DNA from: Deferrivibrio essentukiensis
GTDB taxonomy: Bacteria > Chrysiogenota > Deferribacteres > Deferribacterales > Deferrivibrionaceae
Length of the DNA: 64,000 bases
Assembly (NCBI RefSeq): GCF_020480685.1
Contig: NZ_JAJAFU010000005.1
Location: 1 to 64,000, forward strand
Direction of reading: 5' to 3'
Positions 1 through 64,000 of the stretch are shown here, piece after piece. A program made the position numbers and the translations under genes. Each line of letters opens with the position of its first letter. Within the stretch, counting starts at the first letter, position 1. A model generated the notes under the pieces. That model worked only from the letters and a program-made list of their open reading frames with translations, was not told the DNA's origin and made no database searches.

Positions 1-1485
1 TATTATGATAAAAAAGGGATGTATCAGTATGATGACGATAGATTGGTGTTTTTTGATGATATTGTAAATAATAATTATAATATTAAGTTAGAGGAATATT
101 TTAAAGATAAACTTCAGTTTGTTACGTTGGATGATGTAGCGGTTATGTGTACGACATCGGGCACAACCGGATTCCCTAAAATTGCTATGCTCAGTCACAA
201 AAATCTTTCCTTTATGTCAAGAAGCCTTGGAAAAGCTGACCCAAAATTTGAAAAGGATGAATTTGTCTCTTTTTTACCATTGCCATGGATAGGGGAGCAA
301 ATGATGTGTATTGCTAGTGCACTGATGTACGGATTTAAAGTAAATTTTCCTGAAAATCATGACACAGTGCAAAATGATATGAAAGAGATTGGACCTAATT
401 TGATTTTTTCTCCTCCGAGAGTATGGGAAAATTTGGCTGCAACCGTTCAGATGAATATAATGGATTCTTCAAGGCTAAAAAAATGGATTTACAATAAATG
501 TTTACCGATTGGCTATAGTTATGCTGAAAGTAAGTTTAATAAACAAAGTTTAACATTTTTAGGTAAGCTTAAATATAAAATAGCATATTACGCCGTTTTT
601 AGAAAATTAAAGGAAAGACTTGGATTTACCAATGTAAGAAGTGCGATTACCGGTGGTGCAGCTTTAGGGCCTGATACATTTAAATTTTTCCATGCTTTAG
701 GGATTAATTTAAAACAAATATATGGACAAACAGAGATTTCGGGGATTTCTTGTATTCATAGAGTGGACGATGTTGATTTTACTTCCGTAGGGTTACCAAT
801 AGAGGGGACTGAAATCAAAATTACTGAAGATAATGAAATTATTTCGAAAAGTGATGCAGTTTTTCTTGGTTATTATAAAGATGAAGAGGCTACAAAGGCT
901 ACTCTTAAGGATGGTTGGTTGTACTCGGGAGATGCGGGCTACTTTGATGAAAATGGAAAGCTTGTAGTAATAGATAGAAAGAAGGACTTAATGTATTTAT
1001 CTGATGGTTCAATGTTTTCACCTCAATTTATAGAAAATAAATTAAAGTTTAGCCCATTTGTAAAAGAAGCAGTTATAATTGGAGATAAAAGGGATTATAT
1101 TACGGCAATTTTAAATATAGATATGGGGATAGTGGGTAAATGGGCAGAAGAAAATAAGATAACTTATTCTACCTTTACTGATTTATCTTCAAAAGATGAA
1201 GTTTATGAATTGGTTGCACAAGAAGTAAGGAAAGTGAATGCTGATCTGAAAAAAGAGCATACGGTAAAGAAGTTTTTGCTTTTGTATAAAGAGCTTGACC
1301 CTGATGATGGTGAGCTTACAAGGACAAGGAAGGTAAGGCGTGGTTTTATCTCTGAAAAGTACAAAGAGCTAGTAGATGCACTTTATGAAGATGTCAGGGA
1401 AAAACAAATTACTGCTACCATCAAACTGCAAGATGGAAGAGAGAAGACTATAAATACAGTTATGAAAATATATTTTATGGAGTAG
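1..1485 (+). CDS. Long-chain-type acyl-CoA synthetase (AMP-forming), 5' end cut by window
   Basis: This adenylate-forming enzyme would activate a carboxylic acid with ATP and CoA. The frame is open from base 1, and the first ATG (base 19) lies inside the conserved fold, so the true start is outside the window. The ATP-binding loop TSGTTGFPK lies about 45 residues after that ATG. The YGQTE motif follows near residue 240, then GWLYSGDAGYFDENGKL and the hinge region IDRKKDL. These are the ordered motifs of the FACS/long-chain family, and all look intact. It ends 2 bases before livH, so it is cotranscribed with an ABC importer. In related clusters an acyl-CoA synthetase, liv genes and a PaaK-like gene occur together, which suggests an organic acid substrate. 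Which acid cannot be told from the sequence. Confidence 0.9.
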   Translation, partial: YYDKKGMYQYDDDRLVFFDDIVNNNYNIKLEEYFKDKLQFVTLDDVAVMCTTSGTTGFPKIAMLSHKNLSFMSRSLGKADPKFEKDEFVSFLPLPWIGEQMMCIASALMYGFKVNFPENHDTVQNDMKEIGPNLIFSPPRVWENLAATVQMNIMDSSRLKKWIYNKCLPIGYSYAESKFNKQSLTFLGKLKYKIAYYAVFRKLKERLGFTNVRSAITGGAALGPDTFKFFHALGINLKQIYGQTEISGISCIHRVDDVDFTSVGLPIEGTEIKITEDNEIISKSDAVFLGYYKDEEATKATLKDGWLYSGDAGYFDENGKLVVIDRKKDLMYLSDGSMFSPQFIENKLKFSPFVKEAVIIGDKRDYITAILNIDMGIVGKWAEENKITYSTFTDLSSKDEVYELVAQEVRKVNADLKKEHTVKKFLLLYKELDPDDGELTRTRKVRRGFISEKYKELVDALYEDVREKQITATIKLQDGREKTINTVMKIYFME

Positions 1486-1487
1486 AT

Positions 1488-2372
1488 ATGGAGTTTTTTC
1501 TTCAGCTAATTGTAGCAGGGATAGTTATGGGGAGTATTTATGCAATTGTAGCCCTTGGGTTTACATTAATTTACAAGTCAACCGGTGTAGTTAACTTTGC
1601 TCAGGGTGAGTTGCTGTTGGTTGGTGCATATATTTGTTTGCACTTAACCGTTGAATACAGGCTTAATTTTGTGGCTTCATTCATAATTACTATACTTTTT
1701 ATGTTTTTCTTTGGTTTTTTTATAGAAAAGATTTTTCTTAGAAAAATGATTGGTGAGCCAATTATATCAATTATTATGCTTACCATAGGGTTATCATCGG
1801 TTTTAAAATCAGTGGTGCAACTTATTTGGGGTACAAATACGAAAACATTTCCACAAATTTTTCCTGAAGAGCCATTAATTATTGGTGAGATAAGTATTAG
1901 TTATGTTTACATTTTTTCAATTATTTCAGTGTCAATTTTTTTAGCTCTTTTTACTATATTTTTCAAAAAGTCAAAGGTTGGTATTGCTATGAGAGCGGTA
2001 GCAAGCGATCAACAGGCTGCCCTTTCAATGGGAATAGATGTAAAAAGGATATTTGCACTGTCTTGGGCAATAGCTGCTGTTGTATCAAGTGTAGGTGGGA
2101 TATTGATAGGGAATATAAATGGTATCAATACAAGCTTATCTCAGTTTGGCCTTAAAGTGTTTCCAGTAGTAATTTTGGGAGGGCTTGACAGTATCTTGGG
2201 AGCTATTGTAGGGGGTCTGATAATAGGAATATTGGAAAATTTGGCAGGGGGTTATATTGACCCTCTAATTGGTGGGGGAGCAAAGGAAGTTTTCCCATTT
2301 ATTTTTATGATAATTATTTTAATGATAAAACCTTACGGATTGTTTGGTACTGTTGAGGTAGAGAAAGTATGA
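1488..2372 (+). CDS. livH: Branched-chain-type ABC transporter permease LivH
   Basis: This is an inner-membrane permease of the HAAT (LivH) family, 294 residues with about eight hydrophobic segments. The family signature is visible near residues 15-45, with GSIYAIVALGFTLIYKSTGV followed by NFAQGE. The cytoplasmic ATPase-coupling loop RAVASDQQAALSMGI follows in the second half. It starts 2 bases after the acyl-CoA synthetase stop and overlaps livM by 4 bases. LivH normally pairs with LivM and two ATPases (LivG, LivF). Only LivF is in the window, so livG is expected just upstream. The family imports branched-chain amino acids, amides or organic acids. Flanking CoA ligases favour an organic acid here. 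Confidence 0.93.
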   Translation: MEFFLQLIVAGIVMGSIYAIVALGFTLIYKSTGVVNFAQGELLLVGAYICLHLTVEYRLNFVASFIITILFMFFFGFFIEKIFLRKMIGEPIISIIMLTIGLSSVLKSVVQLIWGTNTKTFPQIFPEEPLIIGEISISYVYIFSIISVSIFLALFTIFFKKSKVGIAMRAVASDQQAALSMGIDVKRIFALSWAIAAVVSSVGGILIGNINGINTSLSQFGLKVFPVVILGGLDSILGAIVGGLIIGILENLAGGYIDPLIGGGAKEVFPFIFMIIILMIKPYGLFGTVEVEKV

Positions 2373-3421
2373 ATTATACAAATTGTGGTGAATTTCAAAC
2401 AAGCTATGAAAAAGATGCGGCAATTTATAAGTCGTTGTTTTCCAAAATATGTATATATGGGTTTCTGATATCTCTTTTTGTAATCCCATTCTTTATTGAT
2501 GATTATTTTTTGTATCTTTTTAACATTATATTTATTGCTGTAATTGGCGCAGTCGGACTTAACATTCTGACAGGAATTACCGGTCTAATATCTTTGGGAC
2601 AAGGTGCTTTTATAGGTGTCGGTGCTTATACTGCAGGGTATCTGGCAAACCAATATGGTTTAAATTTTGTTATTTCCATTCCTATTGCTGGTCTTATAAC
2701 AGCAATTGTAGGTATGATATTCGGGATACCTTCTTTAAGGCTAAAAGGTTTGTATCTTTCAATAGCGACCCTTGCAGCTCAATTTATCTTGGAATTTATT
2801 TTTATACGTGCGGAATTTATCACTGGTGGTGTTACAGGGCTTTCCCTTGATTATGCAAACTTTTTTAATATTTCTCTTGATAATGATTTTAAATTTTACT
2901 TTTTTGGACTTATTATGACAATTTTAATGGTAACTGCGGCCAAGAATATTGTCAGGACAAAAATAGGTCGCGCTTTTTTGAGTGTCAGAGATAATTATAT
3001 TGCTGCTGAAGCGATGGGGATTAATATTTTTAAATATAAAATACTTTCTTTTGGAATAAGTTCATTTTATGCCGGTGTTGCAGGGGCAATGTGGGCATAT
3101 TATGTTACTATCATTACTCCTGAGCATTTTACGATAGGGGTATCGATTCAATATCTTTCAATGATAATTATCGGTGGTTTAGGCAAAATATTAGGTAGTA
3201 TTTTTGGGGCGATTTTTATTACCCTTTTACCTGAGGTTTTAAGATTTGTTACCGATTATTTTACTTCAAGCTACCCTTTTCTAACCCAGGCATTCGCATC
3301 AATAAGGGAAGCTGCATTTGGTATAGTAATAATTATATTTTTGCTTTTTGAGCCAGAAGGGCTTGTGAGAAGATGGAATCTGATAAAGGCCTATTTTAAA
3401 CTTTGGCCTTTTTCATATTAA
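2369..3421 (+). CDS. livM: Branched-chain-type ABC transporter permease LivM
   Basis: This is the second permease of the Liv-type importer, 350 residues. It has a hydrophilic N-terminal stretch of about 28 residues before the first membrane segment. The LivM signature GLISLGQGAFIGVGAYTAGY is present near residues 72-91, and the coupling-loop motif RDNYIAAEAMGI lies in the C-terminal half. The start ATG overlaps the livH stop (ATGA, 4 bases), implying translational coupling. The next gene begins 20 bases downstream with its own ribosome binding site. It would form the transmembrane channel with LivH. Confidence 0.92.
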   Translation: MNYTNCGEFQTSYEKDAAIYKSLFSKICIYGFLISLFVIPFFIDDYFLYLFNIIFIAVIGAVGLNILTGITGLISLGQGAFIGVGAYTAGYLANQYGLNFVISIPIAGLITAIVGMIFGIPSLRLKGLYLSIATLAAQFILEFIFIRAEFITGGVTGLSLDYANFFNISLDNDFKFYFFGLIMTILMVTAAKNIVRTKIGRAFLSVRDNYIAAEAMGINIFKYKILSFGISSFYAGVAGAMWAYYVTIITPEHFTIGVSIQYLSMIIIGGLGKILGSIFGAIFITLLPEVLRFVTDYFTSSYPFLTQAFASIREAAFGIVIIIFLLFEPEGLVRRWNLIKAYFKLWPFSY

Positions 3422-3441
3422 ATAAAATTGGAGGATGTCGT

Positions 3442-4581
3442 ATGAAAAAGCTTTTGGTTTTGTTCATATCTGTTTTTTTGGTATCCATGGCTTATGCTGG
3501 AAAAGTAAGAGTGGGAGCTTTAGTTGATTTAACTGGACCTACCGGTGATGTCGGGAAACCGTATGCGGAAGGGGTCAGAGATTGTGTCAGATATTTTAAT
3601 GAAAATGGCGGGATAAATGGAAATGAGGTTGAACTTTTGATGGTTGACTACCAATATAAGATTCCTCAGGCAATTGCGGCATATAAAGATTTCCTTAGAA
3701 AAAAGGTTGTTGCTATTCACGGTTGGGGGACTGGTGATACGGAAGCCTTGTCAAAATTTATAACTAAGGACAAAATTCCATATTTTTCTGCGTCATATTC
3801 AGAACATATTACCGATCCAAAAAATAATCCTTATAATTTTTTAGTGGGAGCTACTTATTCTGATCAAGCAAGAATAGCACTCAAATTTATAAAGGATAAA
3901 GGTGAGAAAAAAACTGTCGCCTTTATCTACAATGACACAGGATTTGGAAGGTCGCCATTTTTCCCTGATGGTGAAGAATATGCTAAGAAAATAGGGGTTC
4001 AGCTTGTTGATAAGCAGGTTGTGGATTTAAAAGCCCTTGATGCTACAAGCCAGCTGTTAAATCTTTCCAAAGCTGGGGCTGAGTATGCTCTCGTGCAAGA
4101 AACTTATATGGCTGCCTCTACTATTTTAAAAGATGCTAAAAAGCTTGGTATAGATACAAAATTTATAGGACTCAACTGGACTTTCGGTAAAACTCTTATC
4201 GATTTGGCAAAAGATGCAGCTGAAGGCTATTATGGTACAAGCTCTTTTGCTTTTTGGGGGCAGACTGATGTGGAAGGGATAAAATTTTTACATGAGTTAA
4301 ATAAAAAATATCATCCCGATGTAACTTTCAGAGAAGTAAACTATATTCAAGGTTTTTCTTCAATGTATGTTTTGTTGTCAGCTTTAAAGATGACAAAAGG
4401 TGAACTTACCGGAGAGAATATTAAGAAAACCCTTGAATCTTTTAAAGATTTTAGCACTATGGGGCTTACTGCACCGGTAACTTTTACTAAAGAAAGTCAT
4501 AAAGGGATAAAAGCACTTAAAATTTATCAGATTAAAAACTCTAGTATGATACCGGTTACAGATTATATTACGGCGGACTAA
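3442..4581 (+). CDS. livK: Periplasmic substrate-binding protein of Liv-type ABC transporter
   Basis: This 379-residue periplasmic binding protein belongs to the LivK/HAAT family (type I fold). The start is set at 3442 because GGAGG sits at 3430-3434 with 7 bases spacing, and because translation from there gives a clean signal peptide (MKKLLVLFISVFLVSMAYA, cleavage before GK). An in-frame start at 3403 would lie inside livM and bury the signal. The mature protein begins VRVGALVDLTGPTGDVG, the usual ligand-pocket start of ABC solute-binding proteins for amino acids, amides or short organic and aromatic acids. The stop overlaps the livF start. Ligand identity is unknown. Confidence 0.92.
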   Translation: MKKLLVLFISVFLVSMAYAGKVRVGALVDLTGPTGDVGKPYAEGVRDCVRYFNENGGINGNEVELLMVDYQYKIPQAIAAYKDFLRKKVVAIHGWGTGDTEALSKFITKDKIPYFSASYSEHITDPKNNPYNFLVGATYSDQARIALKFIKDKGEKKTVAFIYNDTGFGRSPFFPDGEEYAKKIGVQLVDKQVVDLKALDATSQLLNLSKAGAEYALVQETYMAASTILKDAKKLGIDTKFIGLNWTFGKTLIDLAKDAAEGYYGTSSFAFWGQTDVEGIKFLHELNKKYHPDVTFREVNYIQGFSSMYVLLSALKMTKGELTGENIKKTLESFKDFSTMGLTAPVTFTKESHKGIKALKIYQIKNSSMIPVTDYITAD

Positions 4582-5366
4582 TGTTAAAAATTAATAATAT
4601 TGAAGTTGTTTACAATGATGTTATACTTGTCCTCAAGGGTTTATCCCTTGAGGTCCAAAAAAATAGTATAGTGTCCCTTCTAGGCTCAAACGGGGCAGGG
4701 AAAACAACCACATTAAAAGCCATCTCCGGACTTTTAAGACCTGATAATGGTGAGATTACAGATGGTGATATATTTTTTGAAGGGGAAAAAATCGATAAAA
4801 AAGATGCTTCAGAAATTGTAAAGAGTGGAATATTTCAGGTAATGGAAGGTAGGAGAGTTTTTAAAGATTTGACAGTAGAAGAGAATCTTATAGCAGGAGC
4901 TTACACATCTTCAAATACTAATATTAAAACTTCCCTTGAGAAAGTATATGCTTATTTTCCAAGGCTTAAGGAGAGGAGAGGGCAACTTGCCGGCTATATG
5001 AGTGGTGGAGAGCAGCAGATGCTTGCCATTGGTAGGGCATTGATGGCAAATCCTAAAATGATTCTAATGGATGAGCCTTCCCTTGGGCTTAGCCCCCTTT
5101 TGGTTAAAGAGATTTTTAGGATTATAAGAAAGCTTAATCAAGAGGAAAATACCACAATACTTTTGGTTGAGCAAAATGCCAATATGGCACTTTCTGTTTC
5201 TGATTACGGATACATAATGGAAAACGGAAGGGTTGTAATGGAAGGGAAATGTTCAGAGCTTATAGAAAATGAAGATGTTAAAGAGTTTTATCTTGGAGTT
5301 AGCTCAGGCAATAAGTCTTACAGGGATGTAAAGCACTACCGCAGAAGAAAAAGGTGGCTTTCATGA
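4581..5366 (+). CDS. livF: Liv-type ABC transporter ATPase LivF
   Basis: This is the cytoplasmic ATPase of the Liv-type importer, 261 residues. The Walker A (GSNGAGKTT), the signature (YMSGGEQQ, with M in place of the usual L), Walker B (MILMDEPSLGLSP) and switch histidine region (TTILLVEQNA) are in order. MEGRRVF and LTVEENL are LivF-type sequences, which separate it from LivG. It carries a basic C-terminal tail of about 20 residues ending KHYRRRKRWLS that ordinary amino-acid LivF proteins of about 235 residues lack. The start ATG shares a base with the livK stop, and the stop overlaps the next gene by 4 bases. Confidence 0.93.
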   Translation: MLKINNIEVVYNDVILVLKGLSLEVQKNSIVSLLGSNGAGKTTTLKAISGLLRPDNGEITDGDIFFEGEKIDKKDASEIVKSGIFQVMEGRRVFKDLTVEENLIAGAYTSSNTNIKTSLEKVYAYFPRLKERRGQLAGYMSGGEQQMLAIGRALMANPKMILMDEPSLGLSPLLVKEIFRIIRKLNQEENTTILLVEQNANMALSVSDYGYIMENGRVVMEGKCSELIENEDVKEFYLGVSSGNKSYRDVKHYRRRKRWLS

Positions 5367-6511
5367 TAACTATTGATAAGGTTACAAGCTTTTTAAGACA
5401 AAATAAAGACAATAAGTTTATCCAATATAGATTAAATGGCTCAAATATTAAAATAGACGATATTTGCACATATGATGATTTCAAAAAAATCAAACCTATA
5501 ACAAGAAAAGATTTGGCCGAGCTTACAAAAGATATAAAAGTATTTGCAGATTTTTTTGATTTGTGCCCTATTAAAATTTTTGAATCTCCCGGCCCTATTT
5601 ATAACCTTTTGTTTGAAAGTTATTACCAGTACAGGTTTTACAAAGGATTGGAATATTCAAGTTTTGGTCATTGTGATATAGTCGTAAATACTTTTTCATA
5701 TCATTTAACACCTGCCGGAGAAATGTTTGATGAAGCTGTAAGAAAAATTGGTGCATCAGTAATTCCATTAGGGCCGTCCTCCTCTTCAAAATGTGCTGAA
5801 GTTATAAAAAATACTGGTGCTACGGCATTTATAGGCACAAAAACTTTCTTGAAAAAAGTCTTGGAAGAGTTAGGTGAAAAAAATAGTCTTCTCAAGTCTT
5901 ATCTTATTGCTGAAAAAATTACAGATGATGAGAGAAATTATTTGAGCAATAAGTATGATATAGAGATATATCAGGGGTATGGGACGGCGGAAGCAGGCCT
6001 TATTGCTACTGAGTGTCAGTACAAAACAGGTATGCATGTGGATAACGAAATTTTTGTAGAGATTTTAAATCCTGAAAATGGAGATTTATTAGGTGAAAAT
6101 GAGGTTGGGGAAGCTTATGTCACTATATTGAACAAAAATTACCCTTTAATAAGATATGCTACAGGTGATTTAGTGAGTTATACATTAGAAAAATGCTCAT
6201 GCGACAGGGAAGATATGAGGATTCTTGGTGTTTTTGGTCGTGTAGATTCATCAGTGAAGGTAAAAGGTGTATTTATTCACGAATGGAGTTTGACTGAATT
6301 TGCTAACAGCTATGGTGTGTCAATAAAACTTGAAATCAGTAACGATGAAAATAATAATGATATCTTATCATTGCATATAAATAAGGATGTTAAAGGGCTT
6401 GATTTGGCTTTTAAAGAAAAATTTAAATTGCGAGTTAATAACATTAATGTTAACAATGATATTAATAAAACTGAAATTATAGAAAATCGAACTTATTTAA
6501 AAAAGAGGTAA
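5363..6511 (+). CDS. PaaK-like (phenylacetate-CoA ligase family) protein lacking the usual phosphate loop
   Basis: This 382-residue protein resembles the phenylacetate-CoA ligase branch of adenylate-forming enzymes. ATG 5363 (ATGA overlap with livF) is preferred over an in-frame GTG at 5354. Late motifs are present: YQGYGTAEAGL (the YGxTE-type motif), YATGDL, and GRVDSSVKVKG at the C-terminal hinge. Where PaaK enzymes carry the glycine- and threonine-rich loop (SSGTTG), this protein has ESPGPIYN at residues 74-81. It may be a ligase with a different ATP-binding arrangement, or a non-adenylating relative. The complete acyl-CoA synthetase at the start of the cluster could supply the ligase activity. 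It is shorter than PaaK (about 430 residues). Confidence 0.75.
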   Translation: MITIDKVTSFLRQNKDNKFIQYRLNGSNIKIDDICTYDDFKKIKPITRKDLAELTKDIKVFADFFDLCPIKIFESPGPIYNLLFESYYQYRFYKGLEYSSFGHCDIVVNTFSYHLTPAGEMFDEAVRKIGASVIPLGPSSSSKCAEVIKNTGATAFIGTKTFLKKVLEELGEKNSLLKSYLIAEKITDDERNYLSNKYDIEIYQGYGTAEAGLIATECQYKTGMHVDNEIFVEILNPENGDLLGENEVGEAYVTILNKNYPLIRYATGDLVSYTLEKCSCDREDMRILGVFGRVDSSVKVKGVFIHEWSLTEFANSYGVSIKLEISNDENNNDILSLHINKDVKGLDLAFKEKFKLRVNNINVNNDINKTEIIENRTYLKKR

Positions 6512-6514
6512 AAT

Positions 6515-7207
6515 ATGTTTATTAAAGACTGGATGAAAAAGGATTTAATCACTGTTGAATATGACGATACCGTTTTGGATGCCCTTCACTTAATGAGGGA
6601 GCACAAAATCAGAAGGCTTCCCGTACTTAGAAGGGGAAAATTAGTGGGGATTATTACGGAAAAAGATATAAAAGAATTTTCACCATCAAAGGCGAGTACT
6701 CTTGATATATATGAAATGCATAACGTTTTGGCAAAAACAGAAGTTAAAGAAGCGATGACAAAAGATGTCATAACCGTATTCCCCGATGATCCGATTGAAA
6801 GGGCAGCGCTTATTTTAAGAGATATGAGGTTTGGTGGATTACCTGTAATAGAAAAAAATGGTGATTTGGTTGGAATCATAACAGCTGTTGATGTTTTTGA
6901 TGTTTTTGTAGAAGCAATGGGTATGAGAAAACCCGGGGCAAGAGTGCACATAACTGTAAATGATAAAGCTGGTGCCATTGCGGAAATTGCTGCGGTACTC
7001 AAAAAATATGAATTAAATATCATAAGCTTGGCAACTTTTTTTACAAAGGATAAAGATGAAAGTAAAAGGGATATAGTGATTAGAATAAGTGGAGATAAAG
7101 GTAATATAAATAAGTCAATAGACGAGTTAAAGGCTTTAGAGTACAACGTTACTAATGTTATGGAGATGGAAGGGAGAATTACTTCCATTTACAAACTTGA
7201 TAATTAA
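6515..7207 (+). CDS. CBS-pair plus ACT domain protein (AcuB-like)
   Basis: This cytoplasmic protein of 230 residues has two CBS motifs and a C-terminal ACT domain. The first CBS motif covers about residues 1-60 (MKKDLITV, then GIITEKDIKEF). The second covers about residues 75-135 (MTKDVITV, then GIITAVDVFDVF). The ACT domain covers about residues 143-220 and starts RVHITVNDKAGAIAEIAAVL. CBS pairs bind adenosyl nucleotides and ACT domains bind small ligands, so a regulatory role is likely. The arrangement resembles AcuB of Bacillus. It begins 3 bases after the PaaK-like gene and closes the cluster, so it may sense adenylate charge for the ligases. That role is inference. Confidence 0.82.
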   Translation: MFIKDWMKKDLITVEYDDTVLDALHLMREHKIRRLPVLRRGKLVGIITEKDIKEFSPSKASTLDIYEMHNVLAKTEVKEAMTKDVITVFPDDPIERAALILRDMRFGGLPVIEKNGDLVGIITAVDVFDVFVEAMGMRKPGARVHITVNDKAGAIAEIAAVLKKYELNIISLATFFTKDKDESKRDIVIRISGDKGNINKSIDELKALEYNVTNVMEMEGRITSIYKLDN

Positions 7208-7227
7208 ATTTTTTTGTTTAAAAATGC

Positions 7228-7256
7228 TTGACATGGTAAACTTTTTTGAGTATATA
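7228..7256 (+). promoter_or_regulatory. Sigma-70-type promoter of tRNA-Gln and proB operon
   Basis: TTGACA at 7228-7233 and TATATA at 7251-7256 are separated by 17 bases, close to the ideal housekeeping promoter. The expected start of transcription is near 7263, a few bases before the tRNA. No terminator lies between the tRNA and proB, so this promoter probably drives both. Confidence 0.8.
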
Positions 7257-7269
7257 GATGCTCCCTTGC

Positions 7270-7345
7270 AGGGGCGTAGCCAAGTTGGTAAGGCAGCGGT
7301 TTTTGGTACCGCCATTCGTAGGTTCGAGTCCTGCCGCCCCTGCCA
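7270..7345 (+). tRNA. tRNA-Gln (anticodon TTG)
   Basis: A full cloverleaf can be drawn. The 7-pair acceptor stem is AGGGGCG with CGCCCCT. The anticodon stem is GCGGT with ACCGC around the loop TTTTGGT, placing TTG at positions 34-36. The T arm is GTAGG-TTCGAGT-CCTGC. The discriminator is G and CCA is encoded (7343-7345). UUG reads glutamine CAA and CAG codons. The gene lies 15 bases upstream of proB. Confidence 0.95.
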
Positions 7346-7360
7346 TTTTGAAATTATTAT

Positions 7361-8494
7361 ATGAGAAATCTACCTAAAATTGACACTCTAATAATCAAAA
7401 TTGGCAGCAGTATCCTCACAGATGTTGACGGAGAAGTAAATCTAAAGTTTATAAATAAGTTATCTGAAGTTATAAGTCGTATAAAGAAAGACGTAAATAA
7501 TGTTGTAATTGTTTCATCAGGTGCAGTTGCCTGTGGATTTAAAACTTTAGGATTTATTAAAAAACCGAAAGAAATTATTGACAAACAGGCTTGTGCAGCT
7601 GTCGGTCAATCCAAGCTTATTCAATGTTATGAAAATGCCTTTTTAAAATTTGGTATAAATGTAGGCCAAGTCTTAATTACCAAAGATGATTTTTCAAACA
7701 GAAGAAGATATTTAAATGCGAGATATACAATCAGAAGACTTCTGGAGTTTGGGGTTATTCCCATTATTAATGAGAACGATTCCGTTGTCATCGATGAGTT
7801 GAAATATTATGAAACTTTTGGGGATAATGACAACCTGTCTGCTCTTGTAGCAGGGCTTTTATCTGCTGATTTGCTTCTTATTTTATCGGATGTCGAAGGG
7901 TTATATGACAAAAATCCTCTGCAAGATAACTCTGCAAAGCTGATAAGTGAAGTGAAATATTTCAATGATGACCTACTTAATCTCGGAGGCGATTCAGTCA
8001 GCGGAGTTGGAACAGGAGGGATGAGGTCTAAACTTTTGGCAGCTAAAAAAGCACTTGATGCTGGTTGTCTTGTAGGGATTATTTCCGGTAAAAATCCTGA
8101 AAATATTGAGAAATTTATACATAATCATGAAGTAGGAACTTTTTTTGGGCTTATTAATGACCGTAAAAGTAAAAAGGAGCATTGGTTAGCTTATGCCACT
8201 ATTTCAAAAGGTGAAATATTTGTTGATAATGGTGCCGTTCATGCTCTAATGAGTAATAAGTCCCTTTTACCTTCAGGCATCATAGATATAACGGGTAGCT
8301 TTAATATAGGGGATGTAGTAAAGATTGTAAATCTTGAAGGGGTTGAGATAGCAAGAGGTAAGGTCAGGTATTCCGCTTCAGACCTTAAAAAGATAAAAGG
8401 GAAAAAAACCTCTCAAATATATGATATTTTGGGTTATAAGTTTGCAGATGAAGTGATACACATAGATGATATGGTAATTACAAAGGGAGGGTGA
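7361..8494 (+). CDS. proB: Glutamate 5-kinase
   Basis: ProB phosphorylates glutamate to gamma-glutamyl phosphate, the first step of proline synthesis. The 377-residue protein has the amino-acid kinase domain at about residues 1-255: IIKIGSSIL near the N-terminus, VSSGAVACG, NENDSVV, and the GTGGMRSKLLAA stretch. A C-terminal PUA domain begins near residue 275 (GAVHALMSNKSLLPSGI), as in full-length bacterial ProB. proA follows after one base. No clear Shine-Dalgarno sequence precedes the ATG, which lies 15 bases after the tRNA-Gln CCA end. After tRNA processing the message would have a very short leader. Confidence 0.95.
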   Translation: MRNLPKIDTLIIKIGSSILTDVDGEVNLKFINKLSEVISRIKKDVNNVVIVSSGAVACGFKTLGFIKKPKEIIDKQACAAVGQSKLIQCYENAFLKFGINVGQVLITKDDFSNRRRYLNARYTIRRLLEFGVIPIINENDSVVIDELKYYETFGDNDNLSALVAGLLSADLLLILSDVEGLYDKNPLQDNSAKLISEVKYFNDDLLNLGGDSVSGVGTGGMRSKLLAAKKALDAGCLVGIISGKNPENIEKFIHNHEVGTFFGLINDRKSKKEHWLAYATISKGEIFVDNGAVHALMSNKSLLPSGIIDITGSFNIGDVVKIVNLEGVEIARGKVRYSASDLKKIKGKKTSQIYDILGYKFADEVIHIDDMVITKGG

Positions 8495-8495
8495 T

Positions 8496-9728
8496 GTGAG
8501 TATATTTGAACAAGCAAAAATGGCTTCATACTCATTCATGACTGAATCTACTGATAAAAAAAATAAAGTTCTTAAGAAAATAGCTGAGTTTCTTAATAGT
8601 GAGAGAGAATATATAATTTCTGAAAACCTTAAAGATTTAGAAAACGGGATTAAAAATAATTTAAGTGAAGCTCTTTTAGACAGACTGAAACTTGATGATA
8701 AAAGAATAGATTCTATGATTAACGGTGTAAATGAGATAATTGCACAGGAAGATCCGATTGGCTCAATAGTTTCAGGTTATAAAAGGCCAAACGGTCTAAA
8801 TATTTATAAAGTCAGAGTCCCTCTTGGTGTTGTGGGAATAATATATGAGTCCAGACCTAATGTTACTGTCGATGCTGCTGCTCTTTGTATAAAATCAGGG
8901 AATGTTTCTATCTTAAGAGGCGGGAAAGAGGCTTCATATTCAAATACTGCTTTGGGTCAGATTATAAAAAGAGCCCTTAAAAGTGAAAGCATTGATGAAA
9001 ATGTTTGTATAGTTTTAAATGACCCTGATAGAAACCTTATGAATAAGATGCTTAAGGCTAAGGATTTTATTGATATTATTGTACCAAGAGGTGGCGAAGG
9101 GCTAATAAAATATTGTACAGAGGAATCATTTATTCCACTTGTAAAGCATGATAAAGGCCTTTGTCATGTTTATATTGATGAGTTTGCTGATGTTAACAAG
9201 GGAGTAAATATTGCATTTAATGCAAAGGTACAAAGGCCCGGTGTTTGCAATGCTATAGAAACACTTCTTGTTCATAAAAATATTTATAAAAATGTTTTGG
9301 ATATTCTGATTCCGATGTACCAAAATGCAGGTGTTGAGATAGTCGGGTGTAATATAGTTGCTAAAGAGTACGGAGTAGCAAAAGCTACTGAAGAAGATTG
9401 GAATACCGAATATTTATCCTTAAAAATATCGATAAAGGTAGTCGATTCGTTAATTGATGCTATAAATCATATAAATAAGTATGGTTCTTCTCATTCCGAA
9501 TCAATAGTGACTGAAAATTATTCAAACGCACAAGATTTTCTTAATAAGGTTGATGCTGCTGCTGTGTATGTTAATGCATCTACAAGATTTACGGATGGTG
9601 CCGAGTTTGGGCTGGGAGCTGAAATAGGTATCAGTACTCAAAAGCTTCATTGCCGTGGCCCTATGGGAGCTTTTGACCTGACCACAACAAAATATATTAT
9701 CTATGGTAACGGACAAATAAGAGCCTAA
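8496..9728 (+). CDS. proA: Glutamate-5-semialdehyde dehydrogenase (gamma-glutamyl phosphate reductase)
   Basis: ProA reduces gamma-glutamyl phosphate to glutamate semialdehyde with NADPH, the second step of proline synthesis. The 410-residue protein has the ALDH-fold motifs of ProA: PLGVVGIIYESRPNVTVDAA, SGNVSILRGGKEA, IVPRGGEGLI, and the catalytic cysteine in QRPGVCNAIETLL. The start is GTG, set by AGGGAGG at 8484-8490. The proB stop lies one base upstream. The length matches the family (about 415 residues). Confidence 0.95.
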   Translation: MSIFEQAKMASYSFMTESTDKKNKVLKKIAEFLNSEREYIISENLKDLENGIKNNLSEALLDRLKLDDKRIDSMINGVNEIIAQEDPIGSIVSGYKRPNGLNIYKVRVPLGVVGIIYESRPNVTVDAAALCIKSGNVSILRGGKEASYSNTALGQIIKRALKSESIDENVCIVLNDPDRNLMNKMLKAKDFIDIIVPRGGEGLIKYCTEESFIPLVKHDKGLCHVYIDEFADVNKGVNIAFNAKVQRPGVCNAIETLLVHKNIYKNVLDILIPMYQNAGVEIVGCNIVAKEYGVAKATEEDWNTEYLSLKISIKVVDSLIDAINHINKYGSSHSESIVTENYSNAQDFLNKVDAAAVYVNASTRFTDGAEFGLGAEIGISTQKLHCRGPMGAFDLTTTKYIIYGNGQIRA

Positions 9729-9739
9729 AAGGGGACAAT

Positions 9740-10378
9740 TTGAAAAAAATAGGACTGTTTGGAGGCACATTTAATCCCATACATATTGGTCACTTAAATA
9801 TAGCTAAAACTGTTTATGAGACTTTTAATCTTGATGAATTGCATTTTATCCCCTCAAAAATTCCCCCGCACAAAAATTTGTGGTTGACCCCTGCAAAAGA
9901 TAGATTTGAAATGGTTAAAGCTGCGGTTAAACATATGAAGGGTAATTACGTAGTATCTGATTATGAAATAAAGAAAAAAGGTGTATCTTATACTTATCTC
10001 ACTTTAAAGCACTATCGTCAAAATCACCCTGGTGCTCAATTGTTTTTTATAACCGGTACTGATATATTTGCTACAATTCAGACATGGAACAACTGGGAAA
10101 AGCTTTTTGACTTAGCTAATTTTATTGTAATCAATAGAAAAGAGTTGAGTTTTGTTGAGCTTATCTCTATTTTGCCTAAAAAAGTGTTAAAAATATTAAG
10201 AAACCTTGAAACTTTTGAAAATACCCTTTATGGTAGAGTAGTGTTATGTAAGGCAAATGAAATCGATATTTCAAGTACAAAAATACGAAATATGTTTAAG
10301 ACCGGTAAAATGTCGTCATTTTTGCCAAATCCGGTGATTGAATATATAAAAAAAAATAATCTTTATAAAGAGGTGTAA
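9740..10378 (+). CDS. nadD: Nicotinate-nucleotide adenylyltransferase
   Basis: NadD joins nicotinate mononucleotide with ATP in NAD synthesis. The 212-residue protein opens with the nucleotidyltransferase motif GGTFNPIHIGHL and has SSTKIRNM near residue 178, the ISSTxIR signature. Family proteins are 190-215 residues. The start is TTG, preceded by AAAGGGG at 9728-9734. It lies 11 bases after proA and 5 bases before rsfS. The nadD-rsfS pairing is widespread in bacteria. Confidence 0.93.
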   Translation: MKKIGLFGGTFNPIHIGHLNIAKTVYETFNLDELHFIPSKIPPHKNLWLTPAKDRFEMVKAAVKHMKGNYVVSDYEIKKKGVSYTYLTLKHYRQNHPGAQLFFITGTDIFATIQTWNNWEKLFDLANFIVINRKELSFVELISILPKKVLKILRNLETFENTLYGRVVLCKANEIDISSTKIRNMFKTGKMSSFLPNPVIEYIKKNNLYKEV

Positions 10379-10383
10379 ATTTA

Positions 10384-10740
10384 ATGGAAAGTAATGAGTT
10401 GGTAAAAGTAGTTTTTAGCTTGTTAGACGATAAAAAAGGGGAAGACATTGTTGCATTTGATATTTCAAAGGTATCATCTTTAGCTGATTTTATTATAATT
10501 TGTTCTGGAAATTCAGATGTTCATATAAAGGCACTTTGTGACCATATTCTTGAAACACTTAAAAAAGATTACGATGTTACTCCGCTTAAAGTCGATGGAT
10601 ATGGATTATCAAAATGGGTCTGCATAGATTACGGGCAAATATTGGTAAATATTATGGGTTTTAATGAAAGGGATTATTATAGCCTTGAAAGTATTTGGGG
10701 CGGTTGTAAAAAAATCAAATTAGACGATATAAATGCTTAG
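10384..10740 (+). CDS. rsfS: Ribosome silencing factor RsfS (Iojap family)
   Basis: RsfS binds ribosomal protein L14 and blocks joining of the subunits when nutrients are scarce. The 118-residue protein fits the family size. It shows the ordered motifs VAFDISKVSSLADFIIICSG, KVDGYGLSKWVCIDYGQILV and ERDYYSLESIWG, which match the conserved core of Iojap/RsfS proteins. It sits between nadD and trmL with 5 and 2 bases of spacing. Confidence 0.93.
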   Translation: MESNELVKVVFSLLDDKKGEDIVAFDISKVSSLADFIIICSGNSDVHIKALCDHILETLKKDYDVTPLKVDGYGLSKWVCIDYGQILVNIMGFNERDYYSLESIWGGCKKIKLDDINA

Positions 10741-10742
10741 AT

Positions 10743-11243
10743 ATGTTAAATATTGCCCTGATAAATCCAAAAATACCACAAAATACAGGTAATATTGCAA
10801 GGCTTGCAGCAGGAATCAATGCAAAGCTTATTTTGGTGGGTGAGTTAGGTTTTAGTCTTGATGACAAGTATTTAAAGAGAGCAGGGCTTGATTATTGGGA
10901 TTACGTTGATTTGGAATATTTAGATTCGTTAGACCTTTTTGAACAAAAATATCTACCTGAAGATTATTATTATGCTCTCATTACAAAATTTGGTAATAAA
11001 AGGTATGACAATATATTTTCCGAAGTTAAAAGATGTAATAAAATGCCGATGTTTGTTTTTGGTAATGAAACTGAAGGTTTGCCAAGTTTATTTCATAAAA
11101 AATTTGAAAATCAAAAATTCTATATTCCTATGAATAGCTTGCACATTAGAAGTTTGAATCTTTCTAACTCAGCTGCTTTGGTAGTTTATGACTATTTGAG
11201 GCAAGATGATTTCAGAGATATAGATGCTAAACAAAGTTATTAA
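10743..11243 (+). CDS. trmL: tRNA (cytidine/uridine-2'-O-)-methyltransferase TrmL
   Basis: TrmL methylates the ribose of the wobble base 34 in certain leucine tRNAs, using SAM. The 166-residue SPOUT-fold protein contains the three family motifs: NPKIPQNTGNIARLAA near the N-terminus, FVFGNETEGLP in the middle, and IPMNSLHIRSLNLSNSAALV at the C-terminal knot. The length is typical (about 155-160). The last 20 bases overlap the start of the following sensor kinase gene, which ties that kinase to this housekeeping operon. Confidence 0.92.
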   Translation: MLNIALINPKIPQNTGNIARLAAGINAKLILVGELGFSLDDKYLKRAGLDYWDYVDLEYLDSLDLFEQKYLPEDYYYALITKFGNKRYDNIFSEVKRCNKMPMFVFGNETEGLPSLFHKKFENQKFYIPMNSLHIRSLNLSNSAALVVYDYLRQDDFRDIDAKQSY

Positions 11244-13416
11244 AAAGTTTAGTTATTATGAGTTTGTAGTATTTCTTTTTCTTTTACTAATTTTCACGGC
11301 TTCTTTTGCGGTTTTTATCGATACAAAAAGCAATAAAAAAATTGAGTTATTTATTTATACGATACATGAAAGGATTTTAAATACCGTTATTTCTGACTTT
11401 GATTCACAAATAATTTACTTTAAAAATTTATCCAAAGACTTTGAAAATTTACCTTATTTGCTTGAATATGAAACAAGTATAAAATTTATTATATTTAAAG
11501 ACGGCTCTATTTTAAGCTCAAATATTGGTTATGATAGTAATTATTTTTTATCATCGTTAAAGCAGCTTGAAAATAAAGGGAGTTTTTTTGCAAATATTGA
11601 TGATAAAAATATTTTTGGTGTTGCAACTTTAATAAATGGCTATGAAGTTGTTATTTTTAAAAAGCTAAATTTAAATGACAAATCTTTTTCGATATATGGA
11701 GAAAAAATAGGGATTTATGACAGATACAATGGTAGAATAATATCTGAAGAATATATTGATTTGAAACTTTTGGAAAAATTTTATTCGGTTAATAAGCTGG
11801 ATGAGATAACAATATTTCAAAGCAAAGAAAATGTTTTCTCTATCAAAAGGTTTCATGGCTCCGATTACTATGTTTTTGTTTATTCTCCAAAAAGCAATTA
11901 TATGACTGCAATTGCCAAAAAAGGGGACAAATTTACTTTTACATCTTTTTTATTTGGCTTTGTCTTTGTCGTGGTTTTATTTTTCATTAAGTCTTTTTTA
12001 AGCAGATATTTGACAGAAAAAGAGAAATATGAAAAACTGTTTCAACTTGAGCACGAAAAATTTGAAAAAATTGTAGAATCTATTACTGAAGGTGTTTGTC
12101 TAATAGATAAGGATTACAATATAGTTTGGTATAATAAATACTTAAATGAGATGTTAGGTGGATTGCATCAGGGGAAGTGTTTTGAAATTCTTCATGGGGG
12201 AGATTCAAAGTGTGATTTTTGCCTTCTGGATAATATTTTAAAAAAAGGTGTCACTGAAAGTATCCAGATAGAAAATTTTTTAAAAGATTCTATAGGTCAT
12301 TTTGAAATTGTGTGGTCCCCTATAAAAAATGAAAATAACGAAATAATAGCTTTCGTATCTGTTATAAAAGATATTACTGATTCAGTCAAAATTCAAAATG
12401 AAATAATTAAAAGTGAAACATATCTGAAAAGTATTATATATAACTCTCCTGAAGCGATTTTGACATTTGATAAAGACTTTAATGTAAAAACTATTAATAA
12501 TGAGGCATTAGCTGTATTAAGATTGGATAAAAAGCCTGAAACTTTGAAAAATATATTTGATAACAATTTACTTTCTAAGATAAGTGAAAAGCAAAGTATA
12601 AGAAATTTTGATTGCCATCTGTCTATTGGAGAGCAAAACTATTTACCTGCTCAGGTTTCAGTATCCAAATTAACCGATGAATTAAGTGATGAGTATATTT
12701 GTGTTATCAAGGATATGAGTAAAATAAAAGAGCTTGAGGCGCAGGTAATCCAATCCGAAAAACTTTCTGCATTGGGACTTTTGGCTGGTGGTGTAGCTCA
12801 TGAAATAAATAACCCTCTGGTTGGGATTTTAAATATGGCTCAGGTATTGTCTAAAAATCTGAAAGATAGTAGCTCTAAAAAGATAGTGGATGTAATTATT
12901 GATGCAGGTATGGAAACTAAAAAAATTGTAGAAAACTTACTTTCTTATGCCAGGCAACATATTAATAAAGATGAAGAATTTTTTATAATAGAAAGTATTG
13001 AATTTGCGCTTAAAATTTTAGGCAGTAAAATAAGAAATGCAAAAATTAATATTCATAAAAATATAGATTCAAATCTAAAGGTAAGAGGGAATAAAGGAAA
13101 AGTTCACCAGATATTTTTAAATTTAATAGGAAATGCACTTGATGCTACTACTTCCGGTGGTAATATATATATAAAAAGCTTGATAGAAGAGGGTAGATAT
13201 ATTATTGAAATAATGGATGATGGTGAAGGGATAGACGAGGCTTTTTTAGACAAGATATTTGACCCCTTTTTTACTACCAAACCGCCTGGTAGCGGTACAG
13301 GGCTTGGCTTGTCAATTACGTTAGGAATAATTAAAGAGCATGGTTGGGAAATAAAAGTCGAATCTGAAAAAGGAAAATATACCTTATTTAGGATAGTGAT
13401 TAATGAAAGAATATAG
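11224..13416 (+). CDS. Membrane sensor histidine kinase with two PAS domains (NtrB/DctB-like)
   Basis: This 730-residue kinase has a membrane segment at about residues 13-32, a periplasmic region of about 205 residues (possibly CACHE-like, contains FIIFKDGSIL), and a second segment at about 240-257. Two PAS domains follow (about 280-390 and 398-500), then HisKA with phospho-acceptor H526 in GGVAHEINNPL, and an ATPase domain with DDGEGID and GTGLGLS. The first PAS carries C319, C330 and C333 (KCDFCL). The ATG lies 20 bases inside trmL, and the end overlaps the response-regulator gene by 14 bases, so the two are partners. Given the neighbours, a C4-dicarboxylate-type signal is the best guess. 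Confidence 0.88.
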   Translation: MLNKVIKKFSYYEFVVFLFLLLIFTASFAVFIDTKSNKKIELFIYTIHERILNTVISDFDSQIIYFKNLSKDFENLPYLLEYETSIKFIIFKDGSILSSNIGYDSNYFLSSLKQLENKGSFFANIDDKNIFGVATLINGYEVVIFKKLNLNDKSFSIYGEKIGIYDRYNGRIISEEYIDLKLLEKFYSVNKLDEITIFQSKENVFSIKRFHGSDYYVFVYSPKSNYMTAIAKKGDKFTFTSFLFGFVFVVVLFFIKSFLSRYLTEKEKYEKLFQLEHEKFEKIVESITEGVCLIDKDYNIVWYNKYLNEMLGGLHQGKCFEILHGGDSKCDFCLLDNILKKGVTESIQIENFLKDSIGHFEIVWSPIKNENNEIIAFVSVIKDITDSVKIQNEIIKSETYLKSIIYNSPEAILTFDKDFNVKTINNEALAVLRLDKKPETLKNIFDNNLLSKISEKQSIRNFDCHLSIGEQNYLPAQVSVSKLTDELSDEYICVIKDMSKIKELEAQVIQSEKLSALGLLAGGVAHEINNPLVGILNMAQVLSKNLKDSSSKKIVDVIIDAGMETKKIVENLLSYARQHINKDEEFFIIESIEFALKILGSKIRNAKINIHKNIDSNLKVRGNKGKVHQIFLNLIGNALDATTSGGNIYIKSLIEEGRYIIEIMDDGEGIDEAFLDKIFDPFFTTKPPGSGTGLGLSITLGIIKEHGWEIKVESEKGKYTLFRIVINERI

Positions 13417-14758
13417 AGTTGTTGTTATTGATGATGAAAGATTCAGTCTTGAATTTTTTGATGCCCTTTTTAGTGCTGAAGATATTGATATATTTAAATA
13501 TTTATCGGCTAATGAAGCACTTAATAAAATTTCAGAAATAATGCCTGACCTTGTAATTTGTGATCATTTGATGCCTGAAATGAATGGTTTTGAAGTATTG
13601 GAAATCTTAAAAAGGAATTATCCTGATATCCCTTTTATTATGATTACAGGTTACGGCACAATAGAAAAGGCTGTAGAAGCAATAAAATTGGGAGCGTTTG
13701 ATTACATAACAAAACCATTTGATAACATTGAAGATATATTAAATAGGGTAAAAAGAGGAATAGAAAATTACAGACTCAAAACAAAAGTTAAAGTTTTACA
13801 GGAAAATATAAGTGAAATTTACGGTTTGCCCAATATCGTTGCAAAAAGCAAAAAGATGAAGGAGATAATACAAACCGTTAAAAAGATAGCAGGTATTAAT
13901 AGCACAGTTTTAATTACAGGTGAGTCAGGTACTGGTAAAGAATTAATTGCTAAAGCTATACATAGCTTGAGTGATAGAAAAAATGAAAGGTTTATTGAGA
14001 TAAACTGTGCAGCCATTCCCGAAGCTTTGCAGGAAAGCTTGTTTTTTGGTTATGTAAAAGGTGCATTTACTGGGGCAGATACCGCCAAAAAAGGGTATTT
14101 TGAAGAGGCCCATAAGGGGACTCTGTTTTTAGATGAGATAGGTGAAACATCTTTAAATCTACAAGCAAAGCTTTTAAGAGCGATACAGGAGAAAAAAGTC
14201 AAAAAATTAGGCTCGGTTGAATCAATAAATTTTGATGTGAGATTAATTTGTGCGACAAATAAGCAGCTTGATAAGCTTATAGAGGAAAATTTGTTTAGGC
14301 AGGATTTATATTATAGAATAAATGTTATAGGTCTTTATATTCCCCCTCTTAGGGAAAGAAAAGAGGATATTCCTTACTTAGTTGAATTTTTTGTTAAAAA
14401 GTATTCAAATGAATTTAGAAAAAATATAGTTAAAATAGAACCTGATATATATAAAAAATTGTATGACTACAGCTGGCCTGGCAATATAAGAGAGCTTGAA
14501 AATGTTATCGAGCGGGCAGTAGCTCTATCTGACAATGATATACTAACATCGGATAATATTATTTTGGAAAATAATTTGCCATCAGATAGTAATGAATCAA
14601 AAATAATTTTTGAATATGAAAAAGCCAGGAAAATATTTGAAAAGCAATATCTTAAAAATATTTTGGATTTTTGTGATGGTAATGTGTTAAAAGCAAGTAA
14701 ATATGCAAATTTAAACCCAGCAACCTTGCATAGAAAAATAAATAAATATCTTAAATAA
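13403..14758 (+). CDS. Sigma-54-dependent response regulator (NtrC/DctD family)
   Basis: This is a 451-residue activator of sigma-54 promoters. The receiver domain (about 1-120) has phospho-acceptor D54 in VICDHLMPEMNG and the conserved K in DYITKPF. The AAA+ domain has Walker A GESGTGKE (173-180), the sigma-54-contact loop GAFTGA (220-225), Walker B TLFLDEIGE, and an arginine finger region. A Fis-type HTH ends the protein (VLKASKYANLNPATLHRKI). It overlaps the kinase by 14 bases and shares a base with the TRAP binding-protein gene. The nearest matching target is the sigma-54-type promoter at 20133-20148, upstream of the intact dctPQM operon. Confidence 0.92.
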   Translation: MKEYRVVVIDDERFSLEFFDALFSAEDIDIFKYLSANEALNKISEIMPDLVICDHLMPEMNGFEVLEILKRNYPDIPFIMITGYGTIEKAVEAIKLGAFDYITKPFDNIEDILNRVKRGIENYRLKTKVKVLQENISEIYGLPNIVAKSKKMKEIIQTVKKIAGINSTVLITGESGTGKELIAKAIHSLSDRKNERFIEINCAAIPEALQESLFFGYVKGAFTGADTAKKGYFEEAHKGTLFLDEIGETSLNLQAKLLRAIQEKKVKKLGSVESINFDVRLICATNKQLDKLIEENLFRQDLYYRINVIGLYIPPLRERKEDIPYLVEFFVKKYSNEFRKNIVKIEPDIYKKLYDYSWPGNIRELENVIERAVALSDNDILTSDNIILENNLPSDSNESKIIFEYEKARKIFEKQYLKNILDFCDGNVLKASKYANLNPATLHRKINKYLK

Positions 14759-15738
14759 TGTATGTAAAAAAACTATTTATTATTATTTTACTGACATTTA
14801 CCATAACTTCTTTTGCGGAAACTAAAATCGTAATTAAGTTTAGCCATGTTGTTAGTGAGAATAGCCCCAAAGGTAAGGCAGTATTATATTTTAAAAATCT
14901 TGTTGAGAAAAAGAGTGATGGGAGAATCAGCGTTCAGATTTTTCCACGAGGGGTACTTTTTGACGATATTACTGTAGTTGAAGCACTTAAGAATGACATC
15001 GTGCAAATGGCTGCTCCCAGTTTTTCAAAGCTAAGTTTTTATGTAAAAGATTTTCAATTGTTTGATATCCCTTTTTTATTTAAGAATATTTACTCTATCC
15101 ACAGAGCTTATTCAGGAAATATAGGGGAAATATTAAAACGAAATTCGGAAGGTAATGGGATTAAAGTTTTGGCTTTTTGGGATAATGGCTTTAAACATAT
15201 AACTAACAACTCAAAGGTGATTAAGCTGCCAAATGATATGAAAGGGCTTAAGTTTAGAACAATGGGCAGTGATATTTTAAATTATCAGTTTAGTTTAGCC
15301 GGGGCAAAGCCGTATACTAAATCTTTTTCAAATTTAAAAAGTTTATTAGAAGAGGGTGTAATTGATGGACAGGAAAATACATTCAGTAATATATATTATC
15401 AAAAAATGTATGAGGTACAAAGGTATTTAACTGTTTCAAAGCATGGGTATTTGGGTTATGCTGTTATTACATCAATGAAATTTTGGAATAGCATTGATAA
15501 AGAGTTACAAGATATTATTTTAGAAGCATTGGAAATTTCTACGCACTATGAATACAAACTTGCTATTGAAGACAATGAGCGTAGTTTTGAAATGATTAAG
15601 TTGGAAGCAAAAGATTTAGAAATACATTATATTGATGATAAAAATAGGGCTTTATGGGTTAAGTTTTATAAAAGATATCATGAGAAGTTTACAAATGTGA
15701 TATCTCAAGAAATTTTAAAAGAATTGGACAATTTGTGA
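14758..15738 (+). CDS. TRAP-type dicarboxylate binding protein, paralogue encoded with the two-component system
   Basis: This 326-residue periplasmic DctP-family protein has a signal peptide (about residues 1-20, ending SFA). It has the family motifs IKFSHVVSENSPKGKA at the mature N-terminus, GLKFRTMGSDIL with the conserved carboxylate-binding arginine, and DGQENTFSNIYYQKMYEVQ. It is clearly a paralogue of the DctP at 19107-20096, sharing the KHGYLGY/YHGYLGY and MYEVQ/FYEVQ blocks. Its ATG is the last base of the regulator gene plus two, so it is coupled to the two-component genes. It may act as a transport binding protein or as a sensing partner of the kinase. Confidence 0.88.
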   Translation: MYVKKLFIIILLTFTITSFAETKIVIKFSHVVSENSPKGKAVLYFKNLVEKKSDGRISVQIFPRGVLFDDITVVEALKNDIVQMAAPSFSKLSFYVKDFQLFDIPFLFKNIYSIHRAYSGNIGEILKRNSEGNGIKVLAFWDNGFKHITNNSKVIKLPNDMKGLKFRTMGSDILNYQFSLAGAKPYTKSFSNLKSLLEEGVIDGQENTFSNIYYQKMYEVQRYLTVSKHGYLGYAVITSMKFWNSIDKELQDIILEALEISTHYEYKLAIEDNERSFEMIKLEAKDLEIHYIDDKNRALWVKFYKRYHEKFTNVISQEILKELDNL

Positions 15739-16007
15739 AAATGAAATTTATGCCCCTTTTTCTATTAACTATATTGGTGAGCTTTTTTGGTGTATACCAT
15801 GACTTTTCAGGTTCAGGTGATTATTTGGTACAAATAAAAAAATATTTATTATTGTTAATGTTTTTTATCTTTCTTATCTTGCCTTTGAAATTCAACAAAT
15901 TTTATAGATTAGGTTTTGAGAGCAGGTATAATTTGGAAATGTTAAGCAAATTAATATATATATTATTTATATTTATGCTTATTACAAGTGTATTGGTAAG
16001 AATATGA
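15735..16007 (+). CDS. Short membrane protein in the DctQ position
   Basis: This 90-residue protein has three predicted membrane segments (about residues 5-20, 36-54 and 68-88). It lies between a DctP and a DctM-like gene, exactly where the small TRAP permease DctQ is expected. It is about half the usual length of DctQ (160-180 residues, four segments), and I see no convincing DctQ motif. The GTG start overlaps the binding-protein stop (GTGA). An ATG at 15741 is an alternative. Its stop overlaps the next ATG by 4 bases. Function is not known. Position suggests a reduced DctQ. Confidence 0.6.
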   Translation: MKMKFMPLFLLTILVSFFGVYHDFSGSGDYLVQIKKYLLLLMFFIFLILPLKFNKFYRLGFESRYNLEMLSKLIYILFIFMLITSVLVRI

Positions 16008-17206
16008 TTAGCTATCTTATACTATTTATTAGTTTTGTAATGTTGAGTTTTTTTTCTTTTTCATTAAGCTCAATTTTTTTTGTGGCCATTTTAGCAATTT
16101 CTTTATATTTAGGCCTTAGTTTTGACCAAATTTTATTTATCTTAAATGAAAATTTTGTCAACTTGGTAACAAAACCGGAAGTAATTTCAGTCCCTTTTTT
16201 TCTTCTCTCATCAGAGCTTTTTCTTAATGCAGGTTTTACCAAAAGATTTAAAGAGGCTGTATTTAGTAATTTTGGAAACAATTTAATAGGTTACTTAATA
16301 TATTTTCTTGGAATTTGTACTACCATATCTTCAAGTGTAATTTTCAGTAAAGTTTTGAGTGACGATTTCATTAAAGAGGAATTTGGAAATAAGAGAAGTT
16401 TTGTTAGAAGTTATTTCCTATTATCCGCAGTTAGTTATGTGGCTCCTATTTCAATACCTTTAATCATTATCGCATCGATTCTGGAAGTCTCGTTAAAAAA
16501 AGCAATTTTAATATCATTTAGTTATACGCTGATTTTATTGGTGATATATTATTTCTTACTTTTTAATAAAAATTTTATGCCTAAAAAAGCTGGGACAAAT
16601 ATTTTACATATACTGCCGGTGGCAATATATTTTATCGGGCTATATTTTTTAATTTATGTAATATCGCTTCCTATTGATGTTATTTCACAAATACTTTTTC
16701 TTTACACATTTATTTTAGTGACAGTTACAAAAAAATTTAAAACACATTTAGTTGAAATATCGGCGAAAAGTGCCTTTATCCGTACAGGTATTATTGTTTC
16801 TGTTATATATTTTATAAATATTTTTAATTTCTATAGCGTATATACAAATTCAACTGAAAATTTGATAAGCAATATTGCTATTTTATTTTCAGAAAGCGGG
16901 TTTATGTTAGTTTTGGTTTATATAATGGCTTTTTTCCTGATGGATTTAATTGACCCACTTGGAATAATTCTTCTTCTTTTCCCTATTTATAGCAACATTA
17001 TCAATGCATATGGCTTAAACAAATATGCTTTTCTTGTTTCATTTTTAAGTTTTGTGGCTATGGCATTAATAGGAAATATTAAAGAATTACCGGGAAATAT
17101 TATAAGAGAGAAGCTTATTTTAAGTACATTTGAAATAAATGATATTGTACTGATAGATTTTCTTATTTTGTCTGCAATTTCTTTTGGAATTTATTTTATC
17201 TTATAA
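16004..17206 (+). CDS. Divergent DctM-like membrane protein (degenerate TRAP large subunit)
   Basis: This is a 400-residue polytopic protein with about 11-12 hydrophobic segments. By order and spacing it lines up with the intact DctM at 17227-18510. For example, SVPFFLLSSELFLNAGFTKR matches AIPLFVLAGNFLSQGGAAER there. Motifs conserved in working DctM are lost: SGSSPATVAAIG is replaced by TTISSSVIFSKVL, and GILIPPSI by VAPISIPL. Composition is unusually rich in F, I and L. It may have lost transport and been kept for signalling, or transport a different ligand. The gene ends in the shared terminator at 17208. Confidence 0.6.
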   Translation: MISYLILFISFVMLSFFSFSLSSIFFVAILAISLYLGLSFDQILFILNENFVNLVTKPEVISVPFFLLSSELFLNAGFTKRFKEAVFSNFGNNLIGYLIYFLGICTTISSSVIFSKVLSDDFIKEEFGNKRSFVRSYFLLSAVSYVAPISIPLIIIASILEVSLKKAILISFSYTLILLVIYYFLLFNKNFMPKKAGTNILHILPVAIYFIGLYFLIYVISLPIDVISQILFLYTFILVTVTKKFKTHLVEISAKSAFIRTGIIVSVIYFINIFNFYSVYTNSTENLISNIAILFSESGFMLVLVYIMAFFLMDLIDPLGIILLLFPIYSNIINAYGLNKYAFLVSFLSFVAMALIGNIKELPGNIIREKLILSTFEINDIVLIDFLILSAISFGIYFIL

Positions 17207-17207
17207 A

Positions 17208-17228
17208 AAAGGGGGAATACCCCCCTTT
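17208..17228. terminator. Bidirectional intrinsic terminator between convergent TRAP operons
   Basis: AAAGGGGG (17208-17215) pairs with CCCCCTTT (17221-17228) around a 5-base loop. A-rich and T-rich flanks serve both strands. The stem overlaps the stop codon of the minus-strand dctM and begins two bases after the plus-strand DctM-like stop. Confidence 0.8.
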
Positions 17229-18510
17229 AAAATTTGTATATCAAATTTGGTAAAAATAGTGATATTTGAGGTATGTAGGTTATTATTAAAAGTCCTAATA
17301 ACAAAGCAAAAAACCATGGCATCGAAGCCCTTATTACTTCTTGTAGACTCATTCCTGATATCCCACTTGCAACAAAAAGGTTTAATCCTACCGGCGGAGT
17401 TAGCATTCCTATTTCCATATTAACAGTAATGATTATTCCTAAATGAATAGGGTCAATACCAAGTTTCATAGCTGCTGGAAAGATAAGGGGTGCCAATATC
17501 ATAATCAGGCTTGATGGTTCCATAAAGTTGCCACCAATAAGAAGCAGAATATTTACAAAAATAAGGAAAACAACCTTGCTAAAATTCATATCGATAATCC
17601 ACTGAGCAAGAGCTTGTGGAATCTGTTGTACTGTTAAAAAGTAAGCAAAGAGCATTGCATTTGCTATGATAAAAAGAATCATAGCCGAAGTAGCGGCAGA
17701 GTGCATAATTATCTTAGGCACATCGGCCCACTTTAAATCCTTGTAAATAAATTTTACTACTACAAATCCGTAAACAGCAGACACAGCAGCAGCCTCTGTA
17801 GGAGTAAAAATTCCGCCGTAGATTCCACCGATAACGATAACAATTACAAGAAGTGCCCATACAGACTCTTTAAATGCAGTAAAAATTTCTTTATTTGAAG
17901 CTCTTTTTTCTTTTTTAAATCCGGCTCTTCTTGCTGAGATGTATGTTACTACCATAAGCATTGTCCCCAGAAATATTCCTGGTATAAAACCTGCCATGAA
18001 AAGTTTACCAATTGATTGGTCGACAGTTACGCCGTAAACAATTAAAACGATTGAGGGAGGAATTAGAATACCGAGTGAGCCTGCTGTTACAATAGAGCCT
18101 ACGGAAAACTTTGGACTGTAGCCGGCATCTTGAATGGCGCCAATCATAATGGAGCCGATTGCTGCAACTGTCGCAGGGGAAGAGCCACTAACAGCAGCAA
18201 AAATTATACATGCAAAGATTGCGCTCATCGGCAGACCGCCTGGAAGATGTCCAACTAATGCTTTAGCAAATCTAATAATCCTTTCTGCTGCACCACCTTG
18301 AGATAAAAAATTGCCCGCAAGTACAAAAAGAGGTATTGCCATAAGGGCAAACTTATCTATTGATGTAAACATTTTTTGTGCGATAACAAGCGCTGGTATG
18401 TCAGTAAAAGCAAGCATAGTAATTGATGTGGCAAGGCCAAGTGAAACAGCAATAGGAATACCCAACAAAAGTGAGATAAATAAAAGTATAAAAAGTATAG
18501 AAGTTATCAT
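17227..18510 (-). CDS. dctM: TRAP transporter large permease DctM
   Basis: This is the large membrane subunit of a sodium-driven TRAP importer, 427 residues with about 12 hydrophobic segments. Family motifs are intact: AIPLFVLAGNFLSQGG near residues 58-73, AVSGSSPATVAAIG near 100-113, GILIPPSI, FTPTEAAAVSAVYG, and MLTPPVGLNLFVASGI near the C-terminus. Its start shares a base with the stop of dctQ. Together with the intact DctP and DctQ it should form a complete C4-dicarboxylate-type uptake system in the inner membrane. Confidence 0.94.
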   Translation of the reverse strand: MITSILFILLFISLLLGIPIAVSLGLATSITMLAFTDIPALVIAQKMFTSIDKFALMAIPLFVLAGNFLSQGGAAERIIRFAKALVGHLPGGLPMSAIFACIIFAAVSGSSPATVAAIGSIMIGAIQDAGYSPKFSVGSIVTAGSLGILIPPSIVLIVYGVTVDQSIGKLFMAGFIPGIFLGTMLMVVTYISARRAGFKKEKRASNKEIFTAFKESVWALLVIVIVIGGIYGGIFTPTEAAAVSAVYGFVVVKFIYKDLKWADVPKIIMHSAATSAMILFIIANAMLFAYFLTVQQIPQALAQWIIDMNFSKVVFLIFVNILLLIGGNFMEPSSLIMILAPLIFPAAMKLGIDPIHLGIIITVNMEIGMLTPPVGLNLFVASGISGMSLQEVIRASMPWFFALLLGLLIITYIPQISLFLPNLIYKF

Positions 18511-19034
18511 CAGTGTTGCTCCTTCATTACCATATCATAACTGAATTGATCAGCTGGAATTCTTATAGTTTTTATAATTTTTAGTAATACCTGATATGCG
18601 GCAATTGACATACTAATAGGTACACATAGGTATATAATCCAGAATGGTAATTGCAAATCGATTGATACCTGTTCGAGTTCGTAATTAAACATAACAAAGT
18701 CATAGCCCCATTTTACAATAAGCAAGAGATATATAAAGATTACTATAAGTGATAAAGATAGTATATATTTTGCAATCTTTGGTTTAATTGACTGTATAAT
18801 GGCCGTCACTCCAATATGAAGGCCTATTTTAAAACCATACGCTGAGCCAAAAAGTGCTGACCATATAAAAAGATAAGAAGTAAGCTCTCCGGCCCACGTA
18901 AGAGATGTACCAAAAACATATCTTAAAACTACATTTATAAAAGCTAACAGTGTGGCAACAGCCATCATTACTGTCATTACGGTCATATTTATATAGTCAA
19001 GATAACTGTCCAACTTTTCAAATAAATCTTTCAT
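18510..19034 (-). CDS. dctQ: TRAP transporter small permease DctQ
   Basis: This is the small membrane subunit of the TRAP importer, 174 residues with four predicted membrane segments. It contains the DctQ-type stretch AFINVVLRYVFGTSLTWAGE near residues 31-50 and the conserved GAHIG-like region (GLHIGVTAI). The start is set at 19034 because GGAG lies 6 bases upstream. An in-frame ATG at 19046 has no ribosome binding site. It lies 72 bases after dctP, with a hairpin in the gap. Confidence 0.9.
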   Translation of the reverse strand: MKDLFEKLDSYLDYINMTVMTVMMAVATLLAFINVVLRYVFGTSLTWAGELTSYLFIWSALFGSAYGFKIGLHIGVTAIIQSIKPKIAKYILSLSLIVIFIYLLLIVKWGYDFVMFNYELEQVSIDLQLPFWIIYLCVPISMSIAAYQVLLKIIKTIRIPADQFSYDMVMKEQH

Positions 19035-19059
19035 TGTTATCTCCATAATTCATAAATAA

Positions 19060-19080
19060 AGTCCGCCTAATAGGCGGACT
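19060..19080 (-). terminator. Intercistronic hairpin between dctP and dctQ
   Basis: AGTCCGCC (19060-19067) and GGCGGACT (19073-19080) form a perfect 8-pair stem with a 5-base loop. On the minus strand it is followed by TTATTTAT, not a full T run. It more likely attenuates transcription or protects the dctP message 3' end than ends transcription completely. This would raise binding protein over permease. Confidence 0.6.
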
Positions 19081-19106
19081 ATTTTAGTTAAATTAATTTA
19101 CAATAA

Positions 19107-20096
19107 TTATTTGATTGAAAGAGCAGCGTCAATATACTCTTTTCCAACCACTTCGTAAAATTCAGGATAAATCTTTTTCATTGTTTCTTGCCATACTTTC
19201 TTTTCTGCTTCAGAAAGCTCATAAATTTCAAGCTTGTTTAATTCTTTCACTTTATTGTAGTAATATTCATCAAGCTCTTTTGCTAACTTTCTTTCATATT
19301 CTGTTGCTTCTTTTACGGAATCAACAAATATCTTTTTCAAATCATCAGGAAGCTGTTTCATAAAAAGTTTACTTGTAACAAGCATATAACCTAAGTAACC
19401 ATGATAGCTAACTGTCACATATTTCTGAACTTCATAAAATTTTTGAGTATAAAAATTTGACCATGGATTTTCAGCGCCATCAACTACCCCCTGCTGCAAT
19501 GCAGAGTAAACTTCTGAAAATGGCAACACATGAGGTATACCACCAGCCACTTTAAACTGCTCTTCTAACACTTTAGAAGACATAATCCTGAATTTGATAC
19601 CATCCATATCTTCAGGTTTGATGATTGGTCTAACATTGTTTGATATAACTTTAAATCCATTATCCCAGAAAGCAAGACCAACAAGCCCTTTTTTCTCCAT
19701 CTGTGCCAATATCTTTTGACCCCATTCACCGTCCATATAGCTGTGAAGTTGCTTGTCAGACAAGAAAAGGAAAGGTAAATCAAAAAGTTGAAGCTGTGGA
19801 ACAAATCCGGTAAACTTTGAAAAGCTTGGGCAAGCAAGCTGAATTGCACCCATTTTTAGTGCTTCAACTGCTTCTCTGTCGTCGTAAAGTGATGCGTTAG
19901 GGTAAACTTCAACCTGAAACCTACCGTTTGATTTTTCTTCAAGAAGTTTCTTTAAATATTCTGCAGCTTTTCCTTTTGGTGTTTCAACTGCAACAACGTG
20001 ACTAAATTTAACCTTAATAGGTTTTGCAGCAAAAAGTGGTTGAATCATTAGTAATGTAGCTACAGCTACTAAAGCTGATAACTTTAAAAATTTCAT
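19107..20096 (-). CDS. dctP: TRAP transporter periplasmic binding protein DctP
   Basis: This 329-residue periplasmic C4-dicarboxylate-type binding protein is first in the dctPQM operon. The signal peptide covers about residues 1-23 (ends LFAA). Motifs are VKFSHVVAVETPKGKAAEYL, GIKFRIMSSKVL with the conserved arginine that binds the substrate carboxylate, and DGAENPWSNFYTQKFYEVQ, followed by YHGYLGY. The last block is typical of dicarboxylate-type DctP. AGGAGG lies 7 bases before the ATG. A sigma-54-type promoter starts 36 bases upstream. Confidence 0.94.
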   Translation of the reverse strand: MKFLKLSALVAVATLLMIQPLFAAKPIKVKFSHVVAVETPKGKAAEYLKKLLEEKSNGRFQVEVYPNASLYDDREAVEALKMGAIQLACPSFSKFTGFVPQLQLFDLPFLFLSDKQLHSYMDGEWGQKILAQMEKKGLVGLAFWDNGFKVISNNVRPIIKPEDMDGIKFRIMSSKVLEEQFKVAGGIPHVLPFSEVYSALQQGVVDGAENPWSNFYTQKFYEVQKYVTVSYHGYLGYMLVTSKLFMKQLPDDLKKIFVDSVKEATEYERKLAKELDEYYYNKVKELNKLEIYELSEAEKKVWQETMKKIYPEFYEVVGKEYIDAALSIK

Positions 20097-20132
20097 ATAC
20101 TATCCTCCTGTGATTATTATGACATTATCTTA

Positions 20133-20148
20133 AGCATTTTTTGTGCCA
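20133..20148 (-). promoter_or_regulatory. Sigma-54-type (-24/-12) promoter of dctPQM
   Basis: On the minus strand the sequence reads TGGCAC-N5-ATGCT, one mismatch from the sigma-54 consensus TGGCAC-N5-TTGCW, with the essential GG and GC exactly 10 bases apart. Transcription would start near 20122, leaving a short leader with the AGGAGG at 20104-20109. The neighbouring NtrC-type activator gene supplies a natural regulator. Confidence 0.72.
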
Positions 20149-20202
20149 TAATAATTATTCTATATTTTACAACACTTTTTTATTGGAGCGATGTAAAATT
20201 TG

Positions 20203-20236
20203 TTGCAAAATTGCGATTATGAGTAACATATGTTGC
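20203..20236 (-). promoter_or_regulatory. Paired palindromes upstream of the dctPQM promoter (candidate activator sites)
   Basis: Two 14-base inverted repeats lie side by side. TTGCA-N4-TGCGA is at 20203-20216 and GTAAC-N4-GTTGC at 20223-20236, with centres 20 bases apart. They lie about 88 and 108 bases upstream of the predicted dctP start of transcription, in the usual range for NtrC-family enhancer sites. Confidence 0.45.
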
Positions 20237-20297
20237 ACTTGATATTGTTATGGTTGATATTTATGTTATATATAAATAAATTATATTGTTATATTTA

Positions 20298-20313
20298 ATT
20301 GCATTTTTGCAAT
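20298..20313. promoter_or_regulatory. Perfect palindrome ATTGCA-N4-TGCAAT
   Basis: Both 6-base arms match exactly around TTTT. The half-sites resemble those at 20203-20216 (TTGCA-N4-TGCRA), which suggests the same binding protein. It lies about 184 bases upstream of the predicted dctP start and 58 bases before the chemoreceptor promoter, so it could serve either gene. Confidence 0.4.
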
Positions 20314-20370
20314 ATACTATCCTTCATTTATATAAAAGTATATTAAAATATAATATATTAAAAAAACAAC

Positions 20371-20397
20371 TAAACATTATTTTTTTGTTTACGATAT
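20371..20397 (+). promoter_or_regulatory. Candidate sigma-28 (FliA) promoter of the chemoreceptor
   Basis: TAAA at 20371-20374 is followed after 15 bases by TACGATAT (20390-20397). This matches the FliA pattern TAAA-N15-GCCGATAA at 5 of 8 positions in the second box, with the CGATA core. Chemoreceptor genes are commonly FliA targets. The rest of the 20097-20454 gap is AT-rich and holds the sites listed separately. Confidence 0.45.
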
Positions 20398-20454
20398 AGG
20401 AAGAAATATGGTAATTTATGATAGTATATAAATTATAATATTTAAGGAGGAGCT

Positions 20455-22173
20455 ATGAATTTAAAACTAAAAATTTCTCTTGTGATAAGTGCTGTAATAT
20501 TTTTATGTTTTGGTGTTTTATTTGCGATTACGGCATCCATTTCCAAAAAGGTTGCTATAAATTCTCAAGTGGAAAGAGCAAGAAATATTGTTGTTACCGC
20601 TGAGGGTGTAAGAGAATTTATGAGTGAAAAGTGGAATGCAGGTATTTATGATTTTGAAGAATTAAAAAAGGATGTTAATAAATTTTTATACGCAGTCCCG
20701 GTTGTCAGCTCTATTAAGATTTTAAAAAATAAGTCAGAAGAGCTTGGGGTTGGATTCAAAGTTCCTAAGATTTCTCCAAGAAATAAAGATAACACACCGG
20801 ATGAAACTGAAATTAACATTTTGGAAGAATTAAAGTCTAAAGACTCTGGAAGTGGTCAGACACCTGAAAAAGTTTTGGTTGATGATAAAAGTGGGTTTAT
20901 CAGGTATTTCAAGGCGGTAAGACTTTCAAAAGAGTGCGAATGGTGTCATGGTGATCCTGCGGACTCTGTGAAGTATTGGGGTAACTCAGATGGAATTGAC
21001 CCCACAGGCGTAAAGATGGAGGGGTGGAAAGCAGGTGAAGTTCATGGTGCTTTTGAAATTATGATTCCTCTAAAACCGATATATGCAGCCATTAATAAGA
21101 ACCTTTTAAAGGATTTTGTTGTTCTTATAATAGTAGTATTATTAGTTACTTTTTTAATTTTTTACTTAAATGATAAATTCATTTTCAAAAGGCTTAATGC
21201 CGTAAATCTTGCTCTAGGTGAGATTGCAAAAGGTGATTTCAGTAAAATGGTTGAAGATAAAAATTATACAGATGAGGTTGGAACAGTTGCTGCCTCAGTA
21301 AATCGGATGGTTGAAGATATTAAAAATGTGTTGATGGTTGTCGCTGAATCGGTCGATTCCCTTGCTTCAACTTCTGCAGAGCTTTCAAGTAATGCTGAGA
21401 TGATTGCTGCCGGTGCACAGGAGCAATCTGAACAGACAGCTACAACTGCAAGTGCAGTAGAGGAGGTAAACGCAACAGTTAATGAAGTAGCTCAAAATGC
21501 TGCGAATGTGGCAAGAAGCGCTAATGAGGCTAAAGAATCTGTTATTAAAGGGCACTCAGTTGTAGAGGAAACAAAAGAGATGATGGAAAGTATAGCAAGG
21601 ACAGTTCAACAGACAGCTGATACTGTCAGGACACTTGGGGAGTCAAGCGAGCAAATAGGCCAAATAATACAGGTAATTGATGAGATAGCTGACCAGACTA
21701 ATCTACTTGCTTTAAATGCTGCGATAGAGGCGGCAAGGGCAGGGGAGCATGGACGCGGATTTGCAGTAGTGGCTGATGAGGTAAGAAAATTAGCTGAAAA
21801 AACTGTCAAAGCAACAAAAGAGATTGCTGATATGGTGCAGATGATTCAGGCCGATACAGGTGGTGCTGTGGCAAGCATGTCTGAAGGTGTGGAGCAGGTT
21901 GAGATTGGGAAAGAGAAGGCTGAAGAGGCAAAAGTTGCCCTTGATACTATAAAAGTTAATGTGGAAAATGTATCTTTTGAGGTTGAGAATATTGCAAGAG
22001 CTACAGATGAACAGGCAAAAGCAACCGAAATGATGGCAAGTGCTGTTGAGAGTATTTCTAAGGTAAGCGCTGAAAATTCTTTAGCTGCTGCTGAATCTGC
22101 CCAGGCTGTAGAGATGCTTTCTAAACTTGCAAGTGACTTACAAACACAAATAAGTAGATTTAAAATTAAATAA
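20455..22173 (+). CDS. Methyl-accepting chemotaxis protein with periplasmic heme c motif
   Basis: This is a 572-residue chemoreceptor. There is a membrane segment at about residues 7-27, a periplasmic sensor of about 190 residues, a second segment at about 221-240, a HAMP domain (about 241-292) and a long signalling coiled coil. The tip [20 protein letters not shown] and [18 protein letters not shown]-type sequence are intact. The sensor contains C161-E-W-C164-H165, a CxxCH motif for covalent heme c attachment, in a region like the DUF3365/Tll0287 heme sensor family. A role in redox, oxygen or NO taxis is likely. GGAGGAGC precedes the ATG, and a terminator follows. Confidence 0.92.
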
Positions 22174-22180
22174 ATAATAT

Positions 22181-22204
22181 AAGCCCTCATGTGAGGGCTT
22201 TTTA
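22181..22204 (+). terminator. Intrinsic terminator after the chemoreceptor gene
   Basis: AAGCCCTC (22181-22188) pairs with GAGGGCTT (22193-22200) around ATGT, followed by TTTAATT. It begins 7 bases after the chemoreceptor stop. Confidence 0.88.
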
Positions 22205-22218
22205 ATTGGGTGAAATTA

Positions 22219-23007
22219 ATGTATGAATACAGACTTAAAATTATTACAGATGAGCTTGAAGCTTCATTAAAATTATTGGATATCGATATTATTGAAGAGG
22301 ATATTTATTCTCAAAAAGAATATATTTTCTATTCTGACAAGAAGCTTTCAGATTTATTAGAATCAATGAATCTTGATTTTGTAGAGAATAACGTTGATAA
22401 TTTGGGTTGGCAGGAAAAATGGAAGGAATATTTAAAGCCCGGACTGCTGACAGAGAATGTAAAATATATTTTTGATGAAAAGGATAAAGTTGAGGGAAAA
22501 AAAAGTATTTTAATAAATCCTTCCCTTGCCTTTGGAACTGGTAATCACCCTACGACAAAGATTGCTGCAATGCTTCTTGAGGAGCTATCTTGCGGTAAAA
22601 TTATCCTTGATGTAGGTTGTGGAAGCGGGATTCTCTCTATACTTGCAAGTATTTCAGGCTCAGTCGCGGTATATGGTTTTGATGTGGATAAAGTAGCCCT
22701 TAGTAATACTTCCGAAAATATAGCTTTGAACAAGTGTGATAATATTTATGTTTGGGCAGGTGGAATTGACAGTATTAAGCAAAATATTACTTTTGATGTA
22801 GTATGTGCCAATATTATATCAAGTGTGCTGCTAAATATCAAAGATAAGCTGTTTAGTCATGCAGAAAAATATCTTATTGTTTCCGGAATATTAATTAATG
22901 AAAAAGATAATTTCCTTGAAAAGTTTAGAAATAATAAGTTTAATGTGTTAAAACAAATGGAAATGGATAACTGGTTTGGAGCTGTTTTTGAAAGGGTGAA
23001 TTTTTGA
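22219..23007 (+). CDS. prmA: Ribosomal protein L11 methyltransferase
   Basis: PrmA trimethylates ribosomal protein L11 with SAM. The protein has an N-terminal substrate-recognition region and a Rossmann methyltransferase domain from about residue 95: PSLAFGTGNHPTTK, then ILDVGCGSGILSI (SAM loop), and VCANIISSVLL where the family has the NxxA/NI motif. ATG 22219 is chosen because GGGTGA lies just upstream. A GTG at 22210 in the same frame is an alternative. It opens a tight run with rsmE and tadA. Confidence 0.92.
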   Translation: MYEYRLKIITDELEASLKLLDIDIIEEDIYSQKEYIFYSDKKLSDLLESMNLDFVENNVDNLGWQEKWKEYLKPGLLTENVKYIFDEKDKVEGKKSILINPSLAFGTGNHPTTKIAAMLLEELSCGKIILDVGCGSGILSILASISGSVAVYGFDVDKVALSNTSENIALNKCDNIYVWAGGIDSIKQNITFDVVCANIISSVLLNIKDKLFSHAEKYLIVSGILINEKDNFLEKFRNNKFNVLKQMEMDNWFGAVFERVNF

Positions 23008-23010
23008 TTG

Positions 23011-23709
23011 ATGGAAGGTATAAAGAGATTTTATTGGGATAATAAATTTGATGAACGGATAGAAATAAAAGGGGAAATACTCAATCATATAAAAGTCTTA
23101 AGACTCAAGGTGCAAGACAGGATTGTTCTGCAAAATGAGTTTAACATCGGCTTGTACGAGATAGAATCTTTAAACAAAAAAAACACTTTATTAAAACGAA
23201 TAAGCATAAAAAACTCAACAAGACCAAATTATAGACTAATCGCTTGTATATCTCTGATGAAAAGGGAATATATGGATAACTCAATAGAAAAATTGGCAGA
23301 GATTGGCGTAACTGAGATTATTCCCATAATAACAGAAAGAAGTTTGAGACAATTAAATAGCGAAACAATGTTAAGGTATCAAAAAAAAGCAATATTTGGC
23401 TCATTACAGGCTGAAAATAATTTCATTACAAAAGTAATGCCAGCAAGAGAGTTGAAAGATTTGATATTTAACGACTGTGAAAAAATATTATTTTACGAAA
23501 GAGCTGACAAACAATTTCCTAATGTTTCGTCTACTGATGTGGTATTTTTTATCGGCCCTGAAGGTGGACTATCTATGGATGAAGTCAATTATTTAAATAA
23601 GATTGGATTTAAAATATGCTCACCTTTTAAATCTGTTTTAAAGGGTGAAACAGCGGCAGTAGTGTTTGCGGGGCTTTTGAGGAGTGAGATTGAGAAACTT
23701 TCACTTTAA
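23011..23709 (+). CDS. rsmE: 16S rRNA (uracil-1498 N3)-methyltransferase
   Basis: RsmE methylates U1498 of 16S rRNA. This SPOUT-family protein of 232 residues has a PUA-like N-terminal part. Its C-terminal knot contains KLAEIGVTEIIPIITERS, FFIGPEGGLSMDEV and the conserved C-terminal VLKGETAAVVF. All are RsmE signatures. ATG 23011 is preferred over a TTG 3 bases earlier. The prmA stop lies just upstream, and tadA starts inside the last 20 bases. Confidence 0.92.
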   Translation: MEGIKRFYWDNKFDERIEIKGEILNHIKVLRLKVQDRIVLQNEFNIGLYEIESLNKKNTLLKRISIKNSTRPNYRLIACISLMKREYMDNSIEKLAEIGVTEIIPIITERSLRQLNSETMLRYQKKAIFGSLQAENNFITKVMPARELKDLIFNDCEKILFYERADKQFPNVSSTDVVFFIGPEGGLSMDEVNYLNKIGFKICSPFKSVLKGETAAVVFAGLLRSEIEKLSL

Positions 23710-24172
23710 TTTATGGGACAAAGAATATATGCAAATTGCACTTAATTATGCAAAAAAGGCTTTTGATAATGGTGATGTACCTGTCGGGGCTATAGTTGTA
23801 AAAGATGATAAAATTATAGGCAATGGCTTCAATATAAAAGAGAAGACAAAAGATCCTACTCAACATGCTGAGATTGTGGCAATGAGAGAGGCCGCAAATG
23901 TTATAGGGGACTGGAGATTAAACGATTGCACTTTATATTCAACATTAGAGCCTTGTATTATGTGTGCAGGTGCTATTTTGCATTTTAGAATAAACAGAGT
24001 TGTTTTTGGAGTGGCTGAGCCTAAATTTGGTGGGGTAATAACAAAGGCTAATCTATTTGATATAAATACGTTAAATCATAAAGTAGATTATGCTTACGGC
24101 ATTTATGAAGAAGAAATAAAAAGCATTATGAGGTTGTTTTTTAAAATAAGAAGAAGTATGAATAATAAGTAA
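23690..24172 (+). CDS. tadA: tRNA-specific adenosine deaminase
   Basis: TadA deaminates adenosine 34 to inosine in tRNA-Arg(ACG). Its substrate tRNA is in this window at 43843. Zinc-site motifs are HAEIVAMREA (H and catalytic E) and PCIMCAGAI (PCxxC). VPVGAIVV near the N-terminus is also typical. GAGGAG at 23679-23684 gives optimal spacing to TTG 23690, so that start is used. GTG 23684 would overlap the binding site. The first ATG would remove part of the N-terminal helix. The length of about 160 fits the family. Confidence 0.92.
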   Translation: MRNFHFNLWDKEYMQIALNYAKKAFDNGDVPVGAIVVKDDKIIGNGFNIKEKTKDPTQHAEIVAMREAANVIGDWRLNDCTLYSTLEPCIMCAGAILHFRINRVVFGVAEPKFGGVITKANLFDINTLNHKVDYAYGIYEEEIKSIMRLFFKIRRSMNNK

Positions 24173-24188
24173 ATTATAAGGTTTGATA

Positions 24189-26207
24189 ATGAAAAAAATA
24201 TTATCTGAACTAAATTTTGAGGAAATCTTTTATAAAAGCCCTTATCCTATGGCATTAGTGGACCCTCAGGATTTTAGAATAATAGAAGTCAATAGTGCTG
24301 CTATTGAATTTTATGGATACACTTATAAGGAGCTCTTAAAGCTAAATGCATTAGATATTACAAAAATCCCATTTGATGAGCAAAAAAATCGTGTAGATTT
24401 TATTACAACAAAAGGTGAAGTTAAATTTTTAAAACATTACCTTAAAGATGGATCAATAAAATATGTTAAAGTGTATGGAAGTATAATTAAAATTAAAAAT
24501 AAAGATTACTATTTTGTTACAATACATGATGTTTCTGATGAATATTATGCCTTTGAAAAGATAAGTCAATTAAATGAAAAACTAAATATTTTTGTAAAAA
24601 ACTCGTATAGCTATGAGTTTTTTGAAGATAAAATTGAAAATAAATTTTATTTTTCTGATAATTTTTATGAAATTTCTAAAAAAAGACCTGATGAATATAA
24701 TAACTCTCACGAATTATTGTTGGATATTGCACATAAAGACTTTAAGGAAATTTTAAAAAACCATATGTGCGAAGTCTGCTCTGATAGTTATCGTGTATTA
24801 CCCATTGAGATTAAGGTCATAACTAAAGATAACAAAGAATTGTGGATTTTACATATTTGTAAACCTGTTTTGAACAGTAAAAATGAGTGCGTGGGTGTCA
24901 GGGGGAGCAATATAAATATTACTCCAAGGAAAGAGTTGGAGTTTAATCTAAAGCAATATCTAAAGTATTTAAATACTGCACAATCTGTTTCAAAAACAGG
25001 CAGTTGGCACATAAATATTAAAAAAAATGTTTTATGGTGGTCGGATGAAATATTTAAAATATTTGGATTACCAAAAGAAACGAAGGTAAGTTTGGAGCTG
25101 TTTTTTGAGCGTATTCATCCTGACGATAGAGAATTTGTAGCACATGCATGGAGAAATGCGCTTGAAGGCAAAGTGTATGATATTGAGCACAGAATAATTG
25201 TTGGCAATACAATAAAGTGGATAAATGAAAAAGCTGAGATAGTAAGAAATGATAATAATGAGCCTATTGAGGCAATTGGGACGGCGAGAGATATTACTTC
25301 CGAAAAAAGATTAATAGATGAGATAAAAAAAGAAAACAGATTAATAGAATTACTTTTTGATCTTCTTCCAGGATTTTTATGGCTTATTGATAAAGATATG
25401 ATTATTCGCAAACAAAACAAAAATGCAGCGGAAAGATTTGGCAGCAAGTTAGGCGAAAAGTGCTATGAAAGTATATTTTGCGGGCAATTTATATCCAAAC
25501 AACAAAGATATATTCTTCCAAATGATTTGAGTTTTACAGATATAAAATGTGATTTTTGTTTGGCATCTGAATCTTTAGAGCAAAAAACTGAATTTAGTAT
25601 TGAGATAGAAGATAGTCACAATGGAAAATTTTATAAAGCATGGTGGATACCTATTAATGAGGTTGAGTTTATTCACTATATGATTGACATTACCGAGCAA
25701 AAAGAATCTGAAGATTATTTTAGGGAAATGTCAATGAAAGACTATCTGACAAAAGTTTATAATAGGCGCTATTTTAGTGAAAGATTTGAAAGTGAGCTTG
25801 AGCTTGCTAAAAGGGCAAATCGCACATTTTCTTTAGTTATTTTTGATATTGACCATTTTAAACAGGTTAATGATACCTATGGTCATAATGTAGGGGATAC
25901 AGTCTTAAAAAGGATTAGCGAGCTTGTAAAAAACAGATTAAGAAAAGTGGATGTGTTTGCAAGGTGGGGTGGAGAAGAATTTATAATACTTTTGCCTGAA
26001 ACAAAGCTCAATAGTGCTATAAATTTGGCTGAAAATTTAAGGAAAATGATAGAGGAAGCCCAAATATTGGATGATAGAAAAGTAACCGTTAGTTTTGGTG
26101 TTACAGAATATAAAAATGGAGATACGGTTGATTCTGTCGTAAAGCGTGCTGATGATATGCTGTACAAAGCAAAGAGTTCGGGGAGAAATAGGGTTGAGTG
26201 GGAATAA
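24189..26207 (+). CDS. Multi-PAS diguanylate cyclase
   Basis: This 672-residue cytoplasmic protein probably makes cyclic di-GMP. It contains a PAS at about residues 10-125, a further PAS-like region, and a PAS_3-type domain at about 255-380 (SVSKTGSWHI to TARDITSEK). A fourth PAS at about 385-505 is cysteine-rich (C425, C431, C454, C457). The GGDEF domain follows, with the active site GGEEF at 594-598 and the RKVD inhibitory site at 585-588, so catalysis and feedback both look intact. No membrane segment or EAL domain is seen. AAGG lies 7 bases before the ATG. Confidence 0.9.
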   Translation: MKKILSELNFEEIFYKSPYPMALVDPQDFRIIEVNSAAIEFYGYTYKELLKLNALDITKIPFDEQKNRVDFITTKGEVKFLKHYLKDGSIKYVKVYGSIIKIKNKDYYFVTIHDVSDEYYAFEKISQLNEKLNIFVKNSYSYEFFEDKIENKFYFSDNFYEISKKRPDEYNNSHELLLDIAHKDFKEILKNHMCEVCSDSYRVLPIEIKVITKDNKELWILHICKPVLNSKNECVGVRGSNINITPRKELEFNLKQYLKYLNTAQSVSKTGSWHINIKKNVLWWSDEIFKIFGLPKETKVSLELFFERIHPDDREFVAHAWRNALEGKVYDIEHRIIVGNTIKWINEKAEIVRNDNNEPIEAIGTARDITSEKRLIDEIKKENRLIELLFDLLPGFLWLIDKDMIIRKQNKNAAERFGSKLGEKCYESIFCGQFISKQQRYILPNDLSFTDIKCDFCLASESLEQKTEFSIEIEDSHNGKFYKAWWIPINEVEFIHYMIDITEQKESEDYFREMSMKDYLTKVYNRRYFSERFESELELAKRANRTFSLVIFDIDHFKQVNDTYGHNVGDTVLKRISELVKNRLRKVDVFARWGGEEFIILLPETKLNSAINLAENLRKMIEEAQILDDRKVTVSFGVTEYKNGDTVDSVVKRADDMLYKAKSSGRNRVEWE

Positions 26208-26244
26208 AGCTTGAAAAATAAATTTATTAACATAGTGTTTTAAT

Positions 26245-28434
26245 ATGAAAGTAATTATATGGGTTATTTTGTCAATTTTGTTCTTTTTTTCTCAAGGATT
26301 TTCAGATAATTTAAACATTTGTTATTCAGAATATAAGCCATTTGTATATAAAGATAATTTAGGTAACTTGAAAGGTTTTGATGTTGACTTGATAAGTGGT
26401 TTTTGCAGTCAAAATAAATATGATTGCAGTTTTGTTAGTTATAGTTTTAGTCAATTATTAAAAAATGTCGAAGAAAAGCAATGTGATGTAGCTATCGGCT
26501 CTATTTATGTAACAGCTAAAAGAAAAGAGTTAGGTTTATTTACAAGTCCATACCTTAATTCTGGATTAGTGGCTGTAGTAAAGAATGAGTTTGATAGCTC
26601 GTATGAAAGCCTTATGGATAAAACGGTTGGTGTTAAGCTAAACTCAACTGGCAATATATTGGCTGACAAGATGGCTTTAGATAACAAACATCTATCTGTT
26701 AAAATTTATAAATCTACTTATGATTCATTTATGGCTCTTCAAAGTGGTGATGTAAACTGGGTAATAAATGATTATTACAACAGTCTTGATATAATATATT
26801 CTTTTTTTCGCGGCGAATTTAAGATTCTCACTCTTAATAATAAACCTTTGTTTCTTGAAAAGTCTGAAATAGCTTTTTACTTGCCAGTCTCTCAAAAAAA
26901 ACTTTTAGAGAAAATTAACATATATATAGATAGGTTACAAAAAAATGGTGAAATGGATATCTTGATTCACAGATGGTTTTACATCACAAAGCCTATAACT
27001 ATTAAAGAGTACTTAATTAATACTATTATTCTGACTTCATCGCTTTTAATAGGTGTGTTTTTCATTTTAATATCTATTGTTTTAAAAGTGAAAAATACAA
27101 GACTAAAATCTTATAATGCCTTTCTCGAGTCATCCCTGGATTTGCCTCTTATGGCAATCATTGCATTTGATTATAATGGTAAAATTATCTTTTGGAATAA
27201 AGGTGCTGAAAAGTTAATAGGTTTTAAAGAAGGTGAAATATCTAATTTAGGTGAATTATTGTTGGGAAAAAATGAGTTTATCAAGCTTACAACACCTTGC
27301 AATACTAAAATAAATGTAAAAACTAAGAATAAGGAAAAGAGTTTTTACGTAAGTGTATTTAATGTAAAATTTAATGATGCAGATTTTATTCTGTTTGGTC
27401 TTGATATAACTGAAACCATGGAAGCTATTAGCACAAGTTTGCTTTATGAAAATATGTACTACTCTATTATCGAGAATTCTCCTAATGGTGTAATGTTAAT
27501 TGAGGATGAGAAGGTATATTTGAATAAAACATCACAAGAGTGGTTCTCTTTATTTGATAAATACATTAGTGTAAATGAGTTACCCGCTAATATTAAAGAC
27601 ATTTTGGACAAGTTCAAAGAGTCAGGAGAGAAAAAAAAGGTTTACTCAGAATCAAGCCAACTAATTGAAAACAAAATAATCGATGCTAACCTTATAAAGC
27701 TTAAAATAGAAGATAATTTATTTTATCTGATCATACTTATCGATTTTACTGAAAAATATCAGCATCAAAAATTTATTGAAATAGTTCAAAAAGATGAAGC
27801 TTTGACTAATGTTGTCAGCAGTGTTGTACATGATGTAAATAATTTATTAGGGATAATAATTAACTATGCATCAATTCTTCAATTAAAAAAAATGTATGAT
27901 GAGTCAAGTGCTATTAAGATAATAGAAGTAGCGGAGCAATGTGCACAATTTTTAAAATCATTAAATAATATTTCTAAAACTTCAGAGGAGAAAAAGGTTG
28001 TTGAAATTGATGGATTTTTGCTGAGTAAATATGATTTTCTTAAACAAATAGTTAGACCAAAGGTTGATTTGAAAATTGAAATTATTTCTAAAGGTGGTAA
28101 ATTGCTTGCTAATGAACAAAAACTGTTTCAAGTTATTCTAAATCTTGTGATAAATAGCAAAGATGCTATTCAAAATAATGGACAAATTATTATTAGGAAA
28201 TCATTTCAAAAAAATATGCTGCATATAGAAGTAGAGGATAATGGTGAGGGTATTCCTGAGGAAATGGCAGATAAAATATTTAATAAGTTTTTTACTACAA
28301 AAGAGAATTTAGGTACTGGACTTGGATTGTATGCTACCAAAATATTTGTAGAAGAGATAGGTGGAAACATAAGCTTTAAATCTAAGAGAGGGGCAGGGAC
28401 AATTTTCTATCTTGATTTCGAGGCTATTGAGTAA
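26245..28434 (+). CDS. Sensor histidine kinase with periplasmic solute-binding domain
   Basis: This 729-residue kinase has a signal segment at about residues 1-19. A family 3 solute-binding domain spans about residues 20-248 (YSEYKPFVYKDNLGNLKGFD, then DVAIGSIYVTAKRKELG). A membrane segment lies at about 258-280. One or two PAS-like domains follow, then the kinase core with H529 in SSVVHDVNNLLG and an ATPase domain with EDNGEGIP and GTGLGLYATK. It resembles the sensor half of BvgS/EvgS-type kinases but has no receiver domain, and no response regulator gene is adjacent. The ligand is probably an amino acid or other small polar molecule. Confidence 0.87.
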   Translation: MKVIIWVILSILFFFSQGFSDNLNICYSEYKPFVYKDNLGNLKGFDVDLISGFCSQNKYDCSFVSYSFSQLLKNVEEKQCDVAIGSIYVTAKRKELGLFTSPYLNSGLVAVVKNEFDSSYESLMDKTVGVKLNSTGNILADKMALDNKHLSVKIYKSTYDSFMALQSGDVNWVINDYYNSLDIIYSFFRGEFKILTLNNKPLFLEKSEIAFYLPVSQKKLLEKINIYIDRLQKNGEMDILIHRWFYITKPITIKEYLINTIILTSSLLIGVFFILISIVLKVKNTRLKSYNAFLESSLDLPLMAIIAFDYNGKIIFWNKGAEKLIGFKEGEISNLGELLLGKNEFIKLTTPCNTKINVKTKNKEKSFYVSVFNVKFNDADFILFGLDITETMEAISTSLLYENMYYSIIENSPNGVMLIEDEKVYLNKTSQEWFSLFDKYISVNELPANIKDILDKFKESGEKKKVYSESSQLIENKIIDANLIKLKIEDNLFYLIILIDFTEKYQHQKFIEIVQKDEALTNVVSSVVHDVNNLLGIIINYASILQLKKMYDESSAIKIIEVAEQCAQFLKSLNNISKTSEEKKVVEIDGFLLSKYDFLKQIVRPKVDLKIEIISKGGKLLANEQKLFQVILNLVINSKDAIQNNGQIIIRKSFQKNMLHIEVEDNGEGIPEEMADKIFNKFFTTKENLGTGLGLYATKIFVEEIGGNISFKSKRGAGTIFYLDFEAIE

Positions 28435-28459
28435 TGGTTATTTGTAAATTAAATATTTG

Positions 28460-28488
28460 TTGATAAAAAGTTAAGTATATTATACAAT
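28460..28488 (+). promoter_or_regulatory. Sigma-70-type promoter of the lipoprotein-prfB-mla operon
   Basis: TTGATA (28460-28465) and TACAAT (28483-28488) are separated by 17 bases, each one mismatch from consensus. It precedes a run of eleven closely spaced plus-strand genes to 38782. Confidence 0.65.
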
Positions 28489-28514
28489 CTCAGAAAATTA
28501 GATGAGGAGGAATC

Positions 28515-28916
28515 ATGAAATCAAGAGTTATAATAATTTCTATACTATTTGTATTTTCCGTTTACAATTTGACAGGTTGTGTGGCTCCTGTTGTAGTGGG
28601 TGCTGCTGCTGGTGCTGGAGCTACTTACTCATTGACGGCTGATTCAGTAAGTGATGCTGTTGATGCTCCGAAAGAGGTAGTAATTGAAAAATTTATAAGT
28701 ATAGTTAAAAAAAGAAACGGTGTTATTCTTTTTGCAAGTATCACTGACGGTAATGTAAAAGCGGAAATTGGCAAAGTAAAATTATTTTTGACTGTTGATA
28801 ATGTAACTAAAGGAGCAGTTAAATTTACTATAAGAGCAAGAAAAGGTTATAACCTTCTTCCTGACAAAGAAACAGCTATAGAAATATATACTGAGCTTTC
28901 AAGAGGACTTAAATAG
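28515..28916 (+). CDS. Small lipoprotein, DUF3568-like
   Basis: This 133-residue protein has a lipoprotein signal ending in the lipobox LTGC (Cys22), then an alanine- and glycine-rich stretch (VVVGAAAGAGATYSL) and an alpha/beta region. That outline resembles the DUF3568 family, whose function is unknown. GAGGAGG precedes the ATG. It starts the operon, and the next gene follows without a gap. Acidic or polar residues after the cysteine do not settle inner or outer membrane sorting. Confidence 0.75.
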   Translation: MKSRVIIISILFVFSVYNLTGCVAPVVVGAAAGAGATYSLTADSVSDAVDAPKEVVIEKFISIVKKRNGVILFASITDGNVKAEIGKVKLFLTVDNVTKGAVKFTIRARKGYNLLPDKETAIEIYTELSRGLK

Positions 28917-29366
28917 ATGATTAGAAGTGCTAAAATACCTGATGTTAAAGAGATACAAAATCTTGTAAATTTTCATGCTAAAAAGGGTGAAATGTTAACT
29001 TTGAGCTTGAGTGAAATTTACGAGAGAATATTTGAGTTTGATGTGTATGAGGAAAACTCTCAAATATTGGGGTGTTGTGCACTTCATCCTTCATGGGAGG
29101 ATTTAGCTGAAATTAGGTCATTGGCTGTAAAAGAAGATTTTATTGGTAAAGGTATTGGTAAACAGTTAGTAGAAAATGCATTAAAAAGGGCAAAGGATTT
29201 GGGTATTAAAAAGGTTTTTGCTCTTACTTACAAACTTGAATTTTTTAAAAAACTTGGGTTTTATGAGATCTCAAAAGATGGACTTCCGAGAAAGATATGG
29301 TCAGATTGCCTTAAGTGTCCGTTATTCCCTGATTGTGACGAAATTGCCGTAATGATTGAATTGTAG
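28917..29366 (+). CDS. argA: Short N-acetylglutamate synthase-like acetyltransferase (GNAT)
   Basis: This 149-residue GNAT-fold enzyme has the acetyl-CoA loop DFIGKGIGKQLV and matches the stand-alone short ArgA-type family by its characteristic blocks: GCCALHPSWEDLAEIRSLAV, LEFFKKLGFYEI, and the cysteine-containing C-terminus KCPLFPDCDEIAV. That family lacks the amino-acid-kinase domain of classical ArgA and can make N-acetylglutamate for arginine synthesis. No other arginine gene is in the window, so the substrate is inferred. The ATG directly follows the lipoprotein stop. Confidence 0.68.
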   Translation: MIRSAKIPDVKEIQNLVNFHAKKGEMLTLSLSEIYERIFEFDVYEENSQILGCCALHPSWEDLAEIRSLAVKEDFIGKGIGKQLVENALKRAKDLGIKKVFALTYKLEFFKKLGFYEISKDGLPRKIWSDCLKCPLFPDCDEIAVMIEL

Positions 29367-29379
29367 CGGAGTAAAAAGA

Positions 29380-30495
29380 ATGATTGTTGAAGAACTGATT
29401 GGCAGATTTAATAAATTAAATGAAAAGTTTGAGCTCTTTATCCCTGTGGTAAAAGAAGATAAGCTGATTGAGGAGATCGAAAAGGTTGATAAATTATCCG
29501 TTGAAGACCCTGATTTCTGGAATAAAAGGGAATCTAAAACTCTTTTAAAAGAACAATCAATAAAAAAGAAATTTTTAGAAGAGTATAGGTATATAAAACA
29601 GTTAATAGAAGATTGTAAAGTAATGGTTGAGCTAATTGATGCTGGTGAAGAGGGCGCTGAAGGTGAATTGAATAATATTCTTGATGAGCTTGAAAAGAGA
29701 GTTACTGACTTTGAACTGAGACTTATACTAAACAGTGAAAATGACAGTAATAATGCAATTGTTACTATTCATTCCGGTGCCGGTGGGACTGAGGCTAATG
29801 ACTGGGCTAATATGCTTTTTAGAATGTACACCATGTGGGTTGAAAAAAAGAATTTTAAATATGAAGTGCTTGATTTGATTCCGGGCGATGAAGTCGGAAT
29901 AAAGTCGGTTACTTTTAATATAATTGGTGACTATGCTTACGGTTATATGAAAGGGGAGACAGGTGTTCACAGGCTTGTTAGGCTATCACCCTTTGATGCA
30001 AATAATAAAAGACACACTTCATTTGCTTCTGTCTTTGTACTGCCTGAAATTGATGATGATATTGAGGTTAATGTAGTAGAGTCGGATTTGAAAATTGATA
30101 CATTCAGAGCAAGTGGTGCCGGTGGACAGCATGTCAACACTACAGATTCGGCTGTCAGGATTACTCATTTACCTACCGGAATAGTTGTCAGCTGCCAAAA
30201 CGAGAGAAGTCAGCACAAGAATAAAGCTCATGCTATGAAGATATTAAAGGCAAAATTATATGAACTTGAAATCGAAAAACGTAACAAAGAAAAAAATGAG
30301 TTAGAAAACAGCAAATCTGAAATAGGTTGGGGAAATCAGATAAGGTCTTATGTTATGCATCCATATAAAATGGTAAAAGACTTGAGGACGAGATATGAAA
30401 CAGGAAACGTTGATGCGGTTATGGATGGTGGATTAGACGAATTTATAAAGTCTTACTTATTCTTTGTTGCTGGAATTAAAACTGATGGTGTATAA
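29380..30495 (+). CDS. prfB: Peptide chain release factor 2, without programmed frameshift
   Basis: RF2 releases peptides at UGA and UAA stops. The protein is 371 residues from ATG 29380, which has GGAG 9 bases upstream. A TTG at 29356 gives a longer but unlikely N-terminus. It contains the stop-reading SPF tripeptide in LVRLSPFDANNKRHTSFA and the catalytic GGQ in GAGGQHVNTTDSAVRI. Many bacteria control prfB by a +1 shift at an early in-frame UGA. Here the frame is continuous through that region (FELFIPVVKEDKLIEEI). The end overlaps alr. Confidence 0.95.
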   Translation: MIVEELIGRFNKLNEKFELFIPVVKEDKLIEEIEKVDKLSVEDPDFWNKRESKTLLKEQSIKKKFLEEYRYIKQLIEDCKVMVELIDAGEEGAEGELNNILDELEKRVTDFELRLILNSENDSNNAIVTIHSGAGGTEANDWANMLFRMYTMWVEKKNFKYEVLDLIPGDEVGIKSVTFNIIGDYAYGYMKGETGVHRLVRLSPFDANNKRHTSFASVFVLPEIDDDIEVNVVESDLKIDTFRASGAGGQHVNTTDSAVRITHLPTGIVVSCQNERSQHKNKAHAMKILKAKLYELEIEKRNKEKNELENSKSEIGWGNQIRSYVMHPYKMVKDLRTRYETGNVDAVMDGGLDEFIKSYLFFVAGIKTDGV

Positions 30496-31585
30496 CAAAA
30501 AATTACGCTCAACTTATGCTAAAATAGACTTAAAAAGGTATGCAGATAATATTAATTATCTCAAAATTAAAGGGAATAGTGAAGCTATCGCAACTTTAAA
30601 GGCAAATGCTTATGGGCATGGCGCTGTTGAGCTTGGAAAATATCTTTTATCTACAAATATATCTGATTTTTTTAGCGTTGCGACTATTGCAGAAGGTGTA
30701 ACTTTAAGAGAGAATCTCGGGAAAAAACCTAAAATATTGATTTTAGGTTATGTCGATAACTTGTACTTTAATGATGTTATAAACAGTAACTTAATTATGA
30801 CAATTTATGATTTTGATATTGCCGAAAAGTATCACTCTTACCTGACAAAACATAATATAAAAATGCCTGTAGCATTAAAAATAGATACAGGAATGAATAG
30901 GCTTGGCTTTGATACCACTTTGAATTTAAGCATCTTTAGAGAAGAATTTAAAAACTTTGATATTGCTTTAGTAATGTCTCACCTTTCAAGCCCTGATAGC
31001 GATGATAATTTTACAAAAAAACAATTAAATGAATTTGACGATTATGTTAAAAGATACTCTATTGAAAATACTTCGGTTTTAAACTCTTCTGCAATTTTGA
31101 AATATGAAAATAGGTACACATATATTCGTCCGGGTATTGCTTCTTTTGGATATGTTTATGGTGTTAAAGATAGCTATCTTAAGCCCGTTATGAGCATTTA
31201 TTCAAATATTGTTCATATAAAGAACATTAAAAAGGGTGAATCAATTAGCTACAATAGAAAGTTTATTGCTGACAAAGATATGAAAATTGGTGTGTTGCCG
31301 GTTGGTTATGCAGATGGTTATCCAAGACTTTTTACCAACAGAGCATATGTTAAAATAGATAGTTTTAGATGTAATGTACTTGGTGCAGTATGCATGGATA
31401 TGATTATGATTGACTTGACAAATGTGCCTGAAAGGTTTTATAGTCATGAAGTCGAATTGTTGGGGGATAATGTGTCCGGCTATGAATGGGGAAATTGGGC
31501 TGAAACGATAATTTATGAACTTTTATGTAGAATTTCAGATAGAATACCAAGAATATATGTGAGTGAAGATGGAAGTAGTAATTAG
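30485..31585 (+). CDS. alr: Alanine racemase
   Basis: Alr is a PLP enzyme that makes D-alanine for peptidoglycan. The 366-residue protein has the PLP lysine in ATLKANAYGHGAVELG, the substrate region KIDTGMNRLGF, YNRKF with the catalytic tyrosine, LPVGYADGYPR and AVCMDMIMIDLT. ATG 30485 is chosen, overlapping prfB by 11 bases. A TTG at 30464 in the same frame would lengthen the overlap to 32 bases. mlaE begins inside its last 17 bases. Confidence 0.93.
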   Translation: MVYNKKLRSTYAKIDLKRYADNINYLKIKGNSEAIATLKANAYGHGAVELGKYLLSTNISDFFSVATIAEGVTLRENLGKKPKILILGYVDNLYFNDVINSNLIMTIYDFDIAEKYHSYLTKHNIKMPVALKIDTGMNRLGFDTTLNLSIFREEFKNFDIALVMSHLSSPDSDDNFTKKQLNEFDDYVKRYSIENTSVLNSSAILKYENRYTYIRPGIASFGYVYGVKDSYLKPVMSIYSNIVHIKNIKKGESISYNRKFIADKDMKIGVLPVGYADGYPRLFTNRAYVKIDSFRCNVLGAVCMDMIMIDLTNVPERFYSHEVELLGDNVSGYEWGNWAETIIYELLCRISDRIPRIYVSEDGSSN

Positions 31586-32348
31586 ATTTTTAAATATAAT
31601 AGGGACACCTTTTGCAAATTTAATTTATGGCTCAGGCAGAATGTTTCTTTTATTTATTGAAACTTTAATATGGGCCTTTAAACCTCCTTTTAGATTTAAA
31701 CTTTTGTTAAAGCAGGTTGAGTTTATTGGGATAAATTCTTTGTCAGTGGTTATATTAACCGGAACTTTTACTGGTATGGTTTTTGCTTTTCAAAGTTATA
31801 TTGGTTTTAGTAAATTCGGTGCTGAATATATGGTTGGGACAGTAGTTGCTCTTGGGATGGCACGAGAGTTAGGCCCAGTATTAAGTGCTATTATGGTTGC
31901 TGCAAGGGCAGGCTCTGCAATTACTGCTGAATTAGGTACTATGAGGGTTACAGAGCAGATTGATGCACTATACTCTCTTGCAGTTGAGCCTGTACAGTAC
32001 CTAATACTTCCAAGAATTATAGCTGGTTTAATTGTTATGCCTATACTGAATGCTGTCGCAGTATTTTGCGGGACAATAGGCGGTTATTTTGTAGGGGTAA
32101 ATATTTTAGGAATAAACAAAACATTATATTTGCAAAACATGTATAGGTATGTTGATGTAGGAGATTTTTACAATGGTATGATTAAGGCACTTGTTTTTGG
32201 TCTTATTCTTACTCTTGTTGGTTCATATAAAGGATTTTATACAAAGGGTGGGGCAGCCGGTGTAGGACAAGCAACTACTGAATCGGTAGTCTTATCTTGC
32301 GTACTTATACTTGTGTTTGACTATATTTTAACGGCATTTATGTTTTAG
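31569..32348 (+). CDS. mlaE: MCE/Mla lipid transporter permease MlaE
   Basis: MlaE is the inner-membrane permease of the Mla phospholipid transport system. The protein has an N-terminal amphipathic helix and five hydrophobic segments. It has the family blocks GMVFAFQSYIGFSKFG, ALGMARELGPVLSAIMVAAR and AGSAITAELGTMRVTEQIDA near residues 75-135. ATG 31569 is chosen over GTG 31563. It overlaps alr by 17 bases and is followed after 8 bases by mlaF. Confidence 0.93.
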   Translation: MEVVIRFLNIIGTPFANLIYGSGRMFLLFIETLIWAFKPPFRFKLLLKQVEFIGINSLSVVILTGTFTGMVFAFQSYIGFSKFGAEYMVGTVVALGMARELGPVLSAIMVAARAGSAITAELGTMRVTEQIDALYSLAVEPVQYLILPRIIAGLIVMPILNAVAVFCGTIGGYFVGVNILGINKTLYLQNMYRYVDVGDFYNGMIKALVFGLILTLVGSYKGFYTKGGAAGVGQATTESVVLSCVLILVFDYILTAFMF

Positions 32349-32356
32349 GATAAATA

Positions 32357-33124
32357 ATGATTGAAAACGTTGATATTCAGATTGAAGTAAAAGGGTTGTA
32401 TAAGAGTTTTGGTAATTTTGCTGTTCATAAAGGGATAGATCTTCTTATCCCAAGAGGAGCGATTACTGTTATACTCGGGCCTTCAGGTACTGGAAAAAGT
32501 GTTTTACTAAAACAAATTATGGGCTTAATAAAGCCTGATAAAGGGGAAATATTTGTTGATGGTGTTGATATCACAAAAATAGATAAGAATGAATTGATAA
32601 AAGTTAGAAAAAAGTTTGGGATGCTATTTCAAAATGCTGCTCTTTTTGATTCAATGAATGTTTATGAAAATGTGGCTTTCCCTCTTAGAGAGCATACTAA
32701 GTTAAAAGAGAAAGAGATTAGAGATATTGTGATAGAAAAATTGAGGGTTGTTGGTCTTAAAGATGTAGAATATAAAATGCCATCGGAGCTTTCCGGTGGT
32801 ATGCGAAAAAGGGTAGGGCTTGCTCGGGCGATTGCCCTTGAGCCGGATATCATTTTGTATGATGAGCCTACAACAGGGCTTGATCCGATTATGAAAGATG
32901 TAGTGGATAATCTTATTTATAACACTCAAAAAAAGCTAAATATTACTTCCGTTGTCATTTCTCATGATATTGACAGTACAATTAAGATTGCTGATTATGT
33001 GGCAATGATTTATGATGGTAAAACGGTTATAAACGGGACAATAGAGGATTTAAGGACTACTGATAATCCTTATGTCCAGCAGTTTTTAAGTGGCTCAATG
33101 GATGGACCTATTAAAATTTTTTAG
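32357..33124 (+). CDS. mlaF: MCE/Mla lipid transporter ATPase MlaF
   Basis: This is the ATPase that powers the MlaE permease, 255 residues. Walker A GPSGTGKSVLLK, Q-loop LFQNAALFDSM, signature ELSGGMRKRVGLARA, Walker B DIILYDEPTTGLDP and the switch histidine in SHDI are all present. The signature SGGMRKR is characteristic of MlaF-type proteins. It lies between mlaE and mlaD with short spacing. Confidence 0.94.
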   Translation: MIENVDIQIEVKGLYKSFGNFAVHKGIDLLIPRGAITVILGPSGTGKSVLLKQIMGLIKPDKGEIFVDGVDITKIDKNELIKVRKKFGMLFQNAALFDSMNVYENVAFPLREHTKLKEKEIRDIVIEKLRVVGLKDVEYKMPSELSGGMRKRVGLARAIALEPDIILYDEPTTGLDPIMKDVVDNLIYNTQKKLNITSVVISHDIDSTIKIADYVAMIYDGKTVINGTIEDLRTTDNPYVQQFLSGSMDGPIKIF

Positions 33125-33138
33125 AGGGGTATTAGTTT

Positions 33139-34719
33139 ATGAAGTTTGGACTTGAAGCGAAAGTAGGTGTCTTTGTGGTTCTTTCTCTGATACTAATTGG
33201 TTATATGACTACAAAAGTAGGAGATATAAGCTTTGGTAAGCAAAAAGGTAATATTATCAAGGCTTACCTTAATAATGCCTCAGGTCTTGAAAAGGATGCA
33301 ATTGTGAAATTTAAAGGGGTTGATGTAGGTTATATTAAAGATATAAAACTTGAAGACTCAAAAGTTGCACTTGAATTGGTAATAAAAGAAGGTGTTATCT
33401 TGCCGTCAAACTTAAGAGTTTCTGTTCGCGCAAGCGGTTTTTTGGGTGAAAAATTCCTTGAACTTGAACAGTTAGGGGAAGATTCCGCAAGTACGTCTTT
33501 AAAAAATGGCGATGTAATTACGAACTCCAAAGAGAGTGTTGACTTTGATCAGTTAAGTGCAAAGTTGGGTGATATAGCTGACCAGGTAAATATCCTGGTA
33601 AAATCTCTCAATGATGTTTTTTCTTCTCAAGAGGGGAAAGAAAATATGACAAAAACACTTGAAAATGTAAGATATTCAACAGAAAGCCTTAAAACTATTC
33701 TGGAAGAAAATCAGAAAAAAATAAATACCATTGTTAATATTGTGGAGCAAATAACAGATACTATCAGTAAAATGACAATTGCCAATCAATCAAATATTAA
33801 TGAGCTTATAGCAAATCTTACGGAAGTATCAAAAGTATTGAAATCTCAAACACCTGAAATTGCCAATAAGGTTAACAATATTACAGGAAATATAGATAGT
33901 CTTGTTGCAGGCTCTAAAGATGATTTGTCCGATACAGTTAAAAATATGAAGACTGTCACAGCAAAGCTTGAGAAGTCTGTAGATAATATTAATGAAATTA
34001 CTGATAAGATTAATAAAGGTGATGGTACTATTGGTACTCTATTAAATGATAATGAGACTGCCAAAGATGTTAAGGAAACGGTTAAAGGATTGAAAAACAT
34101 GGTAACTCAATTTGATAGATTTAAATTTTATCTGTCTTTCAGTGGTGAGAAGATGTGGGATACAGGGGAGAGTAAAGGATATTTTAAGCTCAAAGTGCAA
34201 CCGCGAAAGGATAAATATTATCTTTTAGGTCTTGCCACCAGTACTAAAGGGAAAGCATATGTTACGAATACTACATATAATTACAGTGGAGATGTACCTT
34301 ATTATATTGAAGGACCTTCAAGCTCCACAAGTACCTCATATTCTGTAAAAGAAACCAAAAGGCAGGAAAATTCATTAACTTTTATAGCTCAGTATGTACA
34401 ACGATTTTATGATAAAGTGGATTTGAGGATAGGGCTTATGGAGTCAGAGTTTGGAGTAGGGGCAGATTATTTCCCGCTTGATGATGAAAAACTCCAAATA
34501 TCATTGGATGCCTATGATTTTTCAGACAGTAACTCAGATAGAAAGCCTCATATGAAGACAAGTTTATACTATAATTTTACTAAGAACTTATATTTAAATG
34601 TAGGTTATGATGACTTTCTAAACGATGATACCAGAAGCGGATTTCTTGGTGCAGGGCTTATATTTCTTGATGATGACCTTAAATACCTTTTTGGAAAAAT
34701 CCCATTGCCGACTAATTAG
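33139..34719 (+). CDS. mlaD: MlaD-type MCE protein with long helical linker and predicted C-terminal beta-barrel
   Basis: This 526-residue protein has an N-terminal membrane anchor (about 7-25) and one MCE domain (about 37-115, with GLEKDAIVKFKGVDVGYIKD and VRASGFLGEKFLELE). A helical coiled region of about 200 residues follows, rich in K, N, E, T and I. The last 195 residues have alternating hydrophobic and polar strands such as SLTFIAQYVQRFYDKVDLRI and KNLYLNVGYDDFLN, like an outer-membrane barrel. Ordinary MlaD is about 180 residues. This layout fits the MlaD-barrel fusion described in diderm Firmicutes (Veillonella), proposed to bridge both membranes. No mlaB or mlaC is present here. Confidence 0.85.
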   Translation: MKFGLEAKVGVFVVLSLILIGYMTTKVGDISFGKQKGNIIKAYLNNASGLEKDAIVKFKGVDVGYIKDIKLEDSKVALELVIKEGVILPSNLRVSVRASGFLGEKFLELEQLGEDSASTSLKNGDVITNSKESVDFDQLSAKLGDIADQVNILVKSLNDVFSSQEGKENMTKTLENVRYSTESLKTILEENQKKINTIVNIVEQITDTISKMTIANQSNINELIANLTEVSKVLKSQTPEIANKVNNITGNIDSLVAGSKDDLSDTVKNMKTVTAKLEKSVDNINEITDKINKGDGTIGTLLNDNETAKDVKETVKGLKNMVTQFDRFKFYLSFSGEKMWDTGESKGYFKLKVQPRKDKYYLLGLATSTKGKAYVTNTTYNYSGDVPYYIEGPSSSTSTSYSVKETKRQENSLTFIAQYVQRFYDKVDLRIGLMESEFGVGADYFPLDDEKLQISLDAYDFSDSNSDRKPHMKTSLYYNFTKNLYLNVGYDDFLNDDTRSGFLGAGLIFLDDDLKYLFGKIPLPTN

Positions 34720-34727
34720 GATATAAG

Positions 34728-35522
34728 ATGTTATTAAAACTTGGTATTTCTACATGTCCTAACGATACTTTTATATTTGGACCAATTATTAATAATTTTA
34801 TAGGCCATCATTACGAAATAAAAGTAGTCCTTGATGATGTGGAAGTTTTGAATAATTTAGCGATAAAAAGCAAACTTGACATTGTAAAAGTGTCCTATGG
34901 AGTAGTTGATAAAGTCAAAGAAAATTATATGGTGCTAAGAGCGGGTGGGGCTTTGGGTTTTGGATGTGGTCCTATTTTGGTGTCAAAAAAAATCAAGACT
35001 AAGGACAATCTTAAAAGAGCAAAAGTAGGTATACCCGGATTTAACACTTCAGCTTTTAAGATATATAAACATTTTTTCCCTGATTTTGAAAACGACTTTA
35101 CTGAAATGCGATTTGATAAAATTATGCCTGCTATTGTAAATGGGGATATAGATGCGGGGCTTGTTATTCATGAAGGTAGGTTTATATATAAAGATTATGG
35201 TCTGGCAAAAATTGCTGATTTGGGAGATTTATGGGAGAGCAGATACAGCCTGCCTATCCCTTTAGGTTGTATCTTAATCAACAGAAATATTGCAAATATT
35301 GCCGGTGATTTTTGCAATTTAATCAGGAATTCTATTAAATTTTCTTCAGAAAATTATAACGATATATTTCCATTTATAAAAAAATACGCAAGGGAGCTGA
35401 ATGGTGAAATCATAAAAAAACATATTGAGCTTTTTGTTAATGATTTTTCCCTTGATGTTGGAGAATATATTGATGAATTAGCTAAATTTATTGGTGCGAA
35501 GAATTCGATTTTTGTAGGATGA
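34728..35522 (+). CDS. mqnD: 1,4-dihydroxy-6-naphthoate synthase, futalosine pathway
   Basis: MqnD converts cyclic dehypoxanthine futalosine to 1,4-dihydroxy-6-naphthoate in the alternative menaquinone pathway. The 264-residue protein has the periplasmic-binding-protein-like fold and MqnD motifs: GISTCPNDTFIFGPI at the N-terminus, VSYGVVDKV, LGFGCGPILVSKK, DAGLVIHEGRF, and LPIPLGCILINR near the C-terminus. It marks the organism as a futalosine-route menaquinone producer. AGGA precedes the ATG, and it overlaps the next gene by 4 bases. Confidence 0.88.
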   Translation: MLLKLGISTCPNDTFIFGPIINNFIGHHYEIKVVLDDVEVLNNLAIKSKLDIVKVSYGVVDKVKENYMVLRAGGALGFGCGPILVSKKIKTKDNLKRAKVGIPGFNTSAFKIYKHFFPDFENDFTEMRFDKIMPAIVNGDIDAGLVIHEGRFIYKDYGLAKIADLGDLWESRYSLPIPLGCILINRNIANIAGDFCNLIRNSIKFSSENYNDIFPFIKKYARELNGEIIKKHIELFVNDFSLDVGEYIDELAKFIGAKNSIFVG

Positions 35523-36118
35523 AATTGTATTATTTATACGCAGTTTTTCTTATTGTTTACTGCATATTACACAGTGTATTAGCTGATTATAAGGTAATTG
35601 GTAAAATATATCATTTGTGGTGGTATAGATTTTTTTATGTTTTTTTATCTACTGTTTTACTAATTCCTTTATTTGGGATTTACTTTAAGTTACCAAAAGA
35701 AGAATTTTTTTATCCACCTTTACCATATAGGTTATTTTTATATTTAGTAGGCGCTATTGGACTTTTTGTGGGATATATTGCATCAAAATCCTATGATAAT
35801 GATTCTTTTTTAGGATTAAAACAGATTAAACAATACTTCAAAAATAGAGAGAAATATCATTACGAATCTACTAATTTAATAACAGATAAGGGAATTTTAA
35901 GTATTGTTAGGCATCCTTATTACCTTGCAGGTATTTTAATTTTATGGGGTAGGCCGCTTTATGTTAAAGATTTTATAACTAATATTATTTTTACTCTTTA
36001 CTTTATTTTGGGGGCAATAAATGAGGAAAGAAAATTGATAAATGTTTTTGGAGATACTTATAAAGAGTATAAGAAAAATGTACCTATGCTTTTTCCTAAG
36101 GTAAAAATAAAAAAATGA
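35519..36118 (+). CDS. Membrane methyltransferase of the isoprenylcysteine/phospholipid methyltransferase type
   Basis: This 199-residue membrane protein has about five hydrophobic segments. The C-terminal half carries the ICMT/PEMT-like signature: GILSIVRHPYYLAGILILWG (RHPxY), then NEERKLINVFGDTYKEYKKN. The family transfers a methyl group from SAM to a lipid or prenylated substrate at the membrane face. The substrate here is unknown. The location between mqnD and a lipid kinase-like gene fits a role in quinone or lipid modification, but that is inference. The end overlaps the next gene by 4 bases. Confidence 0.65.
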   Translation: MKLYYLYAVFLIVYCILHSVLADYKVIGKIYHLWWYRFFYVFLSTVLLIPLFGIYFKLPKEEFFYPPLPYRLFLYLVGAIGLFVGYIASKSYDNDSFLGLKQIKQYFKNREKYHYESTNLITDKGILSIVRHPYYLAGILILWGRPLYVKDFITNIIFTLYFILGAINEERKLINVFGDTYKEYKKNVPMLFPKVKIKK

Positions 36119-36963
36119 GTTTTTATGCAATTTATAATCCGGCTAGCGGAAGTTATAGTAAGAGTAAGATAGATTATATTATAAAATATTTTAGTGACAA
36201 CTATTCAATAGATTTAGTTGCTGTGGAATCTAAATATCAAGGCTTTGCAAAAGACTTTTTTGAATCGAAAAACCCTAAACTTGTAATTATAATAGGCGGA
36301 GACGGATTTATACGAGATGTTGTGGAGGGTTTGTATTATAATAAAATTAAAACTAAAATATATTTTATCCCCCTTGGCACAGTTAATGTTTTATGTCGCG
36401 AGCTTTCTATTGGCTCTAACTATAAGACTGCCCTAAAAAGATTTGATATTAATTCCACTGCTTTGCCGATGAGAATAGGAATTGCAGGTGATAGGGTTTT
36501 TATACAAATGATGGGTTTTGGACTTGATGCTGTTTCCGTGAAAAATATAAATTTAAATATAAAAAAATATATCGGCAAATACGCTTACGTTATTTCGGGG
36601 ATAAAAGGCATGCTTATGAAATACACTACAATTAATGTTTTTTTTGATAAGAAATTTTATAAGCCGTGCCATATGATTGTAAGTATTGGAAATCTATACG
36701 CAGGCTCTTTTAAGATTTATAATAAAAAGTCCGACTATTTCAAGGTCTTAATGGCAGAGAAAAACAATTTTAAAGAAATTTTAAAATACTTAATTCATAT
36801 ATTTACATTTTATAAATGTTTACCTATATTCCTCACCAATGTCATTAAAATTGAAAATGTAAAGGATGCTCAACTTGATGGTGATTATGTGAATTTTGAT
36901 GGGAAGGACTTACTGATAAGGTTGGTAACGACAGATTTGTCTATACTTAAACCAAGGGGATAA
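36115..36963 (+). CDS. Diacylglycerol kinase family (DAGK_cat) lipid kinase
   Basis: This 282-residue protein of the DagK/YegS/LCB5 superfamily has the nucleotide motif IIIGGDGFIRDVVEGL near residues 60-75, the PLGTVNVLCREL block (PxGTxNxxAR-like), and a C-terminal beta region ending in DAQLDGDYV (the DGE-like motif). It would phosphorylate diacylglycerol or a related lipid at the inner membrane. It overlaps the methyltransferase by 4 bases and is followed after one base by the YejM-like gene. Confidence 0.8.
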   Translation: MSFYAIYNPASGSYSKSKIDYIIKYFSDNYSIDLVAVESKYQGFAKDFFESKNPKLVIIIGGDGFIRDVVEGLYYNKIKTKIYFIPLGTVNVLCRELSIGSNYKTALKRFDINSTALPMRIGIAGDRVFIQMMGFGLDAVSVKNINLNIKKYIGKYAYVISGIKGMLMKYTTINVFFDKKFYKPCHMIVSIGNLYAGSFKIYNKKSDYFKVLMAEKNNFKEILKYLIHIFTFYKCLPIFLTNVIKIENVKDAQLDGDYVNFDGKDLLIRLVTTDLSILKPRG

Positions 36964-36964
36964 A

Positions 36965-38782
36965 GTGAAAGAAAGATTAAAAGAACTTTTTAAAATTCAA
37001 TTAGTTAATTTTTTCCTTATTTTATGTTTACATATGTTATTTTATTTATTTTCAACAAAAAGTAATGTGTTGTATTCAAAAATATTTGTTATTTTATCGG
37101 CACTTTCAAATGCATTTATGTTTATTTTTGTTTTAACTATAATAAACTTACCTTTTATAATATTAACTAAAAAGTTACAAAAACTGTTTATTTTCTTGTC
37201 AAGTATAATATTATTAGTCTTTTTGCTTGTGGATTTGGGTATTTATAGAATTTACGGGTTTCACTTCAATGCAATGGTTATTGGAATGGTTACAACGCCA
37301 GGATTTTGGGATTCAGTACAATTAGGTATGTCTACGACTTTGACTTCTATATTTTTAATTTTATTATTATTTATTTTTGAGATTTTAATAGTAAAGTTCA
37401 GTCCAAAGATAAATTTTAAACCTAAATATATCTTATTGGTGTATTTAAGTTTAATTCTTTTGACAGCTTTTGAGAAGGTTGGATATGCAATTTTTGATAT
37501 ATATAATATTCAAAATGTTACAAGATATACAAAAATTTACCCATTATATCAGCCCTTGACGGTCAGAGGCTTTGCGAAAAAAGTGCTGAAAATCGATATA
37601 AATAAGGAAAAAGGGCTTAAAATTACGAAAACCAATCTCGATTACCCGAAGAGTAAAATTATTATTAAGAATACAGCGGAAAAGTCTAAAAATATTTTAG
37701 TTGTAGTAATTGACAGTTTGAGATTTGATATGATTAATGATGAAGTTACGCCAAATATTTATAAAATAAGTAAAATATCACAAAATTTTCAAAATCACTA
37801 TTCAGGGGGTAATTCAACTCGATTTGGCATATTTTCTCTTTTTTACGGGTTATACGGTTATTATTGGCATGATTTTCTTAATAATAGACAGGGACCGGTA
37901 ATTTTTAATGTATTAAAAGATTTGGGCTATAATTTTAAAATATTATCCGCGACACTTTTAACTTTTCCTGAGTTTAGAAAGACTGTTTTTATTGATATAC
38001 CTGAATCTGTTGAAGATACTTTTGATACTAATGACAAGCCATTGAGAGAAAAAATATTAGTGGATAGATTTAAAAAATTTAGAGATAATTATACATCTGA
38101 CAAACCGTATTTTTCTTTTATTTTTTTTGATGCACCTCATGCAAGGGAGTATCCTAAAGAGTTTGAAAAATTTCATACAAATGGAAAGGAAGCAAATTAT
38201 CTTATAATAGGTAAAAAAAATATCACAGCAGTAAAAAATGCTTATTTAAATTCAGTGTACTATGACGATTACCTTGTAGGAGATATTTTTAATTATTTAA
38301 AAGAGAAAGGGGACTTGGAAAATACAATTGTAGTGATCACTGGGGATCATGGTGAAGAATTTTATGAAGAAGGGCATTTTGGGCATAACAACAGTTTTGG
38401 TAAATACCAAACTAAGGTGCCATTTATAGTTTACTTCCCCAAAAAAGAGCCTAAAAACATTAATACAATGACTTCACATTATGATTTTGTACCGACAGTA
38501 TTAGATTTGGTAGGGGTAAGTAATCCTCACAAAGATTACTCCTTTGGTGCAAATATGTTTGATATGCCTCTAAGGGAATATGTAATTAGTTGCAACTGGA
38601 GTAATTGCGGAATAATTGACAACGAGTCTGTATTATATTTTTCTTATGAAACGCATAAATCACTAAATATGACTCTTTATGACCAAAACTATAATGAAGT
38701 GACTGATAGGGATTTTATTAATAAAAAGAAGCAAAGACTGTATTCATTAATAAAAGAGTTTAGCTATTTTTATAAACATTAA
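36965..38782 (+). CDS. YejM/PbgA/LapC-like inner-membrane protein with sulfatase-fold domain
   Basis: This 605-residue protein has five predicted membrane segments in the first 200 residues and then an alkaline-phosphatase-superfamily (sulfatase) domain. Blocks shared with enterobacterial YejM are RIYGFHFNAMVIGMVTTPGF in the membrane part, HYSGGNSTRFGIFSLFYGL (from H278), and GDHGEEFYEEGHFGHN near residue 460. In enterobacteria YejM balances LPS synthesis through LapB and LpxC. Whether that holds here is unknown. LtaS-like phosphoglycerol transferase activity is the alternative. The start is GTG. A stem-loop overlaps its stop. Confidence 0.75.
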   Translation: MKERLKELFKIQLVNFFLILCLHMLFYLFSTKSNVLYSKIFVILSALSNAFMFIFVLTIINLPFIILTKKLQKLFIFLSSIILLVFLLVDLGIYRIYGFHFNAMVIGMVTTPGFWDSVQLGMSTTLTSIFLILLLFIFEILIVKFSPKINFKPKYILLVYLSLILLTAFEKVGYAIFDIYNIQNVTRYTKIYPLYQPLTVRGFAKKVLKIDINKEKGLKITKTNLDYPKSKIIIKNTAEKSKNILVVVIDSLRFDMINDEVTPNIYKISKISQNFQNHYSGGNSTRFGIFSLFYGLYGYYWHDFLNNRQGPVIFNVLKDLGYNFKILSATLLTFPEFRKTVFIDIPESVEDTFDTNDKPLREKILVDRFKKFRDNYTSDKPYFSFIFFDAPHAREYPKEFEKFHTNGKEANYLIIGKKNITAVKNAYLNSVYYDDYLVGDIFNYLKEKGDLENTIVVITGDHGEEFYEEGHFGHNNSFGKYQTKVPFIVYFPKKEPKNINTMTSHYDFVPTVLDLVGVSNPHKDYSFGANMFDMPLREYVISCNWSNCGIIDNESVLYFSYETHKSLNMTLYDQNYNEVTDRDFINKKKQRLYSLIKEFSYFYKH

Positions 38783-38809
38783 GGCAGCTCCATATTAGAG
38801 CTACCTTAA
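38779..38809. terminator. Stem-loop between convergent operons
   Basis: TTAAGG-C-AGCTC (38779-38790) pairs with GAGCT-A-CCTTAA (38798-38809), 11 pairs with one C/A mismatch and a 7-base loop. It includes the stop codon of the plus-strand gene. There is no strong T run, so its efficiency as an intrinsic terminator is uncertain. Confidence 0.55.
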
Positions 38810-38837
38810 CGAAATATTTAAATTGACTTATAATTTG

Positions 38838-39830
38838 TTAGATATCCTGAATTTTTAAAACTATCTTACCAAAATGTTTATCTTCTTCCATCATTCTGTG
38901 AGCCTCAACAACTTCATCTATTGTAAATACTTTTGAAATTATAGGTTTTATGCTGCCATCAGCAAATTTTGGCAAAGCTACCCTTATAAATTCTGATACT
39001 ATTTCACCTTTTTCACTTACTGGTCTTGACCTCAAAACGGAACCTATAATCTGCTGTCTTTTAACCATCATAAGTGCAAGATTAAGCTCTGCCTTAATAC
39101 CGCTAATTACCCCTATTATAACAAGCTTCCCCTTGTACGCTAAAGAATTCATGTTTGGCGCCAAATACTTTGCTCCTACATGGTCTAAAATAAGATCAAC
39201 ACCTTTTTTATTGGTAAATTCTTTAACAATTGGAGAGAAATCATCTGTTGATGTGTAATCAATTACGAGGTCTACACCAAGTTTTTTTACATTTTCAATT
39301 TTTGAAGGGTGTGCAGTAACGATTAATTTTGAGTTAGGGGTAAGGGCTTTGCAAAGCTGAACCCCCGCAGTATTAACTCCGCCGCCACCGCCGTGTAAAA
39401 TAGCAGTTTGTCCATCTTTAAACTCGCCTAATATAAAAATATTTAAAAAAGCGGTTATATATGATTCACATATACAAGCAGCCTCTTCAAATGTCATATT
39501 TTCAGGGATTGGAATAAGATGATTTCCATAGGCTACAGCATATTCTGCATATCCGCCACCGCCAACAAGACTTACCACTCTGTCACCTTTCTTCCATCCT
39601 GTAACGTTTTTGCCAACTTCTTCAATAACTCCTGCTACCTCAAGGCCAAGTATTTCTGAGTCCCCAGGAGGGGGTGGATATTTACCTTCTCTTTGAACTA
39701 AATCAGGTCTGTTGATAGATGTTGCTGCTACTTTAATTAATACCTGGTCATCATTAGGTGTGGGCTTTTCTGCCTCACCTACAGTTAAAACATCAAGTCC
39801 CCCAAAACCTTTTAAAAGTACTGCTTTCAT
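38838..39830 (-). CDS. NAD(P)H quinone oxidoreductase of the PIG3 type (MDR superfamily)
   Basis: This 330-residue zinc-independent medium-chain reductase has N-terminal GroES-like motifs SINRPDLVQREGKYPPPPG and LGLEVAGVIEEVG, typical of PIG3/TED2 quinone oxidoreductases. The Rossmann part is HGGGGGVNTAGVQLCK. No structural or catalytic zinc cysteines are seen. It would reduce quinones or enones with NADPH. It is last in the gph-mtaD-purB run, 14 bases after purB, and AGGAGG precedes the ATG. Confidence 0.82.
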   Translation of the reverse strand: MKAVLLKGFGGLDVLTVGEAEKPTPNDDQVLIKVAATSINRPDLVQREGKYPPPPGDSEILGLEVAGVIEEVGKNVTGWKKGDRVVSLVGGGGYAEYAVAYGNHLIPIPENMTFEEAACICESYITAFLNIFILGEFKDGQTAILHGGGGGVNTAGVQLCKALTPNSKLIVTAHPSKIENVKKLGVDLVIDYTSTDDFSPIVKEFTNKKGVDLILDHVGAKYLAPNMNSLAYKGKLVIIGVISGIKAELNLALMMVKRQQIIGSVLRSRPVSEKGEIVSEFIRVALPKFADGSIKPIISKVFTIDEVVEAHRMMEEDKHFGKIVLKIQDI

Positions 39831-39844
39831 AGATAATCCTCCTT

Positions 39845-41281
39845 TTAAACCTTTATTTCAACATTAAGTCCAAGGCAATTTTTATATTTACCGATAATAG
39901 GATTTACTTCAGCTTCAACAAAATCTTCAACTTGCTCAGAAGCTCTACCTATAAAATCCTTAGGATTAAGCATATTTTCAATCTCCTCTTTACTAAGAGG
40001 GATTTCTTTATCATTAATCAGCCTTTGTATCAAATCATTAGGCTTTCCTTCAACTTTGACGACTTTACCTGCTTCCATGGAATGTTTTCTGATTATTTCA
40101 TGCATATCCTGTCTGCTGGCACCTTTTTTAACTGAAGCCATAATAATATTTTCTGTTGCCATAAATGGTAACTCTTCCATAATATGCTTTAAAATCATAT
40201 TTTCATAAACAACAAGTCCGTTTGTAACATTGTAAAGAAGCTCAAGAATAGCATCAATTGTCATAAAAGCTTCAGGAATAGTGATTCTTCTATTGGCTGA
40301 GTCATCAAGAGAGCGCTCAAACCATTGAGTAGCATGCGTAAAATATGGGTTGATAGTCAGAGTAATTACATGCCTTGAGAGTGAGCAAATTCTTTCACTC
40401 CTCATAGGGTTTCTTTTGTAAGCCATCGCACTTGAGCCAATCTGACTTTTTTCAAAAGGCTCTTCAATCTCCTTGAGGTTTTGCAGTAATCTCAAATCAG
40501 TTGCCATTTTATGAGCTGATTCAGCTATCCCTGCAAGTGCTTTTAATACCTTAGTATCTTGTTTTCTTGTATATGTTTGACCGGCAATCTTTAATACCTT
40601 TTCAAATCCCATCTTTTTAGATACCAGCTCGTCAAGCTTTTTTACCTTTTCATGATTTCCTTCAAAAAGATTTAAAAATGATGCCTGTGTCCCGGTAGTC
40701 CCTTTAACCCCTCTAAATTTTAAGTTTTCTTTTACAAACTCAAGCTCTTCAAAGTCCAATACAAAATCTTGAAGCCACAAACAAGCTCTTTTGCCTACAG
40801 TAGTTAATTGAGCAGGTTGATAGTGAGTAAATCCTAATGTAGGCAAGTCTTTATATTTCAAGGCGAATTGCTTAATATTATTTATGACATTAACTAACTT
40901 CTTAACTACTATTTCAAGCCCTTCTTTCATTACAATTAAATCTGTATTATCACCAACGTATGCACTTGTTGCACCAAGATGAATTATTGGCATAGCTTTG
41001 GGACAGACTTTTCCAAAAGTATGAACATGAGCCATAACATCATGTCTAAACTTTTTTTCCATTTCCGCTGCATACTCAAAATCAATATTATTGATATTTT
41101 CTTTCATCTCATCAATTTGCTCTTGAGTTATGTTAAGTCCAAGCTCTTTTTCAGACTCAGCCAAAGCAATCCAAAGCTTTCTCCATGTTGAGAATTTCTT
41201 TTGTGCTGAAAAAAGCTCAAGCATCTCCTTGCTTGTGTATCTTTCAGCTAATGGATTTTGGTAAACCGAATAGTTTTTCAT
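39845..41281 (-). CDS. purB: Adenylosuccinate lyase
   Basis: PurB acts twice in purine synthesis, cleaving SAICAR and adenylosuccinate. The 478-residue protein has the fumarase/lyase superfamily signature [15 protein letters not shown], with the catalytic serine in the flexible loop. [15 protein letters not shown] and [16 protein letters not shown] contribute the other active-site histidine and threonine. It is longer than short bacterial PurB (about 430) and resembles the longer form. It starts 1 base after the mtaD stop, with GGAG 5 bases upstream of the ATG. Confidence 0.93.
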
Positions 41282-41282
41282 C

Positions 41283-42566
41283 TCAGCTCCTTATCTTTTT
41301 ACTCCAATATTTTGCTTTTTCTTTAACTTGTTCAATATCAATCGTAGTAAACTTTCTATCTTTTAATAGACATTGTCCATTCACAAAAACATCAGTCACA
41401 TTAGAAGGCTCAGCAGTATAAACTAAGTGTGATATTGGATTGTAAACAGGCAACATATTTATATCGTCAAAAGAAACAATCATAAAATCTGCAAAATTAC
41501 CTTTTTTTAACTCTCCACATTTACTTAAATTTAGTGCTTTTGCCGCATTTTTTGTGGACATATTAAAAACATTTTCTGCATTCATTATGGTGGGGTTTAA
41601 GTTTAGACCTTTTTGTGTTTTTGCGAAGGTAGACATTTCTTCAAACATGTTAAGACTATTGTTGCTTGCATTACCGTCAGTTGCAATGGTAATATTTGCT
41701 CCAGCTTCTTGTAGCTTTTGAGCTTTTATGAATCCGCTTGCAAGTTTTAGATTACTTTTTACACAAGCAGCAATATTTGCTTTTTTTCTTCCTAAAATCT
41801 CTATTTCTTCATCATCAACCCAAATGACATGTGCAAAAATTGTATTTGTATCAAACAACCCGATTTCATCAAATAATCTTACAGGTGTTTTTCCGTATCT
41901 ATTACTTATTTCATTTACTTCCCACTCTGTTTCAGCTAGATGTGTATGTATTTGTATGTTGTATTTGTTTGCAAAATCTATACATTTTTTATAATTATCA
42001 GGGTTTACTGTGTAGGCTGCGTGTGGGCAAATGGAAATTTTTATTAATTCATCATTTTCAAATTCTTCGATTAATTCTTCGATTCTTCTAAGATATTCAT
42101 CAGAATTTTTTGCAAATTTTGTTGGGAAATCTAGCACACCACCACCAACAACACCCCTTAATCCAACATCTTTTAAGGCTTTTCCTATGTATTTGGAAAA
42201 GAAATACATATCATTAGCACATATTGTTCCAGATCTTATCATTTCAGCTGCTGCTAATGTAGTCGCGTCATAAACAAACTCTTCATTTAGCATTTTGCTC
42301 TCTGCTGGCCAAATATGCTCTTCAAGCCATGACTTTAAAGGTAAGTCATCAGCAAGACCTCTGAAATATGACATCGGAAGGTGAGTATGGGTATTTATAA
42401 AAGCAGGAAATATCCCTGAATTCCCTTTATCCAATACTTCATATTCACCATCAGTTAGTTGATTACTAATACCTTCAATAAGATTATTATTAATTAAAAG
42501 GAATTTATCCGTGTGAATTTTATTGTTATAAAAAATATATTTGGCTTTAATAGCTAATTTTTTCAT
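41283..42566 (-). CDS. mtaD: 5-methylthioadenosine / S-adenosylhomocysteine deaminase family amidohydrolase
   Basis: This 427-residue metal-dependent deaminase of the TrzN/MtaD group has metal-binding [11 protein letters not shown] (HxH), [18 protein letters not shown], and the catalytic aspartate region [16 protein letters not shown]. It would deaminate adenosine derivatives such as MTA and SAH. In organisms with the futalosine pathway, related enzymes deaminate aminodeoxyfutalosine. mqnD in this window makes that a real alternative. It sits between gph and purB with 4 and 1 bases of spacing. Confidence 0.78.
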
Positions 42567-42570
42567 AATT

Positions 42571-43206
42571 CTACCTTTGTTTGCATATATTAATTAATTC
42601 AGCAATATCTTTTGCTCTAAAATCTGGCATTACACCGCTTAGCTTACCATAACCATATTCGCAAAAACAAGTTTTAATATTAGCATTTTTTCCGGCTTCT
42701 ATATCAGTGTAATTATCACCTATTATAATAGCTTCACTTGAAGAAAAATTGTATTGATTTAATATAGAGATAATAGATTTAGGGGATGGTTTTTTCTCAG
42801 GAAATGAGTCAGCTCCATACCAGTTATCAAAATAATTATCTAATTGGTAGTGTTTGACAAGATAATCAGTATTTTTAAATGCTTTATTTGATAATATTAC
42901 CATTATTTTGTTTTGGGATTTTAAGTATTCAAATACTTGAAAAATATTTTCAAAAGGTTTTGTTTTGTTAATTTGTTTTTCTTGATAAATTTCTCTAAAT
43001 TTTTTTTCATATTCATCTTTAAAAGAGGTGTTTCCTATTGCTCTTTTAACAAGCATTTTAAACCCATCACCTACATAACTTTTTGTAGTTTCAATATCGA
43101 AAGTTTTTAAATTAAAATACCTTAACGTTTCTATGAGTGAATCATGAATATCTTCAATGGTATCAAGAATTGTGCCATCAAGGTCAAATATAAATAAGTT
43201 AAACAT
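42571..43206 (-). CDS. gph: HAD-family phosphatase, phosphoglycolate phosphatase-like
   Basis: This 211-residue HAD hydrolase has motif I FIFDLDGTILDT (nucleophile Asp and acid/base Asp), motif II VILSNKAF, motif III lysine in KKPSPKSI, and motif IV IIIGDNYTDIEAG. A helical cap follows motif I, as in Gph/PpaX. It may clear 2-phosphoglycolate or pyrophosphate-type by-products. Substrate cannot be told from sequence. It is first in the gph-mtaD-purB-qor run. AAGGTG lies 5 bases before the ATG. Confidence 0.72.
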   Translation of the reverse strand: MFNLFIFDLDGTILDTIEDIHDSLIETLRYFNLKTFDIETTKSYVGDGFKMLVKRAIGNTSFKDEYEKKFREIYQEKQINKTKPFENIFQVFEYLKSQNKIMVILSNKAFKNTDYLVKHYQLDNYFDNWYGADSFPEKKPSPKSIISILNQYNFSSSEAIIIGDNYTDIEAGKNANIKTCFCEYGYGKLSGVMPDFRAKDIAELINICKQR

Positions 43207-43238
43207 TTTTCACCTTCTAAGATATTAGTAACTTTTAG

Positions 43239-43266
43239 AGAATACAAAAAATAAATTTAAAATCAA
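43239..43266 (-). promoter_or_regulatory. Candidate promoter of gph-mtaD-purB-qor
   Basis: On the minus strand TTGATT (43266-43261) and TATTCT (43244-43239) are separated by 16 bases. It lies 33 bases upstream of gph and after the csp terminator. Confidence 0.45.
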
Positions 43267-43311
43267 CTAATTTTGAAAGAACTCGGGGGAAATATAAATA
43301 AGACAATAAAA

Positions 43312-43332
43312 AAGCGGGCATTAAGCCCGCTT
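43312..43332 (-). terminator. Intrinsic terminator of the cold-shock gene
   Basis: The 8-pair stem AAGCGGGC/GCCCGCTT has a 5-base loop and is followed on the minus strand by TTTTATTG. It begins 14 bases after the csp stop. Confidence 0.88.
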
Positions 43333-43345
43333 AAAATCTTTAAGA

Positions 43346-43546
43346 TTAAAGACTTACAACATTAACTGCTGCAGGTCCCTTACCGGTTTTTTCAATTTCA
43401 AACTGAACTCTTTCACCTTCAGCCAAAGTTCTAAAACCTTCTTTCTGAATTGAAGTGTGATGAACAAATACATCCTCACCATTTTCCTGTGTGATAAATC
43501 CAAAACCTTTTGTGTCGTTAAACCACTTAACTGTTCCTTTGAGCAT
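43346..43546 (-). CDS. Cold-shock protein (CspA family)
   Basis: This 66-residue OB-fold protein binds single-stranded RNA and DNA. RNP1 (KGFGFITQ) and RNP2 (VFVHHTSI) are present, with the opening [13 protein letters not shown]. The length is typical. GAGG precedes the ATG. The gene is monocistronic, bounded by a terminator at 43312. It has an unusual leader with its own promoter (43653-43680) and an intrinsic terminator (43583-43611) ahead of the coding region. Expression may depend on antitermination. Confidence 0.94.
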
Positions 43547-43582
43547 TTCTACCTCGCTAATTATAAAATATTTTTGCAGTAT

Positions 43583-43611
43583 AAAAAAAGAGCCGTGCTG
43601 GACGCACGGCT
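43583..43611 (-). terminator. Intrinsic terminator inside the cold-shock gene leader
   Basis: On the minus strand AGCCGTGC/GCACGGCT form an 8-pair stem with a 5-base loop, followed by C and seven T (43589-43583). It lies 37 bases upstream of the csp ATG and about 35-60 bases after the predicted transcription start. It would end a transcript of roughly 65 bases unless bypassed. Confidence 0.8.
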
Positions 43612-43652
43612 TACTAGTTTTTTAAACTGCTGTACTACCAACTCTAATGTGA

Positions 43653-43680
43653 AGTATATACTAATTAATTTTTAATGCAA
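43653..43680 (-). promoter_or_regulatory. Candidate promoter of the cold-shock leader
   Basis: On the minus strand TTGCAT (43680-43675), a 16-base spacer and TATACT (43658-43653). Transcription would start near 43646. No other promoter of similar quality lies between the leader terminator and the csp ATG. Confidence 0.55.
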
Positions 43681-43797
43681 GTATTTTTTTGTTTTAAGAT
43701 AATTTATTTAATATTATGGGTAACTATAAAACAATAACCGATAAAGCCAAGTCCAATTAAACAACCCTAAAATACCTGAATAATACCCAAAAAACAA

Positions 43798-43826
43798 TTG
43801 ACAAGCCAATTAAAAATTAATATAAA
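43798..43826 (+). promoter_or_regulatory. Sigma-70-type promoter of tRNA-Arg
   Basis: TTGACA (43798-43803), 17 bases, TATAAA (43821-43826). The start of transcription would lie about 10 bases before the tRNA. The preceding stretch 43681-43797 is AT-rich, with nothing else recognised. Confidence 0.78.
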
Positions 43827-43842
43827 CAAGCCTCACTAATTA

Positions 43843-43916
43843 GCGCCCTTAGCTCAATTGGATAGAGCGTTTGACTACGGATCAAAAGGTTGGGGGTTCG
43901 ACTCCTCCAGGGCGCG
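43843..43916 (+). tRNA. tRNA-Arg (anticodon ACG)
   Basis: The acceptor stem GCGCCCT pairs with AGGGCGC. The anticodon stem TTTGA/TCAAA holds the loop CTACGGA, with ACG at 34-36. The T arm is GGGGG-TTCGACT-CCTCC. The discriminator is G, and CCA is not encoded, unlike the tRNA-Gln in this window. A34 is the TadA substrate, and tadA is at 23690. The next gene starts 29 bases downstream without a terminator between. Confidence 0.95.
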
Positions 43917-43945
43917 TTTTTATTCTAAACAAGAAGGCAAAAATA

Positions 43946-44551
43946 ATGAAAAATATTTTTATTTCTGATTGGTCGTTTACAAAAGAATATTTTCCTGCCA
44001 TTTCTAAAAAATTTACTTTTTTTGAACCTTTTGTTGACAATATAGACTATGTGTTGGGTGAAGTCGATAATGGTGGAGAGACTCTAATCGGATGGTCAGC
44101 CGGAGCACATATTATTTCAAAATATATTGATACATTTGGTGATAAGTGGGAAAAAATTATACTAATTGCACCATATATGCATTTTGTTGAATCTTTTTTT
44201 GAAGAGAATATAGATATTATCATTAAGGGGCTTAATAAAGATTTTGCTAAAACAGTTAAGTACTTCCAGGCTAAAGCGGGTGTTATTCCTATCGCTCAGC
44301 CTTCGGAGAAGTATTTGAATAATTTAATTGATGGATTAAATTATCTTAAATCTTCAAAGATAACTGAAGGCTCATCTGCCAAAAATGTCCTTGTCATATA
44401 CGGTTGTGCCGACCAACTAATTAAAAGAAGGAGTATATTGAATTTTCTTAATAATTTTAAAAATTCCGAGTTTACGGAAATAGATCAACCTCATTATATC
44501 CCGGAAGATGTAATCCTAAAGTTAACGCAAAAACAGTTAAGCGATATTTAA
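43946..44551 (+). CDS. Small alpha/beta hydrolase-like protein
   Basis: This 201-residue protein has the nucleophile elbow GWSAGA (GxSxG-type), an aspartate in YGCADQLI and a histidine in QPHYIPED near the C-terminus. These are in the order of a Ser-Asp-His triad. It is reminiscent of BioG/BioH-type esterases but too divergent to name. AAGG lies 8 bases before ATG 43946. The longer frame from 43871 would start inside the tRNA and is not used. Substrate is unknown. Confidence 0.65.
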   Translation: MKNIFISDWSFTKEYFPAISKKFTFFEPFVDNIDYVLGEVDNGGETLIGWSAGAHIISKYIDTFGDKWEKIILIAPYMHFVESFFEENIDIIIKGLNKDFAKTVKYFQAKAGVIPIAQPSEKYLNNLIDGLNYLKSSKITEGSSAKNVLVIYGCADQLIKRRSILNFLNNFKNSEFTEIDQPHYIPEDVILKLTQKQLSDI

Positions 44552-44568
44552 AAAAATTAATAAATTAC

Positions 44569-44598
44569 TTGACAAATGTGCTCTAATTTATTTAAACT
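44569..44598 (+). promoter_or_regulatory. Candidate promoter of the first HTH-cupin regulator
   Basis: TTGACA (44569-44574) with an 18-base spacer and TAAACT (44593-44598). The -35 box is perfect and the -10 box is weak. It lies 36 bases before the ATG. Confidence 0.45.
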
Positions 44599-44634
44599 TA
44601 AAAAAGATAATTTTGGTCAAACAGGAAGTGAGTT

Positions 44635-45210
44635 ATGAATAATTTTGAAATAAATATTGGTGAAAGAGTAAAAAAGTTAAGGAATGAAAGGGAATTGACT
44701 TTGCAAGACGTCGCCAATATGACCGGTTTTTCGAAAGCATTGATTTCTCAGATAGAGAATAATGTGGTAACTCCTCCGATAAATACACTTGCCAAAATTG
44801 CAAAGGTATTAAATGTAAAGATGACTTATTTCTTTGAAGAGGAAATAAATTATAAGGACTACTATCTTGTGCCTTCTGACAAAAGGAAGTTTGTTTTTAG
44901 AGAAGGTGCTAAGCATGGATATTTATACGAAGAATTAGCGTCTATTAAAAATAATGACTTGTTTGAAACCTTCATTGTTTCTATTAAGCCAAGTTCGGGT
45001 GAGAAAAAATTGTTCAGCCATGAAGGGTACGAATTTATGTTTTTATTAAGCGGAAATATTAGGATGTATTTAAACAACAATACTGTTGAGTTGAAAGAGG
45101 GGGACAGTATCGCTTTTAATTCAAAAATACCACATTATGCTGAAAGTTTAATCAATGATGATTCAAAGGTTTTGTCTGTTAGGGTTAAAAATATTCAGTT
45201 TAAAAGCTAA
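44635..45210 (+). CDS. HTH (XRE) regulator with C-terminal cupin, copy 1
   Basis: This 191-residue transcription regulator has an XRE helix-turn-helix at about residues 9-65 (LTLQDVANMTGFSKALISQIEN). The cupin_2 domain spans about residues 110-185 (SHEGYEFMFLLSGNIRMYL, then EGDSIAFNSKIPHYAES). The family usually senses a small metabolite in the cupin and controls adjacent metabolic genes. It overlaps the convergent gamma carbonic anhydrase gene by 4 bases. It is similar in layout to the regulator at 46841. Confidence 0.85.
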   Translation: MNNFEINIGERVKKLRNERELTLQDVANMTGFSKALISQIENNVVTPPINTLAKIAKVLNVKMTYFFEEEINYKDYYLVPSDKRKFVFREGAKHGYLYEELASIKNNDLFETFIVSIKPSSGEKKLFSHEGYEFMFLLSGNIRMYLNNNTVELKEGDSIAFNSKIPHYAESLINDDSKVLSVRVKNIQFKS

Positions 45211-45731
45211 TCTATATTGAGCTTTAGGTAAATATCTTTATAGCTTAAATATCTTGCTGCGTTGCTTCTGATCATTTCTAAATCTTTATCTGTAAGCTCC
45301 CTAACTACTTTTGCAGGGTTGCCCACGATTAGGCTGTTTTCAGGATAATTTTTATTTGGGGGAACTACGGCTCCGGCTGCTACAAGTGAATTTTTCCCTA
45401 TAACTGAATTATCCATAATTATGGCACCTATTCCGATAAGACAGTCATCTTTAATTTTACATCCATGCAAAGTCACGCTGTGAGCAATAGTGACCCTTTC
45501 ACCTATCTCGGTAGGAAATTTGTCTTTAGTAACATGTATTATTGCGCCATCTTGTATATTTGAGTCTTTACCTATTTTGATATAGTTGACATCACCACGT
45601 ATTACTACGTTATACCAGATACTTACGTTATCTTCAATGGTAACGTCTCCAAGGATTATAGCATTTTTTGCGATGAAAGTGTTTTTACCGATTTTCGGTT
45701 TTAGTTTAAGTCTTTTTTCGACATTTTCCAT
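45207..45731 (-). CDS. Gamma carbonic anhydrase-like left-handed beta-helix protein
   Basis: This 174-residue hexapeptide-repeat protein has the repeats IGKNTFIAKNAIILGDVTIE through NSVIGKNSLVAAGAVV and a C-terminal helix. Metal-binding histidines are in DGAIIHVT and IAHSVTLHGC, the three-histidine pattern of gamma-class enzymes (Cam/CaiE/YrdA). It could be a carbonic anhydrase or an inactive ferripyochelin-binding-like relative. It lies 1 base after the histidine kinase gene and is probably cotranscribed with it. Confidence 0.83.
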   Translation of the reverse strand: MENVEKRLKLKPKIGKNTFIAKNAIILGDVTIEDNVSIWYNVVIRGDVNYIKIGKDSNIQDGAIIHVTKDKFPTEIGERVTIAHSVTLHGCKIKDDCLIGIGAIIMDNSVIGKNSLVAAGAVVPPNKNYPENSLIVGNPAKVVRELTDKDLEMIRSNAARYLSYKDIYLKLNID

Positions 45732-45732
45732 A

Positions 45733-46794
45733 TTATGCCTTTTTTAATCTTATTTTTATGACTGTCCCTACATTTTCTTTAGAGTCAATGAAAAACTCTC
45801 CACCCATTTTTTCTATCAAATATTTAGCAACGGCAAAACTAAAACCTAACTTTTCAGTATCTAATTTTTCAAGTTTGCCTTCTTCATTAAATTGTGACAA
45901 AAATGGCTCTGTGAGCTCTTTTAGTTTTGAATCGGGCATACCTATTCCTGTATCTTTTATAATTATTTCAAGACAATCCGGTAAATTTGTCACTTTAAAA
46001 AGAATTTCGCCTCTATTTGTGTATTTTATTGCATTATCAATAAATTGAGTTAGTGCTCTTAATAAATTTTTCTCATCTGCAATTACTTTAGGTAGATTGT
46101 CATCAGATTCATAAATAAAAATTACTTTATTATTATCTGCAATAAGTCCTTTGCCGACAGAAACAATAGATTGGTAAATGTTTTCAAAAGATACAGGTTC
46201 AGGTTTGATTTCCGTTATATCGGTTTCAAGTTTTGCTATATTTAAAATATTGTTTATCAAATTAAGTAATCTTTTACTTGATTCGTGTATAACCTTTACC
46301 ATCTCTTTAAAATCACATGAATTAGGGTCGTAATCATCTGCTGTCATTATGGTTGTAAACCCTATTATAGCATTGAGTGGTGTGCGTAATTCGTGAGATA
46401 CGTTAACTAAAAACTTTCCTCTGTAATCGGAAATTTCCTGAAGCTCTTTTCTGGATTTTATCAGCTGTAAGTTTAATGCTTTTAATTCTGCATTTGAAGT
46501 TTCAATCTCATTCATGGTTTCCTTGTTTAGTGCTAACATCTTTTCATGCTCTTGTTTTAAATTTTCAAATTCAAGAACGCAGTGGCTTAATTCATTTTTT
46601 ACTTTTTTGTATTTATTTAGAGAGTAAAGTGCAAACACACCAACTATAATTGATTCAAAAATAATTACGGCTGATAGCAGTGAGTAGAATTGATTATAAA
46701 TTAAATACATTATAAAAAAAACGTTTAGAACAGCCAGAAACACAACAATAAGGAAATTTACTAAGTTTAACTTAAGTCCTTGACTATTTCTCAT
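45733..46794 (-). CDS. Membrane-anchored histidine kinase
   Basis: This 353-residue kinase has two N-terminal membrane segments (about residues 10-32 and 38-58) with almost no periplasmic part, then a coiled coil of about 60 residues. HisKA has H134 in VNVSHELRTPLNAIIGF, and the ATPase domain has IIKDTGIGMPDSKL. The G2 region reads LGFSFAVAKYLIEKMGG, altered from the common GLGL form. No response regulator is adjacent. The start is divergent from the regulator at 46841, with 46 bases between. Confidence 0.85.
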   Translation of the reverse strand: MRNSQGLKLNLVNFLIVVFLAVLNVFFIMYLIYNQFYSLLSAVIIFESIIVGVFALYSLNKYKKVKNELSHCVLEFENLKQEHEKMLALNKETMNEIETSNAELKALNLQLIKSRKELQEISDYRGKFLVNVSHELRTPLNAIIGFTTIMTADDYDPNSCDFKEMVKVIHESSKRLLNLINNILNIAKLETDITEIKPEPVSFENIYQSIVSVGKGLIADNNKVIFIYESDDNLPKVIADEKNLLRALTQFIDNAIKYTNRGEILFKVTNLPDCLEIIIKDTGIGMPDSKLKELTEPFLSQFNEEGKLEKLDTEKLGFSFAVAKYLIEKMGGEFFIDSKENVGTVIKIRLKKA

Positions 46795-46840
46795 AATTTT
46801 AATATATAATTTAAATATAAATAAAATGCAAGGAGTTAAA

Positions 46841-47377
46841 ATGAGTTATGGAGCTAAATTAAAAGATATTAGAAAAAAATTAGGTATGACCCTTGAGGAT
46901 ATTTCTCAAAAAACTGGATTTACTAAGAGTTTTATCAGTCAAATTGAGAATGGTAAAAACTCCCCGTCTATATCATCACTAAAAAAGATTTGCTACGCTC
47001 TGGGCACAACTATTAGTGAGCTCTTTGAAGATGAAAGAAATATCGTGCATAAGTTTACTGAAAATGACTATAAAATTCTTAAAAATAAAAGTCTTTCAAT
47101 GGCTTTTTTGGCAACAAAACTTGTTAACAGAAAGTTAGAGCCAATGATAGTTGAGATAGACCCTCACTCTGAAACCGGCTCAGATTATTATAGACATACC
47201 GGTGAAGAGTTTGGTTATGTTATAAAAGGTGTCTTAACTGTTGTTATTGGAAATGAGGAGTATGTATTAAAAGAGGGGGAATCAATTTATTTTAGTTCAA
47301 ACTTACCTCATAAGCTTAAAAACAAGACTGATGAAAAGTTAAAAGCTTTTTGGGTGGGTACACCGCCAAGCTTTTAA
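46841..47377 (+). CDS. HTH (XRE) regulator with C-terminal cupin, copy 2
   Basis: This 178-residue regulator has an XRE helix-turn-helix at about residues 7-62 (MTLEDISQKTGFTKSFISQIEN). The cupin spans about residues 105-170 (RHTGEEFGYVIKGVLTVVIG, then EGESIYFSSNLPHKLKN). AAGGAG lies directly upstream of ATG 46841. An ATG at 46826 has no binding site. It is a layout paralogue of the protein at 44635. The family includes PuuR-like regulators, but the ligand is unknown. Confidence 0.85.
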   Translation: MSYGAKLKDIRKKLGMTLEDISQKTGFTKSFISQIENGKNSPSISSLKKICYALGTTISELFEDERNIVHKFTENDYKILKNKSLSMAFLATKLVNRKLEPMIVEIDPHSETGSDYYRHTGEEFGYVIKGVLTVVIGNEEYVLKEGESIYFSSNLPHKLKNKTDEKLKAFWVGTPPSF

Positions 47378-47408
47378 TGTAAGTTTAATTAGAAAATTGA
47401 ATTTTAGA

Positions 47409-47437
47409 TTGACAAACTAAACAAATATATATATTAA
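47409..47437 (+). promoter_or_regulatory. Promoter of the panBCD leader
   Basis: TTGACA (47409-47414), 17 bases, TATTAA (47432-47437). TATATT at 47430 is an alternative -10. Transcription would start near 47444, directly at the structured leader. Confidence 0.6.
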
Positions 47438-47443
47438 CCCCTT

Positions 47444-47545
47444 GGATGCAACAGAAGTGCATACCTTTTGAGTTTTAACATAGAATAAAGTATGCTTGGA
47501 TCCGGCAGGACCGAGACATGGAGACTGTTATAGATGACAACTACA
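47444..47545 (+). promoter_or_regulatory. Structured 5' leader of panBCD, candidate pan-motif type riboswitch
   Basis: The leader holds several stems. ATGCA/TGCAT is at 47446-47462. GCATAC-C-TTT/AAA-GTATGC is at 47459-47495 with a bulged C. GG-A-TCC/GGACC is at 47498-47512 with a bulged A and loop GGCA. A direct repeat GAGAC follows at 47513 and 47521. CCGGCAGG (47502-47509) can instead pair with CCTTCCGG (47547-47554), the 5' arm of the terminator, giving a possible antiterminator. The pan RNA motif, a candidate riboswitch upstream of pantothenate genes marked by bulged adenosines, occurs in this context. I could not test the match to its model. Confidence 0.6.
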
Positions 47546-47576
47546 GCCTTCCGGTTATGCCGGGAGGCTTTTTTTT
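47546..47576 (+). terminator. Leader terminator upstream of panB
   Basis: GCCTTCCGG (47546-47554) pairs with CCGGGAGGC (47560-47568), 9 pairs with one G-T, loop TTATG, followed by eight T. It lies between the promoter and panB with no coding region before it, so it acts as an attenuator. Confidence 0.88.
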
Positions 47577-47591
47577 GTATGGAGGTCAAAT

Positions 47592-48404
47592 TTGAGTAAA
47601 CATGTCGAAATAAAAAAAATAACTGTCAATCACATTAAAAGAATGAAGAATAATGAAAAGATAGCATGTCTTACTGCATATGACTATTCATCAGCAAAAC
47701 TTCTCGATGAAAGCGGTATTGATTTGATTTTAGTCGGTGATTCGCTGGGTATGGTAATGAATGGATACGAAAGTACAATACCGGTTACAGTTGATGAGAT
47801 TATATATCACACTAAGTCGGTTAAAAGAGCTGTTAAGAGAGCATTTCTTGTGGCAGATATGCCTTTTGGCAGTTATCAGGTTTCAGATGAGCAGGCAATA
47901 ATTAATGCTGTTAGGATTATTAAAGAAAGTGGAGCAGAAGCTATAAAGCTTGAAGGTGGAAAAGAGATTGCACCTTTAATTAAAAAGCTTTCTACAATGG
48001 GGATAAACGTAATGGGGCATATAGGGCTTATGCCACAGCAGGTTTTAGCTCACGGGGGTTATAAGATTCAAGGTAGAGATAATGATGAGAAGCTTTTGGA
48101 AGATGCATTTGCTATTGAAGAGGCCGGGGCTTTTTCTATTGTCCTTGAGGGTGTTATAGCCGAAGTAAGTAAGAAAATAACTGAAAGTATAAAAATTCCA
48201 ACAATCGGTATTGGCGCTGGTGTCAATTGTGATGGTCAGATTTTGGTTTTTCAGGATATATTTGGGATATTTGATGATTTTACACCGAAATTTGTAAAAC
48301 AGTATGCGAGAGTTGGCAATGTTATAAGGGAGGCTACAAAAAATTACATGTCTGATGTAAAGGTGTCCATTTTTCCTGAAGAAAAACACTCTTTTTTGAG
48401 GTAG
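47592..48404 (+). CDS. panB: 3-methyl-2-oxobutanoate (ketopantoate) hydroxymethyltransferase
   Basis: PanB makes ketopantoate from 2-ketoisovalerate and methylene-THF, the first committed step to pantothenate and CoA. The 270-residue protein has the family blocks CLTAYDYSSAKLLDESGIDL, LVGDSLGMVMNGYEST, HTKSVKRA, MGHIGLMPQ and IPTIGIGAGVNCDGQILV. The start is TTG, set by GGAGG at 47581-47585 with 6 bases spacing. It is first in panBCD, behind the leader and terminator. Confidence 0.95.
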   Translation: MSKHVEIKKITVNHIKRMKNNEKIACLTAYDYSSAKLLDESGIDLILVGDSLGMVMNGYESTIPVTVDEIIYHTKSVKRAVKRAFLVADMPFGSYQVSDEQAIINAVRIIKESGAEAIKLEGGKEIAPLIKKLSTMGINVMGHIGLMPQQVLAHGGYKIQGRDNDEKLLEDAFAIEEAGAFSIVLEGVIAEVSKKITESIKIPTIGIGAGVNCDGQILVFQDIFGIFDDFTPKFVKQYARVGNVIREATKNYMSDVKVSIFPEEKHSFLR

Positions 48405-48408
48405 CAAT

Positions 48409-49257
48409 ATGATAGTAATAAATAAAATTGAAGATTTAAGAAAGATAATAAAAAAAGAAAAATTGGAAGGGAAAAAAATTGGTTTTGTCCCTACTATGGG
48501 TTATTTGCACGAAGGACATTTGAGCCTAATTAAAAAAGCTAAATCTGAAAACAGTATTGTGGTTTGTAGTATATTTGTAAACCCTACTCAATTTGGACCT
48601 AATGAGGATTTGGAAAAATATCCACGTGATTTTGAGAGGGATAAATTTCTTTTAGAAAAGGAAGACTGCAATATTCTTTTTTATCCAACTGTTCAGGAGA
48701 TGTATCCTGACGGATTTTTCACAAAAGTTTCTTTAAATGTTCTTACTGGTAAACTTTGTGGTAAAAGTCGACCGGGTCATTTTGACGGTGTTGCCACTGT
48801 AGTGACGAAGTTGCTAAATATTGTGGCTCCAGATAATGCATATTTCGGATTAAAGGACTATCAGCAACTTCTTGTTATTAAACGGGTTGTTAAAGATTTA
48901 AATATCGACACAAATATAGTTGGTTGCCCTATTGTGAGGGAAAAGGACGGGCTTGCCTTAAGTTCCAGAAATGTTTATTTAACAGAAGAGCAAAGAGAGT
49001 CTGCACTTTCTTTAAATAAATCATTTTCCCTTGTAGAAGGGATGCTTTTAAAAGGGGTCAAGGACGCAAATAAAATAAAAAAAGAGGTAATTAAGTATAT
49101 TGAAGGGTTCCGCTTTACTAAGATTGATTATGTTGAAATTGTGGATCCTGAAACACTTGAAACTATAGAAGAGATAAATGGTAATTTTTTGATGGCATTG
49201 GCGGTTTTTGTAGGGAAAGCAAGACTTATAGATAATAATGTGTTTACAATAAATTAG
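48409..49257 (+). CDS. panC: Pantothenate synthetase (pantoate-beta-alanine ligase)
   Basis: PanC joins pantoate and beta-alanine with ATP. The 282-residue protein has the nucleotidyltransferase motifs VPTMGYLHEGHLSLI (HxGH type), VSIFVNPTQFGPNEDLEKYP-like sequence, GKSRPGHFDGVATVV, FGLKDYQQL and the KMSKS-like SSRNVYL. The length is typical. It starts 4 bases after panB. Confidence 0.95.
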   Translation: MIVINKIEDLRKIIKKEKLEGKKIGFVPTMGYLHEGHLSLIKKAKSENSIVVCSIFVNPTQFGPNEDLEKYPRDFERDKFLLEKEDCNILFYPTVQEMYPDGFFTKVSLNVLTGKLCGKSRPGHFDGVATVVTKLLNIVAPDNAYFGLKDYQQLLVIKRVVKDLNIDTNIVGCPIVREKDGLALSSRNVYLTEEQRESALSLNKSFSLVEGMLLKGVKDANKIKKEVIKYIEGFRFTKIDYVEIVDPETLETIEEINGNFLMALAVFVGKARLIDNNVFTIN

Positions 49258-49266
49258 GGGTGAAAT

Positions 49267-49635
49267 ATGAAAAGAGAGATGTTTAAATCAAAAATTCACA
49301 GAGCTACAGTTACAGATGCAGACCTTCATTATGAGGGTAGTATTACAATTGACAAGGATTTGATGGACTTAGCAAATATTAAGACTTATGAAAAGGTGGA
49401 TATTTATAATATTACCAACGGTGCCAGGTTTTCAACTTATACTATTGACGGCAAAAGGGGGGGCGGTGAAATTTGCTTGAATGGTGCTGCTGCTAGGATG
49501 GTACAACCCGGAGATATGGTTATTATTGTTTCTTATGGTCTTTACGATGAAGAAGAGTTGGAGAATCATAACCCAATTGTTATACAGGTGGACGAAAAAA
49601 ATAGACCTATCAACAAAGATAGGGTATTAGCATAA
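49267..49635 (+). CDS. panD: Aspartate 1-decarboxylase
   Basis: PanD makes beta-alanine for pantothenate. The 122-residue proenzyme contains the self-cleavage site YEGSITID, where Gly-Ser cleavage yields the pyruvoyl group. [14 protein letters not shown] and [20 protein letters not shown] are family blocks. It completes a panBCD operon and begins 9 bases after panC. A terminator follows. From 49682 to 49813 I see nothing further. Confidence 0.95.
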
Positions 49636-49652
49636 TAAAGATTTTTTAATAA

Positions 49653-49681
49653 GGGGATAATTGTTGCTAATAATTATCCCC
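49653..49681 (+). terminator. Terminator after panD
   Basis: GGGGATAATT (49653-49662) pairs perfectly with AATTATCCCC (49672-49681) around a 9-base loop, followed by ATTTTA. Confidence 0.75.
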
Positions 49682-49813
49682 ATTTTACTTAGATTATACT
49701 TAATACTTAACGCTTAGAACTAAATTTGGACCTTGAACATTCTTAAGGCTTAGCATTTGATACGAAAAAATATGTAGATGCAAAAAAGTAAGGTGACAGC
49801 AGTTGATAAGGCA

Positions 49814-49842
49814 TTTACAAATTTAAATTTCTATCTTATAAT
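49814..49842 (+). promoter_or_regulatory. Sigma-70-type promoter of cheW-recG
   Basis: TTTACA (49814-49819), 17 bases, TATAAT (49837-49842). It lies 24 bases before the cheW ATG, which has GGAGGG upstream. Confidence 0.7.
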
Positions 49843-49866
49843 TTTCAAAAATCGGAGGGTTAAAAT

Positions 49867-50319
49867 ATGGCAGATATCAGTCAATTTGTTGGTTTTAAGT
49901 TAGGCTCTGAAAAATATGCTATAGATATAATGGTAATTGAAGAAATTTTAAGAAAGACAGAAATTACTCCTGTTCCAAAAGCTCCAGATTTTATTGAGGG
50001 GATAGTAAATATTAGGGGTAGAGTTATACCTGTTGTTGATTTAAAGAAAAAGTTAAATTTAGGAACAGTAAATAACTCTCAAACAAGTAGAATTATTATA
50101 GCAAATATTAATAATAAAAAAATTGGTTTTCTTGTAGATGAAGTAGAAGAAGTCTTAAGAATAGAGAAAAATTTAATTGAAGATGCACCCGCCCTTGCAG
50201 TAAATATTGATTCTAACTATATAAACGGCGTGGCAAAAACTGACAAGGGTATGATTATACTTTTGGATATTACTAAAGTTTTCTCACCTTATGAGCAGAG
50301 ACAATTTAATTCTATTTAA
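49867..50319 (+). CDS. cheW: Chemotaxis coupling protein CheW
   Basis: CheW links chemoreceptors to the CheA kinase. The 150-residue single CheW domain shows FKLGSEKYAIDIMVIEEILR, FIEGIVNIRGRVIPVVDLKK, IGFLVDEVEEVLRI and GVAKTDKGMIILLDITKV, the standard SH3-like double barrel. No cheA or cheY is nearby, so it is a stand-alone cheW, cotranscribed with recG 3 bases downstream. Confidence 0.93.
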   Translation: MADISQFVGFKLGSEKYAIDIMVIEEILRKTEITPVPKAPDFIEGIVNIRGRVIPVVDLKKKLNLGTVNNSQTSRIIIANINNKKIGFLVDEVEEVLRIEKNLIEDAPALAVNIDSNYINGVAKTDKGMIILLDITKVFSPYEQRQFNSI

Positions 50320-50322
50320 TAG

Positions 50323-52617
50323 ATGGACTATATAAGTGAACTGAAAAAAAGGATATTGCTATTAAAGAAAAATCCTTCTCCTCTATATCATGATACTAAA
50401 AATACTCTAAACTCTCTTCTTTTGATAGTTAATAACATTGATAAAAATCTTGCAACTAAAATATTACAAGTATTAGAATCCAATAATTTTAAGGCAGCAG
50501 TACTTGATGAACTGATTTCTGATTTATATATAAGTCTTGTTTCTCAGGATAATAAATCTAATTTATCTGTATTGAATTTTCCTGTTGATAAGATAAAAGG
50601 GGTAGGTGAAAAGTTAAAGGCTAATCTGCACAGTATAAATATAAAGACCGTAAACGACTTGCTTTTATTTTTCCCGAATAAATACGAATATGTGTCTTCT
50701 AATAATTTTGGCAAAAAAATACTTACGGGAAAATATTTTTCACACGAGTACGTAAAAACAAAATTTGGTAAAAATTACCTTTTTGTCATCTTCCAAGGTG
50801 AAAATGGTGAACATTTTTCAGGAGTATGGTTTAATTACAGTAAAAAATATCCTATTCCTTTTTTACAAAGTAGTAATAATCTCTCTCTTTACGGTGAAGC
50901 TAAGAATTTTAGGGGACTTCAAAGTATTGTTCATCCGGAATTTATTGATACAACTGAAATAGATAAAATAAGAGTTAAATATCCTGTAGGGACTAAAATA
51001 AAAAATAAAATATTTTGTAATTTAGTTAAGAATACATATGAGAGTTATTTTGAATATTTGTATGAAAGTCTTCCAGAATACATTTTAAGGAAGTATGGTT
51101 TTCCTGAGATAAAGCAGGCATTGAAAGGGATACATTTTCCAGCTGAGCCAGAAAATGTCAATGAACTTAACTTGTTTCAATCTATTTATCATAAAAGATT
51201 TATTTTTGAAGAGCTTTTTTATCTTCAACTAGGTTTTGCTGTTAAAAAACATAATTATCAAAAAAACAAAGGGATAGAATTCAAAATTGAAAGGAGTTTT
51301 TTAGAAAGAATCAAGCCGTTTGTACCTTTTAAACTTACAAATGCACAAAGAAATGTATTGCGTGATATTTTTAATGATATGAAAAGTCAAATCCAAATGA
51401 ACAGATTAATTCAAGGGGATGTCGGTAGCGGAAAAACTATAGTTTCATTTATTGCCGCACTTGTTGCTATATTAAACGGCTATCAGGTTGCTGTTATAGC
51501 TCCTACTGAAATTCTTGCAGAGCAACATTTCAACAATTTTAATAAGTTGATAAATAACAATTTTACAAGTGCATTGTTGACGAGTGCAGTTAAAAAGTCA
51601 GAAAAAGAAAATATAAAAAATTTTATTAAAAACCACGAAATTGATTTTGTTTTTGGAACGCATGCAATTATACAAGAGGATGTTGTTTTTAATAAGCTTG
51701 GTCTTGCTATAATAGATGAGCAACACAGATTTGGTGTGCTTCAAAGAAAAGCTTTATCAGATAAAGGGTTAAACCCTGATATTCTTTTGATGAGTGCTAC
51801 TCCGATTCCAAGAACATTAGCCCTTACTCTTTATGGCGATTTGGATATTTCGATTATTGACGAACTTCCTCCGGGAAGAAAGACAATAATAACAAAAGCT
51901 TTAAGCGAGCATAAAACAGATGTTGCTGTACATGCAATTAAGGCAGAACTAAATAAAGGGAATCAAGCTTATGTCGTTTATCCTTTGATTGAGGAAAGTG
52001 AGGTGATGGACTTAAAGGCGGCAACAATTGGATATGAAAAATTTTCTAAGATTTTTGGGGTTAAAAATGTTGGCCTTCTACATGGAAAAATGAAAAGTTT
52101 GGAAAAAAAGGAAATTATGGATAGATTTAAAAATAAAGAGATTAAAGTCCTTATCTCTACAACTGTTATTGAGGTTGGGGTTGATGTGCCTGATGCTACG
52201 ATTATGGTAATTGAAAATGCTGAAAGGTTTGGTATTGCTCAACTTCATCAGTTAAGGGGTAGAATAGGGCGAAGTGACAAACAGTCTTATTGTTTTCTTA
52301 TTTATAGTGAAAAAGTTAATGATGAAGGTTTAAAGCGTATTCGGGCGATGGAGCAATATAATGATGGCTTTAGACTTGCAGAAATTGATCTTGAAATGAG
52401 GGGACCCGGGGATTTTTACGGGGTCAGACAATCAGGGTTACCTTCTTTTAAATTTTCAAACATTATTAGAGATGCTAAGATACTGGTAGAAGCTAGAAAA
52501 GAAGCTTTGGAAATTATTCAAAATGACCCTTACCTTGAAAAGCCTGAAAATAATATATTAAGGCAGGTGCTTAAGGAAAAGTGGAAAAAAGAGATAGAAT
52601 TAATACAAATCGGATAA
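50323..52617 (+). CDS. recG: ATP-dependent DNA helicase RecG
   Basis: RecG reverses stalled replication forks and unwinds branched DNA. The 764-residue protein has an N-terminal helical extension of about 85 residues (as in thermophile RecG), a wedge/OB region with KIKGVGEKLKANL, and the helicase core. The core has Walker A GDVGSGKT, DEQH (IIDEQHRFGVLQR), SATPIPRTLALT, STTVIEVGVDVPDA, and QLRGRIGRSDKQSYCFLIYS. The C-terminal RecG block RGPGDFYGVRQSGLP is present. Family length without the extension is about 690. Confidence 0.95.
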   Translation: MDYISELKKRILLLKKNPSPLYHDTKNTLNSLLLIVNNIDKNLATKILQVLESNNFKAAVLDELISDLYISLVSQDNKSNLSVLNFPVDKIKGVGEKLKANLHSINIKTVNDLLLFFPNKYEYVSSNNFGKKILTGKYFSHEYVKTKFGKNYLFVIFQGENGEHFSGVWFNYSKKYPIPFLQSSNNLSLYGEAKNFRGLQSIVHPEFIDTTEIDKIRVKYPVGTKIKNKIFCNLVKNTYESYFEYLYESLPEYILRKYGFPEIKQALKGIHFPAEPENVNELNLFQSIYHKRFIFEELFYLQLGFAVKKHNYQKNKGIEFKIERSFLERIKPFVPFKLTNAQRNVLRDIFNDMKSQIQMNRLIQGDVGSGKTIVSFIAALVAILNGYQVAVIAPTEILAEQHFNNFNKLINNNFTSALLTSAVKKSEKENIKNFIKNHEIDFVFGTHAIIQEDVVFNKLGLAIIDEQHRFGVLQRKALSDKGLNPDILLMSATPIPRTLALTLYGDLDISIIDELPPGRKTIITKALSEHKTDVAVHAIKAELNKGNQAYVVYPLIEESEVMDLKAATIGYEKFSKIFGVKNVGLLHGKMKSLEKKEIMDRFKNKEIKVLISTTVIEVGVDVPDATIMVIENAERFGIAQLHQLRGRIGRSDKQSYCFLIYSEKVNDEGLKRIRAMEQYNDGFRLAEIDLEMRGPGDFYGVRQSGLPSFKFSNIIRDAKILVEARKEALEIIQNDPYLEKPENNILRQVLKEKWKKEIELIQIG

Positions 52618-52622
52618 ATTAA

Positions 52623-52651
52623 TTGATATATCTTTTTTGATGTATTATAAT
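52623..52651 (+). promoter_or_regulatory. Sigma-70-type promoter of the SWIM protein gene
   Basis: TTGATA (52623-52628), 17 bases, TATAAT (52646-52651), 26 bases before the ATG, with AGGAGGAG as binding site. Confidence 0.75.
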
Positions 52652-52677
52652 TTGTTAACTAAACTAAGGAGGAGCCG

Positions 52678-53223
52678 ATGCAGTTACTAAAACTCACCGA
52701 AGAACAGCTCAGAAATATTTCAACAGGCATAACCATCCAAAGGGCTGAGAATTACGTGGGAAAATTTTTTGATTGCAAGATTGAAGATAATGTTTTGAAA
52801 GGGAAAATCAGAGGTAATCATGGCGTCTATGATGTTAAATTAAAAATAGACACTGACCCGCTGTCTTATGAATGTCAATGTGAAACTTCGAAGGAAATGT
52901 TTTGTAAGCATGCTGCAGCATTGGGCTTAACTTACATTTATACACCTTGGGTTTTTGAAAGTAATAAAAAAATTAAAAGAGAAAACATAAACAGCCCTGA
53001 AGAGCTTCAATTTTATTTAAGAACCACAAAGCTTAAAACTCTATTGGAAGACCTAAAGAAATGCTGTCTTGGTGTTGCTCAACTTTCTGATATCACAGGT
53101 ATTTCAGTTCAGCAAATTTCTGCTATTGTTAAGGATGATTCGAGCGGGAAATTCCATACGCTAACAGCTCCCCTAAAGTTGGCGTGTTTGTATCTGATAG
53201 AAAAAGGTGTAAACTCAAAATAG
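52678..53223 (+). CDS. Stand-alone SWIM zinc-finger protein
   Basis: This 181-residue cytoplasmic protein has a SWIM-type zinc site near residues 71-83: ECQCETSKEMFCKH (CxC then CxH). The N-terminal half is a SWIM-associated beta region. The C-terminal 90 residues are helical with no family I recognise. SWIM domains bind zinc and often nucleic acid or partner proteins, and are commonly found with SNF2 helicases. Here the gene has its own promoter and terminator and stands alone. Function is unknown. Confidence 0.7.
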   Translation: MQLLKLTEEQLRNISTGITIQRAENYVGKFFDCKIEDNVLKGKIRGNHGVYDVKLKIDTDPLSYECQCETSKEMFCKHAAALGLTYIYTPWVFESNKKIKRENINSPEELQFYLRTTKLKTLLEDLKKCCLGVAQLSDITGISVQQISAIVKDDSSGKFHTLTAPLKLACLYLIEKGVNSK

Positions 53224-53228
53224 TCAAA

Positions 53229-53256
53229 AGAAGCAGAGAAATCTGCTTCTTTTTTT
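53229..53256 (+). terminator. Intrinsic terminator after the SWIM protein gene
   Basis: AGAAGCAGA (53229-53237) pairs perfectly with TCTGCTTCT (53242-53250), loop GAAA, followed by six T. Confidence 0.92.
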
Positions 53257-53360
53257 ATGTAGTTGCCATAAAGTTATGAAGTGTATGTTGACATTTTCGC
53301 TTGTTATTTCAATTAACATTTGTTAAAAGCTTACAATTTGCTTTTTGTTTGGAGGATATT

Positions 53361-56300
53361 GTGCCTAAAAGAGAAGACATTAAGAAGATTTTAGTAATAG
53401 GTTCAGGTCCGATAGTTATCGGGCAAGCTTGTGAATTCGATTATTCTGGAACTCAGGCTGTAAAAGCATTGAAAGAGGAAGGGTATAAGGTAGTGTTAGT
53501 TAATTCAAATCCCGCTACCATAATGACAGACCCTGAGTTTGCTGATGCAACATATATTGAGCCGATTCATTGGGAAGTTTTGGAAGCGATCATAAAAAAT
53601 GAAAGGCCTGATGCCATATTACCTACGGTTGGCGGACAGACTGCTCTTAATGCAGCCCTTGATTTACATAAAAGGGGCATTCTTGAAAAGTATAATGTTG
53701 AGCTCATAGGTGCTAATGCGGATTCCATAAAAAAAGCTGAAGATAGAGAATTATTCAAACAGGCGATGTCAAAAATTGGTCTTGATATGCCAAAAAGCGC
53801 GTACATTCGCAGTTTTGAAGAAGGAATGTCAGCAATTGATTCAATAGGATTTCCTGTAATTATAAGACCTTCATTTACGCTTGGAGGGACTGGTGGTAAT
53901 GTTGCATACAATATGGAAGAATATGTAGAATATCTAAAGTGGGGGTTGGAAGCTTCTCCTGTTGGTGAGATTCTTGTAGAAGAATCTATTATAGGCTGGA
54001 AAGAGTATGAATTAGAAGTAATGCGGGATTTAAAAGATAACGTAGTAATTATTTGTTCTATAGAAAACTTTGATCCTATGGGGGTTCACACAGGGGATAG
54101 TATTACAGTAGCACCTGCACAAACTCTTACCGATAAGGAATATCAAATACTTAGAGATTCAGCTATAAAAGTAATGCGTGAGATTGGTGTTGATACGGGC
54201 GGTTCAAATGTTCAGTTTGCTGTTAATCCTGAAAACGGTAGACAGGTTATCATAGAAATGAATCCTCGAGTTTCTAGAAGCTCTGCCCTTGCATCAAAAG
54301 CAACAGGTTTCCCTATAGCCAAGATTGCGGCAAAACTTGCTGTAGGTTATACATTAGATGAAATACCAAACGATATTACCAAAAAAACACCGGCATCGTT
54401 TGAGCCTACCATTGACTATTGTGTAGTTAAATTTCCGCGTTTTACTTTTGAAAAATTTCCAGGCACTGATGATACTTTGACTACTCAAATGAAATCGGTT
54501 GGAGAAGTGATGTCAATAGGAAGGACATTTAAGGAAGCTCTCCAGAAATCTCTAGTATCTCTTGAAATTGGTAAGTCAGGATTTGATGAAATATTTGCAA
54601 AGGATGATTTGAATAAACCTGAAGTTAAAGAAGAGATAATTCATTATTTAAAAAGGCCTACTGATAAAAGGATGTGGTATATCGGTGAAGCATATAGAGC
54701 TGGCTTTAGCATAGATGAAGTTCATGATTATACGAAAATTGATAAATGGTTTTTAAATAAAATTTATGAAATAATAGGCTATGAGGATATTATAAAAAAA
54801 CTTGGTTTAGATAATATAGATGCTGATACATTAAGATTGGCAAAGGAGATGGGGTTTTCCGATAAAAGATTATCTAAATTATTAAACTGTACAGAAAAAG
54901 ATATTGAAGTAAAACGCAATGATATGAATATAAACCCTGTATATAAAAGGGTTGACACTTGTGCTGCTGAATTTGAATCATTCACCCCTTATTTATATTC
55001 AACATATGAAGATGAGTGTGAAGCAGAAGTCACAAACAAGAAAAAGGTAGTTATTCTGGGTGGAGGCCCAAACAGGATAGGGCAGGGGATAGAGTTTGAC
55101 TACTGTTGTGTTCACGCTTGTTTTGCACTATCTGAAATTGGATATGAGACGATTATGGTTAACTGTAACCCTGAAACCGTAAGTACGGACTACGATACAT
55201 CAGACAGACTATATTTTGAGCCTCTAACCAGGGAGCATGTGCTTAATATTATAAATAAAGAAAAACCGATTGGTGTTATTGTTCAGTTTGGTGGTCAAAC
55301 CCCATTAAAGTTAGCAGTTCCGCTTGAAGAGGAGGGTGTGAAGATCTTAGGTACATCTCCTGATAGTATTGATATAGCTGAAGACAGGGAAAGGTTTAAA
55401 ATATTAATAGAGAAACTTAATTTAAAACAACCATCAAACGGCATAGCTAAAAATGCTGAGCAAGCCTTTGATATTGCAAAGAAGATTGGGTATCCTGTAG
55501 TTGTTAGGCCATCATATGTGTTAGGTGGCAGAGCGATGGAAATAGTTTATGATGAAGATTCATTGAAGAAGTATATGAAGTATGCAGTTGAGGCCAGTGA
55601 AGAACACCCGGTATTAATTGATAAGTTTTTGGAACATGCGATGGAAGTTGATGTAGATGCAATAAGTGATGGTGAGACTGTTGTAGTTGCGGGAATAATG
55701 CAACATATTGAAGAAGCCGGGATTCATTCTGGTGATTCAGCTTGCTCTATTCCAACAAGATCAATTCCTGAAGGCATTATAGATATTTTGAAAAAGCAAA
55801 CTATTGCTATAGCAAAGGAACTAAATGTAGTGGGGCTAATGAACATTCAGTATGCAATCAAGAATGAAGATGTTTACTTATTGGAGGTTAATCCAAGAGC
55901 CTCAAGAACAATTCCATATGTTAGTAAAAGTATAGGTATTCCTTTGGCAAAATTGGCATCAAAAGTAATGGTTGGGTATAAGTTAAAAGATTTAGGATTT
56001 ACAGATATTAAGCCGTTAACTTACTATACTGTAAAAGAATCAGTATTCCCTTTTGTAAAATTTCCTAATACTGATGTCATTTTAGGCCCGGAGATGAAAT
56101 CAACCGGAGAGGTTATGGGGATTGATACAACGTTTGGGAGGGCTTATTTCAAGGCCCAAATGGGAGCAGGGAACAAACTGCCTACTAAAGGTAAGGTGTT
56201 TATCAGCGTAAAAGATAGTGCCAAAGAGCAGATTTTACCAGTTGCAAAAAAACTCCATGAAATAGGGTTTGAAATAATAGCCACAAAGGGGACACATAAA

Positions 56301-56582
56301 TATTTATATGACAACAATATAGAAAGTAAATGTATATTAAAGGTTCAAGAAGGGCGTCCAAATATTGTAGATATGATTAAAAATAGAGAGGTTGCCTTTA
56401 TAATAAATGTGCCGGAAGGTAAAAAGTCAAGGCTTGATGCTGATTCAATGAGAAGAGCAATGTTGAATTATAATATCCCATTTGTGACCACAGTAGAAGC
56501 TGCTGAAGCTTCAGCAAACGGTATTAAGCAGTACATTGAATCGGGAATCACAGTTAAGTCTATACAAGAATATTACAAGTAG
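53361..56582 (+). CDS. carB: Carbamoyl-phosphate synthase large subunit
   Basis: CarB makes carbamoyl phosphate for pyrimidines and arginine. From GTG 53361 (GGAGG at 53351-53355) the protein has 1073 residues, the family's usual length. A frame extension to 53301 is not used. It has two homologous ATP-grasp halves, each with its own N-terminal nucleotide motif: [20 protein letters not shown] in the first and [20 protein letters not shown] in the second. A C-terminal MGS-like allosteric domain follows. The glutaminase gene carA is not in the window. A TTGACA at 53288 may be part of its promoter, but no good -10 box follows. pyrK lies 11 bases downstream. Confidence 0.95.
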
Positions 56583-56593
56583 AGAAGTAGCAT

Positions 56594-57367
56594 ATGAAAG
56601 GGAAAGTAGTTAATAATTTGATGTTAAATGATAAGTATTATCTTATGGAAATAGAGAGTGAGGAGTTTGTAAGCAAAGCTAAACCTGGGCATTTTATGAT
56701 GGTAAAGGCTCAGCAGTACGACTATTTATACGATCCTCTCTTAAGAAGACCTTTTGGGGTGTGTGATATAGAACGGGGAAGGTTTAAAATTTTATATATA
56801 TTAATCGGTAAGGGTACAAATCTTCTTTCTCAGGTTAAAGTTGGATCATATATAGAATTTTCAGAGCCACTTGGTAATACATTTAATTTTAATAATGAAA
56901 AAACAGTTGCCCTTGTTGGTGGCGGGGTAGGGATAGCCCCACTTTTATTTTTGGCAAAATATTTATATAACCAGGATGTTTTGGTTGATTTATATTATGG
57001 CGGAAAGACGGAAGATGATATTCTATTAATTGATGAGTTTAAAAAATACTGTCAACATATTGAAGTAACGACAGAAAATGGAAAAGTAGGTAAAAAAGGA
57101 ATTGTGACATTACCTCTCTCAGAAAATATAAAAAAATATGGAAAAATATATGCATGTGGTCCAAAAAGGATGCTACAGGCAACATCTGAGCTTGCCATAG
57201 AGCATAATATCCCAGTAGAAGTTTCTCTCGATGAGCGTATGGCATGCGGCATGGGGGCATGTCTTGGCTGCCTTGTTTATGTTAAAAATGATAAAGGTGA
57301 AATTGAACAAAAAAGATGCTGCGTAGAAGGGCCAGTATTTGATGGCGCAAGAATTGTTTGGGAGTAG
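56594..57367 (+). CDS. pyrK: Dihydroorotate dehydrogenase electron-transfer subunit
   Basis: PyrK passes electrons from PyrD to NAD+ through FAD and a [2Fe-2S] cluster. The 257-residue protein has an FAD-binding barrel (DPLLRRPFGVCDIE), a nucleotide-binding domain (ALVGGGVGIAPLLFLA), and the C-terminal iron-sulfur cysteines in DERMACGMGACLGCLV and KRCCVEGPVF. It sits directly before pyrD, 3 bases away, as in class 1B systems. Confidence 0.95.
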   Translation: MKGKVVNNLMLNDKYYLMEIESEEFVSKAKPGHFMMVKAQQYDYLYDPLLRRPFGVCDIERGRFKILYILIGKGTNLLSQVKVGSYIEFSEPLGNTFNFNNEKTVALVGGGVGIAPLLFLAKYLYNQDVLVDLYYGGKTEDDILLIDEFKKYCQHIEVTTENGKVGKKGIVTLPLSENIKKYGKIYACGPKRMLQATSELAIEHNIPVEVSLDERMACGMGACLGCLVYVKNDKGEIEQKRCCVEGPVFDGARIVWE

Positions 57368-57370
57368 AAA

Positions 57371-58285
57371 ATGAGTAAATCTCTTGAAATAGAAATATGT
57401 GGGGTAAAATTTAAAAATCCAATTATAACCGCAAGTGGCACTTTCGGATATGGGATTGAGTATGCCAGATTTATAGATTTAAATCGGTTAGGAGGTATTT
57501 CGGTAAAGGGGATCTCCCTAAAAGAAACTAAGGGGAATAAAATGCCCAGAATCATGGAAACAAATGCCGGAATGCTAAATGCAATAGGGCTTCAAAATGT
57601 TGGTGTTGAAAGGTTTATAAATGAGAAGCTTCCTTTACTTAAGAAGTATGATACGAGAATAATTGTAAACTTTTGGGGTAAGTCTATAGAAGAATATGTT
57701 GAAGTAGCGAGAATACTAGATGAAAGTGAAATAGATATGTTGGAAATGAACATATCCTGCCCAAATATAAAAGAGGGTGGCATAGCTTTCGGGACTGACC
57801 CTAAAATGACCTACTCAGTTGTATATGAAACAAAAAAAGTAATCAAAAATAAGCCATTAATAGTGAAACTATCACCAAATGTAACAGACATAAAGTTGTT
57901 TGGTAAAGTAGCAGAAGAAGCAGGAGCAGATGCAATAAGCGCTATAAACACTCTTCTTGGAATGGCAATAAACATAGAGACCCAAAAACCATATATTTCA
58001 AATATTACAGGAGGTCTTAGCGGGCCTGCCATCAAACCGGTCGCTATAAGAATGGTATATGAGCTTTATAAAACAATTAGTATACCAATAATTGGTATTG
58101 GTGGAATTATGAATTATAAGGACGTAGTAGAATTTTATTTAGCGGGTGCTTCAGCTGTGCAAATAGGTACGGCAAATTTTGTAAACCCTGAAATATCAAT
58201 ACAAATTGTTAAAGAATTAGAAGATTATCTCAAATCTAAAAGTATAGATAAAATAACTGATTTGACAGGAAAGGTAATAGTTTAG
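57371..58285 (+). CDS. pyrD: Dihydroorotate dehydrogenase, class 1B
   Basis: PyrD oxidises dihydroorotate to orotate with FMN. The 304-residue soluble protein has ITASGTFGYGIEYARFIDLN, NAIGLQNVGVERF, the catalytic cysteine in EMNISCPNIKEGG, and the phosphate/FMN region IPIIGIGGIMNYKD. The cysteine base and adjacent pyrK mark class 1B, which uses NAD+ rather than quinone. It ends the carB-pyrK-pyrD run. Confidence 0.95.
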   Translation: MSKSLEIEICGVKFKNPIITASGTFGYGIEYARFIDLNRLGGISVKGISLKETKGNKMPRIMETNAGMLNAIGLQNVGVERFINEKLPLLKKYDTRIIVNFWGKSIEEYVEVARILDESEIDMLEMNISCPNIKEGGIAFGTDPKMTYSVVYETKKVIKNKPLIVKLSPNVTDIKLFGKVAEEAGADAISAINTLLGMAINIETQKPYISNITGGLSGPAIKPVAIRMVYELYKTISIPIIGIGGIMNYKDVVEFYLAGASAVQIGTANFVNPEISIQIVKELEDYLKSKSIDKITDLTGKVIV

Positions 58286-58547
58286 ATACATTAGTATTAA
58301 GTAATAATTGCTAAATTAAGGTTTGACCATTAAATTGCAAAGCTTCTAAAACCAATACAATCTCTTTAGTCAATTTATTTTTATCCGAAATCTAAAGTTC
58401 ATTGTTCACGATTTTATAACCCTGTGTATTTTGGGAGAAAATGTATTCATATATCCATAATGTCCGATAAGATATATTATGTTAAACAAATTGGTTGGTA
58501 TAGATGTTGTATTAGTGCGATTTTCTTATAGTTTATACTTTTTTGCT
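58286..58547. other. Convergent intergenic region, no feature recognised
   Basis: These 262 AT-rich bases lie between the convergent pyrD and ntrX genes. I see no coding frame of useful length, no tRNA, and no convincing terminator on either strand. Short stems such as CCC/GGG near 58421-58434 are too weak to call. Confidence 0.5.
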
Positions 58548-59912
58548 TTATTCTTTTGAAATCTGAAAATGTTTTATTTTTTTATGCAGATAAGTTCTTT
58601 CAATTTCTAATATTTTTGAAGCTTTTGAAATATTCCACCCTGTTAATTCTAATACTTTTTCGATATAATCTTTTTCGAATATATCCTTTGCATGTTTTAA
58701 TGGATAAAATTCTGCCATTAAATCTTCTATATTAAGTTTGCTTTGTTGATTATTCGCTTCTGTAAGAAATGGCGGTGCATCGTTCAATGTAATTATACTA
58801 CTATCTGATAATACTACCATTCTTTCGACAGCATTTTTTAACTGTCGTACATTACCAGGCCAAGAATAATTTATCATTTTCTCCAACAACCCTTTGTCAA
58901 TTGTTTTTTTCTCAATGCCGTTAGTAACGCATGCTTCATTTATAAAATGCTCAATCAATACTGGAATATCGGTTTTTCTTTCCCTTAGAGGTGGCACGTG
59001 TATAGGTACTACGCTTATTCTATAATAAAGGTCTTCCCTGAAGTTATTTGCACTTATTTCATCTTCTAAGTTTTTATTTGTTGCAGTTATTAGTCTGAAA
59101 TCACTTTTTATTGTTTTGATTGAGCCTACTCTTGTAAATTCACCTGTCTCAAGTACTCGTAATAATTTAGCTTGCAGGTTTATATCCATATCACCTATTT
59201 CATCTAAAAATATTGTGCCTTTATCTGCTGCCTCAAATAGCCCTATTTTATCATTTAATGCTCCAGTAAATGCTCCGGCTTCATATCCAAACATTTCACT
59301 TTCCATAAGCTCTGAAGGGATGGCTGAGCAGTTTATTTCTACAAATCTTTTACTGCTTCTCTTGCTTAGGAGATGAATTAACCTGGCCACGTGTTCTTTA
59401 CCTGTTCCGTTTTCGCCGGTAATAAGGACTCTAGCATTAGTTTGTGCTATTTTTTCAATTTTGGCTCTTAATTCTTTAATTTGTGGACTGTTGCCGAGTA
59501 AATCATATTTTTTTAAATAGTCTAATTTGTATTCTTTAATATGTTGTGTTAGTTCAATTTTATCTTTTAAGTTCTTTATAACCAATAAAATTCTATCGAG
59601 GGATAAAGGTTTTTCCAGAAAATCATACGCTCCGAATTTTATTGATTCTACTGCATTCTCTATATTTCCATGACCACTTATCATTACGACTTCAATTTCT
59701 GGAAAATAGCTCTTGATTTCTTGTAATCCGATGACACCATCTTTATCAGGTAGCCAAATATCTAAAAAAACCACATCATATAGTTGGCTTTTTAATTTTT
59801 GGAATCCTTCACTAAAATTTATGGAAAAATCGGCACTGTAACCTTCATCTTCCAGTATATCCTTGATTGTTGTACAGATATTTACTTCATCGTCTATAAT
59901 CAATATTTTCAT
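58548..59912 (-). CDS. ntrX: Sigma-54-dependent response regulator NtrX-like
   Basis: This 454-residue activator is paired with the NtrY-like kinase. The receiver has D51 in VVFLDIWLPDKDGVIGLQEI and the lysine in DFLEKPL. AAA+ motifs are GENGTGKEHVARL, GAFTGALNDKIGLFEAA, GTIFLDEIGDMDI and SWPGNVRQLKNAVERM. The C-terminal Fis-type HTH (GWNISKASKILEIERTYLHK) is of the NtrX type. NtrX-family members retain GAFTGA variably, and here it is intact. It follows ntrY without a gap. Confidence 0.88.
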   Translation of the reverse strand: MKILIIDDEVNICTTIKDILEDEGYSADFSINFSEGFQKLKSQLYDVVFLDIWLPDKDGVIGLQEIKSYFPEIEVVMISGHGNIENAVESIKFGAYDFLEKPLSLDRILLVIKNLKDKIELTQHIKEYKLDYLKKYDLLGNSPQIKELRAKIEKIAQTNARVLITGENGTGKEHVARLIHLLSKRSSKRFVEINCSAIPSELMESEMFGYEAGAFTGALNDKIGLFEAADKGTIFLDEIGDMDINLQAKLLRVLETGEFTRVGSIKTIKSDFRLITATNKNLEDEISANNFREDLYYRISVVPIHVPPLRERKTDIPVLIEHFINEACVTNGIEKKTIDKGLLEKMINYSWPGNVRQLKNAVERMVVLSDSSIITLNDAPPFLTEANNQQSKLNIEDLMAEFYPLKHAKDIFEKDYIEKVLELTGWNISKASKILEIERTYLHKKIKHFQISKE

Positions 59913-62075
59913 TTAGCTCTCTATGGGCAAATTTATTATTACTTTAGTATATTCATCTATTTGGCTTTTGACAAATACTTTTCCATTGTGGTTCTCAATT
60001 ATTTTTTTTACTATCGCAAGTCCTAATCCTGTCCCGCTTGGTTTTGTACTAAAATATGGTAAGAATAGTTTTGATATATTTTCCTCTTTTATGCCGGTTC
60101 CGTTATCTTCTATGATTATTTCCAGTAAATTTCCTTTTTTATTTAAATACACTGATATTTTGCCATTATCATGTTTTATGCTGTCAAATGAATTGTTTAT
60201 GAGATTTAAAAATGCTCTTTTCAACTGCTGTTTATCAGCATTTATCATTATTTCTTCACTGAAGTTAGATTTAAGGTTTAGCTTTATGTTTTTGTCATTT
60301 TTTTCGTATAGCTCTAATATTTCACTTATAAGAATTTTAATACCTATCTTCTCTTTATTTATTACATCAGATTTTGAAAAATTACTGAATTCTTGAACAA
60401 GAGTATATAATTCATTTGATTCATTAATTATTTTATTCATGCTTTTAAGTATTAAATCTCTTAGTTTATCATTGTCTATGTCATATGCTTTTTTGGCAAC
60501 TCTTTCCGCATTTAATTTGATTGGTGTTAGCGGATTTTTTATCTCATGAGCTATTCTATTAGCCATTTCCTTCCAAATATTAATTCTTTCTATATTAACA
60601 AGCTCAGTAATATCATCAACAACAATAACTATGTTGGTTAATTGATTATAAGTATCAAAGATTTTGTTCAATATAATTGAAAAAGTACGTATTTCACCAT
60701 TATAATTTATTTCTGTTTGAATATTAGTATTATGTTTTTCGTTTGCTACAAAATCGTCTATAATTTCCTTTAGTTTTTCACTTAAACTATTGTCCTCTAT
60801 ATAACTGTCAGCCATAGTATTTGTTTTTAAAATCTTTTTACTCTCATTAAGAAGAAATATAGCGGAGTTTACATTTTTAAAAATAGTATCAATATATTGC
60901 TTATCTTTAGCAATTTGAGAATACATTTCAGAAAGAGTTTTGTTTTTAGCTTTCAATTCTTCTGTATGTTTTTTCAATTTTTCTGCCATTTCATTAAATG
61001 CATTCACCAAAATACCTATTTCATCATCTGATGTGGCTTCAATTTTTATATCTAAATCCCCTTTTGATACTCTATCTGCGGCAGTTGCAAGTTCTTCTAG
61101 AGGATTAGTAATATTTTTAGCATAGAGTAAACTTCCCCATATTGCCGCAAATATTACTAGTAATGTCATTAAAATAAGTAAAATCTTATAAGAATTTTTT
61201 ACTGGCTCGGCGAAAAATTTTATTTGACTGTAATTTCTGTAAGAATCTAAAATCTTTGACACTTGCTCTGCTTGGTCTAAAGGGACAAGTTTATATACTA
61301 TCATTGCTCCAAGAATGATATTATCGCTTGTCAGTGCTGAAACAGGATTACCTACCCAATAAATTTGAGTATTACCTATAAAAGAGTATTTAGCTACTTG
61401 TTTCCCTGATATAATTTCATTTAAGACATCTTCATCCACGATAAAGTTTAGGTAGTACTCTTTATCTTCGTGAAGTATTTTTACCATTTTATTGTTATAA
61501 ATTAAAATTCCGTCAATTTTATTGCCACTTATATATTCCTTACCAAATTTGGTGAGTTCATCGTAATTTTTTTTAAGCATAAACCCTTTAGATGCAATAA
61601 GTTTAGACAAAATATCCGTTTGTTCAATCAGATCTCTTTCTACTTGGTTTTGATATTTTTGCATCAAATCTACTGAGCTCTTTAATGCCTGCTCAATTTG
61701 AACGTCAAACCATTTGTCAATACTATTATTTATAATGTTGGTAGAAAACACAAACACTACAAATACAGGCAATACTGTTATAGTTATGGAAAAAACTACA
61801 AGTTTTGTTTGGATTCTTGTGCCAAATATCGATTTTTTATTCCCCAAAAATAACTTACTCACATTTCTAAATATTACAATTAATAACACGAGGAGAAGGA
61901 TTATATTGATATTTATAAGCAAAAAAATTGTTATACTGGAGTATAGAGGTATGTCAGTACTTAAAAACCTTGAACTTGCTATATAATTTACAACTACCAG
62001 TAAAAATAGTAGAGCTAAATATTTTAGTATATTTTTATTTTTGCCTGTAGTGATATTTTTACCGTTATTATCCAT
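59913..62075 (-). CDS. ntrY: NtrY-like membrane sensor histidine kinase
   Basis: This 720-residue kinase has membrane segments at about residues 15-32, 43-67 and 90-112, a periplasmic region of about 180 residues, and another segment near 302-322. A HAMP domain follows (NPLEELATAADRVSKGDLDI), then PAS, HisKA with H510 in RIAHEIKNPLTPIKLNAERV, and an ATPase domain (EDNGTGIKEENISKLFLPYF, GTGLGLAIVKK). HEIKNPLTPI and the layout are typical of NtrY. It overlaps the ExeA-like gene by one base. The signal in this lineage is unknown. Confidence 0.88.
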   Translation of the reverse strand: MDNNGKNITTGKNKNILKYLALLFLLVVVNYIASSRFLSTDIPLYSSITIFLLININIILLLVLLIVIFRNVSKLFLGNKKSIFGTRIQTKLVVFSITITVLPVFVVFVFSTNIINNSIDKWFDVQIEQALKSSVDLMQKYQNQVERDLIEQTDILSKLIASKGFMLKKNYDELTKFGKEYISGNKIDGILIYNNKMVKILHEDKEYYLNFIVDEDVLNEIISGKQVAKYSFIGNTQIYWVGNPVSALTSDNIILGAMIVYKLVPLDQAEQVSKILDSYRNYSQIKFFAEPVKNSYKILLILMTLLVIFAAIWGSLLYAKNITNPLEELATAADRVSKGDLDIKIEATSDDEIGILVNAFNEMAEKLKKHTEELKAKNKTLSEMYSQIAKDKQYIDTIFKNVNSAIFLLNESKKILKTNTMADSYIEDNSLSEKLKEIIDDFVANEKHNTNIQTEINYNGEIRTFSIILNKIFDTYNQLTNIVIVVDDITELVNIERINIWKEMANRIAHEIKNPLTPIKLNAERVAKKAYDIDNDKLRDLILKSMNKIINESNELYTLVQEFSNFSKSDVINKEKIGIKILISEILELYEKNDKNIKLNLKSNFSEEIMINADKQQLKRAFLNLINNSFDSIKHDNGKISVYLNKKGNLLEIIIEDNGTGIKEENISKLFLPYFSTKPSGTGLGLAIVKKIIENHNGKVFVKSQIDEYTKVIINLPIES

Positions 62076-62884
62076 TAAAGTCCAAGGTCAAGTGAGACCT
62101 GTTCTATAAGTTTGCTGTCTATGGAATCATTTTTGATTAAATAGGCCTCAAACATCGCATTATCACATATGGTGTTAATTACTCTGGGGATGCCACCAGA
62201 AAATCTATAAATTGTTTTTATGGCATCATCTGTGAAAAATACTTTTTTTGCACCTGCAATTTTCAATCTGTGCAAAATGTATGTCTTAACATCTTGTAAA
62301 TCAAAAGGTTTTAGTATAAATCTCATTGCAACTCTCTGTCTAAGGGGTTCATCAAGTTTCAAATTATCTTCCAATTCCTGCAGCCCGAATAGAACAAAGT
62401 TTATAAGTTTGCCTGTCTCATTTTCAAAGTTTAAAATGCCCCTTAGCTCTTCCATTACTTCTTTATTTTTGAGCATTTGTGCTTCATCAAAAATTATTAC
62501 AACTTTTTTATTGGCTTCAGCCAGCTGACTTAGCCTTTCGTATAGTTTGCTTAACATTGCAGGTTTTTCTTTTGGAATTTCCTGAATTCCTAATTGCATA
62601 AGTAATTTTTTTAGTATCCACTCCGATGTTACTTCAGAGTGAACAACAATTATCAAAGCAATTTCATAATTATCTGCATCAAATTCATCCAAAATCAATC
62701 GAGCAAGTGTTGTTTTACCGGTACCAATTTGACCGATTACAATGGCAAGCCCTTTATTGTTTTCTATTGCATATTTTAACCTCTTGATAATCTCAGTATG
62801 TTCTTTTGATTTGTAAAAAAACTTTATATCTGGTGAATTATTAAAAGGTAGTTCATTAAGCCCGAAAAAATCTTTTACACTCAT
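62075..62884 (-). CDS. ExeA/GspA-type AAA+ ATPase
   Basis: This 269-residue ATPase of the ExeA (general secretion GspA) family starts with the family opening FGLNELPFNNSPDIKFFY. Walker A is GQIGTGKTTLAR, Walker B is VVIIFDEAQML, and the sensor region is RQRVAMRFILKPF. Unlike full GspA it has no C-terminal peptidoglycan-binding domain or membrane segment. Such short ExeA proteins occur in type II secretion, type IV pilus or polysaccharide loci. The next gene encodes a TPR protein, which fits an assembly locus extending beyond the window. Confidence 0.85.
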   Translation of the reverse strand: MSVKDFFGLNELPFNNSPDIKFFYKSKEHTEIIKRLKYAIENNKGLAIVIGQIGTGKTTLARLILDEFDADNYEIALIIVVHSEVTSEWILKKLLMQLGIQEIPKEKPAMLSKLYERLSQLAEANKKVVIIFDEAQMLKNKEVMEELRGILNFENETGKLINFVLFGLQELEDNLKLDEPLRQRVAMRFILKPFDLQDVKTYILHRLKIAGAKKVFFTDDAIKTIYRFSGGIPRVINTICDNAMFEAYLIKNDSIDSKLIEQVSLDLGL

Positions 62885-62900
62885 TATAATAGCCCCTTAA

Positions 62901-64000
62901 TCATAAAAATGAAATTTTCTTTTTTTTCTTCTTCTCATCCCCTCCCCTATTCTCTTCAAATGAAATATCGGTACTTGCATTGTATTTGTCTTTAATATCT
63001 CTAAAATTTGGATCCAACCTGTATACTTTTTCAAAATAGTTAATTGCAGTTACAGGGTCATTTTTCATTTCTAATAACAATCCTATCTCATAAAGGGAAT
63101 TTAATAATTTTTCCTTTTCTTCATAATCGACAACTATCAATTTATGAACATTGACTGCATCATCTAAAAGTCCCATTCTTTTATAGCACTCCGCTAATAA
63201 AAAAAGGCTTTCATATTTTTTAGCTCCTGTTGCTGATTTTTTCAATTCGTTAACGGCATCTTCAAAAAGCTCCATTTCCATATATGCTATAGCAAGGTCA
63301 TAGTGAGTTTCATAATCATCTTCGCTTACCTGCTCGTTAATACTGGCTCTTATGTTATTTGCAATACTCTTAAATTCATAAGTAACTATCTCAGAAATAT
63401 CAGTTTTTTTATCGTTTTTATCAGATGCAAAATCGGTTTCAGCCAATATTAACTCTGCTGCAATGTTTTTAATGATTTCATTGTCAGGATAAAGTATGAT
63501 GAGTTGATCAACCTCAGTTCTGGCTTCTTGATATTTTTTATTTTTGATCAGACTTTTTACATATTCTATTTGTTTTGCAAAATTGTCCTCTTCTGGATAA
63601 TCAGTAGTGTCATCACGTTTTAGTTCAACATCATCAACATTGTCAAAAATGTCACCTATCTCAGTTTCATCGTTGACACCAAACTCATCTAAATTTATTT
63701 CTATATCAACATCATCTTTACTAAGTTCAATATCTTCCTTACTCAACTCAATATCATTAACCTCTTCAGGTTGAGAAAAATCGATGTCAATATCAATAGA
63801 ACTATCATCTACAGTGTTTTTATTCAGTTCAAGTTCTAATGTATCATTATCTTTTGTATCTAAATCCAAATCAAGTGCTACCTTTTCATCACTTGTATCA
63901 AATGAAGTAAGCTCAAGGTCAATATCTCCAAAATCTGTATCAGTATCAATATTTAAAATATTTTCACCTTCTGCAAAACTATCGTAAGTTGCCCCAAGCT
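62901..64000 (-). CDS. Acidic TPR-repeat protein, 5' end cut by window
   Basis: The frame stays open to the window edge, so the start is outside. About 365 residues are visible. The N-terminal half is very acidic and repetitive, with DIELSKEDIELSKDDVDIEI and similar DIEL/DLEL units. The C-terminal half has tetratricopeptide repeats (DYETHYDLAIAYMEMELFED, YESLFLLAECYKRMGLLDDA, DPVTAINYFEKVYRLDPNF), ending in a run of lysines. It may be a FimV-like or pilus/secretion scaffold, judging by the ExeA-type neighbour 16 bases downstream. A TTG at 63869 is not a credible start, because the repetitive region continues upstream of it. Confidence 0.75.
   Translation of the reverse strand, partial: LGATYDSFAEGENILNIDTDTDFGDIDLELTSFDTSDEKVALDLDLDTKDNDTLELELNKNTVDDSSIDIDIDFSQPEEVNDIELSKEDIELSKDDVDIEINLDEFGVNDETEIGDIFDNVDDVELKRDDTTDYPEEDNFAKQIEYVKSLIKNKKYQEARTEVDQLIILYPDNEIIKNIAAELILAETDFASDKNDKKTDISEIVTYEFKSIANNIRASINEQVSEDDYETHYDLAIAYMEMELFEDAVNELKKSATGAKKYESLFLLAECYKRMGLLDDAVNVHKLIVVDYEEKEKLLNSLYEIGLLLEMKNDPVTAINYFEKVYRLDPNFRDIKDKYNASTDISFEENRGGDEKKKKKKISFL

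Follow-up and report, generated by a model that had tools for sequence, protein, structure and literature searches.

What does the 183-base leader that lies between an XRE-cupin regulator gene (46826–47377) and the panB-panC-panD genes of Deferrivibrio essentukiensis do, and which base pairings would allow it to do so? All positions given here refer to the forward strand of the window, i.e. the whole 64,000-nucleotide stretch of DNA that was analysed. The leader begins with a putative promoter (47409–47435), read from the sequence as TTGACA (47409–47414) and TATATT (47430–47435); since its 15-nt spacer is short, a promoter scan with 16–18 nt spacers did not pick it up, and by-eye inspection found the TTGACA-15-TATATT arrangement in several Deferribacterota leaders as well. 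Downstream lie (i) hairpin 1 (about 47443–47465), with bulged A's at 47451 and 47463; (ii) hairpin 2 (47492–47519), with bulged A's at 47500 and 47516 and an inner stem centred on a near-invariant U-G pair; (iii) after a linker, an intrinsic terminator (47545–47576, −19.4 kcal/mol) made of a stem (47545–47569) and an eight-T tract (47569–47576), the single terminator-like site detected, the average for shuffled sequences being 0.4; (iv) the GGAGG Shine-Dalgarno sequence of panB (47581–47585). The NCBIfam equivalog models TIGR00222, TIGR00018 and TIGR00223 identify, all above cut-off, panB (ketopantoate hydroxymethyltransferase, 47592–48404, TTG start), panC (pantoate–beta-alanine ligase, 48409–49257) and panD (aspartate 1-decarboxylase, 49267–49635). 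An earlier note on this DNA had already described the promoter, structured stems, eight-T terminator and panB, and the sequence, the terminator scan and the NCBIfam models find each of them in place; the leader is indeed structured, its predicted RNA fold being more stable than 200/200 dinucleotide shuffles (z=−3.5). The bulged-A hairpin of that note is also present, with two bulged A's per hairpin in the Rfam alignment rather than one.

The hairpins belong to a known family. The Rfam pan model (RF01749) matches 47443–47523 with 49.3 bits for a cut-off of 36.2, as the earlier note had suspected, and the leader is therefore a genuine pan motif, an additional member, in Deferribacterales, of a cis-regulatory family already known; the match is the sole one in its genome. 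SgrS and the remaining Rfam matches all fell under their cut-offs and were rejected. Weinberg et al. reported the pan motif in 2010; in the passage of their report compared here, it comes from three phyla that are not named there, the window leader being from Deferribacterota (PMC2864571). It consists of the same two hairpins, usually in tandem and with two conserved bulged A's per stem, upstream of panBCD; both window hairpins have these bulged A's, and panB-panC-panD follow. Hairpin covariation, which had been proposed as a check, is evident among 33 diverse hairpin-2 sequences: 97.3% of the cells are paired, and double-sided changes number 34, as against 11.2 after shuffling.

About 200 relatives were compared with the window leader. 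The Rfam pan model was run on the genomes of the window's phylum and, through loci obtained with a DNA pattern, on other clades, whose names are taken from the loci that served as search centres; about 26 of 62 DNA-pattern matches, judged by eye to be chance matches inside coding sequence, were discarded. The model matched 6/51 genomes in Deferribacterota, 163/199 in Bacillales, 67/90 in Negativicutes, 13/118 in the delta-proteobacterial phylum and 51/119 in the Clostridia-like phylum. A second model (R1), restricted to hairpin 2 and matching the window at 47490–47521, recognized 28/121 Chloroflexota and 19/51 Deferribacterota genomes, in the latter always upstream of panB; these Deferribacterota matches are not independent of the model, since R1 was built partly on sequences of that phylum. 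Given 19/51 with R1 versus 6/51 with the two-hairpin Rfam model, the single-hairpin form of pan is common, and Deferribacterota with the motif mostly carry hairpin 2 alone, unlike the tandem of RF01749. A terminator lies within about 150–200 nt in 136 of 175 related leaders, compared with 6 after shuffling. Note that in six relatives (L025, L050, L051, L064, L037 and L041) hairpin 2 is enclosed by an extended outer stem of the GGTTG..CAACCGGG type; at E 0.001 the Rfam pan model has no match in their genomes.

The pairing that could couple hairpin 2 to the terminator involves two long strands, one (47501–47528) comprising the loop, the 3' strand of hairpin 2 and the conserved tail that follows it, the other (47543–47564) comprising the 5' arm, the loop and the start of the 3' arm of the terminator. 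Folding and re-pairing tests assign to these strands a putative antiterminator that pairs 47501–47507 with 47558–47564 (UCCGGCA/UGCCGGG), 47509–47513 with 47552–47556 (GACCG/CGGUU), 47520–47523 with 47548–47551 (GGAG/CUUC) and 47525–47528 with 47543–47546 (CUGU/ACAG). The tail, which is unpaired in the Rfam pan model, thus becomes part of the antiterminator, and the hairpin-2 loop faces the terminator's loop and 3' arm rather than its 5' arm. In the re-pairing test, the duplex formed in each of 117 deduplicated terminator-bearing leaders with its own terminator arm was compared with duplexes whose arm came from another leader. For the 3' strand plus tail, the own arm is the preferred partner (z=−7.1, 0/2000), and the full exchange duplex has a native mean of −18.6 kcal/mol as against −15.65 kcal/mol when re-paired (z=−10.7, 0/3000). 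The preference persists within clades (Bacillales, p=0.0018; Negativicutes, 0.0002; Clostridia-like, 0.0004; Delta, 0.001; Deferribacterota, 0.0004 with 11 leaders and 0.0026 with 7 selected to be distinct), a design that lessens but does not eliminate the effect of shared ancestry, the clade labels being those of the search that fetched each leader. Pairing of the tail only, which was tried first, gave a weaker within-clade signal than the full exchange. Control segments, namely the 16 nt ahead of hairpin 2, an upstream linker and the reversed tail (z=−1.7), showed no comparable signal.

The middle base of the outer stem pairs both with the 5' strand of hairpin 2 and with the terminator, and it covaries three ways: the combinations at o2/p2/t2 are C/G/C in 41 leaders, U/A/U in 41 and C/G/U in 14, the 19/117 unpaired cases being counted apart because the partners were taken from each leader's best duplex. 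In the predicted antiterminator, the terminator strand thus takes the place of hairpin 2's own 5' strand. Hairpin 2 plus terminator is more stable than the antiterminator in 111/117 leaders, and in 116/117 the antiterminator is more stable than hairpin 2 alone, two orderings that match what a switch needs. Altogether, the computations establish pairings that are mutually exclusive, as expected of a riboswitch expression platform, and that co-evolve; they support an antiterminator that would arise by colinear strand exchange and undo both hairpin 2 and the terminator. The duplex reaches 22 pairs and −40.6 kcal/mol in one relative (L247) and is weaker in exceptions such as L007, L042 and L167. 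In a group of Negativicutes (L090–L093 and L095), hairpin 2 has a tetraloop and the conserved tail is TTGTAAACGTAGG instead of the GAAGG type; the antiterminator is weak in the leaders of this group that were examined.

In the window RNA, predicted ensembles keep hairpin 2 up to about 47555, turn to the antiterminator at 47560–47565 and return to hairpin 2 plus terminator from 47570, as computed at equilibrium on a growing RNA, i.e. not kinetically, with energies at 37 °C for an organism that may grow hotter. The final energies are −41.0 kcal/mol for hairpin 2 plus terminator versus −33.3 kcal/mol for the antiterminator, so that whatever keeps hairpin 2 closed would be expected to promote termination. 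The GGAG.CUGU/ACAG.CUUC portion of the antiterminator does not overlap hairpin 2, so that the coupling may be weaker in the window than in Bacillales.

We propose, with a probability of roughly three in four, that the leader, with its tandem pan RNA, acts as an OFF transcription attenuator, in which a bound, closed hairpin 2 lets the terminator fold. From the pairings we infer termination itself, the OFF direction of control and the existence of an effector. When bound, the effector would keep hairpin 2 shut around its two bulged A's; the terminator would form and panBCD would be off. When unbound, 47501–47528 would leave the 5' strand of hairpin 2 and zip colinearly onto 47543–47564, so that the terminator would lose its 5' arm, its loop and the start of its 3' arm, allowing read-through into panBCD. 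An ON-type response is conceivable, since the regulon described below includes CoaX as well as uptake genes. Sharing of an aptamer strand with the antiterminator and a terminator as the bound-state default are also features of the OFF riboswitches that work by transcription attenuation, for example those of the purine or TPP classes, with the difference that in pan most of the 3' half of the hairpin, including the loop, would be exchanged instead of one short switching strand. Likewise, the PyrR and TRAP leaders, which are protein-controlled attenuators, have small hairpins whose binding favours the terminator, as proposed for pan; in contrast to them, no binding protein has to our knowledge been identified for pan.

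The earlier note had also proposed mutually exclusive states. The coupling of hairpin 2 to the terminator on which they depend is supported by co-evolution, but the partner that it named appears to be wrong: the antiterminator was thought to pair the loop segment CCGGCAGG (47502–47509) with the terminator 5' arm CCTTCCGG. The complementarity is real, with 7/8 pairs and a single mismatch, and the isolated duplex has an energy of −11.1 kcal/mol; CCGG is self-complementary, however, which makes chance matches easy. Co-evolution is absent (z=+0.5 for the 117 leaders; p=0.69 for Deferribacterota), and forcing this pairing in the nascent window RNA raises its energy from −24.1 to −18.8 kcal/mol, a penalty of about 5 kcal/mol, its pairing probability being 0. 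We therefore rejected this antiterminator, which we hold to be very improbable. The idea is echoed in terminator-less relatives, the Denitrovibrio-type leaders L236, L238 and L239 (genomes named Denitrovibrio share the order of the window genome, Deferribacterales) and L242, in which the hairpin-2 loop is complementary to a pre-Shine-Dalgarno segment over 7–10 pairs (p=0.0056, exhaustive permutation of six leaders); these few sequences suggest a translational version of the same switch logic. Given the position of the terminator between the XRE-cupin gene and panB, one could also imagine that it merely ends the upstream transcripts and that the hairpins affect RNA stability. This is extremely unlikely in our view: the hairpin shows co-evolution with the antiterminator pairing, the leader has a promoter-like site of its own, and Bacillota, in which linkage to an XRE-cupin gene was neither seen nor sought, likewise have pan plus a terminator ahead of panB and of further pantothenate genes. 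Returning to the attenuator, what the analysis adds is a computationally supported expression platform for pan, which corrects the pairing named previously. Since the antiterminator co-evolves in at least five clades, it designates the bases to mutate and the read-out that should follow, with an OFF response as its prediction; the pairing exchange hints at how this poorly understood RNA could turn genes off.

As to the effector, candidates are narrowed by the genes that pan hairpins head: panB, panC and those encoding a DUF2520 Rossmann protein, PanS, PanF, ECF transporter components and CoaX. A regulon that combines synthesis, uptake and CoaX speaks for CoA or one of its phosphorylated precursors, which could act on the RNA itself or by way of a protein; shutting off a pantothenate-consuming kinase jointly with synthesis and uptake would suit a corepressor that arises downstream of this kinase. 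CoaX-type kinases are devoid of feedback inhibition by CoA (PMC12570885). Pan RNAs might even be a widespread OFF switch that senses CoA (or phosphopantothenate/phosphopantetheine) and supplies the feedback that such kinases lack, a conjecture that we consider doubtful. The same pairing switch could be operated by an RNA-binding protein that, as a dimer and perhaps together with a CoA-type corepressor, would grip the two bulged-A hairpins, a reading to which we give slightly less than an even chance. The 2010 authors suspected such a protein, the hairpins being simple and usually tandem according to the part of their report considered here (PMC2864571), and the unit, two bulged A's around a 5-bp stem, is judged small for a metabolite pocket. 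Against a dimer, single-hairpin forms of pan are common. We know of no candidate pan-binding protein. The neighbouring XRE-cupin regulator is of a DNA-binding type. Its gene lies upstream of the pan leader at 16/19 Deferribacterota pan loci, and XRE-cupin and PanB are each 62–100% identical to the window copies, XRE-cupin being the better match in most relatives; we did not adopt it as a pan-binding factor because the linkage was seen solely where it was sought, in Deferribacterota. Alternatively, a metabolite (pantothenate, pantoate, beta-alanine or a CoA-type compound) could bind directly, making pan a true riboswitch. This remains a tentative reading, with the odds somewhat against it: the hairpin sequence is strongly conserved across at least five clades and the regulon spans the whole pathway, but the aptamer would be very small, and a search confined to open-access papers found no report of a pan ligand, of a mechanism or of this platform. 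Control of CoaX, which consumes pantothenate, is not easily squared with pantothenate being the only corepressor.

Near the XRE-cupin gene, the window contains a second regulator gene of this type (44635–45210), and both products resemble PuuR, below its cut-off. Among the relatives, pan hairpins stand directly ahead of coaX (L256, L263 and L268), panF (L094), panS-panC(-panD) (L018 and L049) and birA followed by the gene for an ECF S-component (L170 and L190). Apparently single pan hairpins head ECF operons in Spirochaetota and Chloroflexota (L028, L041, L051 and L064). These operons encode two ECF ATPases and a PF12822-type S-component and continue with coaX, which suggests that this S-component is a candidate pantothenate transporter.
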